From a bacterium (GTDB taxonomy: Bacteria; UBP14; UBA6098; 4484-93): 41,343 nt of DNA. Shown piece after piece: positions 1 through 41,343 of the stretch. Where the stretch lies: positions 1 through 41,343 of the forward strand of contig JAGGUN010000023.1 in NCBI GenBank assembly GCA_021158465.1. Direction: 5' to 3'. Every line of letters starts with the position of its first letter. Positions within the stretch are counted from its first letter, which is position 1. The translations under genes and the position numbers were made by a program. Below the pieces are notes generated by a model that did no database searches, was not told the DNA's origin, and worked only from the letters and a program-made list of their open reading frames with translations.

Positions 1-320
1 CTTCGTCAGGCTGGAAAGGAGCTTTATATTGGTGATGTTAGTCCAGCTCAAACTAAGCTCCCGCAGGTCGGTAAGGCTCGAAAGAGCTGAGAAATCGGTT
101 ATCTTCTTGCAATCCCAAAGCGACAGCTTCTCCAGCTTCGTCAGGCTGGAAAGTGAGCTTATGTCGGCGATTTTAGTCCAGCTCAAATCAAGCTCCCGCA
201 GGTTGGTCAGGCTGGCAAGCACGCTTATGTTGGTGATGTTAGCCCCGCGCAAATCAAGCTTCCGCAGGTTCGTCAGGCTCGAAAGAACGGAGAAATCGGT
301 TATATTCTTGCAAACGCCAA
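1..320. repeat. tandem near-identical DNA repeats inside the LRR gene
   Basis: The leucine-rich repeats are conserved at DNA level. The stretch CTTCGTCAGGCTGGAAAG occurs at 1 and again at 136, so two repeats (22+23 codons, 135 bp) form a higher-order unit. Further partial matches (GCAGGTTGGTCAGGCTGG, GCAGGTTCGTCAGGCTCG) occur between about 195 and 290, and GAGAAATCGGTTAT occurs near 89 and 290. This points to recent unit duplication. Confidence 0.8.
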
Positions 321-906
321 GCGACAGCGACTGAAGACCCTTCAACTCGGTTAACGGTAAAAGCTCCTTTACAGGCGTTCCCCAAAGGTCAAGGTAAGTC
401 AAATCCTTCAGTCCCATCAACTGGGAGAGGTCTTTTATGTTGCTTCCGGAGAGGTCCAGGATTTCGAGCTCGGGAAGCCCCTTGATAGAATGAATGGAAC
501 TTGTCTTCGACCCGGAGAACGAGAGTGCCGAGAACTCAGGGAGCTCGAGAAGCCTCCTAACAACCTCGTCATCGATATATTCAAGATGAATAAATCTGAT
601 ATCCTTCAGCGACTCCGTTGCTCCGAGAAAGAATTTTCTGTTGTCGGGCTCGCTTATATCCAGACCGACGAGAGATGCCTTGCCGCTCCTGTCCTTGAGG
701 TATGCTCTATCCTCCTTCATATCGAAGCTGAGCGTATCGCCGCCTTTGTATTTCCATGTAATTTTTAGTCTATCCTTTTTTTCGATTGTAACCACATCAC
801 CAGGCGAAAGCTCGCACTCCAGAGGTGTTTCCCCCGCATAGAAAAAATTAACATACACCTCTGCTCCGGTAGGTTCCGTCTCTATAATGGAAATCCTGAA
901 ATTCAT
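1..906 (-). CDS. PEGA-like and leucine-rich-repeat protein, C-terminus beyond window
   Basis: The frame is open from an ATG at 906 to the window edge, giving at least 302 residues. GGAGG lies 7 bases before the ATG. The first 45 or so residues look like a PEGA domain (TEPTGAEVYVN, then GETPLECELSPGD), a small beta fold common in surface proteins. From about residue 150 the protein is made of leucine-rich repeats of alternating 22 and 23 residues with consensus LTxLxxLxLxxxxITxIxxLSS, the SDS22/internalin-like type that forms a solenoid for protein binding. No signal peptide is visible, so it may be cytoplasmic or anchored through the missing C-terminus. It lies 49 bp after the PCC-domain gene and is probably the last visible member of the surE operon. 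The binding partner is unknown. Confidence 0.85.
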   Translation of the reverse strand, partial: MNFRISIIETEPTGAEVYVNFFYAGETPLECELSPGDVVTIEKKDRLKITWKYKGGDTLSFDMKEDRAYLKDRSGKASLVGLDISEPDNRKFFLGATESLKDIRFIHLEYIDDEVVRRLLELPEFSALSFSGSKTSSIHSIKGLPELEILDLSGSNIKDLSQLMGLKDLTYLDLWGTPVKELLPLTELKGLQSLSLGVCKNITDFSVLSSLTNLRKLDLRGANITNISVLASLTNLRELDLSWTKIADISSLSSLTKLEKLSLWDCKKITDFSALSSLTDLRELSLSWTNITNIKLLSSLTK

Positions 907-955
907 TTTGGTTCCTCCTTGAAAATATTACTGTCCTCCATCTATTAGCCTGCGT

Positions 956-1378
956 TCAGGCGAGCAGGAAAAGCCCCGTTCTGTCATCGAGCTTTCTTAT
1001 GAACTCACCCTCACGGGGGAAGAGGAATATCTCCGCTGTCGCAGACACCTTGCCCGAGAAGAGATGACCACATCTCGCATTGTAGTCCACATCGCCTATC
1101 ACAATATGCGTATGAATCACCAGCTCGCCTGTCTCGAACTTCACCGATATGTTTCCCGAGAGGGTTGCTATCTCATAATCACCGGGAAACTCACGCTTTC
1201 TATACCTTTTCTCTGCCACATCGAAATAGCCGAGGGTCGGAGATGCTATCGAACCGATGCCAAAAAAGAAGCCAGATCTTATCCCGTTCTCCTTTGCAAA
1301 CTGCTCAATCTTCTCGTTTATATCCTCCCCTGCCTCGATATGGAGAAGATAACCATCGTCAAACTTCCTTGCCAGCAT
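956..1378 (-). CDS. PCC/DUF296 domain protein
   Basis: A 140-residue protein that is a single PCC (plants and prokaryotes conserved, formerly DUF296) domain. The visible family features are the opening MLARKFDDGYLLHIEAGED, the GIRSGFFFGIGS turn, and the histidine motif HTHIVIGDVDYNARCGHL whose histidines bind metal in bacterial and archaeal members. In plants the domain accompanies AT-hook DNA-binding segments; in prokaryotes it stands alone as a trimer and its function is not settled. No AT-hook is present here. The ATG overlaps the last 20 bp of the upstream ATPase-like gene, so translation is probably coupled. Family identification is firm, cellular role unknown. Confidence 0.88.
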   Translation of the reverse strand: MLARKFDDGYLLHIEAGEDINEKIEQFAKENGIRSGFFFGIGSIASPTLGYFDVAEKRYRKREFPGDYEIATLSGNISVKFETGELVIHTHIVIGDVDYNARCGHLFSGKVSATAEIFLFPREGEFIRKLDDRTGLFLLA

Positions 1379-3947
1379 CGGTTACTCCTTCCTTTTCTCT
1401 GGTTCTTACACTCCGAATGAGCAGAACAAAGCAAGCGGTTACAATTCCAAGCAGAAGGCACACTACAACCTTACTTGGCTCGATTCGATATATACCGTAA
1501 TGCGTTAGATTAAAAGGTGAGAGCACAACAGCTACATTCAAGGCGATAATACCGAGTGAAATCCAGAGGAATCTGTTATTCCTCCAGATACTCCTTGCCA
1601 CCCGCTTCACACTCGAGCCATAAAGCGGGAATATCGAGAACCCCGATGCAAAAATAGCGAGGACGAACGCAAGGGTTCTCGACTGGTTAAGGTAGCCCGT
1701 CCCTTTGAGGTTCCACAGGAAGAGAAAGAACACCTCAAGGGCAAATAGGGCACCAAGAAGCAGTCCATCGGTGAACGGATGGAATTCCCAGAGCGGCTTC
1801 TCATCGTAGGAGGATTCCAACGAAAGAAAGGTTGCCAAAGGGAGGATTACGAACAGTCCGAGCCAGACCATATGGTATGGGGAAAGTATCGGATACGGTA
1901 TGGAGAAAAGCGACAACCCAAGCATAGAGCCAGTTAAACCGAGCGAGACGAAGAAAAGATACAGGAGCAACTTCTCCACCCGATACAACGAGAACTCCGC
2001 GTCCTTTAACAGAGGAAACGAAGAAGGCTTGTTTTCTACCTTCACATCGGCTATCTCTCCCGCGATACACAAGCCTCTGTCGTAATCCGCAATGGAGATA
2101 TCAGATATCCGCATCGGCTCGAAGTCGGAGATACCAGTCCCCACATAAGCAAGCCTGTAACCCGACTCCTTCAGCATAGCAACAACCCTGAGCCTACCCC
2201 TTTCCCCGAGGTCAGGAAGAAAAAGAATATCGGTATCCTCTATCCTATCCACAACAGTGTCCAGCTCCTCCTTCTCCACTACCGCCACCGCTTCAGGGAG
2301 CTTCGGGACAAACCCAGCCTCCTGAAAAAGAACAACCTTCTTCCCGCCCTTTACAAACTGTTCGATACTACTATATATTTGCGGGTTTAGCGCATACCTT
2401 ATCCCAAGAACTCCCACAAATATCAAACCTTTTTCCTCCGTATCCTGTGGATGAGTGATCCGGTATGCGAACCCAATCTTCTCTACACCTGCCGATGAAA
2501 TATTGGTGATCTTCTCATGGAGCTTATCCCTCAGCGTTATATCAAGCCTGTAGACATCCCGATTGAGATAAGCATACTCACACAAGTTAAGAAGCCTTTT
2601 TGCATCTCCCTTTAAGACCGAGATCGTATCCTGTCCTGCTTTGAAATCCGCCCGGATACCTCTTACATCATTCACTCTCTCAAGTAGAAGAAGCTCAAGC
2701 CCACCGATAAGCTCCTTTCGCATACCCGTTTTCTTAATAAGTTCAAATATTCCAATCTCCTTCCTCGAGCCCCAAATAATGCCATCCTTCGAATAGATAA
2801 GGTTCGATAGCGACGCCATCTTAAGAAGCAGTCCCAGAGAATCCCTTGTGTAGTCGTCAAATATCTCACCATCGACGGTGAACAACTCATCCAGTTCAAC
2901 CTTCTTGGGGTCAACGGTTATCTTCTTCCCGTTGGCAACAGCAGAGACAACCCCTTCAGCTCCCTTCAGGAGGAAATTGTCTGAATCGATACAGATGCAG
3001 TCGATGCTATCCATTTTGCACAGGAGCTCAGGGTAGCGCATATAAAACCCCCTCCTCCCTGCTCTGACAAATGAGGAAAGAATAGCAAAAAAGGCAGGCA
3101 CAGGAAAGATTATACCAAATGTTGCAGCAAGGAGACAGGCAAGATTACCGACGATGTTCTCAATATCTACACCCTTTACCCAACCGGCAAAAAAGGTGAC
3201 AAGGATGACAAACATAACAGAATAATAGACCTTCGGTGGTATAGGAAAGATAGTCGAGAAAGCCTTTGGCTTCTCGTATTGATACTGAGGGAGATGACCA
3301 AGCATCGTGTTCTCACCGGTTGCAACCACAATCCCGAGAGCCCTCCCAGACTTCACCTGTGTACCAGCAAAGAGCATATTCCTCTGCTGTCCAGGAGGGG
3401 TATCTTCCGCCAACGGCTCAGGAGATTTGAAAACCTCTGCCTTCCCCTCGAACAGATTACTCTCATCCACAGTGAGCAAAAACGAGCAGAATATCCTGAC
3501 ATTAGCCGGAACCCTGTCCCCCGAGAGTAGCTCGAGTACATCCCCAACAACAATATCCGTTACCGGAACAGAAACAAATCCACCGTCACGGAGGACACTC
3601 GCCCTTGGCAGAAAGCGTTCCTTGAGGGAAAGAAAAAGATAAGTGATCTCGGTAAAGTAAAACCGAAAGACAGGATAGAGAACCCCTCCAACAAAAAAGA
3701 TAACAGAAAGTGTGGGTTTTTTATCGATATAAAATAGGATGGAAATAAATATAGGTAAGATGGAATGCAGCACCTCCTTAACGAATCTTCTTCTCGGGAA
3801 CTGCCACTCCTCAGGCGATATGTTCTCCCCCTGATGAACAAGCCTCTTCTTCGCCTCCTCCTTGGATAAACCGAACGCTATATTTGTCTGGAGAAACCGC
3901 TCTATCTCCTCCACAGTGAAGGAGTGCCATGGGATATCCCAGTTCAT
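1359..3947 (-). CDS. degenerate P-type ATPase homologue (probable pseudoenzyme)
   Basis: This 862-residue protein has the layout of a P2-type cation ATPase: an N-terminal cation-ATPase domain (1-60), membrane pairs near 62-105 and 240-295, an actuator domain (115-220), P and N domains (310-640) and six hydrophobic C-terminal segments (655-845). The catalytic motifs are eroded. VDESxLTGES reads VDESNLFEGKA (160-170); the M4 PEGLP motif reads FPVPA (281-285); ICSDKTGTLT reads ICIDSDNFLL (318-327), keeping Asp321 but not Lys-Thr-Gly-Thr; KGAPE reads KGDAK; GDGxND reads GTGISD (603-608). Phosphorylation and transport seem unlikely. The intact 862-codon frame, the ATGA overlap with surE upstream and the conserved topology argue against a decaying pseudogene. 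A regulatory or scaffold membrane protein is inferred; partner and ligand unknown. Confidence 0.85.
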   Translation of the reverse strand: MNWDIPWHSFTVEEIERFLQTNIAFGLSKEEAKKRLVHQGENISPEEWQFPRRRFVKEVLHSILPIFISILFYIDKKPTLSVIFFVGGVLYPVFRFYFTEITYLFLSLKERFLPRASVLRDGGFVSVPVTDIVVGDVLELLSGDRVPANVRIFCSFLLTVDESNLFEGKAEVFKSPEPLAEDTPPGQQRNMLFAGTQVKSGRALGIVVATGENTMLGHLPQYQYEKPKAFSTIFPIPPKVYYSVMFVILVTFFAGWVKGVDIENIVGNLACLLAATFGIIFPVPAFFAILSSFVRAGRRGFYMRYPELLCKMDSIDCICIDSDNFLLKGAEGVVSAVANGKKITVDPKKVELDELFTVDGEIFDDYTRDSLGLLLKMASLSNLIYSKDGIIWGSRKEIGIFELIKKTGMRKELIGGLELLLLERVNDVRGIRADFKAGQDTISVLKGDAKRLLNLCEYAYLNRDVYRLDITLRDKLHEKITNISSAGVEKIGFAYRITHPQDTEEKGLIFVGVLGIRYALNPQIYSSIEQFVKGGKKVVLFQEAGFVPKLPEAVAVVEKEELDTVVDRIEDTDILFLPDLGERGRLRVVAMLKESGYRLAYVGTGISDFEPMRISDISIADYDRGLCIAGEIADVKVENKPSSFPLLKDAEFSLYRVEKLLLYLFFVSLGLTGSMLGLSLFSIPYPILSPYHMVWLGLFVILPLATFLSLESSYDEKPLWEFHPFTDGLLLGALFALEVFFLFLWNLKGTGYLNQSRTLAFVLAIFASGFSIFPLYGSSVKRVARSIWRNNRFLWISLGIIALNVAVVLSPFNLTHYGIYRIEPSKVVVCLLLGIVTACFVLLIRSVRTREKEGVTDAGKEV

Positions 3948-4711
3948 CTACCCCCTATGTCGATATTCCAGTTTTTCATATCGCTCAAAAACTTATAATC
4001 GGTCATATCGAGGTGAAGCGGCGTAATTGCAACATAACCCTCCTTCAAGGCAGTATAATCACCATAGGAAGCTGAATCCGAGCATATCATCTCGCCATCC
4101 ATCCAGTAATATGTTCTCCCCTTCGGGTCTTTACGCCTCTGAAACCAGTCGTTAAAATAACTTTTTCCCTGCTTAATATATTTAACACCTTTTATCTCCT
4201 CGAACGGTAGGTCGGGGATATTCACATTTATCAACACATCGTCGGGAATACCGTTTTCCAACACATACCTTGCCACAGCCAAAGCGACCTTTTTAGCCGT
4301 CTTAAGATTATCCTCTCTAACACTGTCGAGGGAAAAGGCAATAGATGGGATGGATAGAAGTGTTCCCTCGGTTGCGGCAGAAACGGTCCCGGAGTAGATG
4401 ATAGCTGCGCCTGTGTTGGCACCGAAATTTATCCCCGAAAGAACAAGACGAGGAGGCTGATCGATTATCTCCCTTACTGCAAGTTTAACACAATCGGCAG
4501 GGGTACCGTTCACAGCATACCCAAAGAGCTTCCCGTTCCTTTTTATCTCCGTTATCCTCAAAGGGACAGTCAGGGTTATCGCATGACCGATCGCACTCTG
4601 CTCCCTATCCGGTGCCACAATCAGAACATCGTCGAGCACAGAAACCGCCTCCGCAAGAGCAGAGATACCAGAAGAATATATGCCGTCGTCGTTGGTCACG
4701 AGTATACCCAT
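3944..4711 (-). CDS. surE: 5'/3'-nucleotidase SurE
   Basis: SurE is a metal-dependent phosphatase that removes phosphate from nucleoside monophosphates and is linked to stationary-phase survival. The 255-residue length is typical. The N-terminal metal motif VTNDDG (residues 5-10), the serine in REQSAIGHAIT, the NGTPADCV segment and the asparagine in SGINFGANTGAAIIYSGT are all present, so activity is expected. The stop overlaps the start of the ATPase-like gene by 4 bp (ATGA). The ATG has no Shine-Dalgarno sequence; a promoter at 4720-4747 ends 8 bp before it, so the message is probably leaderless. Confidence 0.96.
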   Translation of the reverse strand: MGILVTNDDGIYSSGISALAEAVSVLDDVLIVAPDREQSAIGHAITLTVPLRITEIKRNGKLFGYAVNGTPADCVKLAVREIIDQPPRLVLSGINFGANTGAAIIYSGTVSAATEGTLLSIPSIAFSLDSVREDNLKTAKKVALAVARYVLENGIPDDVLINVNIPDLPFEEIKGVKYIKQGKSYFNDWFQRRKDPKGRTYYWMDGEMICSDSASYGDYTALKEGYVAITPLHLDMTDYKFLSDMKNWNIDIGGR

Positions 4712-4719
4712 ATATTTTC

Positions 4720-4747
4720 AATTTACCTATAGCAAGGGAAAATGCAA
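4720..4747 (-). promoter_or_regulatory. promoter of surE, leaderless type
   Basis: On the minus strand TTGCAT, 16 bases, TAAATT, then 8 bases to the surE ATG. The expected transcription start falls at or next to the ATG, and no ribosome-binding site lies between. Confidence 0.6.
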
Positions 4748-4807
4748 AGGATTTTTCAAACTATCAAATCGAGATAGAATATACCGTTGCTAGCCGAAGC
4801 CATCCTT

Positions 4808-5107
4808 TTATTGCAGGTTTGCTCTTCGGATAAGCTCCGCTTCAATCTCGGCTTTCTTGCGTGCAAACCTTTTCTCGCTCGCTTCGACCCTGTCCAGGCG
4901 CTCCGCCAGAGCGAACATCTCATCAAGCTCAGCAGGCTCCTGGGCATAAAACTCGAGGTTGCCCCGATTCCAGCGAAGGAAAGCAAGCCTGAAGACAGTA
5001 TCCTCGTAGGTATAAGATAGTGCAAAATCGGAGTAGTTCCTATACTCCGACACCACCTCGGAGATTAGCTCAATCCTGGCATTCTCTGAGGGTAAAAACA
5101 GACCCAT
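4808..5107 (-). CDS. small hypothetical protein with C-terminal coiled coil
   Basis: A 99-residue protein beginning MGLFLPSENARIELISEVV. I do not recognise the family. The first 65 residues look like a compact alpha/beta unit (VVSEYRNYSDFALSYTYEDTVFRLAFLRWN); the last 40 (LAERLDRVEASEKRFARKK) are strongly charged and probably a helix or short coiled coil. The same frame is open to a TTG at 5143, but that TTG is the -35 box of a good promoter (5116-5143) whose -10 lies 8 bp before the ATG at 5107. The ATG, read from a leaderless transcript, is therefore preferred. It lies upstream of surE, which has its own promoter. Confidence 0.6.
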   Translation of the reverse strand: MGLFLPSENARIELISEVVSEYRNYSDFALSYTYEDTVFRLAFLRWNRGNLEFYAQEPAELDEMFALAERLDRVEASEKRFARKKAEIEAELIRRANLQ

Positions 5108-5115
5108 ATCGAAAT

Positions 5116-5143
5116 AAAATATAAAATATCGCAGACAAGTCAA
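5116..5143 (-). promoter_or_regulatory. promoter of the 99-residue gene, leaderless type
   Basis: Minus strand TTGACT, 16 bases, TATTTT, then 8 bases to the ATG at 5107. No Shine-Dalgarno sequence is present. The arrangement is the same as at surE. Confidence 0.65.
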
Positions 5144-5152
5144 CAGCAGATT

Positions 5153-5302
5153 TCACTTCAGCAGAATAATATCCCTTGCAAATTCCAGCATCTTCTCGCA
5201 AAGTGCGTTGAATATCTCCACCGATGCCACCTTGCCCTTACCTTTTTTGACCTCTGTCGTGATAGACGAATTAGGACAAGTGGGAGGATGAGAGATTGAC
5301 AA
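5153..5302 (-). CDS. possible 49-residue ORF or remnant of a broken gene
   Basis: The 264 bp between the 99-residue gene and the GDH partner gene hold no clear gene. One frame runs from a TTG at 5302 to TGA at 5153 and ends in a protein-like amphipathic stretch (EVKKGKGKVASVEIFNALCE, then KMLEFARDIILLK). GGAGGAGG lies about 9 bases before the TTG, so translation is possible. A second minus-strand frame, upstream and overlapping it (about 5270-5415), also looks partly protein-like (SLCETVVSEEAINIVNLSSS) and ends at a TAA, so the region could equally be a frameshifted remnant of a larger gene. No family recognised. Confidence 0.3.
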   Translation of the reverse strand: MSISHPPTCPNSSITTEVKKGKGKVASVEIFNALCEKMLEFARDIILLK

Positions 5303-5407
5303 TATTTATCGCCTCCTCCGACACCACCGTCTCACAGAGGGAAATTGAATCCAAGTTCCAGCTATCGCTGCTCATCGAAAGGGAGGTCGAGATAGTTGGA
5401 GCATCTC

Positions 5408-5773
5408 TTACTGGATTATCTTCATTATCTCATCGAATAAATCTTCAGGTGCAACAATCTTGCCCAGATCGGCTACCTCGCCCAAAATCGCTTTAGTTTC
5501 GTTGTGCGACTCCCTTGGTGCAACGAACAACACCGGAATATTGTGCGTTCGGCAGGCGAAGAGAATATCCGAGGGTGAACTGACAACACCAGGAATCGGC
5601 ATCAGCTTGTGGACATAAGCGACTACCACATCAGCTTCCCCCTTGCCGATGTGATTAATATATTTGCCGTGTCCGTCAAACCCGTTTGAGACAGGCATTG
5701 TGTTAATCCCTTTTACTGCCAACCGTGTCAGAACACCAGGGTCAGTCCCTTCGAAATACGCTACCGTTGCCAT
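5408..5773 (-). CDS. conserved-looking protein co-encoded with glutamate dehydrogenase
   Basis: A 121-residue soluble protein of unknown function. It starts MATVAYFEGTDPGVLTRLAV and has alternating hydrophobic strands and helices typical of a small Rossmann-like alpha/beta domain (ADVVVAYVHKL, DILFACRTHNIPVLFVAP, KIVAPEDLFDEIMKII). The strand-loop pattern resembles a nucleotide or small-ligand binding sensor, but no catalytic motif is recognisable. GGAGG lies 8 bases before the ATG. The gene begins 27 bp after gdhA on the same strand, so a shared transcript and a role linked to glutamate metabolism are inferred. Confidence 0.75.
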   Translation of the reverse strand: MATVAYFEGTDPGVLTRLAVKGINTMPVSNGFDGHGKYINHIGKGEADVVVAYVHKLMPIPGVVSSPSDILFACRTHNIPVLFVAPRESHNETKAILGEVADLGKIVAPEDLFDEIMKIIQ

Positions 5774-5800
5774 ATCTCTCCTCCTTTAGCTATTACTAAA

Positions 5801-7087
5801 TTATACCCATCCGCGCAGCTTCATCGCCTCAACAACCCTTTTGACCGACACGAGGTACGCTGCCAAGCGCGTATAGACCTTTTTCTCTTCGTGCATCTTA
5901 TGAACAGCCCAAAACGCTGAGGTCATCTTGTCGTCTAGACGTTTCTGAACCTCCTCAAGGTCCCAATAGAAATTGTATGTTCCCTGAACCTGCTCGAAGT
6001 AAGAAACAGTTACACCACCAGCATTGGCAAGAAAGTCTGGGATAACATAGATGCCCCTTTCTTGCAAGACCCTATCGGCTTCGGTCGTTGTAGGACCATT
6101 GGCAGCCTCGGCAATGAGCTTAACCCTGGGAGATATTCTGTTGACAGTATCAGCGTTTATCTGACCTTCAAGAGCAGCAGGAATAAGAACATCAACATCC
6201 TTGCTAATCCAGGCGTCGCCCGGCTCCACAATATACCCCAGCGCCTCTGCCTTCTCCTTGTCGATTGTACCATATTGGTCGGTGATAGTCTGCAGAAGCT
6301 CAGCATCAACACCATCTGGATGGCTGTATGTATATGCGGTTTTGTCTTTATAGTCCCAGCACGAAACGCATGCCACATTTCCCCCAAGAAATTTCTTGAA
6401 ACCGATAGCAGCATACTGCCCTACATTCCCGAAGCCTTGGATAGCTGCCACACAATCCGCCGACCTCATATTCAGCGCCTTCATAGCCTCACGAATAGTG
6501 AATATAACGCCGAACCCTGTTGCTTCCGTGCGCCCCTGCGAACCGCAAGCACCAACAGGTTTCCCTGTGATAACATTGGGAACAAACCTGCCTGCAAGTC
6601 TACAATATTCATCCATCATCCAACCCATCATCTGCTTGGTTGTCCCAACATCAGGGGCAGGCACATCCGCCAACGGTCCAATGTTTTTCCAGATACGGTC
6701 AACCCAACCGCGACAGAGCCGCTCCTTCTCACCCTCGGAAAGCTGGGCGGGGTCAACCACACACCCACCCTTACCACCACCAAGCGGGATGTCGACAACA
6801 GCACATTTCCATGTCATCCACATAGCAAGCGCTCTCACAGTATCAATTGTCTCATTCGCTGCAAATCTTATCCCACCCTTGCACGGACCACGCGCATCAT
6901 TATGCTGAACACGGAAACCGTGGAACACCTTCACTTTCCCATCGTCCATACGGACAGGGATAGTGAACCAGAACTCCCTCATAGGCCAGCGGAGTATCTC
7001 ATGCGTTGCCTCATCAAGCCCCAAATACTTCGCTGCCTCGTCCAGCTGCGCCTGGGCAATCTGGAAAGGATTAAGAACCTTTGCCAT
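5801..7087 (-). CDS. gdhA: glutamate dehydrogenase (Glu/Leu/Phe/Val dehydrogenase family)
   Basis: This enzyme interconverts glutamate with 2-oxoglutarate and ammonium using NAD(P). At 428 residues it matches hexameric bacterial and archaeal enzymes. The substrate-site lysines are present: GPCKGGIRF (Lys70), MTWKCA (Lys94) and the catalytic PLGGGKGG (Lys106), together with ADVPAPDVGTT. The C-terminal dinucleotide domain carries AAIQGFGNVGQYAA. The coenzyme preference cannot be decided by eye. GGAGG lies 6 bases before the ATG, and a near-consensus promoter sits at 7138-7165. The 121-residue gene follows in the same operon. Confidence 0.97.
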   Translation of the reverse strand: MAKVLNPFQIAQAQLDEAAKYLGLDEATHEILRWPMREFWFTIPVRMDDGKVKVFHGFRVQHNDARGPCKGGIRFAANETIDTVRALAMWMTWKCAVVDIPLGGGKGGCVVDPAQLSEGEKERLCRGWVDRIWKNIGPLADVPAPDVGTTKQMMGWMMDEYCRLAGRFVPNVITGKPVGACGSQGRTEATGFGVIFTIREAMKALNMRSADCVAAIQGFGNVGQYAAIGFKKFLGGNVACVSCWDYKDKTAYTYSHPDGVDAELLQTITDQYGTIDKEKAEALGYIVEPGDAWISKDVDVLIPAALEGQINADTVNRISPRVKLIAEAANGPTTTEADRVLQERGIYVIPDFLANAGGVTVSYFEQVQGTYNFYWDLEEVQKRLDDKMTSAFWAVHKMHEEKKVYTRLAAYLVSVKRVVEAMKLRGWV

Positions 7088-7137
7088 CTCTCGCCTCCTT
7101 CAATTAAAAGGTTAAATAGCGATATACAGGTTGAAGA

Positions 7138-7165
7138 ATTCTAATCTGCAAAAACAGTTTGTCAA
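7138..7165 (-). promoter_or_regulatory. gdhA promoter
   Basis: Minus strand TTGACA, 16 bases, TAGAAT: a perfect -35 and a 5/6 -10 hexamer. The predicted start near 7131 leaves a leader of roughly 45 bases carrying GGAGG before the gdhA ATG. Confidence 0.8.
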
Positions 7166-7211
7166 GAGAAACCAAACCTGTTTAATCAAATTTTTTTAAT
7201 CTCGTTTATAG

Positions 7212-7239
7212 TTGATTTTTTTACTTATGCTGTTAAATT
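7212..7239 (+). promoter_or_regulatory. promoter of the barrel-protein gene, leaderless type
   Basis: TTGATT, 16 bases, TAAATT, then only 6 bases to the ATG at 7246. It is divergent from the gdhA promoter. No Shine-Dalgarno sequence is seen. Confidence 0.6.
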
Positions 7240-7245
7240 TGTGAT

Positions 7246-8037
7246 ATGAGATATTCCATAATAACACTGCTTGCAATCGGCGTTCTGCTCCTGACTTATT
7301 CTTCCATCTACTCGTTTGAGCTGCGTCGGTTCGGCTCTGCGGATGTCGAGTGCGCCCTCCCGGACGTCATCGGGAACCCGGCAGCCGTGGCAAATATCGA
7401 AAACATCGGTATTATCTTCTCATACGAAAACAACTTTTCCTTGAAAGAGCTTGGAGAAAACTTCCTCGAACTTGCCGTTCCGAACAGGTTCCTGCCTTTC
7501 TATACAAGCTTCTCGCTGCTTGGCAAATCGAAATATTTCCAGAGGATAGAAGCAGAGCTCTTGGTCGGGAAAATGATAACAGAGAGCCTGCTGGTGGGAT
7601 GCGGACTCGGATACGGTATCTTTTCTTACCCCGAAGGATTTGAAACGATAAAAAAGGAAGGCGTAAATCTTGGGGCTCAGTTCAGCCCGGTAAATTTCCT
7701 CACCCTGGGAACAAAAATAGAGTATGTCTCAGTGAACGAAGAAAAAAGGTACCCTATTAAGGTTGGCTTTACGATATCCCCTGTGAACTGGCTGATGGTG
7801 GGATGCGATGTAGGTTGGGTATCTGGAACAGATAGCCCCGACTTCCGGGTAGCAGAAAGGGTAAACATAGGTGAGTGGCTTGTATTGAGGTTTGGCATCG
7901 CGTCGCCACCAACGAGAATATCATTCGGAGGTGAAACCGGATACCGTCATATGCTCTTTTTCTGGGGATACGGGTTTCACCCTGACCTCGGCTCATCATA
8001 CGCTGCTGGTATCGGTGTAAGGATAGAAAAACCTTGA
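7246..8037 (+). CDS. predicted outer-membrane beta-barrel protein
   Basis: A 263-residue exported protein. Residues 1-23 form a signal peptide (MRYSIITLLAIGVLLLTYSS) without a lipobox. The remainder has the alternating polar/hydrophobic pattern with many glycines and aromatics of an outer-membrane barrel: for example LLVGCGLGYGIFSYPEGF, VNFLTLGTKIEYVSV, INWLMVG-type strands and the terminal SSYAAGIGVRI. The opening ADVECALPDVIGNPAAVAN resembles PorV/PorQ-like barrels of FCB bacteria (short plug motif, GNPAA), but I cannot assign a family with certainty. No ribosome-binding site precedes the ATG; a promoter ends 6 bp upstream, so a leaderless mRNA is likely. It is followed by serA, which has its own promoter. 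Confidence 0.75.
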   Translation: MRYSIITLLAIGVLLLTYSSIYSFELRRFGSADVECALPDVIGNPAAVANIENIGIIFSYENNFSLKELGENFLELAVPNRFLPFYTSFSLLGKSKYFQRIEAELLVGKMITESLLVGCGLGYGIFSYPEGFETIKKEGVNLGAQFSPVNFLTLGTKIEYVSVNEEKRYPIKVGFTISPVNWLMVGCDVGWVSGTDSPDFRVAERVNIGEWLVLRFGIASPPTRISFGGETGYRHMLFFWGYGFHPDLGSSYAAGIGVRIEKP

Positions 8038-8061
8038 CTTCTCTTCTTTGGAAAATAGGAT
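8034..8061 (+). promoter_or_regulatory. promoter of the serA-like gene
   Basis: TTGACT, 16 bases, TAGGAT. The -35 overlaps the stop of the barrel gene. The expected leader is about 32 bases and contains AAGGAGG, 7 bases before the ATG at 8100. Confidence 0.65.
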
Positions 8062-8099
8062 ACCAATGAACCGAAATAACATAAAAAGGAGGTATCAAA

Positions 8100-8999
8100 A
8101 TGGCAAGGGTTCTGGTATGCGATAGGACCAGCGAGGATGCGCTGGCAAAGATAAGCAACGCTGGACACCAGGTAGTAAAAAAATATGGGATGACACCCGA
8201 GGAGCTTATCTCCACCGTTCCAGACTTTGACTGTATGGTTGTTCGGAGTGCAACAAAGGTTCGCGTACCAGTCATTGATGCAGCAAAGAAGCTTAAACTC
8301 ATCGTGAGAGGCGGCGTCGGCATCGACAATATTGATGTTGAATACGCAAGGAGCAAGGGGATCGAGGTAAGAAATACACCATCGGCAAGCTCTGCATCTG
8401 TCGCTGAGCTCGCTATCGCTCATATGTTTTCACTTTATCGCTTCGTTGGGGCGTCCAATGTGACGATGAGAAAAGGCGAGTGGAACAAGAAACAGTATAG
8501 AGGAAAGGAGCTCGACGGGAAGATACTCGGCATCATCGGGCTCGGACGGATTGGACGGCATCTCGCCAGAAGAGCAAAGGGGCTTTTTATGCATCCAATC
8601 GCATATGACCCGTTCATCAAGGAGAAGGAAATAGAAGGAGTTCCTTTGGTGAGCTTAGATGAGTTACTCGCAAAATCGGACATCGTCTCCCTGCATATCC
8701 CGAAGCAGGAGAAGCCGATACTCGGCAGAGAGGAAATAGCAAAGATGAAAGACGGTGCAGTCCTCATAAACACTGCCCGTGGTGGTCTTGTAGACGAGGT
8801 CGCCGTTAAGGAGGCTCTCGATTCTGGCAAACTCTGGGGCTATGGCGTTGATGTATATCCAAAGGAGCCACCTGAAGAGTTCTCATTCTATGACCACCCG
8901 AGGATATCCTGCACTCCACACCTCGGCGCAACCACAGAAGAAGGACAAGCAAGGGTCGGCGAAGAGGTAGCAAAGATTATCATCGACTTCTTCAAATAA
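8100..8999 (+). CDS. serA: D-2-hydroxyacid dehydrogenase, short 3-phosphoglycerate dehydrogenase type
   Basis: The enzyme oxidises a D-2-hydroxyacid with NAD; the closest role is 3-phosphoglycerate to 3-phosphohydroxypyruvate, the first step of serine synthesis. The nucleotide motif GLGRIG is at 147-152. The catalytic triad is complete: Arg227 (NTARGG), Glu256 (DVYPKEPP) and His274 (TPHLGATT). RGGVGIDNIDV is the usual substrate-loop region. At 299 residues it lacks the C-terminal ACT regulatory domain of long SerA proteins, so it may not be serine-inhibited in the usual way. Glyoxylate/hydroxypyruvate reductase is an alternative. AAGGAGG gives a good start at 8100, and lgt follows after 16 bp. 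Confidence 0.88.
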   Translation: MARVLVCDRTSEDALAKISNAGHQVVKKYGMTPEELISTVPDFDCMVVRSATKVRVPVIDAAKKLKLIVRGGVGIDNIDVEYARSKGIEVRNTPSASSASVAELAIAHMFSLYRFVGASNVTMRKGEWNKKQYRGKELDGKILGIIGLGRIGRHLARRAKGLFMHPIAYDPFIKEKEIEGVPLVSLDELLAKSDIVSLHIPKQEKPILGREEIAKMKDGAVLINTARGGLVDEVAVKEALDSGKLWGYGVDVYPKEPPEEFSFYDHPRISCTPHLGATTEEGQARVGEEVAKIIIDFFK

Positions 9000-9015
9000 A
9001 CATCCAAGCTTAACA

Positions 9016-9852
9016 GTGGGTTGGTGGCAGCATATACCTGAACATATAAACCCGGTTATCTTCGGAATCGGTCCACTGAAGCTTCGCTGGTACGGGTTGA
9101 TGTACCTCGTGGCTTTCTTTGTCGTCTGGCGACTCTCTGTCTGGAGGATAAACAAAGGCGAAATCTCTATCAAGAAAGATGAGCTGGAACAACTTATCCT
9201 CTGGGAATTCCTCGGAGTTGTCATCGGTGGAAGGCTCGGATATGCCCTGTTCTATGACCTGCCGTTCTTCATCAAACACCCGCTTAGCATATTCTTGCCA
9301 ACCTTAACAAACAAAGGGCTCGGACTGGCAGGTATGAGCTACCACGGAGGGGTCATTGGCGCAATTGCTGCCCTCGTTATCTTCACAAGAAAAAGGAGAA
9401 TAAATATCTGGCATCTCGCAGACGGAATAATCCCTGCTGTCCCTCTGGGGTTCACATTCGGCAGAATCGGGAACTTCATAAACGGCGAGCTGTACGGAAG
9501 AGAGACCTCATCCCCCATCGGTATGTACTTCCCAGCGGACCCGTACGGCTTGCTCCGTCATCCATCACAGCTGTATGAAGCCTTCTTCGAGGGGATTGTC
9601 TTATTCGCAATCCTCTGGTCCATCAGGAACAAAGACAAGTTTCCCGGATTTCTGCTCGCCATATACTTCATTGGATACGGAGCCTTCAGGTTCTTCATCG
9701 AGTTCTTCCGCCAGCCTGATCCACAGCTGGGGTTCGTGCTCTTCGGACTAACAATGGGACAGCTGCTCTGCTCGGCGATGATACTCACAGGGGTAATTGT
9801 AATACTTATTCAACGCAGGGCTAAAGTTTCCTTCACCTCCTCCGAGGAATAG
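9016..9852 (+). CDS. lgt: prolipoprotein diacylglyceryl transferase
   Basis: Lgt transfers diacylglycerol from phosphatidylglycerol to the lipobox cysteine of prolipoproteins in the inner membrane. The 278-residue protein has about seven hydrophobic segments and the family hallmarks: IGPLKLRWYGLMY (18-30), GMSYHGG (His110) and the signature GRIGNFINGELYGR (149-162), then DPYGLLRHPSQLYEAFFEG. The start is a GTG at 9016, since the conserved N-terminus begins directly after it; no convincing ribosome-binding site is seen, so it may depend on readthrough from serA 16 bp upstream. Two predicted substrates, the lipoproteins at 19033-19581 and 25770-26654, lie in this window. Confidence 0.95.
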   Translation: MGWWQHIPEHINPVIFGIGPLKLRWYGLMYLVAFFVVWRLSVWRINKGEISIKKDELEQLILWEFLGVVIGGRLGYALFYDLPFFIKHPLSIFLPTLTNKGLGLAGMSYHGGVIGAIAALVIFTRKRRINIWHLADGIIPAVPLGFTFGRIGNFINGELYGRETSSPIGMYFPADPYGLLRHPSQLYEAFFEGIVLFAILWSIRNKDKFPGFLLAIYFIGYGAFRFFIEFFRQPDPQLGFVLFGLTMGQLLCSAMILTGVIVILIQRRAKVSFTSSEE

Positions 9853-9938
9853 TCTTAAGGAGGAAAGAGGGTTTGCAGTGATCACCTCCGTGGTCTGAAC
9901 TACTCTCAAGCATGTTTATATTTTCCGCCGGTATCCTC

Positions 9939-9966
9939 TTGATATTTTCTTCCCTTGCACTATATT
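9939..9966 (+). promoter_or_regulatory. promoter of the MBL-fold gene operon, leaderless type
   Basis: TTGATA, 16 bases, TATATT, then 9 bases to the ATG at 9976, with no Shine-Dalgarno sequence. An overlapping TATACT at 9967-9972 lies too close to the ATG and too far from the -35 to be the better -10. Confidence 0.6.
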
Positions 9967-9975
9967 TATACTAAT

Positions 9976-10758
9976 ATGTGGCAAACAATCCTTACCTTTA
10001 TAATTCTCGCCTCCGCGGAGAGAACAGCAACGGATTATCCCGTTATCACTGTGTTATACGACAACACAGTCTATAAGGAGGACTCTCTGGTAGCTGACTG
10101 GGGCTTCTCCTGCCTAATTGAGGGGTATGAAAAAAATATCCTCTTCGACACAGGGGGAAACGGTGAGATTTTGCTCTCGAATATGCAGCATCTCGGCGTC
10201 GACCCGAAGGAGATCGACATTATCTTCCTGTCACACAGGCACTGGGACCATGTAGGCGGACTGGAGAGGTTCCTCGCAGAGAACAGTGATGTAGATGTAT
10301 ATATACTCCCCTCGCTTCCAGATGAGATAAAGAGTACGGTTCGCAGGGCAGGTGCAAAACTTGTCGAGTCGAAGGAACCAAAGGAGATCATTCCGGGAGT
10401 TTTCTCAACAGGAAAGATGGGTGAATTTATCCCGGAGCAGTCGCTCGTGCTGTCAACCCCGTCCGGGAACATAGTGATAACAGGCTGTGCACATCCGGGC
10501 GTTGTCAATATCACAGAGAAGGCAAAAGAGAACTTTGGAGAAATCCTATTCGTTATGGGTGGATTCCATCTTATGAGCAAAACAGAAGGGCAACTGGTAA
10601 AGATTATTAAGCAGATGAAGGAACTCGGTGTGCAATATGTGGCCCCATCGCACTGCTCAGGTGCATCCGCTGAGAGGCTCTTTGAAAGAGATTTCGGCAA
10701 AAAATTCATACGGCTCGGCGTCGGGAGGAAAATCGATACAAAGAATCTGGCGGAGTGA
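9976..10758 (+). CDS. exported MBL-fold metallohydrolase (COG1237-like)
   Basis: A metallo-beta-lactamase-fold protein of 260 residues. It resembles the COG1237 group that includes the archaeal dihydropterin/ribofuranosylaminobenzene phosphate synthase-like enzymes. Metal ligands are visible: SHRHWDHVGG, TGCAHPG, the GGFHL motif and the terminal PSHCSG. ILFDTGG and FERDFGKKFIRLGVG are also family features. Residues 1-17 (MWQTILTFIILASA) look like a signal peptide, unusual for a group that is mostly cytoplasmic. The ATG at 9976 is chosen because a promoter ends 9 bp upstream; a TTG at 9955 would fall inside that promoter. It starts a six-gene overlapping operon. The substrate is unknown. Confidence 0.82.
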   Translation: MWQTILTFIILASAERTATDYPVITVLYDNTVYKEDSLVADWGFSCLIEGYEKNILFDTGGNGEILLSNMQHLGVDPKEIDIIFLSHRHWDHVGGLERFLAENSDVDVYILPSLPDEIKSTVRRAGAKLVESKEPKEIIPGVFSTGKMGEFIPEQSLVLSTPSGNIVITGCAHPGVVNITEKAKENFGEILFVMGGFHLMSKTEGQLVKIIKQMKELGVQYVAPSHCSGASAERLFERDFGKKFIRLGVGRKIDTKNLAE

Positions 10759-11171
10759 TGAGATTCGAGTTTGAACCCATCGGTGTGCTGCATTCGAGCA
10801 CAAAAAGACTGGACGATGTTCCCCCGCAGTGCGCCGAATCGGTCGAAGAAGGCATAATCGAGGTATTCGAGCCGTTCGCAGATGGACTTCTGGGAATAGA
10901 GAAAAACAAACAAATCCTCGTGGTATTCGTCTTCGACAGGTTCCTTGGTGAGAAAGCAAGCCTCATCCAGATGGGAAGAAAAAGCTCCGCTCCGCGGGGT
11001 GTGTTCTCCTTATGCTCACCACACAGACCCAACCCGCTCGGCGTGTCGGTGGTCACACTTTTAAGGGTCGATGGGAGAAATCTGTATGTCAGAAATATCG
11101 ATATGCTGGACGGAACACCGATACTCGACATAAAACCGTTCGTCCTCGCAGCGAGGGATAGATGCCGATAA
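10758..11171 (+). CDS. trmO: tRNA (N6-threonylcarbamoyladenosine37-N6)-methyltransferase, TrmO/TsaA family
   Basis: TrmO methylates the t6A37 base of threonine tRNAs using S-adenosylmethionine. The 137-residue protein is one TsaA beta-barrel domain. It shows the opening FEFEPIGVLHSS, the hallmark SPHRPNPLGVSVV and the MLDGTPILDIKPFV motif. E. coli TrmO has an additional C-terminal domain that is missing here, as in many short archaeal and bacterial homologues, so its substrate could differ. The ATG at 10758 shares one base with the preceding stop (TGATG). The next gene begins 10 bp before the trmO stop. Confidence 0.9.
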   Translation: MRFEFEPIGVLHSSTKRLDDVPPQCAESVEEGIIEVFEPFADGLLGIEKNKQILVVFVFDRFLGEKASLIQMGRKSSAPRGVFSLCSPHRPNPLGVSVVTLLRVDGRNLYVRNIDMLDGTPILDIKPFVLAARDRCR

Positions 11172-11812
11172 TCGAGGCAAGAAATGTCGTGAAGCGGTTC
11201 GATGGGAAAGCGATACTGAACGGCGTGAACCTCACCGTGGAGAAGGGAGAAATTGCGAGCATAACAGGAGCATCAGGAAGCGGCAAGACAACACTTTTGC
11301 GCCTCCTGAACCGCCTCGATGACCCCGACTCCGGCAGGATATTTTTCAACAGAAAATCCATCCTTGAATATGACCCGCTCGAGCTCCGCCGAAGGATAGG
11401 CATGGTGTTCCAGCTCCCGGCAATATTCGACGGAACGGTGCTCGACAACCTGACCTTCGCCTTCCGTATAAGAAAAGAGAAGATCGATATGGAAAAGGTA
11501 AAATCGGTTCTCGAGGAGGCAGGACTCCCCACAGAATACCTAAGAAAGGATGCATCGGAACTATCGGTGGGAGAGAAACAAAGACTTACCATCGCACGAG
11601 CCATACTCAACAATTCCGAGGTATTGCTAATGGACGAGCCGACATCAGCCCTTGATATGAGAAATACGCTGGGGATAGAATCGCTGATTAAAAAATTAAA
11701 CAGGCTCGAACAGATCACATTCATAATTGTCACGCATAACCTCGAACAGGCAAATCGCCTCGGCGGGAAGCAATTCCTGCTAAAAGATGGAAAACTAACA
11801 GGAGAAAACTGA
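11162..11812 (+). CDS. fetA: ABC transporter ATP-binding protein, FetA-like
   Basis: This 216-residue ATPase subunit has Walker A GASGSGKT (36-43), Q-loop MVFQLPA, the ABC signature LSVGEKQ (134-140), Walker B LLMDEP (155-160) and the switch histidine in VTHN (192). The adjoining permease belongs to the FetB (YbbM/UPF0014) family, and FetA-FetB of E. coli exports iron and aids peroxide tolerance. Export of a metal ion is the likely role, but the substrate is inferred from the family only. It overlaps trmO by 10 bp, and its stop shares a base with the fetB ATG, so subunits are translated in step. Confidence 0.85.
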   Translation: MPIIEARNVVKRFDGKAILNGVNLTVEKGEIASITGASGSGKTTLLRLLNRLDDPDSGRIFFNRKSILEYDPLELRRRIGMVFQLPAIFDGTVLDNLTFAFRIRKEKIDMEKVKSVLEEAGLPTEYLRKDASELSVGEKQRLTIARAILNNSEVLLMDEPTSALDMRNTLGIESLIKKLNRLEQITFIIVTHNLEQANRLGGKQFLLKDGKLTGEN

Positions 11813-12579
11813 TGCTGGAAGAGTATCTACCAAAGGTTATAGCATCGCTTGTTCTGATTGCGTTTGCAATGCTCTTCTCAATGTTGAACCGGCTCAGGCT
11901 CGGCAAAGATATCCTCGGTGCAAGCCTCCGCGCTATCGTGCAGATGTCGATACTATCACTCGTAATCGGGTTTATATTCTCACTCAAGGGGCTGTTTTAC
12001 ACCTTTCTGCTGCTATGTTTTATGTCTATTGCTGGAGCGTTCATATCGAGGCGTCGTGCAAGAGGACTGCCGGGGGCGCTATCCGTATCTCTTCTCGGAA
12101 TATTTCTCGGTGCGTTCCCTGTGCTTATCTTTATGGTTGCCTCGACAGCTCTCGAGGCTAAGCCGATGGTCGTTCTGCCACTCGGAGGTATGGCTATCGG
12201 AAACTCTATGAACGCAATCTCTCTCGGACTCAACAGACTGAGAGGCGAGGTAAAGAAATCGAAAGATACGATAGAGGCGATACTATCACTCGGGTTACCC
12301 CCATCTGTTGCGATAGAAACCGCTGCAAAGGAAAGCATCCGTGCCGCAATGATACCACGGCTCGACAATATTCGCTCGCTCGGGCTCGTCTGGATACCCG
12401 GACTTATGGCAGGAAGCTTGCTCGGCGGTCAGTCACCCATAAGGGCAGCAGTGTATCAGCTGCTCATAATGTTCATCATCCTCGCATCATCGATAATTGC
12501 ATCATCCGTTGCCGTGAAGATAGAATCCAGAAGGCTTTTCACAGAGGCAGCTCAACTAAGGACGATAAAATATGAATAA
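11812..12579 (+). CDS. fetB: FetB-family ABC permease (iron export)
   Basis: The membrane partner of the upstream ATPase. The 255 residues hold about seven hydrophobic segments. Family motifs of UPF0014/FetB are clear: LGASLRAIVQMSILSLVIGF near residue 40, PLGGMAIGNSMNAISLGLNR (about 120-140) and the coupling-helix region EAILSLGLPPSVAIETAAKE with IRAAMIPRLDNIRSLGLV and WIPGLMAGSLLGGQSP. No periplasmic binding protein is encoded beside it, which fits an exporter. Its last 8 bp overlap the start of the radical SAM gene. Confidence 0.93.
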   Translation: MLEEYLPKVIASLVLIAFAMLFSMLNRLRLGKDILGASLRAIVQMSILSLVIGFIFSLKGLFYTFLLLCFMSIAGAFISRRRARGLPGALSVSLLGIFLGAFPVLIFMVASTALEAKPMVVLPLGGMAIGNSMNAISLGLNRLRGEVKKSKDTIEAILSLGLPPSVAIETAAKESIRAAMIPRLDNIRSLGLVWIPGLMAGSLLGGQSPIRAAVYQLLIMFIILASSIIASSVAVKIESRRLFTEAAQLRTIKYE

Positions 12580-13582
12580 TCCTTATATGATAGATTGGGC
12601 AATTACGAATAGATGCAACCTCGACTGTTTGCATTGCAGAGGGATGGCAGAGAAAGAACTCGACGATGAAACCGTCCTGGGAATAGCTCGCGAGATAACA
12701 TCACTCGAACCGCGGTGGGTTATCATCGAGGGCGGAGAACCGCTCTTACGCAGGAATCTATTTGAACTCCTCGAAATAATGCACAGGGACAAAATCAAAA
12801 CCTATCTCATCACCAACGGGATGTTATTCGATGAAGAGATAGCCAGAAAATTTGCAGAACTAAATATAAAGCTTATGATAAGCATAGATGGAGCAGATAA
12901 AAAGAGCTATGAGAGGATAAGGAGAGGGGCGAGTTTTGAGCAGCTAAAAAAATCTGTGGCAATTGCAAATGACTACGGCATCCTCGATTCCTGCCCTATA
13001 ACCATCGGAAAACATAACCAGCACCAGATCGATAGATTGTTTAAGTTTGCAGAAGAGATAGGATATAGTAAAATTACATTCCTGGGATTGAAGCCGTGCA
13101 AGGATTACGAAAAATATGTTCTAAATGCAGAAGAGTATGAAGAGGTTTTCTTTTCCGTTATTGAGAATCAAAGAAAATACAAAATGGATATATATTTCGA
13201 CGAGCCGTTTTTCAAGCCTTTCTTGAAGGAGCATAACATCGATTATTCACCGGATCCAGAGAACGGTATTATAGTTCCAGATGTCTCTCGCTGCATCTTC
13301 GGCGAATATATGTTCATCGAAACAAACGGTGATGTAAAGCCCTGCACATTTGCCCCCGTTGTAATGGGCAATGCAGGTAGAAAATCTCTCGGCAAGATAT
13401 GGAGTGATATGCAGAATTCAGAATTGATTAAAAAGATAAAGGATTTTGGGGGAAGAGAAAGCCCATGCAGAGAATGCAAGTATCTATATGAATGTGGCGG
13501 TTGCCGGTCAAGGACATTCGGCTTAACCAAAAGCTGGACAGCATCGGACCCTTCCTGCCCATTGAATAGGAAAGGAATATGA
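12572..13582 (+). CDS. radical SAM/SPASM domain protein
   Basis: A 336-residue radical S-adenosylmethionine enzyme. The cluster-binding CNLDCLHC (Cys15, Cys19, Cys22) follows WAITNR, and the SAM-binding EGGEPLLRR is near residue 54. The barrel continues with LITNGMLFDEE and MISIDGADKKSYERIRRG. The C-terminal SPASM domain has cysteines in SRCIFGEYMF, GDVKPCTF, SPCRECKYLYECGGC and SDPSCP, enough for auxiliary clusters. Relatives modify peptides or haem-pathway intermediates (NirJ/AhbD-like), but no precursor peptide is visible nearby. It overlaps the DUF1464 gene by ATGA, so the two are likely functionally linked. Substrate unknown. Confidence 0.9.
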   Translation: MNNPYMIDWAITNRCNLDCLHCRGMAEKELDDETVLGIAREITSLEPRWVIIEGGEPLLRRNLFELLEIMHRDKIKTYLITNGMLFDEEIARKFAELNIKLMISIDGADKKSYERIRRGASFEQLKKSVAIANDYGILDSCPITIGKHNQHQIDRLFKFAEEIGYSKITFLGLKPCKDYEKYVLNAEEYEEVFFSVIENQRKYKMDIYFDEPFFKPFLKEHNIDYSPDPENGIIVPDVSRCIFGEYMFIETNGDVKPCTFAPVVMGNAGRKSLGKIWSDMQNSELIKKIKDFGGRESPCRECKYLYECGGCRSRTFGLTKSWTASDPSCPLNRKGI

Positions 13583-14583
13583 GAGTTGTTGGAATAGACC
13601 CCGGAACACACAGCTTTGACCTTTTCGGAATGGAAGATAACAAAGATGTCATTATAGATGAATCGATAAAATCAGAGGATATACTCAAAAAGCCTTACAT
13701 TCTCATCAGGAAACTTGAGGCACTAACGCAACTAAATATTATCGTCGGTCCATCAGGATACGGTATCCCATTAAAAAGCATAGAGGATATAACAGAAACC
13801 GATATCGGGAAGATGATTCCCTTAGATACGCAGGTGGCTGTGAATGAAGGGATAAAAAATATTCTCTTGAAGATGAAGCAGAAGAAGATGCCTGTTCATT
13901 TCACCCCTGGGGTTATCCATCTCGCTACCGTTCCATCGTATAGAAAATGGAACAAGTTCGATATGGGGACAGCGGATAAGGTATGCTGTGTCGCCCTGGG
14001 TGTGAAAGACCAATCAGAGCGGTTGGAAATCCCGTTTAATGAAACATCCTTTGTCTATGTGGAGGTAGGATATGGTTTCACAGCCGTGATAGCCGTCGAG
14101 AACGGGAAAATTGTCGATGGGATAGGCGGAACGAACGGGAGCCTGGGGTTTCTCGGTGGTGGCGGAATGGATGCCGAGATTGCAATCAGATTAAAACCAC
14201 CCTTGACCCAGGAGATTGTCTTCAGAAAAGGATTAAAGGATTTTGTAGGGAAGGATATCGAGCCCAGAGACCTGATAAAATTCAAAGAAGCTGTGACCCT
14301 TTTAGGAGAAAGCATAGAAAAGGATGTTGCGGCAATGCTGGTCTCTGTTCGCCATCCAAAAGAGATTATCATCTCCGGCAGATTGACAAACTATGATTTC
14401 ATAAGAAATGAACTAACAAGCAGGCTAAACAAATACGCTCCTGTCGCAAAAGTTAGGAAAATATCAAAGATTGCAAAAGAGGCTGCTTGCGGTGCCTATA
14501 TTATCGGTGAAGGATTGCTTGGCGGGAAATATCGCAAGCTTGTAGAGAATATGAGGATTACCGATACCGAAAGCAGAACTTAA
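13579..14583 (+). CDS. DUF1464 family predicted butyrate/acyl kinase
   Basis: This 334-residue protein belongs to DUF1464 (COG2441, annotated as predicted butyrate kinase), best known from archaea. It has the actin/Hsp70/sugar-kinase fold: phosphate-1 loop GIDPGTHSFDLFGMED at residues 5-20, phosphate-2 region FVYVEVGYGFTAVIAVENG (about 155), a glycine-rich GGTNGSLGFLGGGGMDAE, and adenosine-motif EIIISGRLTNYDF (about 256). ATP-dependent phosphorylation is therefore expected; the acyl substrate is only predicted. It overlaps the radical SAM gene by 4 bp. The archaeal distribution of the family suggests possible transfer between domains. Confidence 0.85.
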   Translation: MRVVGIDPGTHSFDLFGMEDNKDVIIDESIKSEDILKKPYILIRKLEALTQLNIIVGPSGYGIPLKSIEDITETDIGKMIPLDTQVAVNEGIKNILLKMKQKKMPVHFTPGVIHLATVPSYRKWNKFDMGTADKVCCVALGVKDQSERLEIPFNETSFVYVEVGYGFTAVIAVENGKIVDGIGGTNGSLGFLGGGGMDAEIAIRLKPPLTQEIVFRKGLKDFVGKDIEPRDLIKFKEAVTLLGESIEKDVAAMLVSVRHPKEIIISGRLTNYDFIRNELTSRLNKYAPVAKVRKISKIAKEAACGAYIIGEGLLGGKYRKLVENMRITDTESRT

Positions 14584-14621
14584 AATCAAACAGTCGCTGA
14601 GGAAAGAAGTAAAGGGGAATT

Positions 14622-15662
14622 ATGGCGAAGCTGCTTATAACAGGCGGAGCAGGCTTCCTCGGCATAAACCTCATAAGATACCTGCTTGAAAGGGGATATG
14701 AGATTGTATCGCTCGACATCGCCGAGTTCGACTATCCAGATGCAAAGGACAAAATAGAGATAATCCGTGGAGACATAAGGGATAAGGAAGCTGTCGAGCG
14801 AGCAATGAACGGGGTGGACTCTGTCGTTCACTGTGCGGCGGCACTGCCGCTTTACCCACCGGATGACATCTTCACAACGAATATCGACGGGACAAAGCTC
14901 CTGCTTCAATCTGCCCTCAAACACAACATCGAGCGGTTTGTCCACATATCGACGACAGCCGTCTACGGTGTGCCAGACCATCACCCGATATATGAGACGG
15001 ATAAGCTCGACGGCGTCGGACCATACGGTATATCCAAGGTGGAGGCGGAGAATATATGCGAGGAGTATAGAGAAAAGGGGATGTGCATACCGATTATTCG
15101 CCCGAAGTCGTTTGTCGGACCCGAGAGGCTCGGAGTGTTCGCGATCTTCTACGAGTGGGCTTACGAAGGGCACAATTTCCCGATACTCGGCAGGGGAAAC
15201 AACCGATACCAGCTCCTCGATGTGGAGGACCTCTGCGAGGCGATATATCTAACACTCACACTACCGGAGGATACCGTCAACGATACATTCAACATCGGGG
15301 CAACACAGTTCACCACGATGCGTGAGGACTACCAGGCGGTGCTTGACTATGCCGGACACGGAAAGAAGATAATACCGATACCAGCCGCTCCTGCGGTGGC
15401 AATCCTCAAGATACTCGAGTTCTTCCATCTGTCACCGTTATACAAGTGGGTCTACGGGACAGCCTCGAAGGAATCGTTCGTTGCAGTGGATAAGGCAGCA
15501 AAGCTGCTCGGCTTCAGTCCGAAGTACTCGAATAAGGACGCACTACTGAGAAACTACAGATGGTATATCGAGCACAGGGAGGAATACAAGGATAGAACCG
15601 GCGTCTCGCACCGTGTCCCGTGGAAAGAGGGAGTCCTGAAACTGGCAAAGATATTCTTCTGA
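14622..15662 (+). CDS. NAD-dependent epimerase/dehydratase (extended SDR)
   Basis: A 346-residue extended short-chain dehydrogenase/reductase. The cofactor loop is TGGAGFLG (7-14), the active-site pair is in PYGISK (YxxxK), preceded by HISTTAVYG, and the substrate domain includes the [14 protein letters not shown] loop. Such enzymes act on nucleotide-sugars or steroid-like alcohols; the C-terminal region ([20 protein letters not shown]) is not clearly that of UDP-glucose 4-epimerase, so substrate is left open. AAAGGGG lies 5 bases upstream of the ATG. It starts 38 bp after the DUF1464 gene and may belong to that transcript; no separate promoter is obvious. Confidence 0.85.
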
Positions 15663-15691
15663 AGCTGTAAAAATAGCCAAGAAAAACCGCA

Positions 15692-18600
15692 CTATTTCAG
15701 ATACAGCATACGCCTTACCTGATCTTCTCCCCTAAAGCTCAACTTGTAGTAGTAGATACCGGATGGTGCAGTCTCACCTGTCGATAGCCTGCCATCCCAG
15801 ATAACGGCGTGCTCACCTGCGAGAAGCTCACCATCAACAAGGGTAGCCACCCTCTCCCCGAGCAGATTGTAGATGCCAAGTGTCACATAACCTTTATCCG
15901 GTATGGAGAACTTTATCTGTGTGCTTGAGTTAAACGGATTGGGAATATTCTGCCCAAGCGAAAATCCGAGAGGATGAGTATACTGGATGAGCATCTTCTC
16001 ACCTGCAAAGCTACGGATATCGAGCGAGCGGATACCAACTGTGCCGTTACCGCTATATCTCACCACAATAAGCGTTCCAGAGGATTTCGTGAAGGGAGAA
16101 CTCTCAGATAGTCTCGCAAAGGATACCTCGTTCCCCTCGACAAGAACAACAGGACTGGCTTTATAGGAAAGAAGCTCCCCTGCCTCGACGGATGTAATCT
16201 CAACCCCTGACGGGATATCGAGCAGGATGTGTCCCATACCAACGCAGGATGCCGAGCGAAGATAAAGAGTCATCTCACCAGGAGAGTTCTCAACAGCAAG
16301 CACAGGAGAAGCGGGAACCTCCCGGAGGATGGTATGCGAGAAATGCCACCAGTTCCACATCCTTGTGAAGACGAACAGGTCTTCATAGTTGACCGCACCA
16401 TCAGGGGAAGGCAGAAGGCGAGGCACTGTGCCAGTCGCAGGTCCCACATCACCCGACTCATCGTTTACCGGTTGCCAGTATGTCGAGAGCAGGACAAAGT
16501 CGCGCAGGTCTATATCGCCATCACAGTCGAAATCGCATAGCATACAGCCCTCATGGTCGGTGCCATCACCAACCAGCCTTATATAACCGGTATATCCCGG
16601 AACAGTATCAACCGGCTCATCATCCATCGTGCGAAGGTCAATTGTGCTGAACTCGAGCTCACTCGTCGGGTCATCGGCAATCGTTGCGAATCTGAGTGTG
16701 GCAAGCACACCGTAACCGCTGACACCTGAATCCTCCGCGCGACGAGCCATAGCAAGGTCAACCTGCCCCGAAAAATATGTCGGAATAAAGCTCGGTGGCT
16801 CGGGAGCAGCCCTTCCGAGAAATTCACCTACCTCCGCAGAAACCAGGGCAACCTTTGATGTGTCATAATCAACCACAATATGAGCCATACCAAACTGCGG
16901 AAGAGAGATACCGTATATATCAACCCTGAATGTGTCGCCGTTAAATGTGAATGTCGTCTCCGGGTCGAAGAACAGTCCAGCCTCTCCGACACGATATGTC
17001 CCCTCATCGGAACCCGTCAGCCCCTCATACTCCGCCTCGACCAGAACATAGCGAAGCCTGCCATCGGGAACAGGATTGTGCGTGGTATAGGTTATGATAT
17101 ATTGAGTGGAGAGCAAATCACCTATCATATCGATGATGGACGAGAAATCCTCTCCGATGTCAAACCAGAAGCCACCGGTGGCATCCGCAATGTTATGATA
17201 ACCAGCGATATCGGGTCCGACAACGCTGACAATCGCACCGAACGACTCACAATCCTCGATAACCTCATCCAGCGTTCGAGAGGTTACCGCATCATCCTCG
17301 TGATAGCCAGCATCGGTTATAACAACAAATATCTTCTGTGCGAAGGGACGATAAGAGAGGTCGAACGCTCGTTCTATTGCATCGAGCTGGTTCTCTGGAC
17401 TGTCTCCACCACCTGTCGCAGCCAATCCCTCAATCCAGGTCTTGAACTCGTCTGCATCGGAGGTGAACTCGTAGAAACCTCGTATCTCATCTCCGTATGT
17501 GATAAGCGCGAGTTGGTAGTCGAGTCCGCGGGATTCGAGCGTGTCGGCAAAAGCCTTCGCCCTCTCCTTCAAGCCTGTGATGTAAGGTCCCATACTGCCT
17601 GTTACATCGAAGACAAAGACGATATCAGCAGCGCCACCCGAGCCTGTCGTCATACGCCCGACAGTGATAGGCTCCTCCAAAGTACCGTCCTCGTGAACAG
17701 TGAAATTGTCCTCATCGAGACCGTTTATCGAGCGGTGAGAGGTCGGGTCATACACCATACAGTAAGCGCGAATTACAGGAAAATCGGATGGGTCGACGGT
17801 TGTAACAACAACATTGAGAGATTCCGGGGTGAACGCCGCCTCAGGGATATATATCCGGCGCGTAACATAGTTCGAATCGGTCGTGGAGGAACGAACAATC
17901 ACAGTAAATTCAAATGTATCGGAAACAGTAGGAGGAGTTGCCAGCACACTCCAGGAAGCAGAACCTATTTCACCGGGTTCAAGACTATCCGGGTCGAGTG
18001 CCTGAACAGTCGAACCGCCGACAACACTCAAAACAGACGGTAAAACAATTTCTACCTCACAGTTCTCGGCAACCTCACCCGTATTGTTGGTGACGAGAAC
18101 ATTTATATCGAAAGGATTGGGTGTAAGATTGCCAAGAGTGTCAACCGTAAGCTCCAGCGGAGCTGTGACATTAAGAGAAAGGTCACCGGTCACAACGGAG
18201 CCAGCTCCGAGGCCATAAAATGTCGATACCTCACGAGAACCACCCGGGGGAATACTAACAGGATACCACCACAGGAGAACCGCACTGTCATCATAAGGGT
18301 CACCGGATATCTCGTAATCCCACTCAACACCGGTGTAAGTCCACCAGGGACCAAGACAGAACCTATCGGGCACAACGGCTCCAGAACCTACAAGCGTCCC
18401 CTGAGCAACAAGGAGTGAGTCCGGCTGTGTCGGAGATTCCTCAAAAGCCTGCCAGTAGTCGGGAATATCCGGATAGAAAAACTCCTGCTCAACACCGGCA
18501 TACCCAAAACTTGTGGATATCGGTGCAGCATCATTGTGGTTGATCATTGTATCCATCTCAAGGAGCAATCCCACGGAAACAGAAGATGAACCCCTGTTGC

Positions 18601-19027
18601 GAATAATGTATCTTATCCATATCGTATCGTCGTTGCCTGTGGTGGAGCCGCGGGTTATCTGCGTTACCTGTGTGATGTCGATATCAGAGTAGCTGTATGT
18701 AAAATAGACAGCATCGCCATCGATATGAGCCTCGTCGGTCAGAGTTCCTCCAGAGCCAAACCGATAAACCTCCTCGCCTATCTTGACATTCGTATGCGAT
18801 GTCGACCCCTCCGACGGGAAACCGTAAAGCAGACGCCTGCCATCCGCCGTCCCTATGGTAAAACGACCATCCGAGTTGCTCACAGCAACGGATATATAAT
18901 CGTTTGAAAGTGTTACCTTGCCGGTATCCCAGCCCCTCTGAGCAACGAGCGCCTTCCTGTCAGACGCAGAAAGGGAAACAGAAAGCACCAGCAAAAATAT
19001 TATCCCGAAAAACACAATCCTTTTCAT
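15692..19027 (-). CDS. secreted vWA/cohesin/dockerin protein with C-terminal sorting domain
   Basis: A 1,111-residue surface protein. In order: signal peptide (1-21); beta-rich region (25-400) including a conserved-repeat-like segment near 290-385; a von Willebrand factor A domain (about 465-645) with MIDAS residues FDVTGS, TGGGDSPE and ITDAGYH; a cohesin-like domain (about 685-820); a dockerin-like pair of calcium loops, DFDCDGDIDLRDF (832-844) and PDGAVNYEDLF; a second cohesin-like region (905-1010); and a type IX-style sorting domain from LGQNIPNPFNSS to the terminal RMLYLK. The ATG at 19027 is preferred over a GTG at 19036 because GGGAGGTG lies 5 bases before it. The gene directly follows the cohesin lipoprotein gene. 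Adhesion or matrix assembly at the cell surface is inferred. Confidence 0.88.
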   Translation of the reverse strand: MKRIVFFGIIFLLVLSVSLSASDRKALVAQRGWDTGKVTLSNDYISVAVSNSDGRFTIGTADGRRLLYGFPSEGSTSHTNVKIGEEVYRFGSGGTLTDEAHIDGDAVYFTYSYSDIDITQVTQITRGSTTGNDDTIWIRYIIRNRGSSSVSVGLLLEMDTMINHNDAAPISTSFGYAGVEQEFFYPDIPDYWQAFEESPTQPDSLLVAQGTLVGSGAVVPDRFCLGPWWTYTGVEWDYEISGDPYDDSAVLLWWYPVSIPPGGSREVSTFYGLGAGSVVTGDLSLNVTAPLELTVDTLGNLTPNPFDINVLVTNNTGEVAENCEVEIVLPSVLSVVGGSTVQALDPDSLEPGEIGSASWSVLATPPTVSDTFEFTVIVRSSTTDSNYVTRRIYIPEAAFTPESLNVVVTTVDPSDFPVIRAYCMVYDPTSHRSINGLDEDNFTVHEDGTLEEPITVGRMTTGSGGAADIVFVFDVTGSMGPYITGLKERAKAFADTLESRGLDYQLALITYGDEIRGFYEFTSDADEFKTWIEGLAATGGGDSPENQLDAIERAFDLSYRPFAQKIFVVITDAGYHEDDAVTSRTLDEVIEDCESFGAIVSVVGPDIAGYHNIADATGGFWFDIGEDFSSIIDMIGDLLSTQYIITYTTHNPVPDGRLRYVLVEAEYEGLTGSDEGTYRVGEAGLFFDPETTFTFNGDTFRVDIYGISLPQFGMAHIVVDYDTSKVALVSAEVGEFLGRAAPEPPSFIPTYFSGQVDLAMARRAEDSGVSGYGVLATLRFATIADDPTSELEFSTIDLRTMDDEPVDTVPGYTGYIRLVGDGTDHEGCMLCDFDCDGDIDLRDFVLLSTYWQPVNDESGDVGPATGTVPRLLPSPDGAVNYEDLFVFTRMWNWWHFSHTILREVPASPVLAVENSPGEMTLYLRSASCVGMGHILLDIPSGVEITSVEAGELLSYKASPVVLVEGNEVSFARLSESSPFTKSSGTLIVVRYSGNGTVGIRSLDIRSFAGEKMLIQYTHPLGFSLGQNIPNPFNSSTQIKFSIPDKGYVTLGIYNLLGERVATLVDGELLAGEHAVIWDGRLSTGETAPSGIYYYKLSFRGEDQVRRMLYLK

Positions 19028-19032
19028 CTCTC

Positions 19033-19581
19033 TCACCTCCCGGAAGAAATGGTTATATTTCCACTCTCCGTCTCGACATCGGGAATAAGCTCCGCCGAAC
19101 TGTTGTAAAGCCCGAGGTCGGAATCGGAGGCGTTGTCAACAGAAAGGAGAAGCTCAGCCGTCCCAGGAGAAAGGGCGCGGAAAGTTATCTTCCCTATGCC
19201 TCTCGCATTCCCAGACATATCCGAAACGGAAGCAGAAGCAGGAAGTATCCCAAGGACAAGCTTTACATACCCCTCATCATTGTCGCTGGTGAATGTCAAC
19301 TGGTTTACTGCACCAGAGTTAGATGTCAGGAAATCATCCTCCCGACCAAGCTCTACCACCTCAAGCTTCTCGCTGTCAAAATTGAGCCGAACTCCAACTC
19401 CAACAAGATCCTCAACATACCTCAACGCAATCTCAATATCAAATACCTCACCAACGACCGCAGAGTAAGAGGAGGGAGATATAAGAACTGCCGGGCTATT
19501 CTCCTCAGGTTCTGCGCTCTTCTTGCTACAAGAGACAACTATTAGCCCAAGAACAATAAACAGCAAAACTAATTTCCTCAC
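19033..19581 (-). CDS. cohesin-domain lipoprotein
   Basis: A 182-residue lipoprotein: signal peptide with lipobox VVSC (Cys18), a short charged linker, then one cohesin-type domain of about 140 residues (VGEVFDIEIALRYVEDLVGV, RLNFDSEKLEVVELG, ARGIGKITFRALSPG). Cohesin domains bind dockerins in cellulosomes, and similar beta-sandwiches occur in many FCB surface proteins without a known dockerin. Translation starts at GTG 19581, with GGAGG 5 bases upstream. A promoter lies at 19628-19655. The stop lies 5 bp before the ATG of the next gene, which encodes a dockerin-like module, so the pair may associate at the outer membrane. Confidence 0.88.
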   Translation of the reverse strand: MRKLVLLFIVLGLIVVSCSKKSAEPEENSPAVLISPSSYSAVVGEVFDIEIALRYVEDLVGVGVRLNFDSEKLEVVELGREDDFLTSNSGAVNQLTFTSDNDEGYVKLVLGILPASASVSDMSGNARGIGKITFRALSPGTAELLLSVDNASDSDLGLYNSSAELIPDVETESGNITISSGR

Positions 19582-19627
19582 AATAACCTCCTTGGTTTGG
19601 GGTCCTTGTAAACTTTACTTTCCTTGA

Positions 19628-19655
19628 AATTTAACTATAATCCTATAAATGTCAA
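19628..19655 (-). promoter_or_regulatory. promoter of the cohesin lipoprotein operon
   Basis: Minus strand TTGACA, 16 bases, TAAATT. The leader is about 40 bases and ends with GGAGG before the GTG at 19581. It is divergent from the waaA promoter. Confidence 0.7.
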
Positions 19656-19679
19656 TACAAATATTAAACAAATATTAAG

Positions 19680-19707
19680 TTGACTTAAACCCACTTTTGG
19701 GTAATTT
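19680..19707 (+). promoter_or_regulatory. waaA promoter, leaderless type
   Basis: TTGACT, 16 bases, TAATTT, then 8 bases to the ATG at 19716. No Shine-Dalgarno sequence is seen. Confidence 0.6.
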
Positions 19708-19715
19708 TAAAGCCT

Positions 19716-20960
19716 ATGATACTGATGCTCGCCTATAATATGCTTATAACCATTCTTCTGCTCATAATAGGTCCTGTACTCCTGTTATACGCTATCATTT
19801 TCAGGGATAATATATCGGAGAGGATAGTCTCCTACAGGTATTCTTTTCCACGCTCCATCTGGATACACTCGGCATCCATCGGTGAGGCGAGGGAAGCAAA
19901 AATTGTCTATGAAAGGATGAAAATACGCTTCCCGCGGGTGCGGTTCGTTCTAACTGCCGTGACCCGTAGCGGGGTTAAGATACTCAAAGAATGCGTGCAA
20001 CCACCGGATGTTGCACTATTTGCACCGCTCGAGCATCCTGCTTTTCTACTACGCTTTCTGAGAATGTTCAACCCACGCCTCCTCCTTATCATAGAAACAG
20101 AGATATGGAGTAATATGATATACCTTTCATCAAAGCATGGAACAAAACTCGTGCTTGTAAGCGGGAAGCTAACAAAAAAAGGAGAGAAAAGGCTCCGCCC
20201 AGTCAGGTTCTTTATCAGGAGATTGTTCTCAATGTATCATATGTTCCTTATGAAATCAAGCGAGGACGCAAAAAGGATAATCCGTCTCGGCGCACCTATG
20301 AGCAAGGTGAAGGTGCTAACGAGCATAAAGTTCGCATCCGCCAGAGCAAACAGCGAAATCGAACCGATCAAACACAAAAAAAGGGTTATCGTTGCAGGAA
20401 GCCTGAGAAAGGGAGAGTTTAAACCGATAATCGAAGCATTCAAGAAAATCACCTTAAGCCATCCGAATCTACTACTCATAGTAGCACCAAGGCATATAAA
20501 GAATAAGCTGGAGATAAGATTCCTGTGCGAGCGGTATGGATTGCTATACGCATTCGATTCAAGAGGTGAATTCCGTGAAGACATTGATGTGTATATTGTG
20601 GACACATACGGCAGACTCAATCTCTTCTACGCAATAGCAGATGTAGCATTTGTTGGTGGAAGCTTACGGGACTTCGGCGGACACAATCCACTGGAGCCAG
20701 CGAGCTTCGGCGTTCCCGTCATATTCGGACCATATATGAGACAGGACGCAGCACCTCCTCTGATAGAATGCGGTGGAGCAAAAATGATAGAAACTGATGA
20801 GGAGCTCCCAGATGAATTGATAAGAATATTAGACAATCCAGAGGTTGCGAGAAGGATGGGAGAAGCATCGAAGAGAATGCTCGCAGAGATGACAAAGAAA
20901 GTCGACAAGTATTTCGAAATCCTCAGCGAGCTCGTAAGGAATAACTATGGAACGTATTGA
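19716..20960 (+). CDS. waaA: 3-deoxy-D-manno-octulosonic acid transferase
   Basis: WaaA (KdtA) transfers Kdo from CMP-Kdo to lipid A precursors at the inner-membrane face, so the organism makes lipopolysaccharide. The 414 residues begin with a membrane anchor (5-28) and follow the GT-B glycosyltransferase plan. The catalytic glutamate lies in HSASIGEARE (Glu57); PLEHP, ETEIWSNMI and the C-terminal GGSLRDFGGHNPLEPASFG are diagnostic. The number of Kdo residues it adds cannot be read. The ATG at 19716 follows a promoter by 8 bp; ATG at 19725 is a possible alternative. The gene overlaps the next by 14 bp. Confidence 0.95.
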   Translation: MILMLAYNMLITILLLIIGPVLLLYAIIFRDNISERIVSYRYSFPRSIWIHSASIGEAREAKIVYERMKIRFPRVRFVLTAVTRSGVKILKECVQPPDVALFAPLEHPAFLLRFLRMFNPRLLLIIETEIWSNMIYLSSKHGTKLVLVSGKLTKKGEKRLRPVRFFIRRLFSMYHMFLMKSSEDAKRIIRLGAPMSKVKVLTSIKFASARANSEIEPIKHKKRVIVAGSLRKGEFKPIIEAFKKITLSHPNLLLIVAPRHIKNKLEIRFLCERYGLLYAFDSRGEFREDIDVYIVDTYGRLNLFYAIADVAFVGGSLRDFGGHNPLEPASFGVPVIFGPYMRQDAAPPLIECGGAKMIETDEELPDELIRILDNPEVARRMGEASKRMLAEMTKKVDKYFEILSELVRNNYGTY

Positions 20961-21717
20961 ATTTGCCAAGATTGTCGCACGAGCTGCAGGCGCAATCCTC
21001 AAGGAGGGATACTACTCTGTTAAAAAAATTAAGCATAAGGCTGGAAAAGAACTGGTCACTCAGTATGACATCGCCTCCGAAGATATAATAAAAGAGATGA
21101 TTATGCTCCGTTTCCCGAAGGACACTATAATAGCTGAGGAAACAGAATCAACCTCTCGCATCGGGGAGCATGTCTGGATCGTTGACCCGCTTGATGGGAC
21201 GAATAATTTCGCACACGGATTTCCATTCTTTTGCGTCTCAATCGGGATTGCAAATAGGGGAACCGTGGTTGCCGGGGTGGTTTATGACCCTCTCCGGGAT
21301 GAGATGTTTTGGGCAGACAAGAACAGTGCGTATCTCGGGAATGTTAGGCTTCATACGAGCGAAACGGATGATATATCATCTGCTCTGCTTGCCACGGGCT
21401 TCCCATATGATATACAAGCGAGCGAGGAGGACAATCTGAATCATTTTGCACATTTCTCGAAGGCTGCTCTTGGGATAAGGCGCGCCGGCTCGGCGGCACT
21501 GGACCTCGCATATGTAGCAGCAGGAAGACTTGACGGCTTCTGGGAACTAAAACTGAAGATGTGGGATATGGCGGCAGGAAGCGTCATCGTGGAGATGGCA
21601 GGCGGACAGACAACCACATTCACGGGGGAAAAATGGAGCATTACATCGGACAGGATTGTTGCATCCAATGGGAAGATACACAAGGCTATGCTGAAGATAA
21701 TACAAGGAGGGTTATGA
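20947..21717 (+). CDS. suhB: inositol monophosphatase family protein
   Basis: A 256-residue member of the lithium-sensitive phosphatase family. Metal ligands are present in IAEETES (first Glu), WIVDPLDGTNNFAHG and the C-terminal KMWDMAAGSVIVEMAGG. Substrates in the family include inositol-1-phosphate, histidinol phosphate, fructose-1,6-bisphosphate and NADP; sequence alone does not separate them, so the symbol is by similarity only. It overlaps waaA by 14 bp, and its stop overlaps the start of rlmD as ATGA. Confidence 0.9.
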   Translation: MERIEFAKIVARAAGAILKEGYYSVKKIKHKAGKELVTQYDIASEDIIKEMIMLRFPKDTIIAEETESTSRIGEHVWIVDPLDGTNNFAHGFPFFCVSIGIANRGTVVAGVVYDPLRDEMFWADKNSAYLGNVRLHTSETDDISSALLATGFPYDIQASEEDNLNHFAHFSKAALGIRRAGSAALDLAYVAAGRLDGFWELKLKMWDMAAGSVIVEMAGGQTTTFTGEKWSITSDRIVASNGKIHKAMLKIIQGGL

Positions 21718-23078
21718 TAAGAAAGGGTGATAAAGTGATATTCAAGCTGGAGAAGCTGGTGTATAAGGGGTATGCTGCCGGGCATATACTCGGACAGTTC
21801 ACACTCACAAGAGGCGGATACCCTGGCGAGGTAGTTCTGGCGACGGTAACCAGGAAGAAAAAAGATTTCCTCGAATGCAGCGTCAACAGGATTCTTATCC
21901 CGTCAGAGAAAAGGGTTGAGCCAAGATGCCAGCATTTTGGAACCTGTGGTGGATGCTCTTGGCAGGACTTAGACTACAATGAGCAGATCCTGTGGAAGGA
22001 TAGGATTGTTCGCGAGAGTTTGAGAAGGCTTGGTGGGCTTTCGCTACCGGAGGAAACATTCCTGCCTATCATACCGTCGCCAAAGATATTTGAGTACAGG
22101 AACAAGATCGAACTTCAGTTCGCTCAAAGCCCGAACGGAGAGACAATCGTCGGTATGCACCCCCGTGGAAGATTTAACTCGGTCTTCAAGCTCCACGAAT
22201 GCAGGCTCGTCTCCCCGAAGATGACTGAAGTAGCAACAGTAGTATCAAATATCGCAAACGAGCTTCGTCTCCCTGTCTATAACGAAAGAGAACAACAGGG
22301 ACTTCTGCGGTATCTAACAATAAGAGAAGGCACAAACGGGTTTATGGTGAATATCACCGTTTTTAGGATGGAAAAAGAGCTGCTAACCACGCTGGCAAGA
22401 GAAGTTGTAAGTAACATCAATGAGGTCAGAGTAGTCAACTACATCTTGAACAATACACCATCCAGCACAGCATACGGAACGGAATCAGGATACCTTGCTG
22501 GAGACTCCGACCTCATCCTTGAGATACTTGACAAGAGGTTCATCGTGTCGCCACAATCATTTTTTCAGACAAATACCGGTGGGACAGCCGTGCTGTACCG
22601 GAAACTCTCAGAGATGCTCGAGCTGAAGGGAAACGAGTTCCTCGTCGACCTGTTCAGCGGAACAGGAACAATCGGGATAATCCTCTCGGACAAGGTAGAA
22701 AAGGTGGTTGCAATCGAGAACAATCCAGATGCGGTGAAGGATGCCAAGAGAAACGCCAAGATAAACGGAGTAAACAATATTCAGTTTATCCTTGCTGACG
22801 CGAGGAAAGCTCTGTCGAAACTTATCGCCGAGAGGGAGAAACCTGACCTGATTGTACTCGACCCACCAAGGGACGGCCTGTCCAAGAAGATAATCTTACG
22901 GATAGTTGAGCTTGCCCCAAGTAAGATCGCCTATGTCTCCTGCAACCCGACAACAGTTGCAAGAGATCTGAAAACCCTCTCGGAAAAATACAGAATCTTA
23001 TCCATACAACCCATTGACATGTTCCCACACACATACCATATCGAGACGATAACCGTTATGGAGAAAATTATGACTTGA
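21714..23078 (+). CDS. rlmD: 23S rRNA (uracil-5-)-methyltransferase, RlmD/RumA family
   Basis: A 454-residue SAM-dependent methyltransferase of the TrmA/RlmD family, which puts a methyl group on uracil C5 in 23S rRNA. An N-terminal TRAM domain (1-60) is followed by the iron-sulfur cysteines Cys72, Cys78 and Cys81 (CQHFGTCGGC) with a fourth in LHECRLVSP. The SAM site is DLFSGTGTIG, then LDPPRDGLSKK and the nucleophile motif YVSCNPTTVARD. The exact uridine is not certain. The start is the ATG at 21714, with GGAGG just upstream and overlapping the preceding stop; an upstream in-frame extension covers coding sequence of the phosphatase and is rejected. Its stop lies inside the next -35 box. Confidence 0.93.
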   Translation: MIRKGDKVIFKLEKLVYKGYAAGHILGQFTLTRGGYPGEVVLATVTRKKKDFLECSVNRILIPSEKRVEPRCQHFGTCGGCSWQDLDYNEQILWKDRIVRESLRRLGGLSLPEETFLPIIPSPKIFEYRNKIELQFAQSPNGETIVGMHPRGRFNSVFKLHECRLVSPKMTEVATVVSNIANELRLPVYNEREQQGLLRYLTIREGTNGFMVNITVFRMEKELLTTLAREVVSNINEVRVVNYILNNTPSSTAYGTESGYLAGDSDLILEILDKRFIVSPQSFFQTNTGGTAVLYRKLSEMLELKGNEFLVDLFSGTGTIGIILSDKVEKVVAIENNPDAVKDAKRNAKINGVNNIQFILADARKALSKLIAEREKPDLIVLDPPRDGLSKKIILRIVELAPSKIAYVSCNPTTVARDLKTLSEKYRILSIQPIDMFPHTYHIETITVMEKIMT

Positions 23079-23103
23079 CAAACAAGAGGTTCACTTTTAA
23101 CAT
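23075..23103 (+). promoter_or_regulatory. promoter of the FG-GAP gene operon
   Basis: TTGACA at 23075-23080, followed by TTAACA after 16 bases or TAACAT after 17. The expected leader is about 30 bases with an AAAGGAAAGG site before the ATG at 23141. The TTG of the -35 could be mistaken for a start codon. Confidence 0.55.
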
Positions 23104-23140
23104 AGAAACAGTGAAAAACTTAACAAAAGGAAAGGAAAAT

Positions 23141-24451
23141 ATGAAAAAGGTTTTGATATCAGTTTTTGTGGTTTTTCTGTTCTCGAGCCTTCTTTACGGA
23201 TTTAGTCTTCGTTATGTCTCGACGATTGTCGGGAATAGACCAGGTGATATGTTCGGGCTGGTAGTCTCCTCTGGAGGTGACATAAACCGGGACGGTCACC
23301 CAGAGATATTGGTCAGTGCTATGGATGGAGGGCTTGGTGGCAAGCAACCGGGGGTTGTTTACATCTTCCGTGGCAGGACAATATCTACTGGAAAACCTTA
23401 CACCTCAATCAGTCAGGACGAGCCAGCAGACCGCTTCGGCTCAGCTATGTGCCCCCTCGGGGATATAAACGGTGATGGTTACGATGATTTTGCTGTTGCT
23501 GCTGACCGGTCAGATGCCACGGGAACAGACGCAGGAGCAGTGTATATCTATCTCGGCGGGGAGGAGGACCCAATTTTATATAAGAAGCTATCTGGTGAGA
23601 GAGCAAACGATTGGTTCGGGACATCCGTTGCAGGCGGAGCCGATATTACGGGGGATGGAAAATCTGACCTCGTTGTTGGAGCAAGCTACGGTGGAGACAA
23701 TTACTCCGGGGCAGTGTATATATTCTCAGGCGCACAGGAGTTCGAGGAACCAGTAGTACTCGAAAAAGGCGAACCAGGAAGCCTGTTTGGACACCGTGTC
23801 CGCATTGTCGGAGACATAACAGGAGACGGAATAAACGACCTCGCCATCGGAGCATACTATACTACACACTCCGGCAGGAAATACTGCGGAGCAGTCTATA
23901 TATTCGCTGGCGGGGAAAAGATATCCTCAGCACCTTTTGCAACCTTCTTCGGCAGGCAGGAGAAAGATTGGTTCGGATTCGATGTCGTCGGGCTGGGAGA
24001 TGTTAACAAGGATGGGTTCGCAGACTTTGCCGTCGGAGCACCAAGAGCCGGAAAGAAAAGGGAAGGAAGAGTGTACTTATACTACGGTGGAAAGAGCATT
24101 CCGGATAAGCCCGCTATCGTCTTCGGTGGGAAAGAAACAGGTGATATGTTTGGCTACTCGCTGAGTGCTGGGGACATCGACGGAGACAAACTACCCGAGC
24201 TTATATGCGGTGCACCAGGATACGACACAGGGAACTACCGCTCGGGCAGGGCTTTTATATTCTCACTTTCCTATCCTCTCGATGCAATAAGTGATCACCA
24301 CATAAACGGCGAGGCGGCAGACGACGAGTGTGGAAAATTCATCAGCTTCATCGACGGTGTCTTTGGCAAAGGGAAAGGCGCACTCTTTCTGAGCGCACCC
24401 GGGGTCGAGGGGCGCAAGGAGGTCATCTCCAAGCTGTTCATCTATAGATGA
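23141..24451 (+). CDS. secreted FG-GAP repeat (integrin-alpha-like) beta-propeller
   Basis: A 436-residue exported protein: a signal peptide (1-20, MKKVLISVFVVFLFSSLLYG), then about seven FG-GAP repeats of some 60 residues. Each repeat carries a calcium-binding loop of type GDINGDGxxD: GGDINRDGHPEILV, LGDINGDGYDDFAV, GADITGDGKSDLVVG, VGDITGDGINDLAIG, LGDVNKDGFADFAVG and AGDIDGDKLPELICG. The repeats form a propeller used in adhesion or scaffolding. No lipobox or sorting domain is seen, so it may be periplasmic or released. ATG 23141 follows AAAGGAAAGG and begins the signal peptide. The stop overlaps the next ATG by 4 bp. Confidence 0.9.
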   Translation: MKKVLISVFVVFLFSSLLYGFSLRYVSTIVGNRPGDMFGLVVSSGGDINRDGHPEILVSAMDGGLGGKQPGVVYIFRGRTISTGKPYTSISQDEPADRFGSAMCPLGDINGDGYDDFAVAADRSDATGTDAGAVYIYLGGEEDPILYKKLSGERANDWFGTSVAGGADITGDGKSDLVVGASYGGDNYSGAVYIFSGAQEFEEPVVLEKGEPGSLFGHRVRIVGDITGDGINDLAIGAYYTTHSGRKYCGAVYIFAGGEKISSAPFATFFGRQEKDWFGFDVVGLGDVNKDGFADFAVGAPRAGKKREGRVYLYYGGKSIPDKPAIVFGGKETGDMFGYSLSAGDIDGDKLPELICGAPGYDTGNYRSGRAFIFSLSYPLDAISDHHINGEAADDECGKFISFIDGVFGKGKGALFLSAPGVEGRKEVISKLFIYR

Positions 24452-25785
24452 ACCCGTACAACATTATAAGAAAGAAAAGGGATGGGAAAAAGCTATCGGC
24501 GGATGAGCTTGCCTGCATAGTTGAGGGGTACATTAGCGGCAGTGTGCCAGATTATCAGATGTCCGCATTCCTGATGGCTGTTCTCTTCCGTGGGCTCGAT
24601 TTCGAGGAGACAGCCGAGCTAACGAGAATCTATCTTGCTTCCGGTGAACAGGCAGACTTCTCCGATATACCCGCACAGAAGATAGACAAGCATTCAACAG
24701 GCGGTGTGGGAGATAAGGTCTCGCTCATCTTGGCACCACTTGTGGCATCCTGTGGAGTGTATGTTCCGATGATATCCGGGAGGGGGCTCGGACATACAGG
24801 TGGAACACTCGATAAACTCGAGAGCATTCCTGGGTATCGAACAAACCTTACACTCACGGAGTTCACAAAGCAGGTGAGGGAGATTGGAGTAGCAATAACA
24901 GGTCAAACCGAGACACTCGTTCCCGCGGACAAAAAGATATATGCCCTCCGCGATGTCACAGCAACGGTTGAATCCAAGCCGCTCATATGCGCAAGTATTA
25001 TGAGCAAGAAGCTCGCAGAGGGAATAGACGGGCTCGTCCTCGATGTTAAGGTCGGCTCCGGGGCATTCACAAAAACAGTCGAGGATGCTCTCAAGCTTGC
25101 AGAACTGTTAGTCCAAGTCGGAAAACAGCACAACAAGAAGATGGTGGCGCTTTTGACAAATATGAACCAACCGTTGGGAAGGTTCGTTGGAAACGCACTC
25201 GAGACAGCAGAGGCAAGAGATTTCCTGGAAACAGGCAGGGCAGCTCAGGACCTCTACGATGTGACACTCGCTCTATCATCCTGGGCGCTTATACTGAGCG
25301 GAATCGCCAAATCATATCCGGAGGCAAAGAAGATCCTGAAACAGAAACTCGCCAACGGCACAGCATACAGGAAGTTCATCGAAATGGTCAAGGCACAAGG
25401 AGGTGATGCAAAGAAACTGGAAAAACTCGAAGAGGTACACCAAGCAAGATATATCATAGAGGTTAACTCACCGAGGAGCGGATTCGTCAAGTACATTGAT
25501 ACAGAGCTCATAGGGATGCTTGGAGTCGAGCTCGGTGCCGGTCGGAAACGGCTCGAGGACAAAATCGACCCTGCCGTAGGATTCCAAATACTGAAGAAGA
25601 TAGGCGATTACACAAAAACAGGTGAACCGCTTCTGCTCATCTATGCAAACGATAAAGCTAAAGGAGAAGAGATCAGAGATAAGATAAGATGCGCCTATAC
25701 CATATCAAACACCAGGCAAAAAGCACCCGATACCATATTTTATATCGTAAACGAGAAGGGAAGAACCAGATGGGAAGAAGAGTAG
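24448..25785 (+). CDS. pdp: pyrimidine-nucleoside phosphorylase
   Basis: The enzyme splits thymidine, deoxyuridine or uridine with phosphate to free base and (deoxy)ribose-1-phosphate. The 445 residues follow the nucleoside phosphorylase II plan: N-terminal helical domain with YQMSAFLMAVLFRGL, phosphate-binding KHSTGGVGDKVSL, and the family signature SGRGLGHTGGTLDKLE (about 109-124). KKIYALRDVTATV and SIMSKKLAEG line the base site. The C-terminal swivel domain (about 340-445) is complete. Thymidine phosphorylase (deoA) is a possible alternative name. It starts inside the FG-GAP stop and overlaps the TPR gene by 16 bp. Confidence 0.93.
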   Translation: MNPYNIIRKKRDGKKLSADELACIVEGYISGSVPDYQMSAFLMAVLFRGLDFEETAELTRIYLASGEQADFSDIPAQKIDKHSTGGVGDKVSLILAPLVASCGVYVPMISGRGLGHTGGTLDKLESIPGYRTNLTLTEFTKQVREIGVAITGQTETLVPADKKIYALRDVTATVESKPLICASIMSKKLAEGIDGLVLDVKVGSGAFTKTVEDALKLAELLVQVGKQHNKKMVALLTNMNQPLGRFVGNALETAEARDFLETGRAAQDLYDVTLALSSWALILSGIAKSYPEAKKILKQKLANGTAYRKFIEMVKAQGGDAKKLEKLEEVHQARYIIEVNSPRSGFVKYIDTELIGMLGVELGAGRKRLEDKIDPAVGFQILKKIGDYTKTGEPLLLIYANDKAKGEEIRDKIRCAYTISNTRQKAPDTIFYIVNEKGRTRWEEE

Positions 25786-26654
25786 CTGTCATAATTGCCT
25801 TTTCTGTTGCTGTTGTTCTTGCCTCCTGTTCCAAGGGCAAAGAGGAGGTAACGGGGAAAGAAAGCACCTCTGGGATTAAGGAAGCAAGCCTCTTAGAACA
25901 AGGGATGCAGTCGGTCAGAAGCGGCGAACTCGAAGAAGCAGAGAAATATTTCAGACAGGCGCTCGAACTCAACCCGAACTACATCGAGGCGTTGAACAAT
26001 CTTGGAGCGGTGCTCACACAGCTTGAGCGCTACGAGGAGGCAGATTCTATCCTAAGGCGAGCTATCGAACTCGATTCTACATACGCCATCGGCTACTTCA
26101 ATCTTGGTAAGAACTGCTTCGAGTGGAAAAAATATGATGACGGAATAGAAGCACTGAACACGGGACTTGCCATAAAGGAGGACCCTGGAGCATACCTCCT
26201 GCTCGGCGATTGCCTCGACAGAAAGCATAAGTTCAAAGAATCGCTCGAGGCATACCTAAAATCAGCTGAGATGGATTCCACCAACCCGAGGGTACACTAC
26301 AGCATCGGGAATTCGCTCGTCTCACAAGGAAAATATAAAGACGCTATTCCCTACTACAAAAAAGCAATCGAGCTTTACCCCAAATACGCCGATGCATACA
26401 ACAACCTCGGCGTGGCGTACGCCGCACTGGAAGAATACAAAGAAGCAGAGAATGCAATAAAGAAGGCGATCGAACTAAAACCTGACTACCCCGCAGCATA
26501 TATGAACCTCGCATTGTGCTACGAGAACCAAGGATATCACTCAAAAGCGGCAGAAGAGATGGAAAAATACCTGAAATATGCACCAGAGGACGCACCCGAT
26601 AGGGAATTTGTCAAGGGGAAGATAGAAGAGCTAAGAACAAAAACAGAAGAATGA
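25770..26654 (+). CDS. TPR-repeat lipoprotein
   Basis: A 294-residue lipoprotein. The signal peptide ends in lipobox LASC (Cys20), followed by about 25 residues of linker and then seven tetratricopeptide repeats with typical 34-residue period (AEKYFRQALELNPNYIEALN, EADSILRRAIELDSTYAIGY, DAIPYYKKAIELYPKYADAY, AENAIKKAIELKPDYPAAYM). TPR lipoproteins act as scaffolds in outer-membrane assembly, pilus or polysaccharide secretion complexes; the partner here is unknown. The start at ATG 25770 is chosen because it opens the signal peptide and follows AAGGGAAG. It overlaps pdp by 16 bp and ispD by 4 bp. Confidence 0.9.
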   Translation: MGRRVAVIIAFSVAVVLASCSKGKEEVTGKESTSGIKEASLLEQGMQSVRSGELEEAEKYFRQALELNPNYIEALNNLGAVLTQLERYEEADSILRRAIELDSTYAIGYFNLGKNCFEWKKYDDGIEALNTGLAIKEDPGAYLLLGDCLDRKHKFKESLEAYLKSAEMDSTNPRVHYSIGNSLVSQGKYKDAIPYYKKAIELYPKYADAYNNLGVAYAALEEYKEAENAIKKAIELKPDYPAAYMNLALCYENQGYHSKAAEEMEKYLKYAPEDAPDREFVKGKIEELRTKTEE

Positions 26655-27325
26655 ATGTGGCAATAATAGCAGCGGCCGGAAGCGCAACAAGGATGGGAGT
26701 GCAAAAAATCTTCCTTGAAATCCTTGGAAAACCTGTTATCGCACACTGTCTCGAAAGATTCGAACAGACAAAAAACCTTGACGCGATCATCCTCGTCGTC
26801 AGAGAGGATATGATAAAACGGGCAAAGGCAATCTGCCAGAGGTTCAATATCTCGAAGGTAAAACACATTACCCCAGGGGGTAAAAGAAGGTCGGATTCCG
26901 TCTGGGAAGGGCTAAAGCTCTTGCCCGATGATACGGAAATCGTTGCCGTTCACGACGGAGCAAGACCAAACCCATCCATCAGGCTTATCGAGCGATGTAT
27001 CGAATGTGCAAAACTGCACAACGGATGTGTACCAGGCATCCAACCAACGGATACGGTAAAACTGATTAAAGGAGGCTCAATAGAAAGGACAGTCCCTCGG
27101 GAGAAGTTAATACTTACCCAAACACCGCAGTGCTTCAAATTCAAACCCCTCCTCGAATCCTACAGAAGGGCAAAGAAGGAACAGCTCGACTTCACAGATG
27201 ATGCCGGGTTTGTCGAACACTACTTTGGGGATGTTATGTTCATCCCAGGAGAAGAAAGAAATATAAAACTGACCACCCTGTTGGACATCGAACTTGTAAG
27301 GTCTGTCCTATCCAGTGAGGACTAA
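26651..27325 (+). CDS. ispD: 2-C-methyl-D-erythritol 4-phosphate cytidylyltransferase
   Basis: IspD joins CTP to methylerythritol phosphate, the third step of the non-mevalonate isoprenoid pathway. The 224-residue length is usual. Motifs: the CTP loop AAAGSATRMG (8-17), GGKRRSDSVWEGL, VHDGARP, QPTDTVK, LTQTPQCF, FTDDAGFVE and ERNIKLTTLLD. The loop differs slightly from the common AAGxGxRMG (Ala for the second Gly) and the PKQ motif reads VQK, keeping the lysine; activity is still expected. It starts in an ATGA overlap and ends sharing three bases with the convergent small gene. Confidence 0.94.
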   Translation: MNVAIIAAAGSATRMGVQKIFLEILGKPVIAHCLERFEQTKNLDAIILVVREDMIKRAKAICQRFNISKVKHITPGGKRRSDSVWEGLKLLPDDTEIVAVHDGARPNPSIRLIERCIECAKLHNGCVPGIQPTDTVKLIKGGSIERTVPREKLILTQTPQCFKFKPLLESYRRAKKEQLDFTDDAGFVEHYFGDVMFIPGEERNIKLTTLLDIELVRSVLSSED

Positions 27326-27459
27326 TTTCCCACTCGCTTGAGGTTCCTAAGATACCAGCGGATAGCTTCCGACTCAGCTTTCTTGTCCCTCATCGCATAC
27401 AACAAAGCCTTGTAGGACAAGAACTGCCGATATTCTCGCTCACTCACTTTTCCCCTCAT
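27322..27459 (-). CDS. small basic ORF at the end of the pgs operon
   Basis: A 45-residue hydrophilic, basic protein beginning MRGKVSEREYRQFLSYKALL and ending IRWYLRNLKRVGN. The pattern suggests two amphipathic helices. The start at 27459 has AAGGTGG 7 bases upstream; an in-frame ATG at 27477 (51 residues) lacks a site. It lies about 25 bp after pgsW on the same strand, and its TAG overlaps the ispD stop on the other strand. It does not look like the small membrane protein PgsE. No family recognised; codon composition looks coding, but a short ORF can arise by chance. Confidence 0.6.
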   Translation of the reverse strand: MRGKVSEREYRQFLSYKALLYAMRDKKAESEAIRWYLRNLKRVGN

Positions 27460-27483
27460 AGCAATGCCACCTTCCATAAGATA

Positions 27484-28614
27484 TTATCGGATAAGGAAAG
27501 CGGAATTTAAGTTTGTTTTTTTTCTGAGGAAGAAGAATATTCGATATATCTCAAGCCGGATAACGACAAACACGAGAAGCAAGTAAAAAGCAAGCAGAAC
27601 AGCCGTCAAAGGCAGATTGTAGCGCATCCTGAAGAAGACATCGCCGGACGGAACAGATGGGACCGGAAACGGATAGCGAGGGAATTTGTAGTTCTCGATA
27701 AGTGATGGAACATCAGAAAGGTTAAGAACCGGCACACCAGAGGTGAGAAACCGAACCATAACACCACGAACAGGGAAATTGAAATCGGGAATCACACGGG
27801 TAATGCCAAACGGAAAGACGGTGAGATTCTCCTCTGCTCCGATGCTTGCAACCCCACCTCCTATGTTGATGTAGAGGGCATACTCCTTTCCAAGGGGAAG
27901 GGATCTGCGGTATATCCTCATCCTTTCATCTATGGATGACTGGAGGGTCGGCTCGTATACCAGGCGAACACCGTTTCGCTTGATCGCAGAGAGGATAAGC
28001 TCTCTCCCCTCCTCAGTTATGTTCGCACCGTTGTCGTATCTTCCACCAATGGACGCAGCAGTTGACCTGAACCTCAATACCTCTTTCTCTGCAAGGTAGC
28101 TCTCCATATCGAGCCAGGTGAAATCAGGGTCGGTCGCTCCCCACATAGACGAGCCTACAGATGTTATAATAATAGGAACAACCCCAAGAACCTGACAGGC
28201 AGCAAGAACAGCAATATTTAGAGCAGGATATGATCCTGTCATTCCGATAGCAACATAATCTCCGCTCTTTACACCAGCCGACTTCAGCTGGTCAACTACA
28301 GCTGCCGCTATGTTTGGGTTGACCGTTGAGAGCTTTGCCCCAAGGTCACCACGGCTTGTCGTTATCGGAGTGAACTGGTCACCTATCAACCCTGTGGCAT
28401 ACGGGTCAAAATGGGATACAGTAACCCTCTTCCCTTGATAAGATCTTATGTACGCAAACATCTGCTTGGAAAGTCTTGCGGCTGCAAGCTTTTCCTCGAA
28501 ATACGGCTGTGGCACAAGGGAGCGGGTAGCCTCCACAACAGCCACGACAATCAGCCCGACAACGGCAAGGAAAACAAGCGACAACCGGGAAACCTTACCA
28601 GAGCGCCATATCAA
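27484..28614 (-). CDS. pgsW: poly-gamma-glutamate system protein PgsW-like
   Basis: A 376-residue membrane protein resembling the PgsW family found beside poly-gamma-glutamate synthesis genes. It has an N-terminal membrane segment (9-28) and a C-terminal one (about 336-358), with an alpha/beta domain between: KSGDYVAIGMTGSYPALNIA, VVPIIITSVGSSMWGATDPD, YALYINIGGGVASIG and the serine/glycine-rich DLGAKLSTVNP. Its role is not established. The start is a TTG at 28614 preceded by GGAGGGG at about 6 bases, overlapping the last 20 bp of pgsC. A missing pgsB nearby is discussed separately. Confidence 0.8.
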   Translation of the reverse strand: MIWRSGKVSRLSLVFLAVVGLIVVAVVEATRSLVPQPYFEEKLAAARLSKQMFAYIRSYQGKRVTVSHFDPYATGLIGDQFTPITTSRGDLGAKLSTVNPNIAAAVVDQLKSAGVKSGDYVAIGMTGSYPALNIAVLAACQVLGVVPIIITSVGSSMWGATDPDFTWLDMESYLAEKEVLRFRSTAASIGGRYDNGANITEEGRELILSAIKRNGVRLVYEPTLQSSIDERMRIYRRSLPLGKEYALYINIGGGVASIGAEENLTVFPFGITRVIPDFNFPVRGVMVRFLTSGVPVLNLSDVPSLIENYKFPRYPFPVPSVPSGDVFFRMRYNLPLTAVLLAFYLLLVFVVIRLEIYRIFFFLRKKTNLNSAFLIR

Positions 28615-29062
28615 ACAGTTCCCCTCCTCTCAAAACGATTATTGTCAGACGAACGATGACACTCGCTATGAAGAGACTCGAAAGGGTATCCAACACACCC
28701 TGACGCTCCATCCATAACGCAATAAGCCCAGGTATAATGAACCCAACCGGGTCAATCGAAAGCATCCCATGGACGGAAACATTCATAACAAACAACCGGT
28801 AGAGAAAAACATAGACAAAAGCAACAAGTATTACAAGGACAAACCGCCGCCTACCGTAGATGAGGATATAGTTCGATAGAAACTTTATCGTAAGTAATGT
28901 CAAGAAAGCGATGCCAAGGGTTGCAATGATCCTCATAGGTTGACCAAGATACACCGCAATGTATCCTGGAACAACCATCCCACCAGCTGCGAGTCCAAAT
29001 GTCTCGGCAAAGATAAGGCTTACAAAGAGCCCAAGCCCGATTGCAACAATCAGCACACTCAT
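28595..29062 (-). CDS. pgsC: poly-gamma-glutamate biosynthesis protein PgsC/CapC
   Basis: A 155-residue membrane protein with about five hydrophobic segments. Its opening (GLGLFVSLIFAETFGLAAGG, then MVVPGYIAVYL) is characteristic of PgsC/CapC, the small membrane subunit that works with the ligase PgsB in making and exporting poly-gamma-glutamate. HGMLSIDPVGFIIPGLIALW and the terminal segment also fit. It starts 8 bp after the FG-GAP protein gene with GGGGAAAAG upstream, so the three genes are probably one transcript. Confidence 0.88.
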   Translation of the reverse strand: MSVLIVAIGLGLFVSLIFAETFGLAAGGMVVPGYIAVYLGQPMRIIATLGIAFLTLLTIKFLSNYILIYGRRRFVLVILVAFVYVFLYRLFVMNVSVHGMLSIDPVGFIIPGLIALWMERQGVLDTLSSLFIASVIVRLTIIVLRGGELFDMALW

Positions 29063-29070
29063 CTTTTCCC

Positions 29071-31350
29071 CTACTTAAGGTATGTCATCCTGCCAGATGA
29101 GAAGACCCTCTCGCTATCCTTTACAATATAAAAGTATGTTCCACTGGAAAGCCTGTCACTCGATACGAATATCCTGTTCCGCCCGGGGTAGTAAAGCCGC
29201 TCTGGAATAGTTCTCACCAGCTCGCCGAGGCTGTTGTATATTTCAACAGAGAGAGAAGTTGGCTCCGTTAGCTCAAAACCTATGTGTGCCCCATCGTTGA
29301 ACGGGTTAGGATAAACACAAGTAGAGAACCTCTTCGGAAGATGTGCAAGCTCTTCTATCGATGAGAACAGTCCCTCCGATTCAATTGCGGTGTATATCAC
29401 ATCTGCCGGGATGTTCCGGTATTTCTCGACCCTCCCAGAGCCGAGCCAGTGTATCTCCAGGCTATCAACAAGAGTCGCCCCACCAAGACCAAAATGCAGA
29501 CGCAGGCTGTTTTGCGTCGATGTCCCTTTACCGCCCTCGACCTGACGAAGCTGACGCATACCGGCAGAATAGACAAAAACATAAGAACCGATAGCCGAAC
29601 GGTTCACATATCGACCCTCAAGGCGAACCTCTATCCAGTGATTGCTGTTGCCTCGGTTGTGATAAAGGTGAAACTCAGAACCGGAGACAAGGTCTAAAAA
29701 GCCATCGTTGTCAAAATCGGACCAGGCACAGCCCCAGCCGTTGTCCACCCAAACACCAGCAGGATACGATACCTCCGTAAATGTCCCATCACCGTTGTTC
29801 CGATATAATGCCGACTTCCTCCCAACATACACGTTGGTAATGAATAGGTCAAGATAGCCATCGTTGTCAAAATCCCCCCAGGCAACATCAGAGTTGGTCT
29901 CTTGATATGCGATGCCTGCCTCCTCACGGATGTCTCTGAAATGGAAAACAGGCGCCCCATCATTCTCATACAGCATACTCTTGTCAGAGAAGTCTATGAA
30001 GCGCGGATGAGCAAGATTGGCGCAGAAAAGGTCGAAATCACCGTCATTGTCGAAATCAGCAAACTCGGAGCCGATCGTATGACCATAGTAATAGCGTCCA
30101 CCAGACAAAATCGGAACACCTTCGACGCCGTGTTCCTCAGCAGAATTGATGAATACACCATCCCCAGAGTTCAACCAGAGAAAGTTCGGGTTCAGGCGGT
30201 AGTTCGACACATAGATATCAAGGTCACCATCGAGATCGAAATCAGCCGCGCAGACCCCCCTCCCGCACTCATCCGCCTCAGAGGATATGCCGCAGGAGTC
30301 CGTCGCATCGATAAAATGAGTTCCACCGACATTCAGCCAGAGGTAGTCTGGCGTCGGAACACTCATCTCATCCGGACGCTCATAGTTCGCCACATAGAGG
30401 TCCAGAAATGAGTCATTGTTGAAATCACCCCACAAAACGCCCTCGCTCGGATACGAATCGAACGGGCAACCATAATCCATCGAGGCATCAGAAAAATACT
30501 CCCCATCAACATTCTTCCATAGAATATCATAGTAATCAGAAGCGTTCACCTTTGCATAAAAATCGAGAAACCCGTCGTTGTCGAAATCACCCCAGACACC
30601 ACCAGAAGCGTGCGTCGAATCAAGTCCGACAACGGATGTTACATTGGTGAATGTCCCATCACCGTTATTGCGAAAAAGATAGCTCCCGTTGACCATCAAA
30701 TCATCGAAGCCGTCGTTGTTATAGTCACCCCACGCGAACCTGCTACCAAATGATAACCCACAGCCCTCACTTATATCCTCGAACCATCTCGCCTCATCGG
30801 GAATAATACTATGATAGCTCAGACCACACCGTAGGATAAAATCGCCGTCACCTGCAACATACCATGTCCCATCCATACGGAGGACAGAACGATAAACAGT
30901 CGGTTCAGAGCCGTCTACATAAAAGACGGGTTCATCATCCGTATCGAGCAGATGCCCGATAAAGAAATCTGTCAGCGCCGGAAGTTCAATCCCAAGTTCT
31001 CTCAAATCAATCTCTATCCATTCGCTCGATGCACCACTCGAATGCGCAACAATAGGCAAAGCAAGAGGAGCAGATATATCCGGCTGATGCCCTCCGTTGT
31101 CCGCCCAGATGTATAACGCAAAATCCTGCTCCCTCCCTGTCCGACTACGAATCTGAAGCATGACAGAGAGAAGCGAGCAGGGATGAAGCGGCGTAAAGCG
31201 AACAGCCTCAATATCACCTGATTCGAGGTCAAAATAACCCGATGCAGAACCATCATCGTACTGAAGCGTCACCACCGAATCAAGAATAGAAGCCTCCATA
31301 CCGCAGACAACAACCATCACAGCAGAAATGAGCAAAAAGGCAAAACGCAT
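29071..31350 (-). CDS. secreted FG-GAP/VCBS protein with UnbV-like domain and sorting domain
   Basis: A 759-residue exported protein. A signal peptide (1-20) is followed by a beta-sandwich (25-185), then about nine FG-GAP/VCBS repeats (190-560) with calcium loops such as WGDYNNDGFDDLMV, WGDFDNDGFLDFY, AADFDLDGDLDIYV and RNNGDGTFTEV. The region 570-665 (NRGNSNHWIEVRLEGRYVNR and LRLHFGLGGATLVDSLEIHW) is an ASPIC/UnbV-type domain. The last 75 residues form a type IX-style sorting domain (STCVYPNPFNDGAHIGFELT) ending RMTYLK, nearly the same tail as the 1,111-residue protein. GGGGAG lies 6 bases before the ATG; the promoter is at 31378-31405. It precedes pgsC by 8 bp, suggesting a surface role with that system. 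Confidence 0.9.
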   Translation of the reverse strand: MRFAFLLISAVMVVVCGMEASILDSVVTLQYDDGSASGYFDLESGDIEAVRFTPLHPCSLLSVMLQIRSRTGREQDFALYIWADNGGHQPDISAPLALPIVAHSSGASSEWIEIDLRELGIELPALTDFFIGHLLDTDDEPVFYVDGSEPTVYRSVLRMDGTWYVAGDGDFILRCGLSYHSIIPDEARWFEDISEGCGLSFGSRFAWGDYNNDGFDDLMVNGSYLFRNNGDGTFTNVTSVVGLDSTHASGGVWGDFDNDGFLDFYAKVNASDYYDILWKNVDGEYFSDASMDYGCPFDSYPSEGVLWGDFNNDSFLDLYVANYERPDEMSVPTPDYLWLNVGGTHFIDATDSCGISSEADECGRGVCAADFDLDGDLDIYVSNYRLNPNFLWLNSGDGVFINSAEEHGVEGVPILSGGRYYYGHTIGSEFADFDNDGDFDLFCANLAHPRFIDFSDKSMLYENDGAPVFHFRDIREEAGIAYQETNSDVAWGDFDNDGYLDLFITNVYVGRKSALYRNNGDGTFTEVSYPAGVWVDNGWGCAWSDFDNDGFLDLVSGSEFHLYHNRGNSNHWIEVRLEGRYVNRSAIGSYVFVYSAGMRQLRQVEGGKGTSTQNSLRLHFGLGGATLVDSLEIHWLGSGRVEKYRNIPADVIYTAIESEGLFSSIEELAHLPKRFSTCVYPNPFNDGAHIGFELTEPTSLSVEIYNSLGELVRTIPERLYYPGRNRIFVSSDRLSSGTYFYIVKDSERVFSSGRMTYLK

Positions 31351-31377
31351 ATCGTTCTCCCCACAAAACGGTTTACA

Positions 31378-31405
31378 AGATAAAGTGAGACAACTGGATT
31401 GTCAA
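31378..31405 (-). promoter_or_regulatory. promoter of the FG-GAP-pgsC-pgsW operon
   Basis: Minus strand TTGACA, 16 bases, TTATCT, in the short gap after hypD. The predicted leader is about 20 bases with GGGGAG before the ATG at 31350. Confidence 0.7.
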
Positions 31406-31416
31406 CAATTTTAGCA

Positions 31417-32478
31417 TCACAGCCCATATTTGTAATAAGCGGCGCAGGCTCCCTCGGAGGATATCATACAGGGACCGACAGGGTGCTGTGGCGTGCAGGC
31501 AGTCCCGAAATTAGGGCAGTCGGATGGAAGAGCAGCTCCTATTATCACCTTCCCGCAGATACAGCCGGGAGGAGGCTCGCTGGGAACCTGGGGTATATCG
31601 AAATTTTTCCCCGCATCGAACCTGGCAAACCTATCCGAGAGCCCAAGCCCAGAGCCAGGTATCACCCCCAACTCCCGCCAACATGCATCGACCGGAACAA
31701 ACACGGTATCCATAACCCTCTTTGCCTGCTCGTTCCCATCAGGTCTGACCACACGGGAATACTCGTTGAGAAGCATCGGCTTACCAGAGCTCACCATCCG
31801 AGCGAGAAGAAAAAGCGAGCGGATTATATCCTCACCATCAAAGCCGGTCACAACCGACGGGATACGATATTCCTCAACGAGGAACCTGTAAGGCTCAGTC
31901 CCAATGATGACGCTGACATGACCAGGGAGAATAAACCCATCGATGGCAAACCCCTGCATAGAAACAAGGGCAAGGAGTGCAGGAGGCATTGTCTTGAAAA
32001 ATGAGAGAATAAAAATGTTTGAAAGTCGTCTTTTCTCAGCCTCAATGAGCGCGGCACCGACACCAGGAGCTGTAGTCTCGAAGCCGACACCAAGAAAAAC
32101 AACCTTTTTGCTGGGAAAAGCCTCTGCAAGCTCGACCGCATCGAACGGAGAATAGACTATCCTTACATCCGCTCCCTCAGCCTTTCGCTCAAGAAGTGTC
32201 GTTCCACCCGCAGGAACACGAACCATATCACCGAATGTGGCGATGATAACATCGGGCAAATACGATAGCCCGATACAGCGCGAGAGCTCCTCGTCGGTCG
32301 TAACACAAACGGGACAACCAGGACCACTAATCAGTCTTATATCTGGCAGCAGATACCCCCTTATTCCAAGACGAGATATGGAAACCGTGTGCGTACCACA
32401 GACCTCCATAAACTTTACAGGGCGAAGTAGACACCCCTTGAGGCGAGAAACAAACTCTTCGAGGGGGAAATCAGTCAC
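31417..32478 (-). CDS. hypD: hydrogenase maturation protein HypD
   Basis: HypD carries the iron of the NiFe-hydrogenase active site during assembly of its Fe(CN)2CO group, in complex with HypC. The 353 residues contain the hallmark MEVCGTHT (25-32), SGPGCPVCV (about 51-59), FLGVGFETTAPG and the C-terminal iron-sulfur cysteines PPGCICGKVI, CPNFGTAC and GPCMISSEGACAAYY. All key cysteines seem present, so it should be active. The start is a GTG at 32478, 8 bp inside hypC, with GGAGAAGAG upstream. hypA, hypB, hypE, hypF and a hydrogenase are not in the window. Confidence 0.96.
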   Translation of the reverse strand: MTDFPLEEFVSRLKGCLLRPVKFMEVCGTHTVSISRLGIRGYLLPDIRLISGPGCPVCVTTDEELSRCIGLSYLPDVIIATFGDMVRVPAGGTTLLERKAEGADVRIVYSPFDAVELAEAFPSKKVVFLGVGFETTAPGVGAALIEAEKRRLSNIFILSFFKTMPPALLALVSMQGFAIDGFILPGHVSVIIGTEPYRFLVEEYRIPSVVTGFDGEDIIRSLFLLARMVSSGKPMLLNEYSRVVRPDGNEQAKRVMDTVFVPVDACWRELGVIPGSGLGLSDRFARFDAGKNFDIPQVPSEPPPGCICGKVIIGAALPSDCPNFGTACTPQHPVGPCMISSEGACAAYYKYGL

Positions 32479-32728
32479 CTTCTCTTCTCCGCGGAGGAGT
32501 GAATTCCTCTAACATCATCCTCTCCATCTCATCAATGAGCGAGAGCGTTTGCTCCGCCTCACTCTGCTCCACGATCGAGATGGCAATCCCGGTATGCACG
32601 AGAACAAAGTCACCTACCTTCGCTTCCGGAAGAAGAAAGAAGTTCACATCCTTGATTACACCGTTTATCTCTACACTGCCTGTGTCTCCTTCTCTCCGAA
32701 GAACCTTTGCAGGAAACGCAAGACACAT
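32471..32728 (-). CDS. hypC: hydrogenase maturation chaperone HypC
   Basis: HypC is a small chaperone that binds HypD and the hydrogenase large-subunit precursor. The 85-residue protein starts with the essential MCLAFPAKV, whose Cys2 binds iron, and has the conserved VGDFVLVHTGIAISIV. The C-terminal helix (SLIDEMERMML) is typical. The ATG shares one base with the stop of the HEAT-repeat gene (TAATG) and has GGAGAG upstream. It overlaps hypD by 8 bp. Confidence 0.96.
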   Translation of the reverse strand: MCLAFPAKVLRREGDTGSVEINGVIKDVNFFLLPEAKVGDFVLVHTGIAISIVEQSEAEQTLSLIDEMERMMLEEFTPPRRREGD

Positions 32729-33711
32729 TATCTCTCCTTTGAAACAAGCTTCAGGATGTACGGGTCGCTTTCGTTGCGAAAAAGGGAGAAAACCCTATCC
32801 TCTATATCTTCAATTTCAAGAGACAAGAGGGTTTCCACCGTCCTTGCCCGAACAACACGAGAAGAGGAACCTGCAAACGGAGAAACCACCTCAAATATCC
32901 GCTCACCCGAGAGTATCGGATTAAAGTTCGTATCCTTCTTCGCCTCTCTGTAGGCAAGACCAACAGTATAGATTATCTGGGCTATCATCCTGTCGGTCCG
33001 CCCATCTTCCAAGAGAAAGGCAAGGAGAGAATCGATAACATAAGGCTCAAACCTTGATATTGCAAGCGAAGCACCATATCTAACAGAGAAAACATCGTCA
33101 TCAAAAGCTGAAACAAGCTGGCGGATACAGCGGATGTCCTTTATCTTGCCAAGAGCCTCCACAGATGTCGTCCTAACACGCTCCTTACCATAGCCGAGAA
33201 ATGGAACTATCTTCTCTGTCGAGGATGTATCACCTATCTCACCGAGCGCATAGAGCGTTATACGAATGAGCTTTCTCTGTATCGTGTCGCTCGTGTCGGT
33301 CAGGAAACGATACAATGTATCGAGTGCCTCAATTGCCTTCAGCTTGCCGAGATGATAGATTATATTCGCCTTTGTGCCTATCTCCTCAAATGTATCGGCA
33401 AGACATTCAATAAGCTTCGGAACGGCAATATCCTCTGTCCCCTTAAATATCGCCTCCGTTGCACGGCTCTCAAGAGCAGATTCACTCCCTATCTTATCGA
33501 ACATTATATAATCAACGACAGCCTCACCCTCACCGATAAGCTTTTCACGAGCCCAATCAACGGTATCACGGTTCTCACCAACCTGCCAGAGCGATGCCGT
33601 CTTGAAAAGCTCACGAAAGTAGTTGTCGTCTTTGACACTGTCGGGTTCATCCGCAAGCAACGGAAAACAAACGAAAAAATGGAGTAAAACAACAACAACT
33701 CTATTCATCAT
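32728..33711 (-). CDS. exported HEAT-repeat protein
   Basis: A 327-residue protein with a signal peptide (1-20, MMNRVVVVLLHFFVCFPLLA) and no lipobox. Residues 60-325 are helical repeats of about 31-37 residues of HEAT type (AVPKLIECLADTFEEIGTKA, RITLYALGEIGDTSSTEKIV, TTSVEALGKIKDIRCIRQLV, VRYGASLAISRFEPYVIDSL), a solenoid for protein binding. A periplasmic or cell-surface scaffold is inferred. GGAGAG lies a few bases upstream of two adjacent ATGs at 33711 and 33708. It overlaps the upstream repeat-protein gene by 11 bp and hypC by 1 bp; a link to hydrogenase assembly is only contextual. Confidence 0.85.
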   Translation of the reverse strand: MMNRVVVVLLHFFVCFPLLADEPDSVKDDNYFRELFKTASLWQVGENRDTVDWAREKLIGEGEAVVDYIMFDKIGSESALESRATEAIFKGTEDIAVPKLIECLADTFEEIGTKANIIYHLGKLKAIEALDTLYRFLTDTSDTIQRKLIRITLYALGEIGDTSSTEKIVPFLGYGKERVRTTSVEALGKIKDIRCIRQLVSAFDDDVFSVRYGASLAISRFEPYVIDSLLAFLLEDGRTDRMIAQIIYTVGLAYREAKKDTNFNPILSGERIFEVVSPFAGSSSRVVRARTVETLLSLEIEDIEDRVFSLFRNESDPYILKLVSKER

Positions 33712-35671
33712 CTTCTCTCTCCTCGTCTATTCCTGCTCCCCAGAACCCTTTTGTCCAGATAGAGTTGTTCTTGCCACCGTCGGTGTTGTAGATGTCATTA
33801 CCAGCCATATCAAGGAATATCCCCACGCTACCGTACCCGCGAGCCTTCGAGCCTGCTCCTTGAGTCCATTTCGGGAAACGACCCATATATGCATCGTTGC
33901 CGGATTTGTCTATGAATATCCCGAGACCGTTCGCATGTCCATACCCTTGCCCAATGCCATCTGAGGTGTAATAGTCATCACCAGATTCATCTAATAAGAC
34001 CCCGACCGCAAAGTCATGACCACCACCCTGAGCAGGTCCGTGGAGACCGACATAGGTGTCACTGCCAGCAGCGTCGTAGAGATAACCGACCGACAGATGA
34101 ACCCCTGCACCCTGTGAATAGTGAACAGATGTATACGAATCGTTGCCGTCCATATCCGTAAGCATCCCGAATGCGAACCAGTAGCTTGCACCTTGACCGT
34201 AAATGTCAGCGGTATAGTAATCATTGCCAGACCTGTCAAAGAGAACCCCTATACCGCCGGATGTTCCGGGACGCCATCCAAAGCCAAAACCCTGCGACAT
34301 CGAGCGGTATCTATCAGAATAAAGCGGCTTGTGAAGATATACCCTACCCGCCGTATATGTGTCATTACCAGAACCATCGAGCAGACAACCTGCTCCATAA
34401 ACAGAACCAAACCCTTGAGCGTATATCGCTGCATCGTATGAATCGTTCCCACAAAAATCTGCAAGAACACCAACACCAAATGTCCCTGCCCCCTGAAGCG
34501 AACCTATGCCAGAATAGGAATCTATTCCAGACATATCGAACAGGAAACCAACACCACAGATAGAAGAACCCTGAGAATAACTCGCTCCGCGATAGATGTC
34601 GTTGCCTGAGCAGTCCAGAAGATAAGACACGCCGAGAAGCGATGAGCCGAATGAGAAATCATCGGAGAAATCGTATATGTCATTCCCTGACAAATCCACT
34701 GCAAACGATACAGAAGACAAGTACCTATAAATCGCCGTTGCTACCGGGGATAGATACATATCGTCTCCACCTATATCAACGACAAACGGGAAATAACCAA
34801 GATACCTGTTGTCGACCGTATCACCAATAACCAGCCTGCCATATTCCGTGTCGAGAGTGAGAATAACATCACCGACGATGCTGTCTGTCTCCATCCGCGG
34901 GAGATGAGCAATCTCGAGCGAATCGAGGGCAGAAAACTGCTCCTCAGCGAGGCTCACACCCAAGAAGAGATAGAGCGATGAGAGAAGAAGCTTCTTCCTA
35001 TCTATCTTATAAGCTGCCTCCCGAACGGTGATATCGCGCTCCTTGAAGTATTCGATTGTGTCCTTATCCTCACCAAATCTGCGGAGAAGATAACCACGGA
35101 GCGTGTCCGGCGGCTCCTCCTCGTTCGTCTCGAGCCAGATGGTCGGCGCATCGCACAGAAGAACTCCCCTATCCTCATACGAGAGGGAATCAAATGCAGA
35201 TTCAAGATAATAAGCCGATTGCCCCACCGAGAAAAGAAGCTCTTTAATCCCTCTTTTCACCTTCCCAGGGAGAGGAAGTGTATCAACAAGAACATTCTTC
35301 TTCCTTGATGACGACCTTATCCGCCTAACAATCCTCCCAGGTTTTATCCCTCTCGTTTTTATATCGAGTGCCTTAGCAAGAAAGAGATACCCGTCGGCAA
35401 AGTTCGTATCGAAGGAGGAGAAAACCTCTATCACCTCATCGCCGAATTCTGGGATATAAAGCGGATTTCTCATCATAGAATCGACAAGCTGGAGCCTGAA
35501 CGGGTCAGGATTATCCCATCCCTTGTAAAAGCCAAGGTCAGTCGTATCCATATTGAGATACTCGAGGGCATCCTCAAGCCTCTCTATGGTATATTCGTCG
35601 CAGGCGGCACCCTTAGCAAATGCAGGAGCAGAAACCAACGTAACAAAAAGCATCAAAAGGAGTCTTTTCAC
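33701..35671 (-). CDS. exported protein with 12 D-x-x-G-N-D-x-Y repeats
   Basis: A 656-residue exported protein. The signal peptide is VKRLLLMLFVTLVSAPAFA. Residues 25-270 are mostly helical and unrecognised. From about residue 290 come twelve repeats of 26-35 residues, each with G(V/I)G.L.D..GND.Y followed by a QGxG turn (LLDCSGNDIY, LFDRSGNDYY, LTDMDGNDSY, LLDESGDDYY, FIDKSGNDAY, FLDMAGNDIY). The Asp/Asn-rich turns look suited to calcium binding in a beta-solenoid, similar in spirit to RTX repeats but with a different consensus. The start is GTG 35671, overlapping the rarA stop as GTGA and preceded by AAAGGGG; a longer reading from TTG 35704 is disfavoured. Function unknown. Confidence 0.85.
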   Translation of the reverse strand: MKRLLLMLFVTLVSAPAFAKGAACDEYTIERLEDALEYLNMDTTDLGFYKGWDNPDPFRLQLVDSMMRNPLYIPEFGDEVIEVFSSFDTNFADGYLFLAKALDIKTRGIKPGRIVRRIRSSSRKKNVLVDTLPLPGKVKRGIKELLFSVGQSAYYLESAFDSLSYEDRGVLLCDAPTIWLETNEEEPPDTLRGYLLRRFGEDKDTIEYFKERDITVREAAYKIDRKKLLLSSLYLFLGVSLAEEQFSALDSLEIAHLPRMETDSIVGDVILTLDTEYGRLVIGDTVDNRYLGYFPFVVDIGGDDMYLSPVATAIYRYLSSVSFAVDLSGNDIYDFSDDFSFGSSLLGVSYLLDCSGNDIYRGASYSQGSSICGVGFLFDMSGIDSYSGIGSLQGAGTFGVGVLADFCGNDSYDAAIYAQGFGSVYGAGCLLDGSGNDTYTAGRVYLHKPLYSDRYRSMSQGFGFGWRPGTSGGIGVLFDRSGNDYYTADIYGQGASYWFAFGMLTDMDGNDSYTSVHYSQGAGVHLSVGYLYDAAGSDTYVGLHGPAQGGGHDFAVGVLLDESGDDYYTSDGIGQGYGHANGLGIFIDKSGNDAYMGRFPKWTQGAGSKARGYGSVGIFLDMAGNDIYNTDGGKNNSIWTKGFWGAGIDEEREDDE

Positions 35672-36996
35672 TTTTTGCCCCTTTGTCCGAGGAGCTTGCG
35701 CCAACGCTCGAGCCTCTCCTTTATCCTCTTTTCATATCCCCTATCTGTCGGGAAATACCACCGCCTACCGGATAGCTCCTCTGGTAGATGTTCCTGATAG
35801 ACGATTGCGTCGTTGAAATCGTGTGCGTATTTGTATCCTCTACCATAGCCGAGCTCCTTCATAAGCCGTGTCGGTGCATTCCGGATATGTAGCGGCACAG
35901 GCGGGTTCGAGCCTTTTCTTATGTCCTCTATAACCGCTCCGAGAGCCTTGTAGCAAGCGTTGCTCTTTGGCGCCGTAGCAAGATAAATGGTAAGCTGGGC
36001 GAGTGCGAGGTCTCCCTCAGGCTCTCCAATAAAATGGAAAGCATCTTTCGCAGCCACGGCGAGAACAAGGGCATTCGGGTCAGCGTTCCCAACATCTTCC
36101 GATGCAAACCGAACAAGACGCCTTGCGATATACAGCCTATCCTCACCAGATTCAAGCATCCTGGCAAGCCAGTATAACGCGCCGTCCGGGTCGGAATCAC
36201 GAAGGCTCTTATGTAAGGCTGATATGAGATTGTAGTGTTCCTCACCCCGCTTATCATACACAAGCCGCTCACGCTGGAGAATCTGCTTGACAAGCGGAAC
36301 ATCTATCCTCCCTGTCTCGGTCGTTTTCGATGCAAATTCAAGCACATTCAGGGCAAAACGCGCATCACCACCTGATAGCTCTGACACAAAATCGAACACA
36401 TCGGGGTCAACATCAAGGGAAAGATTCCCCAGACCACGCTCAGTATCCTCCAACGCCCTCTTCATTATGGTGATTATATCCTTCTTTGACAGCGGCTCAA
36501 GAACGAAAAGCTGCATCCGCGACAAAAGCGGTGATATTACCTCGAATGATGGATTCTCCGTCGTCGCACCGATAAGCACAATCGTTCCCTTCTCAACAAA
36601 AGAGAGAAACGCATCCTGCTGCGCCTTGTTGAATCGATGTATCTCATCGATGAAGACAATGGTTCGCCTCCCCTCACGGTAGAGCGCATTCTCAGCCTCG
36701 ACAATCGCACGCTTAACCTCCTTTATACCCGCAAGGACGGCACTATAGTGGATAAAGAAGTATCCCGTCTCGTTTGCGACAATCTGGGCAAGTGTTGTCT
36801 TACCACAGCCGGGAGGTCCCCAGAGAATAAACGATGATAGGTCCCCAGAATCCACCATCGCACGGAACGGCTTACCAGAAGCAACCAACTTCTCTTGACC
36901 GACAAACTCATCGAAGTTCCGCGGTCTCATCCTGTCGGCAAGGGTAAAGGACTCCCTCCTTTCTTCTCCTCCATCTTTGCCAAAGATGTCTGTCAT
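35668..36996 (-). CDS. rarA: replication-associated recombination protein RarA (MgsA)
   Basis: RarA is a AAA+ ATPase that acts at stalled replication forks with SSB. The 442 residues carry the opening ADRMRPRNFDEFVGQEKLV, Walker A WGPPGCGKTT (about 59-68), Walker B VFIDEIHRFNKAQQD, sensor-1 GATTENPSFEV and the sensor-2 region FALNVLEFASKT. The C-terminal MgsA-type tetramerisation domain is seen in DPDGALYWLARMLESGEDRL and PPVPLHIRNAPTRLMKELGY. It overlaps rseP by 4 bp (ATGA) and the repeat-protein gene as GTGA. Confidence 0.96.
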   Translation of the reverse strand: MTDIFGKDGGEERRESFTLADRMRPRNFDEFVGQEKLVASGKPFRAMVDSGDLSSFILWGPPGCGKTTLAQIVANETGYFFIHYSAVLAGIKEVKRAIVEAENALYREGRRTIVFIDEIHRFNKAQQDAFLSFVEKGTIVLIGATTENPSFEVISPLLSRMQLFVLEPLSKKDIITIMKRALEDTERGLGNLSLDVDPDVFDFVSELSGGDARFALNVLEFASKTTETGRIDVPLVKQILQRERLVYDKRGEEHYNLISALHKSLRDSDPDGALYWLARMLESGEDRLYIARRLVRFASEDVGNADPNALVLAVAAKDAFHFIGEPEGDLALAQLTIYLATAPKSNACYKALGAVIEDIRKGSNPPVPLHIRNAPTRLMKELGYGRGYKYAHDFNDAIVYQEHLPEELSGRRWYFPTDRGYEKRIKERLERWRKLLGQRGKK

Positions 36997-38045
36997 CTCC
37001 CCAACCTCATAATATCGTTGAAAGTCACAATAAGTATAAGCGCTACCAGAAGCATCATACCTATCTGCTGGAGGATGAGCCTGAAACGTGCGCTGACAGG
37101 GCGCCGAATGAACCCCTCAACAGCAGCAAATACAACCTGAGCACCATCCAGAGGCGGAAACGGGAAAAGGTTTATCAAGCCAAGGTTGACACTTATGAGA
37201 GCAATGAAAAAAAGAAGCGCTCCAACCCCAAGCTGCCTTGTTTTGCCCGTTAGCTCAGCTATCATAACCGGACCACCAACCTCGTCTAAAGATAATCTAC
37301 CAGAAAACGCATTCCTGATAAAACCAAACATCGCAACAGTTATCTCCCATGTGACCTTGAAAGACTCTGAAACTGCACCAAGAAAAGTAAAACGAATCTT
37401 CTTCATACTCGGGGAGACACCAAGTATTCCAACCGTATCCTTCCCCTCCGGGGTATCAACAATCCGCATCATCGTCCTTATGGTATCGGTAATGATGCTA
37501 TCTCCGTGCCTCCAGACAACAGTAAGTTTCTCCCCAATTCTCCTATGGACATATCCTGCCATATCATTCCAGTTGGAGAGCTGATTCCCATCTATTTTGA
37601 GTATCCTGTCACCTGGAACGATACCTGCTCTCTCTGCCGGCGACTCCTTAAGAACAGCCGAAACAACCGTCGAGCTGTAATCCACCTCATTCTTCCCAAA
37701 CGCAAAGAATACAAACCAGAGAATAAAAACCGCAAGCAGGATGTTCATCAGAGGACCAGCAACAACAATAAGAATCTTCTCAAGCGGACACTTCGCAGCA
37801 AATGAATATGGATCACTACTGTCTGCAGTCTCAGGGTTCTCACCCCTCATCTTCACATATCCACCAAACGGTATCCAGCCAAGCCGATACTCCGTTCCAC
37901 CAATCCTCTTGCCGAACATCCTCGGAGGGAAACCGATCGAGAACACCTCAACAGCAACACCAACAGCTTTCGCCGCAAGGAAATGCCCCAGCTCATGCAC
38001 AAATATCAGAACACCAAGAATAACTATCGTGAGTAGAATCGTCAT
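36993..38045 (-). CDS. rseP: site-2 protease RseP
   Basis: RseP is an intramembrane zinc metalloprotease that cuts anti-sigma factors and signal-peptide remnants. The 350 residues have the zinc motif HELGH (17-21), FGGYVKM, VVAGPLMNILLAV, one PDZ domain (about 130-200; AERAGIVPGDRILKIDG) and the third zinc ligand region NLFPFPPLDGAQVV. With one PDZ domain rather than the two of E. coli, it resembles the shorter bacterial forms. Active-site residues are intact. It starts directly after the ttcA stop and overlaps rarA by 4 bp. Confidence 0.95.
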   Translation of the reverse strand: MTILLTIVILGVLIFVHELGHFLAAKAVGVAVEVFSIGFPPRMFGKRIGGTEYRLGWIPFGGYVKMRGENPETADSSDPYSFAAKCPLEKILIVVAGPLMNILLAVFILWFVFFAFGKNEVDYSSTVVSAVLKESPAERAGIVPGDRILKIDGNQLSNWNDMAGYVHRRIGEKLTVVWRHGDSIITDTIRTMMRIVDTPEGKDTVGILGVSPSMKKIRFTFLGAVSESFKVTWEITVAMFGFIRNAFSGRLSLDEVGGPVMIAELTGKTRQLGVGALLFFIALISVNLGLINLFPFPPLDGAQVVFAAVEGFIRRPVSARFRLILQQIGMMLLVALILIVTFNDIMRLGR

Positions 38046-38807
38046 CTAAACTATCCTTTTCCTCGGATATTCGGTGTACAGATAACCCAGCTTCACCTTG
38101 AATAAAGATGTAAAAATATTGTTTTTTACATTCCTGTCAACCCTGGAAAGCAAACTCAGCGCATCCTTAATTATCTTCCTCCTTGACTGATCGGCATACG
38201 GGCATTTCTCCTCGACAACAGGTAAGGCAAAATCCTGTGCATATCTCTTTATCTGTTTCTCATCGCAAAGCACCATCGGGCGGATAATATAGAAAAGCCC
38301 ACGGAAGAGCTCCTGTTTTGGAACGATGGCGCTTATCTCCCTGTTGAATAGAATATTAAGCAGGAATGTCTCGACGACATCATCCTTGTGATGGGCGAGG
38401 GCAATCTTGTTCGCCGACAGATGCCTTGCTGTCTGAACGAGGAGCTTCCGACGCATACGAGAACAGGTGAAACAGGTGGACATAGTGTGGCTTTTCTGGA
38501 GGACCTCGTATATGTTATCACTCTTGACCACAAGCTCATACCCACGAGAGGCAACAAATGTGGCAAGCTTCTCCTGAATGATGTCGTCCACAGGGAAACC
38601 AGAATGGATAAATACGGGAAAGAACTCAACCTTTCCACACCAAGGAACGGAACTATCCGTCAGGAGGCGGAACATAACGAGGCTATCCGCACCACCGGAG
38701 AGTGCAAGCAGGATTTTGTCTCCCTCATCAAAAAGGGAAAAGATAGCATCTGCCTTCCTAACACGGCGAAGCAATATCCCCTCCAGCTTCTTCGCTGCCA
38801 TCTTCAT
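38046..38807 (-). CDS. ttcA: tRNA 2-thiocytidine biosynthesis protein TtcA-like
   Basis: TtcA-type enzymes use ATP and an iron-sulfur cluster to thiolate C32 of tRNA. The 253-residue protein has the PP-loop SGGADS (37-42), the cluster cysteines TCFTCSRMRRK (Cys112, Cys115), the HHKDDVVET motif and the third cysteine in KCPYADQSRR (Cys202). The length is slightly short. Related TtuA-like enzymes thiolate U54 in thermophiles, but the absence of zinc-finger pairs favours TtcA. It overlaps the upstream secreted-protein gene by 4 bp. Confidence 0.9.
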   Translation of the reverse strand: MKMAAKKLEGILLRRVRKADAIFSLFDEGDKILLALSGGADSLVMFRLLTDSSVPWCGKVEFFPVFIHSGFPVDDIIQEKLATFVASRGYELVVKSDNIYEVLQKSHTMSTCFTCSRMRRKLLVQTARHLSANKIALAHHKDDVVETFLLNILFNREISAIVPKQELFRGLFYIIRPMVLCDEKQIKRYAQDFALPVVEEKCPYADQSRRKIIKDALSLLSRVDRNVKNNIFTSLFKVKLGYLYTEYPRKRIV

Positions 38808-39937
38808 TCGGAAACCTCCAGCGACACAGTATCGAGAGAGAATAGCCAGAACCCCCCGAACGGCTGAAGCGGACCCGCAAGCTCGATATACCCAACCCCG
38901 CTTATATACTCGTACGCCGGCGGAACAAGAGACGGTGAAAGCGAGAATATATCCTCGATGTCCAGCTCGAACCCGGGAGCACCAACGAGGTTCCAGCCAG
39001 GGAGAAGATGAAATGTTACCGTATCATCAGGGACAAAAAATAGCGTATCGGTTTTGCCCTCGAGCGATAGTCCCCAGAAACCGAAACCAGAGGGGAAACT
39101 GTCAGCATAGAAAAAGAGCCTTCTTCCTGTGTCAAACCCGATGCGGAACATAAACGATGTATCAATGAAACAGGAACTAACCACCCCCGGGCAAGAATAG
39201 ATACCCCATCCTCGACGGATATGCACAGCAAAAGGTTTTCCAACGAACAATTGCCAGCTCAATGTCTCCTCAAGTGTGTGCGGCTCACCATAGTCGGGAT
39301 TATCCCTTGCATCCGTGAGCGAAACAAAGAGTGTCTCACCCGAATAGAGAAATGTTTCGGGAAGGCAGACCGAGAAATGCAGTCCATCCCAGGAGGCAAG
39401 AGGTGAATCGGGCGAGAAAACAGAATCGTTCACACATAGACGGAGGCTCATCGAATCAATTAGCGGACGAGGAGGAGGCGGAGGCTTATCCAGCATCAGA
39501 CCATCGATTACCTCGACAGATACGACAACGCCCGTATCTGACACCCAAGAGCTACCCGGCGGATACGGATTCCTCGCAAAAGGAGAACGCAGATTGACAA
39601 CAAAACTTGCTGTCAGTGTATCTGAAAACCCTATGCCGATCGTATCACGCAGGAAGAAACGATATGATACATCCTCCCTGTGAAAAAACGGAACATCCGG
39701 CGTGAAAACAAACGAGCTATCATCGAGCATCACCCTCTCATCAGATAGAGGAATTATCTCGGAGTTGAGCTCGAAAAATACCTCCGATATACCGTCGGGC
39801 GAAGAGAACAACACGGCAATAGATTGGAGGGAATCGTTTGTGATAGCCCTGTCAAACGGGTGATTATCCAGAAGCACAGGTGCAGAAAAAATAGGAACAC
39901 AAAAGAGAACAAGGATTATCGAAACAAGATACTTCAT
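38804..39937 (-). CDS. secreted protein of unknown function, operon leader gene
   Basis: A 377-residue exported protein. The signal peptide is MKYLVSIILVLFCVPIFSA; the rest is beta-rich with many aromatics and prolines and includes a PPPPPRP linker near residue 170. No family recognised; the segments FFELNSEIIPLSDERV and YRFFLRDTIGIGFSDTLT resemble Ig-like sandwiches, and LLPGWNLVGAPGFEL resembles a motif seen in other FCB surface proteins. No sorting domain is visible. ATG 39937 is chosen since it opens the signal peptide, has GGAGAGG upstream and lies 20 bp after a promoter; an in-frame extension to 40198 would run through the divergent dapL gene. It leads an eight-gene operon. Confidence 0.8.
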   Translation of the reverse strand: MKYLVSIILVLFCVPIFSAPVLLDNHPFDRAITNDSLQSIAVLFSSPDGISEVFFELNSEIIPLSDERVMLDDSSFVFTPDVPFFHREDVSYRFFLRDTIGIGFSDTLTASFVVNLRSPFARNPYPPGSSWVSDTGVVVSVEVIDGLMLDKPPPPPRPLIDSMSLRLCVNDSVFSPDSPLASWDGLHFSVCLPETFLYSGETLFVSLTDARDNPDYGEPHTLEETLSWQLFVGKPFAVHIRRGWGIYSCPGVVSSCFIDTSFMFRIGFDTGRRLFFYADSFPSGFGFWGLSLEGKTDTLFFVPDDTVTFHLLPGWNLVGAPGFELDIEDIFSLSPSLVPPAYEYISGVGYIELAGPLQPFGGFWLFSLDTVSLEVSE

Positions 39938-39957
39938 TTCCTCTCCGACATCGAAGA

Positions 39958-39985
39958 ATATAACCATTTCACATAGGATAGTCAA
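39958..39985 (-). promoter_or_regulatory. promoter of the secreted protein-ttcA-rseP-rarA-hypCD operon
   Basis: Minus strand TTGACT, 16 bases, TTATAT. The predicted leader is short (about 14 bases) but contains GGAGAGG before the ATG at 39937. It is separated by 7 bp from the divergent dapL promoter. Confidence 0.65.
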
Positions 39986-39992
39986 ATATAAC

Positions 39993-40020
39993 TTGACATA
40001 GAAGAAAGGAGAACTTAACT
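39993..40020 (+). promoter_or_regulatory. dapL promoter, leaderless type
   Basis: TTGACA, 16 bases, TTAACT, then 9 bases to the ATG at 40030. A GGAG lies inside the spacer, too early to serve as a ribosome-binding site. Confidence 0.6.
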
Positions 40021-40029
40021 TTTGTCGGT

Positions 40030-41169
40030 ATGCGGAACCGGTGGATGTCGGATAGGCTTCAGTCGTTTGCAAGCTATCCCTTCGCCGAGGTGGACAGGGC
40101 AAAGAGCTCTGTTCCGAAGGGGTTTTTAATCGATATGGGTGTCGGCGACCCGGACCTCCCACCACCCGATGCGATACAGGAAAAGCTCGTCGAAGCACTC
40201 GAAAAAACGAATATCCACAGGTATCCGTCGTACGCAGGTGAAAAGTTCTTCAAGGATGCGGTCATCGAATATATGAAGAGTCGCTTCGGCGTTGAACTTT
40301 CCCGCGAGAATGTGCTCTGTCTCATCGGCTCGAAGGAGGGGATATTCCACCTGCCGTTCGCTATCTTAAATCCGGGAGATAAGGCTTTCTATACCGTTCC
40401 CGGCTACCCTGTCTATAAGGCTGGAATCGAGATTGCAGGTGGTAAGGGATACCCTATCTCGCTCGAGGAGGCTCTCGGCTTTAAGTTTAACACCGATGAT
40501 ATTCCAGATGGGATGAAACTTGGCTTTGTCAACTATCCGAACAACCCGACAGGCTCATCTGCGACGATTGAATTTTACGATAGGCTAATAACCAGAGCAA
40601 AGAGGGACGATTTTATCATAGCAAACGATGCAGCGTATGCCGAAATCTACTACAACAATCCTCCGCCATCGATACTTGAGCTGCCGGGGGCGCTCGACAA
40701 TGCAGTTGAGTTCCATTCGTTCTCCAAGACATTTTCGATGACCGGCTGGAGGGTCGGATTTGTTGTCGGGAACGCGGATGTCACCTCCGCACTGGGAACG
40801 CTGAAGAAGAACATCGACTCCGGTGTTTTCCGGGCAATCCAGTATGCGGTTGCTTGGGGAATGCAACATCCAGAATTGATAGAGGATATTCGCTCGGTCT
40901 ATCACAGCCGTATGAAGCTGCTCGTCGATGGTCTAAAATCCGCTGGCTGGGATGTCAGATTCCCCGATGCGACATTCTACCTCTGGGCGAGGGTGCCGGA
41001 GGGCTCGAACTCTATGGAGTTCGCCAAATATCTTATCAAAAGAACAGGAATTGTCGCCGTTCCGTCAATTTTGCTATGCGATGCCTCGTCGAGATATATC
41101 CGTTTCTCGGTTACCCTGCCAGATGAGAAGATAAAGGAGGCAGTCGAGAGGATAAAGAGGTTGGTGTAG
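40030..41169 (+). CDS. dapL: LL-diaminopimelate aminotransferase-like enzyme
   Basis: DapL makes LL-2,6-diaminopimelate from tetrahydrodipicolinate with glutamate as donor, supplying lysine and cell-wall diaminopimelate. This class I/II PLP enzyme has 379 residues. Visible motifs: GVGDPDLPPPDAI, HRYPSYAGEKFFKDAV, LIGSKEGIFHLPFA, VPGYPVYKAGIEIAGG, NYPNNPTG, NDAAYAEIYY and the PLP lysine in SFSKTFSMTGWRVGF, followed by NIDSGVF. These match the short DapL2-like forms well. A related aspartate or alanine aminotransferase is possible. The ATG follows a promoter by 9 bp without a Shine-Dalgarno sequence. Confidence 0.88.
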   Translation: MRNRWMSDRLQSFASYPFAEVDRAKSSVPKGFLIDMGVGDPDLPPPDAIQEKLVEALEKTNIHRYPSYAGEKFFKDAVIEYMKSRFGVELSRENVLCLIGSKEGIFHLPFAILNPGDKAFYTVPGYPVYKAGIEIAGGKGYPISLEEALGFKFNTDDIPDGMKLGFVNYPNNPTGSSATIEFYDRLITRAKRDDFIIANDAAYAEIYYNNPPPSILELPGALDNAVEFHSFSKTFSMTGWRVGFVVGNADVTSALGTLKKNIDSGVFRAIQYAVAWGMQHPELIEDIRSVYHSRMKLLVDGLKSAGWDVRFPDATFYLWARVPEGSNSMEFAKYLIKRTGIVAVPSILLCDASSRYIRFSVTLPDEKIKEAVERIKRLV

Positions 41170-41343
41170 AAGGTAGGGGCGTCGCATTCGCCGCCCGTGA
41201 ATATCGAGATATCCGATATAACCAGCAGATTAGTCGCTCCCTTTACCACCTTCGGCGGAGTTTCCCCCAACAGGGGACACGAAAGAATGCCAAAATAGCG
41301 GTGAGGGAACAGCGGACTGGGAACTGAATGCAAAATGAATAAA
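41170..41343. other. non-coding tail with short inverted repeats
   Basis: No convincing gene is seen after dapL. GGGCG pairs with CGCCC near 41176-41202, and TCCCC pairs with GGGGA near 41263-41277. Neither has a following T-run, so they are not clear intrinsic terminators; they may belong to an interspersed repeat. Confidence 0.3.

Follow-up and report, generated by a model that had tools for sequence, protein, structure and literature searches.

The window (the whole 41,343-nucleotide stretch of DNA analysed here) encodes a P-type ATPase homologue; very probably the gene is not broken but codes for a former pump that has taken on a new job. Catalytic residues were lost in this protein and in all three of the relatives that we found, so that the family has four altered members out of four. 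Because the relatives are altered too, selection acts on the gene and the members are confined in their distribution, we regard these proteins as a phylum-restricted pseudo-P-type ATPase family under selection. We see the family as a branch of the P-type ATPases, in a bacterial phylum, that is made up of pseudoenzymes. We consider it highly probable that the protein is a dead pump under selection, and the explanation as a whole, with no partner named, is likely.

Full-length P2A homology and the altered motifs

The pseudo-pump gene begins with ATG and its frame is unbroken over 862 codons, as a preliminary description of this DNA had noted. All three Pfam matches of the product (E1-E2_ATPase, 3.6e-18; Cation_ATPase_N, 6.4e-6; Cation_ATPase_C, 1e-6) lie above the curated cut-offs, and human SPCA1 was aligned by phmmer to residues 11-852 with an E-value of 1.6e-32. 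The best NCBIfam model was the PMR1-type Ca2+-ATPase TIGR01522, at 109.9 bits against a cut-off of 798.3. Judged by its sequence, the protein is a homologue of P2A Ca2+-ATPases (SPCA/PMR1, LMCA1) over its full length, and homology to the A, P, N, and membrane domains of P-type ATPases is present in both sequence and fold matches.

AlphaFold2 run on 13 aligned sequences produced a P-type fold (pLDDT 68.8, pTM 0.56), and the best Foldseek matches to this model were SPCA1, LMCA1, and the Na,K-ATPase, with query TM-scores of up to 0.77 among the matches listed. The alignment included pumps from viral contigs, in which we found pumps with DKTGT only and no pseudo-pump. In the model some ten long helices are compatible with a membrane, and M4 is interrupted, in agreement with the earlier statement that the membrane layout was kept. 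Because ordinary pumps were part of its alignment, the model is no independent proof of the fold, for which support comes from the full-length sequence homology.

The functional motifs DKTGT, TGES, TGD, DPPR, and GDGxND of P-type ATPases have no match in the pseudo-pump (Table 1). The preliminary description had reported that Asp321 was kept while the following Lys-Thr-Gly-Thr had become Ser-Asp-Asn-Phe, and that TGES, PEGL, KGA-PE, and GDGxND were changed; the alignment bears out each of these readings, and together with the full-length homology it supports well the proposal of a pseudo-pump with a retained fold. The losses extend further than had been described, to DPPR, TGD, and the cation-binding residues. 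In what we take to be SERCA numbering, assigned to alignment columns, R560 is replaced by Glu and Phe487 is missing, and the cation ligands are changed in M4 and M5 (E309 to Ile, N768 to Ser, E771 to Leu) as well as in M6 (N796 to Gly, T799 to Val, D800 to Ile). A set of 49 ordinary P2 ATPases has 77 columns with a constancy of 95% or more; the pseudo-pump keeps 27 of these, while the lowest ordinary P2 ATPase keeps 61 and the median is 77, a count that somewhat favours the ordinary pumps as the columns were defined on those same 49 sequences. D321, a basic residue at position 585, and D608 are still present.

Table 1. Features of the pseudo-pump locus, and surE loci of a sister family (f4) given by their own locus coordinates
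Feature	Position	Strand	Remarks
PCC-domain protein, 140 aa	956..1378	minus	overlaps pseudo-pump end by 20 bases
Pseudo-P2A-type ATPase, 862 aa	1359..3947	minus	Pfam, phmmer, motif alignment
M6 NxxTD to GLFVI, residues 697-701	1845..1859	minus	alignment
GDGxND to GTGISD, residues 603-608	2124..2141	minus	alignment
TGD region lost (FQE, 541-543), deletion of about a dozen residues	2319..2327	minus	alignment
DPPR to YALN, residues 518-521	2385..2396	minus	alignment
KGAPE to KGDAK, residues 446-450	2598..2612	minus	alignment
DKTGT to DSDNF, residues 321-325	2973..2987	minus	alignment
M4 PEGLP to GIIFP, residues 278-282	3102..3116	minus	alignment
TGES to FEGK, residues 166-169	3441..3452	minus	alignment; FEGG in genus orthologue
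surE, 255 aa	3944..4711	minus	overlaps pseudo-pump start by 4 bases (ATGA)
Conserved ORF upstream of surE, 111 aa	4808..5143	minus	no Pfam match; dN/dS 0.125, two genus genomes
f4 surE and antiporter, L076	1336-3130
f4 surE and antiporter, L077	4593-6387
f4 surE and antiporter, L078	5634-7431

Selection on the gene within the genus

Zixibacteria bacterium 4484_93 is the single other genome of the genus in our comparison, and together with the source genome it forms the branch that we call f1. Its contig NATO01000107.1 carries an orthologue that is 86% identical, exactly 862 residues long, and free of indels, with DSDNF, GIIFP, and GTGISD identical and the gene order the same. Purifying selection acts on the f1 pseudo-pump. 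Between the two genus genomes its dN/dS (NG86) is about 0.20, in line with the check that had been proposed for relatives, and that of surE is 0.075. When the 297 observed nucleotide changes were placed at random, only 6 of 500 simulated genes were free of stops, and the 118 amino-acid changes observed compare with a minimum of 172 among the 500.

These results bear on whether the gene is decaying into a pseudogene or was misassembled. The very long f1 branch in the tree would fit decay, but an independent genome agrees with the source sequence, there are no stops or indels, and an altered motif is conserved in a second branch of the family (f2) whose two members are 39% identical. On the strength of the dN/dS, the neutral simulation, and this conservation, we rejected the pseudogene reading, which is extremely improbable. 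Restored motifs in homologues combined with a frameshift or decay here, the pattern that the preliminary description had named as contrary evidence, were not what we found, as the frame is intact and the orthologue equally altered.

Synonymous divergence drops along the pseudo-pump gene: it is about 0.6 where the gene starts (5' end), 0.06 at its 3' end, and 0.04 in the PCC gene (positions 956-2000 against 5300-6290 of L031). The gradient suggests either a recombination tract or an unrecognised constraint at the nucleotide level. It also affects how the membrane domain is read, where a passive pathway (a channel or lipid scramblase working without ATP) could be envisaged: the membrane segments in residues 641-862 are 91% identical between the two f1 genomes, and a lipid has been seen in the membrane domain of TMEM94 (PMC12134183). 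Low synonymous divergence in the same stretch explains part of this high identity, however, and the f1 cation ligands are now hydrophobic, so that a passive pathway is very unlikely.

Relatives, distribution and the surE locus

The search for homologues called for in the preliminary description returned, besides the genus orthologue and its identically placed motif changes, distant relatives that occupy the same locus and whose catalytic residues are altered as well. Two genomes in another family of the class (f2: G005 and G002) encode divergent pseudo-pumps that can be aligned with each other over 820 columns and are 24% and 21% identical to the source protein. Their acceptor Asp is replaced by Asn within a common I-N-L-G-D-L, TGES reads RGES or RGDS, and GDGVND reads GLEPFD or GTNPLL. 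KGAPE, the Pro-Glu of M4, and part of the cation site are retained in f2, whereas all the Ca2+-ATPase cation ligands of M4, M5, and M6 that we tested are replaced in f1. For f2 the sign of selection is conservation at 39% identity.

In a profile search of 385 genomes, mostly of different families, the members searched scored 1307-1435 bits and everything else at most 449. The best non-member matches that were fetched, to which the motif check was limited, carry DKTGT and GDGxND. No family member outside the phylum was seen among about 370 sampled genomes by this search and the motifs of the best matches, and we rejected a wider spread of the family on account of the gap between 1307 and 449 bits. 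Within the 17-genome phylum, PF00122 detected the four pseudo-pumps and one ordinary pump (in G005). Separately, 13 of the 17 phylum genomes have no PF00122 match at all, and all 14 control genomes have one.

The f1 and f2 members form one group in the tree (support 91/94). This join carries a long-branch warning, and the losses in f1 and f2 may for this reason be independent; placed alone, each pseudo branch falls outside the ordinary pumps at an unresolved position. Two residues are common to all four pseudo-pumps and absent in 49 ordinary pumps, whereas 21 control pairings gave 0-1 such residues. A common origin is argued for most strongly by the position after surE, although independent loss from a shared ordinary ancestor at the surE locus may be an alternative.

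The gene adjoins surE in all four members, while the PCC gene adjoins the pseudo-pump in the f1 members only. Coupling to surE and the PCC gene had been claimed, and the gene overlaps stand: besides the shared ATGA, the start of the PCC gene sits inside the ATPase frame, preceded by AGGAG. Translational coupling itself we infer from these overlaps. Both f2 loci (L048 in G005, L049 in G002) run through polyprenyl synthase, dxs, surE, and pseudo-pump to an elbB-like gene, with the pseudo-pump directly following surE. In the sister family f4, a Na+/Ca2+ antiporter-family gene comes after surE and abuts or overlaps it. Most genomes of f3, a label assigned by eye, have a dehydratase/reductase-like gene in this place, and when we read by eye the start of the ORF that follows surE at 26 loci from other phyla, we recognised no cation transporter. 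Set against those other phyla, the f4 antiporter and the f1/f2 pseudo-pump indicate that a Ca2+-transporter-like gene follows surE in two forms in the class. The idea that the pseudo-pump merely replaced a lost exchanger was unsupported, as a further Na+/Ca2+ exchanger is encoded elsewhere in the f1 and f2 genomes. Farther along the window, the region 15692-19581 includes a 1114-residue protein in which von Willebrand A and FlgD-like domains occur, adjoining a protein with a weak cohesin-domain match.

Possible function and comparison with known P-type systems

In known pumps, the phosphorylation cycle needs the DKTGT phosphorylation loop and the Glu of TGES. Asp-to-Asn mutants of SERCA and the Na,K-ATPase are inactive (PMC13322241). 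On these grounds we consider pumping unlikely for the f1 protein and very unlikely for the f2 proteins. The family would descend from a P2A-like Ca2+ pump located beside surE, and its members keep the A, P, and N domains together with the membrane body. The f1 protein has lost the residues that serve phosphorylation and dephosphorylation, position the nucleotide, and bind cations, and is therefore predicted to be unable to run the Post-Albers cycle. The f2 form, whose acceptor is Asn but which keeps some of the cation site and much of the N domain that binds nucleotide (KGAPE), might bind ATP without hydrolysing it; we infer both the loss of activity and nucleotide sensing in f2.

Selection keeps the protein, and its job should therefore be a non-pumping one. 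The most likely candidate would be a membrane-anchored partner, co-produced with SurE, that scaffolds or regulates it. Gene order points to this role, which we propose tentatively, and the "sensing or scaffolding" and working link to SurE or the PCC protein put forward in the preliminary description might be read in the same way. A fuller version is possible but doubtful: a dead Ca2+ pump recruited for signalling or as a scaffold in connection with SurE, with f2 an ATP-binding, non-hydrolysing sensor and f1 devoid of nucleotide and ion sites, in a graded series of retirement at one locus. If true, such a family would make it possible to test which parts of a P-type pump have roles other than pumping.

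The residues still present in f1 (D321, the basic residue at 585, and D608) may support some residual chemistry. The P domain could have turned into a HAD-type phosphohydrolase, as D321-x-D323-N resembles the DxDx motif I of HAD phosphatases. The two f1 genomes share D321, D323, a Lys or Arg at 585, and D608, and the neighbour SurE is itself a phosphatase; the position of the motif II Ser/Thr, though, lies within the deleted stretch, PF00702 has no match, and f2 has no such motif, which makes a phosphohydrolase highly improbable.

Another reading would be an active non-canonical pump using D321, of the kind proposed for human ERMA/TMEM94 (DKQGIL, GSSANL, no TGES). Conservation of D321 and D608 in f1 would suit it, and one group, which claimed Mg2+ pumping by ERMA, found in a single study that D427N abolished Mg2+ uptake (PMC13322241). 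In another group's hands TMEM94 had neither ATPase activity nor Mg2+ binding (PMC12134183), and f1 lacks two residues of DKTGT (Lys and Thr), the Glu of TGES, the Thr of TGD, R560, and every cation ligand tested in M4-M6, while the f2 acceptor is Asn. An active pump is thus unlikely.

Pseudo-P-type ATPases have barely been described. We found no work on bacterial ones in the open-access literature, outside of which most subscription papers lie, and the sole well-studied case in the papers searched, TMEM94/ERMA, is disputed. As a caution, genes of the present kind should not be annotated as Ca2+ pumps. SPCA1/PMR1 and LMCA1 resemble the pseudo-pump in full-length homology, domain order, and the best NCBIfam model, and are the best solved relatives of both the protein and the family profile, but the pseudo-pump lacks their phosphorylation, dephosphorylation, and cation-site residues. 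TMEM94/ERMA is the closest precedent, with a P-type architecture, an altered DKTGT, a replaced GDGVND, and no TGES, and SPCA is the nearest fold for both proteins. It differs in being eukaryotic, in keeping the Lys of DKQGIL, in its large CTD3, and in its disputed activity; TMEM94 chains were absent among the best 60 family-profile matches and the best 50 fold matches listed. The mycobacterial P6 ATPase CtpE shares with the pseudo-pump an Ile at the M6 Asp of Ca2+ pumps, but retains the M4 PEGL and has been described as an ATPase for Ca2+ uptake. Apicomplexan guanylyl cyclases with a P4-ATPase-like domain offer a P-type module in signalling, as proposed here for the pseudo-pump, although P. 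falciparum GC-alpha is a fused eukaryotic protein, and the conserved catalytic Asp was chosen for mutation in it as a residue regarded as crucial.
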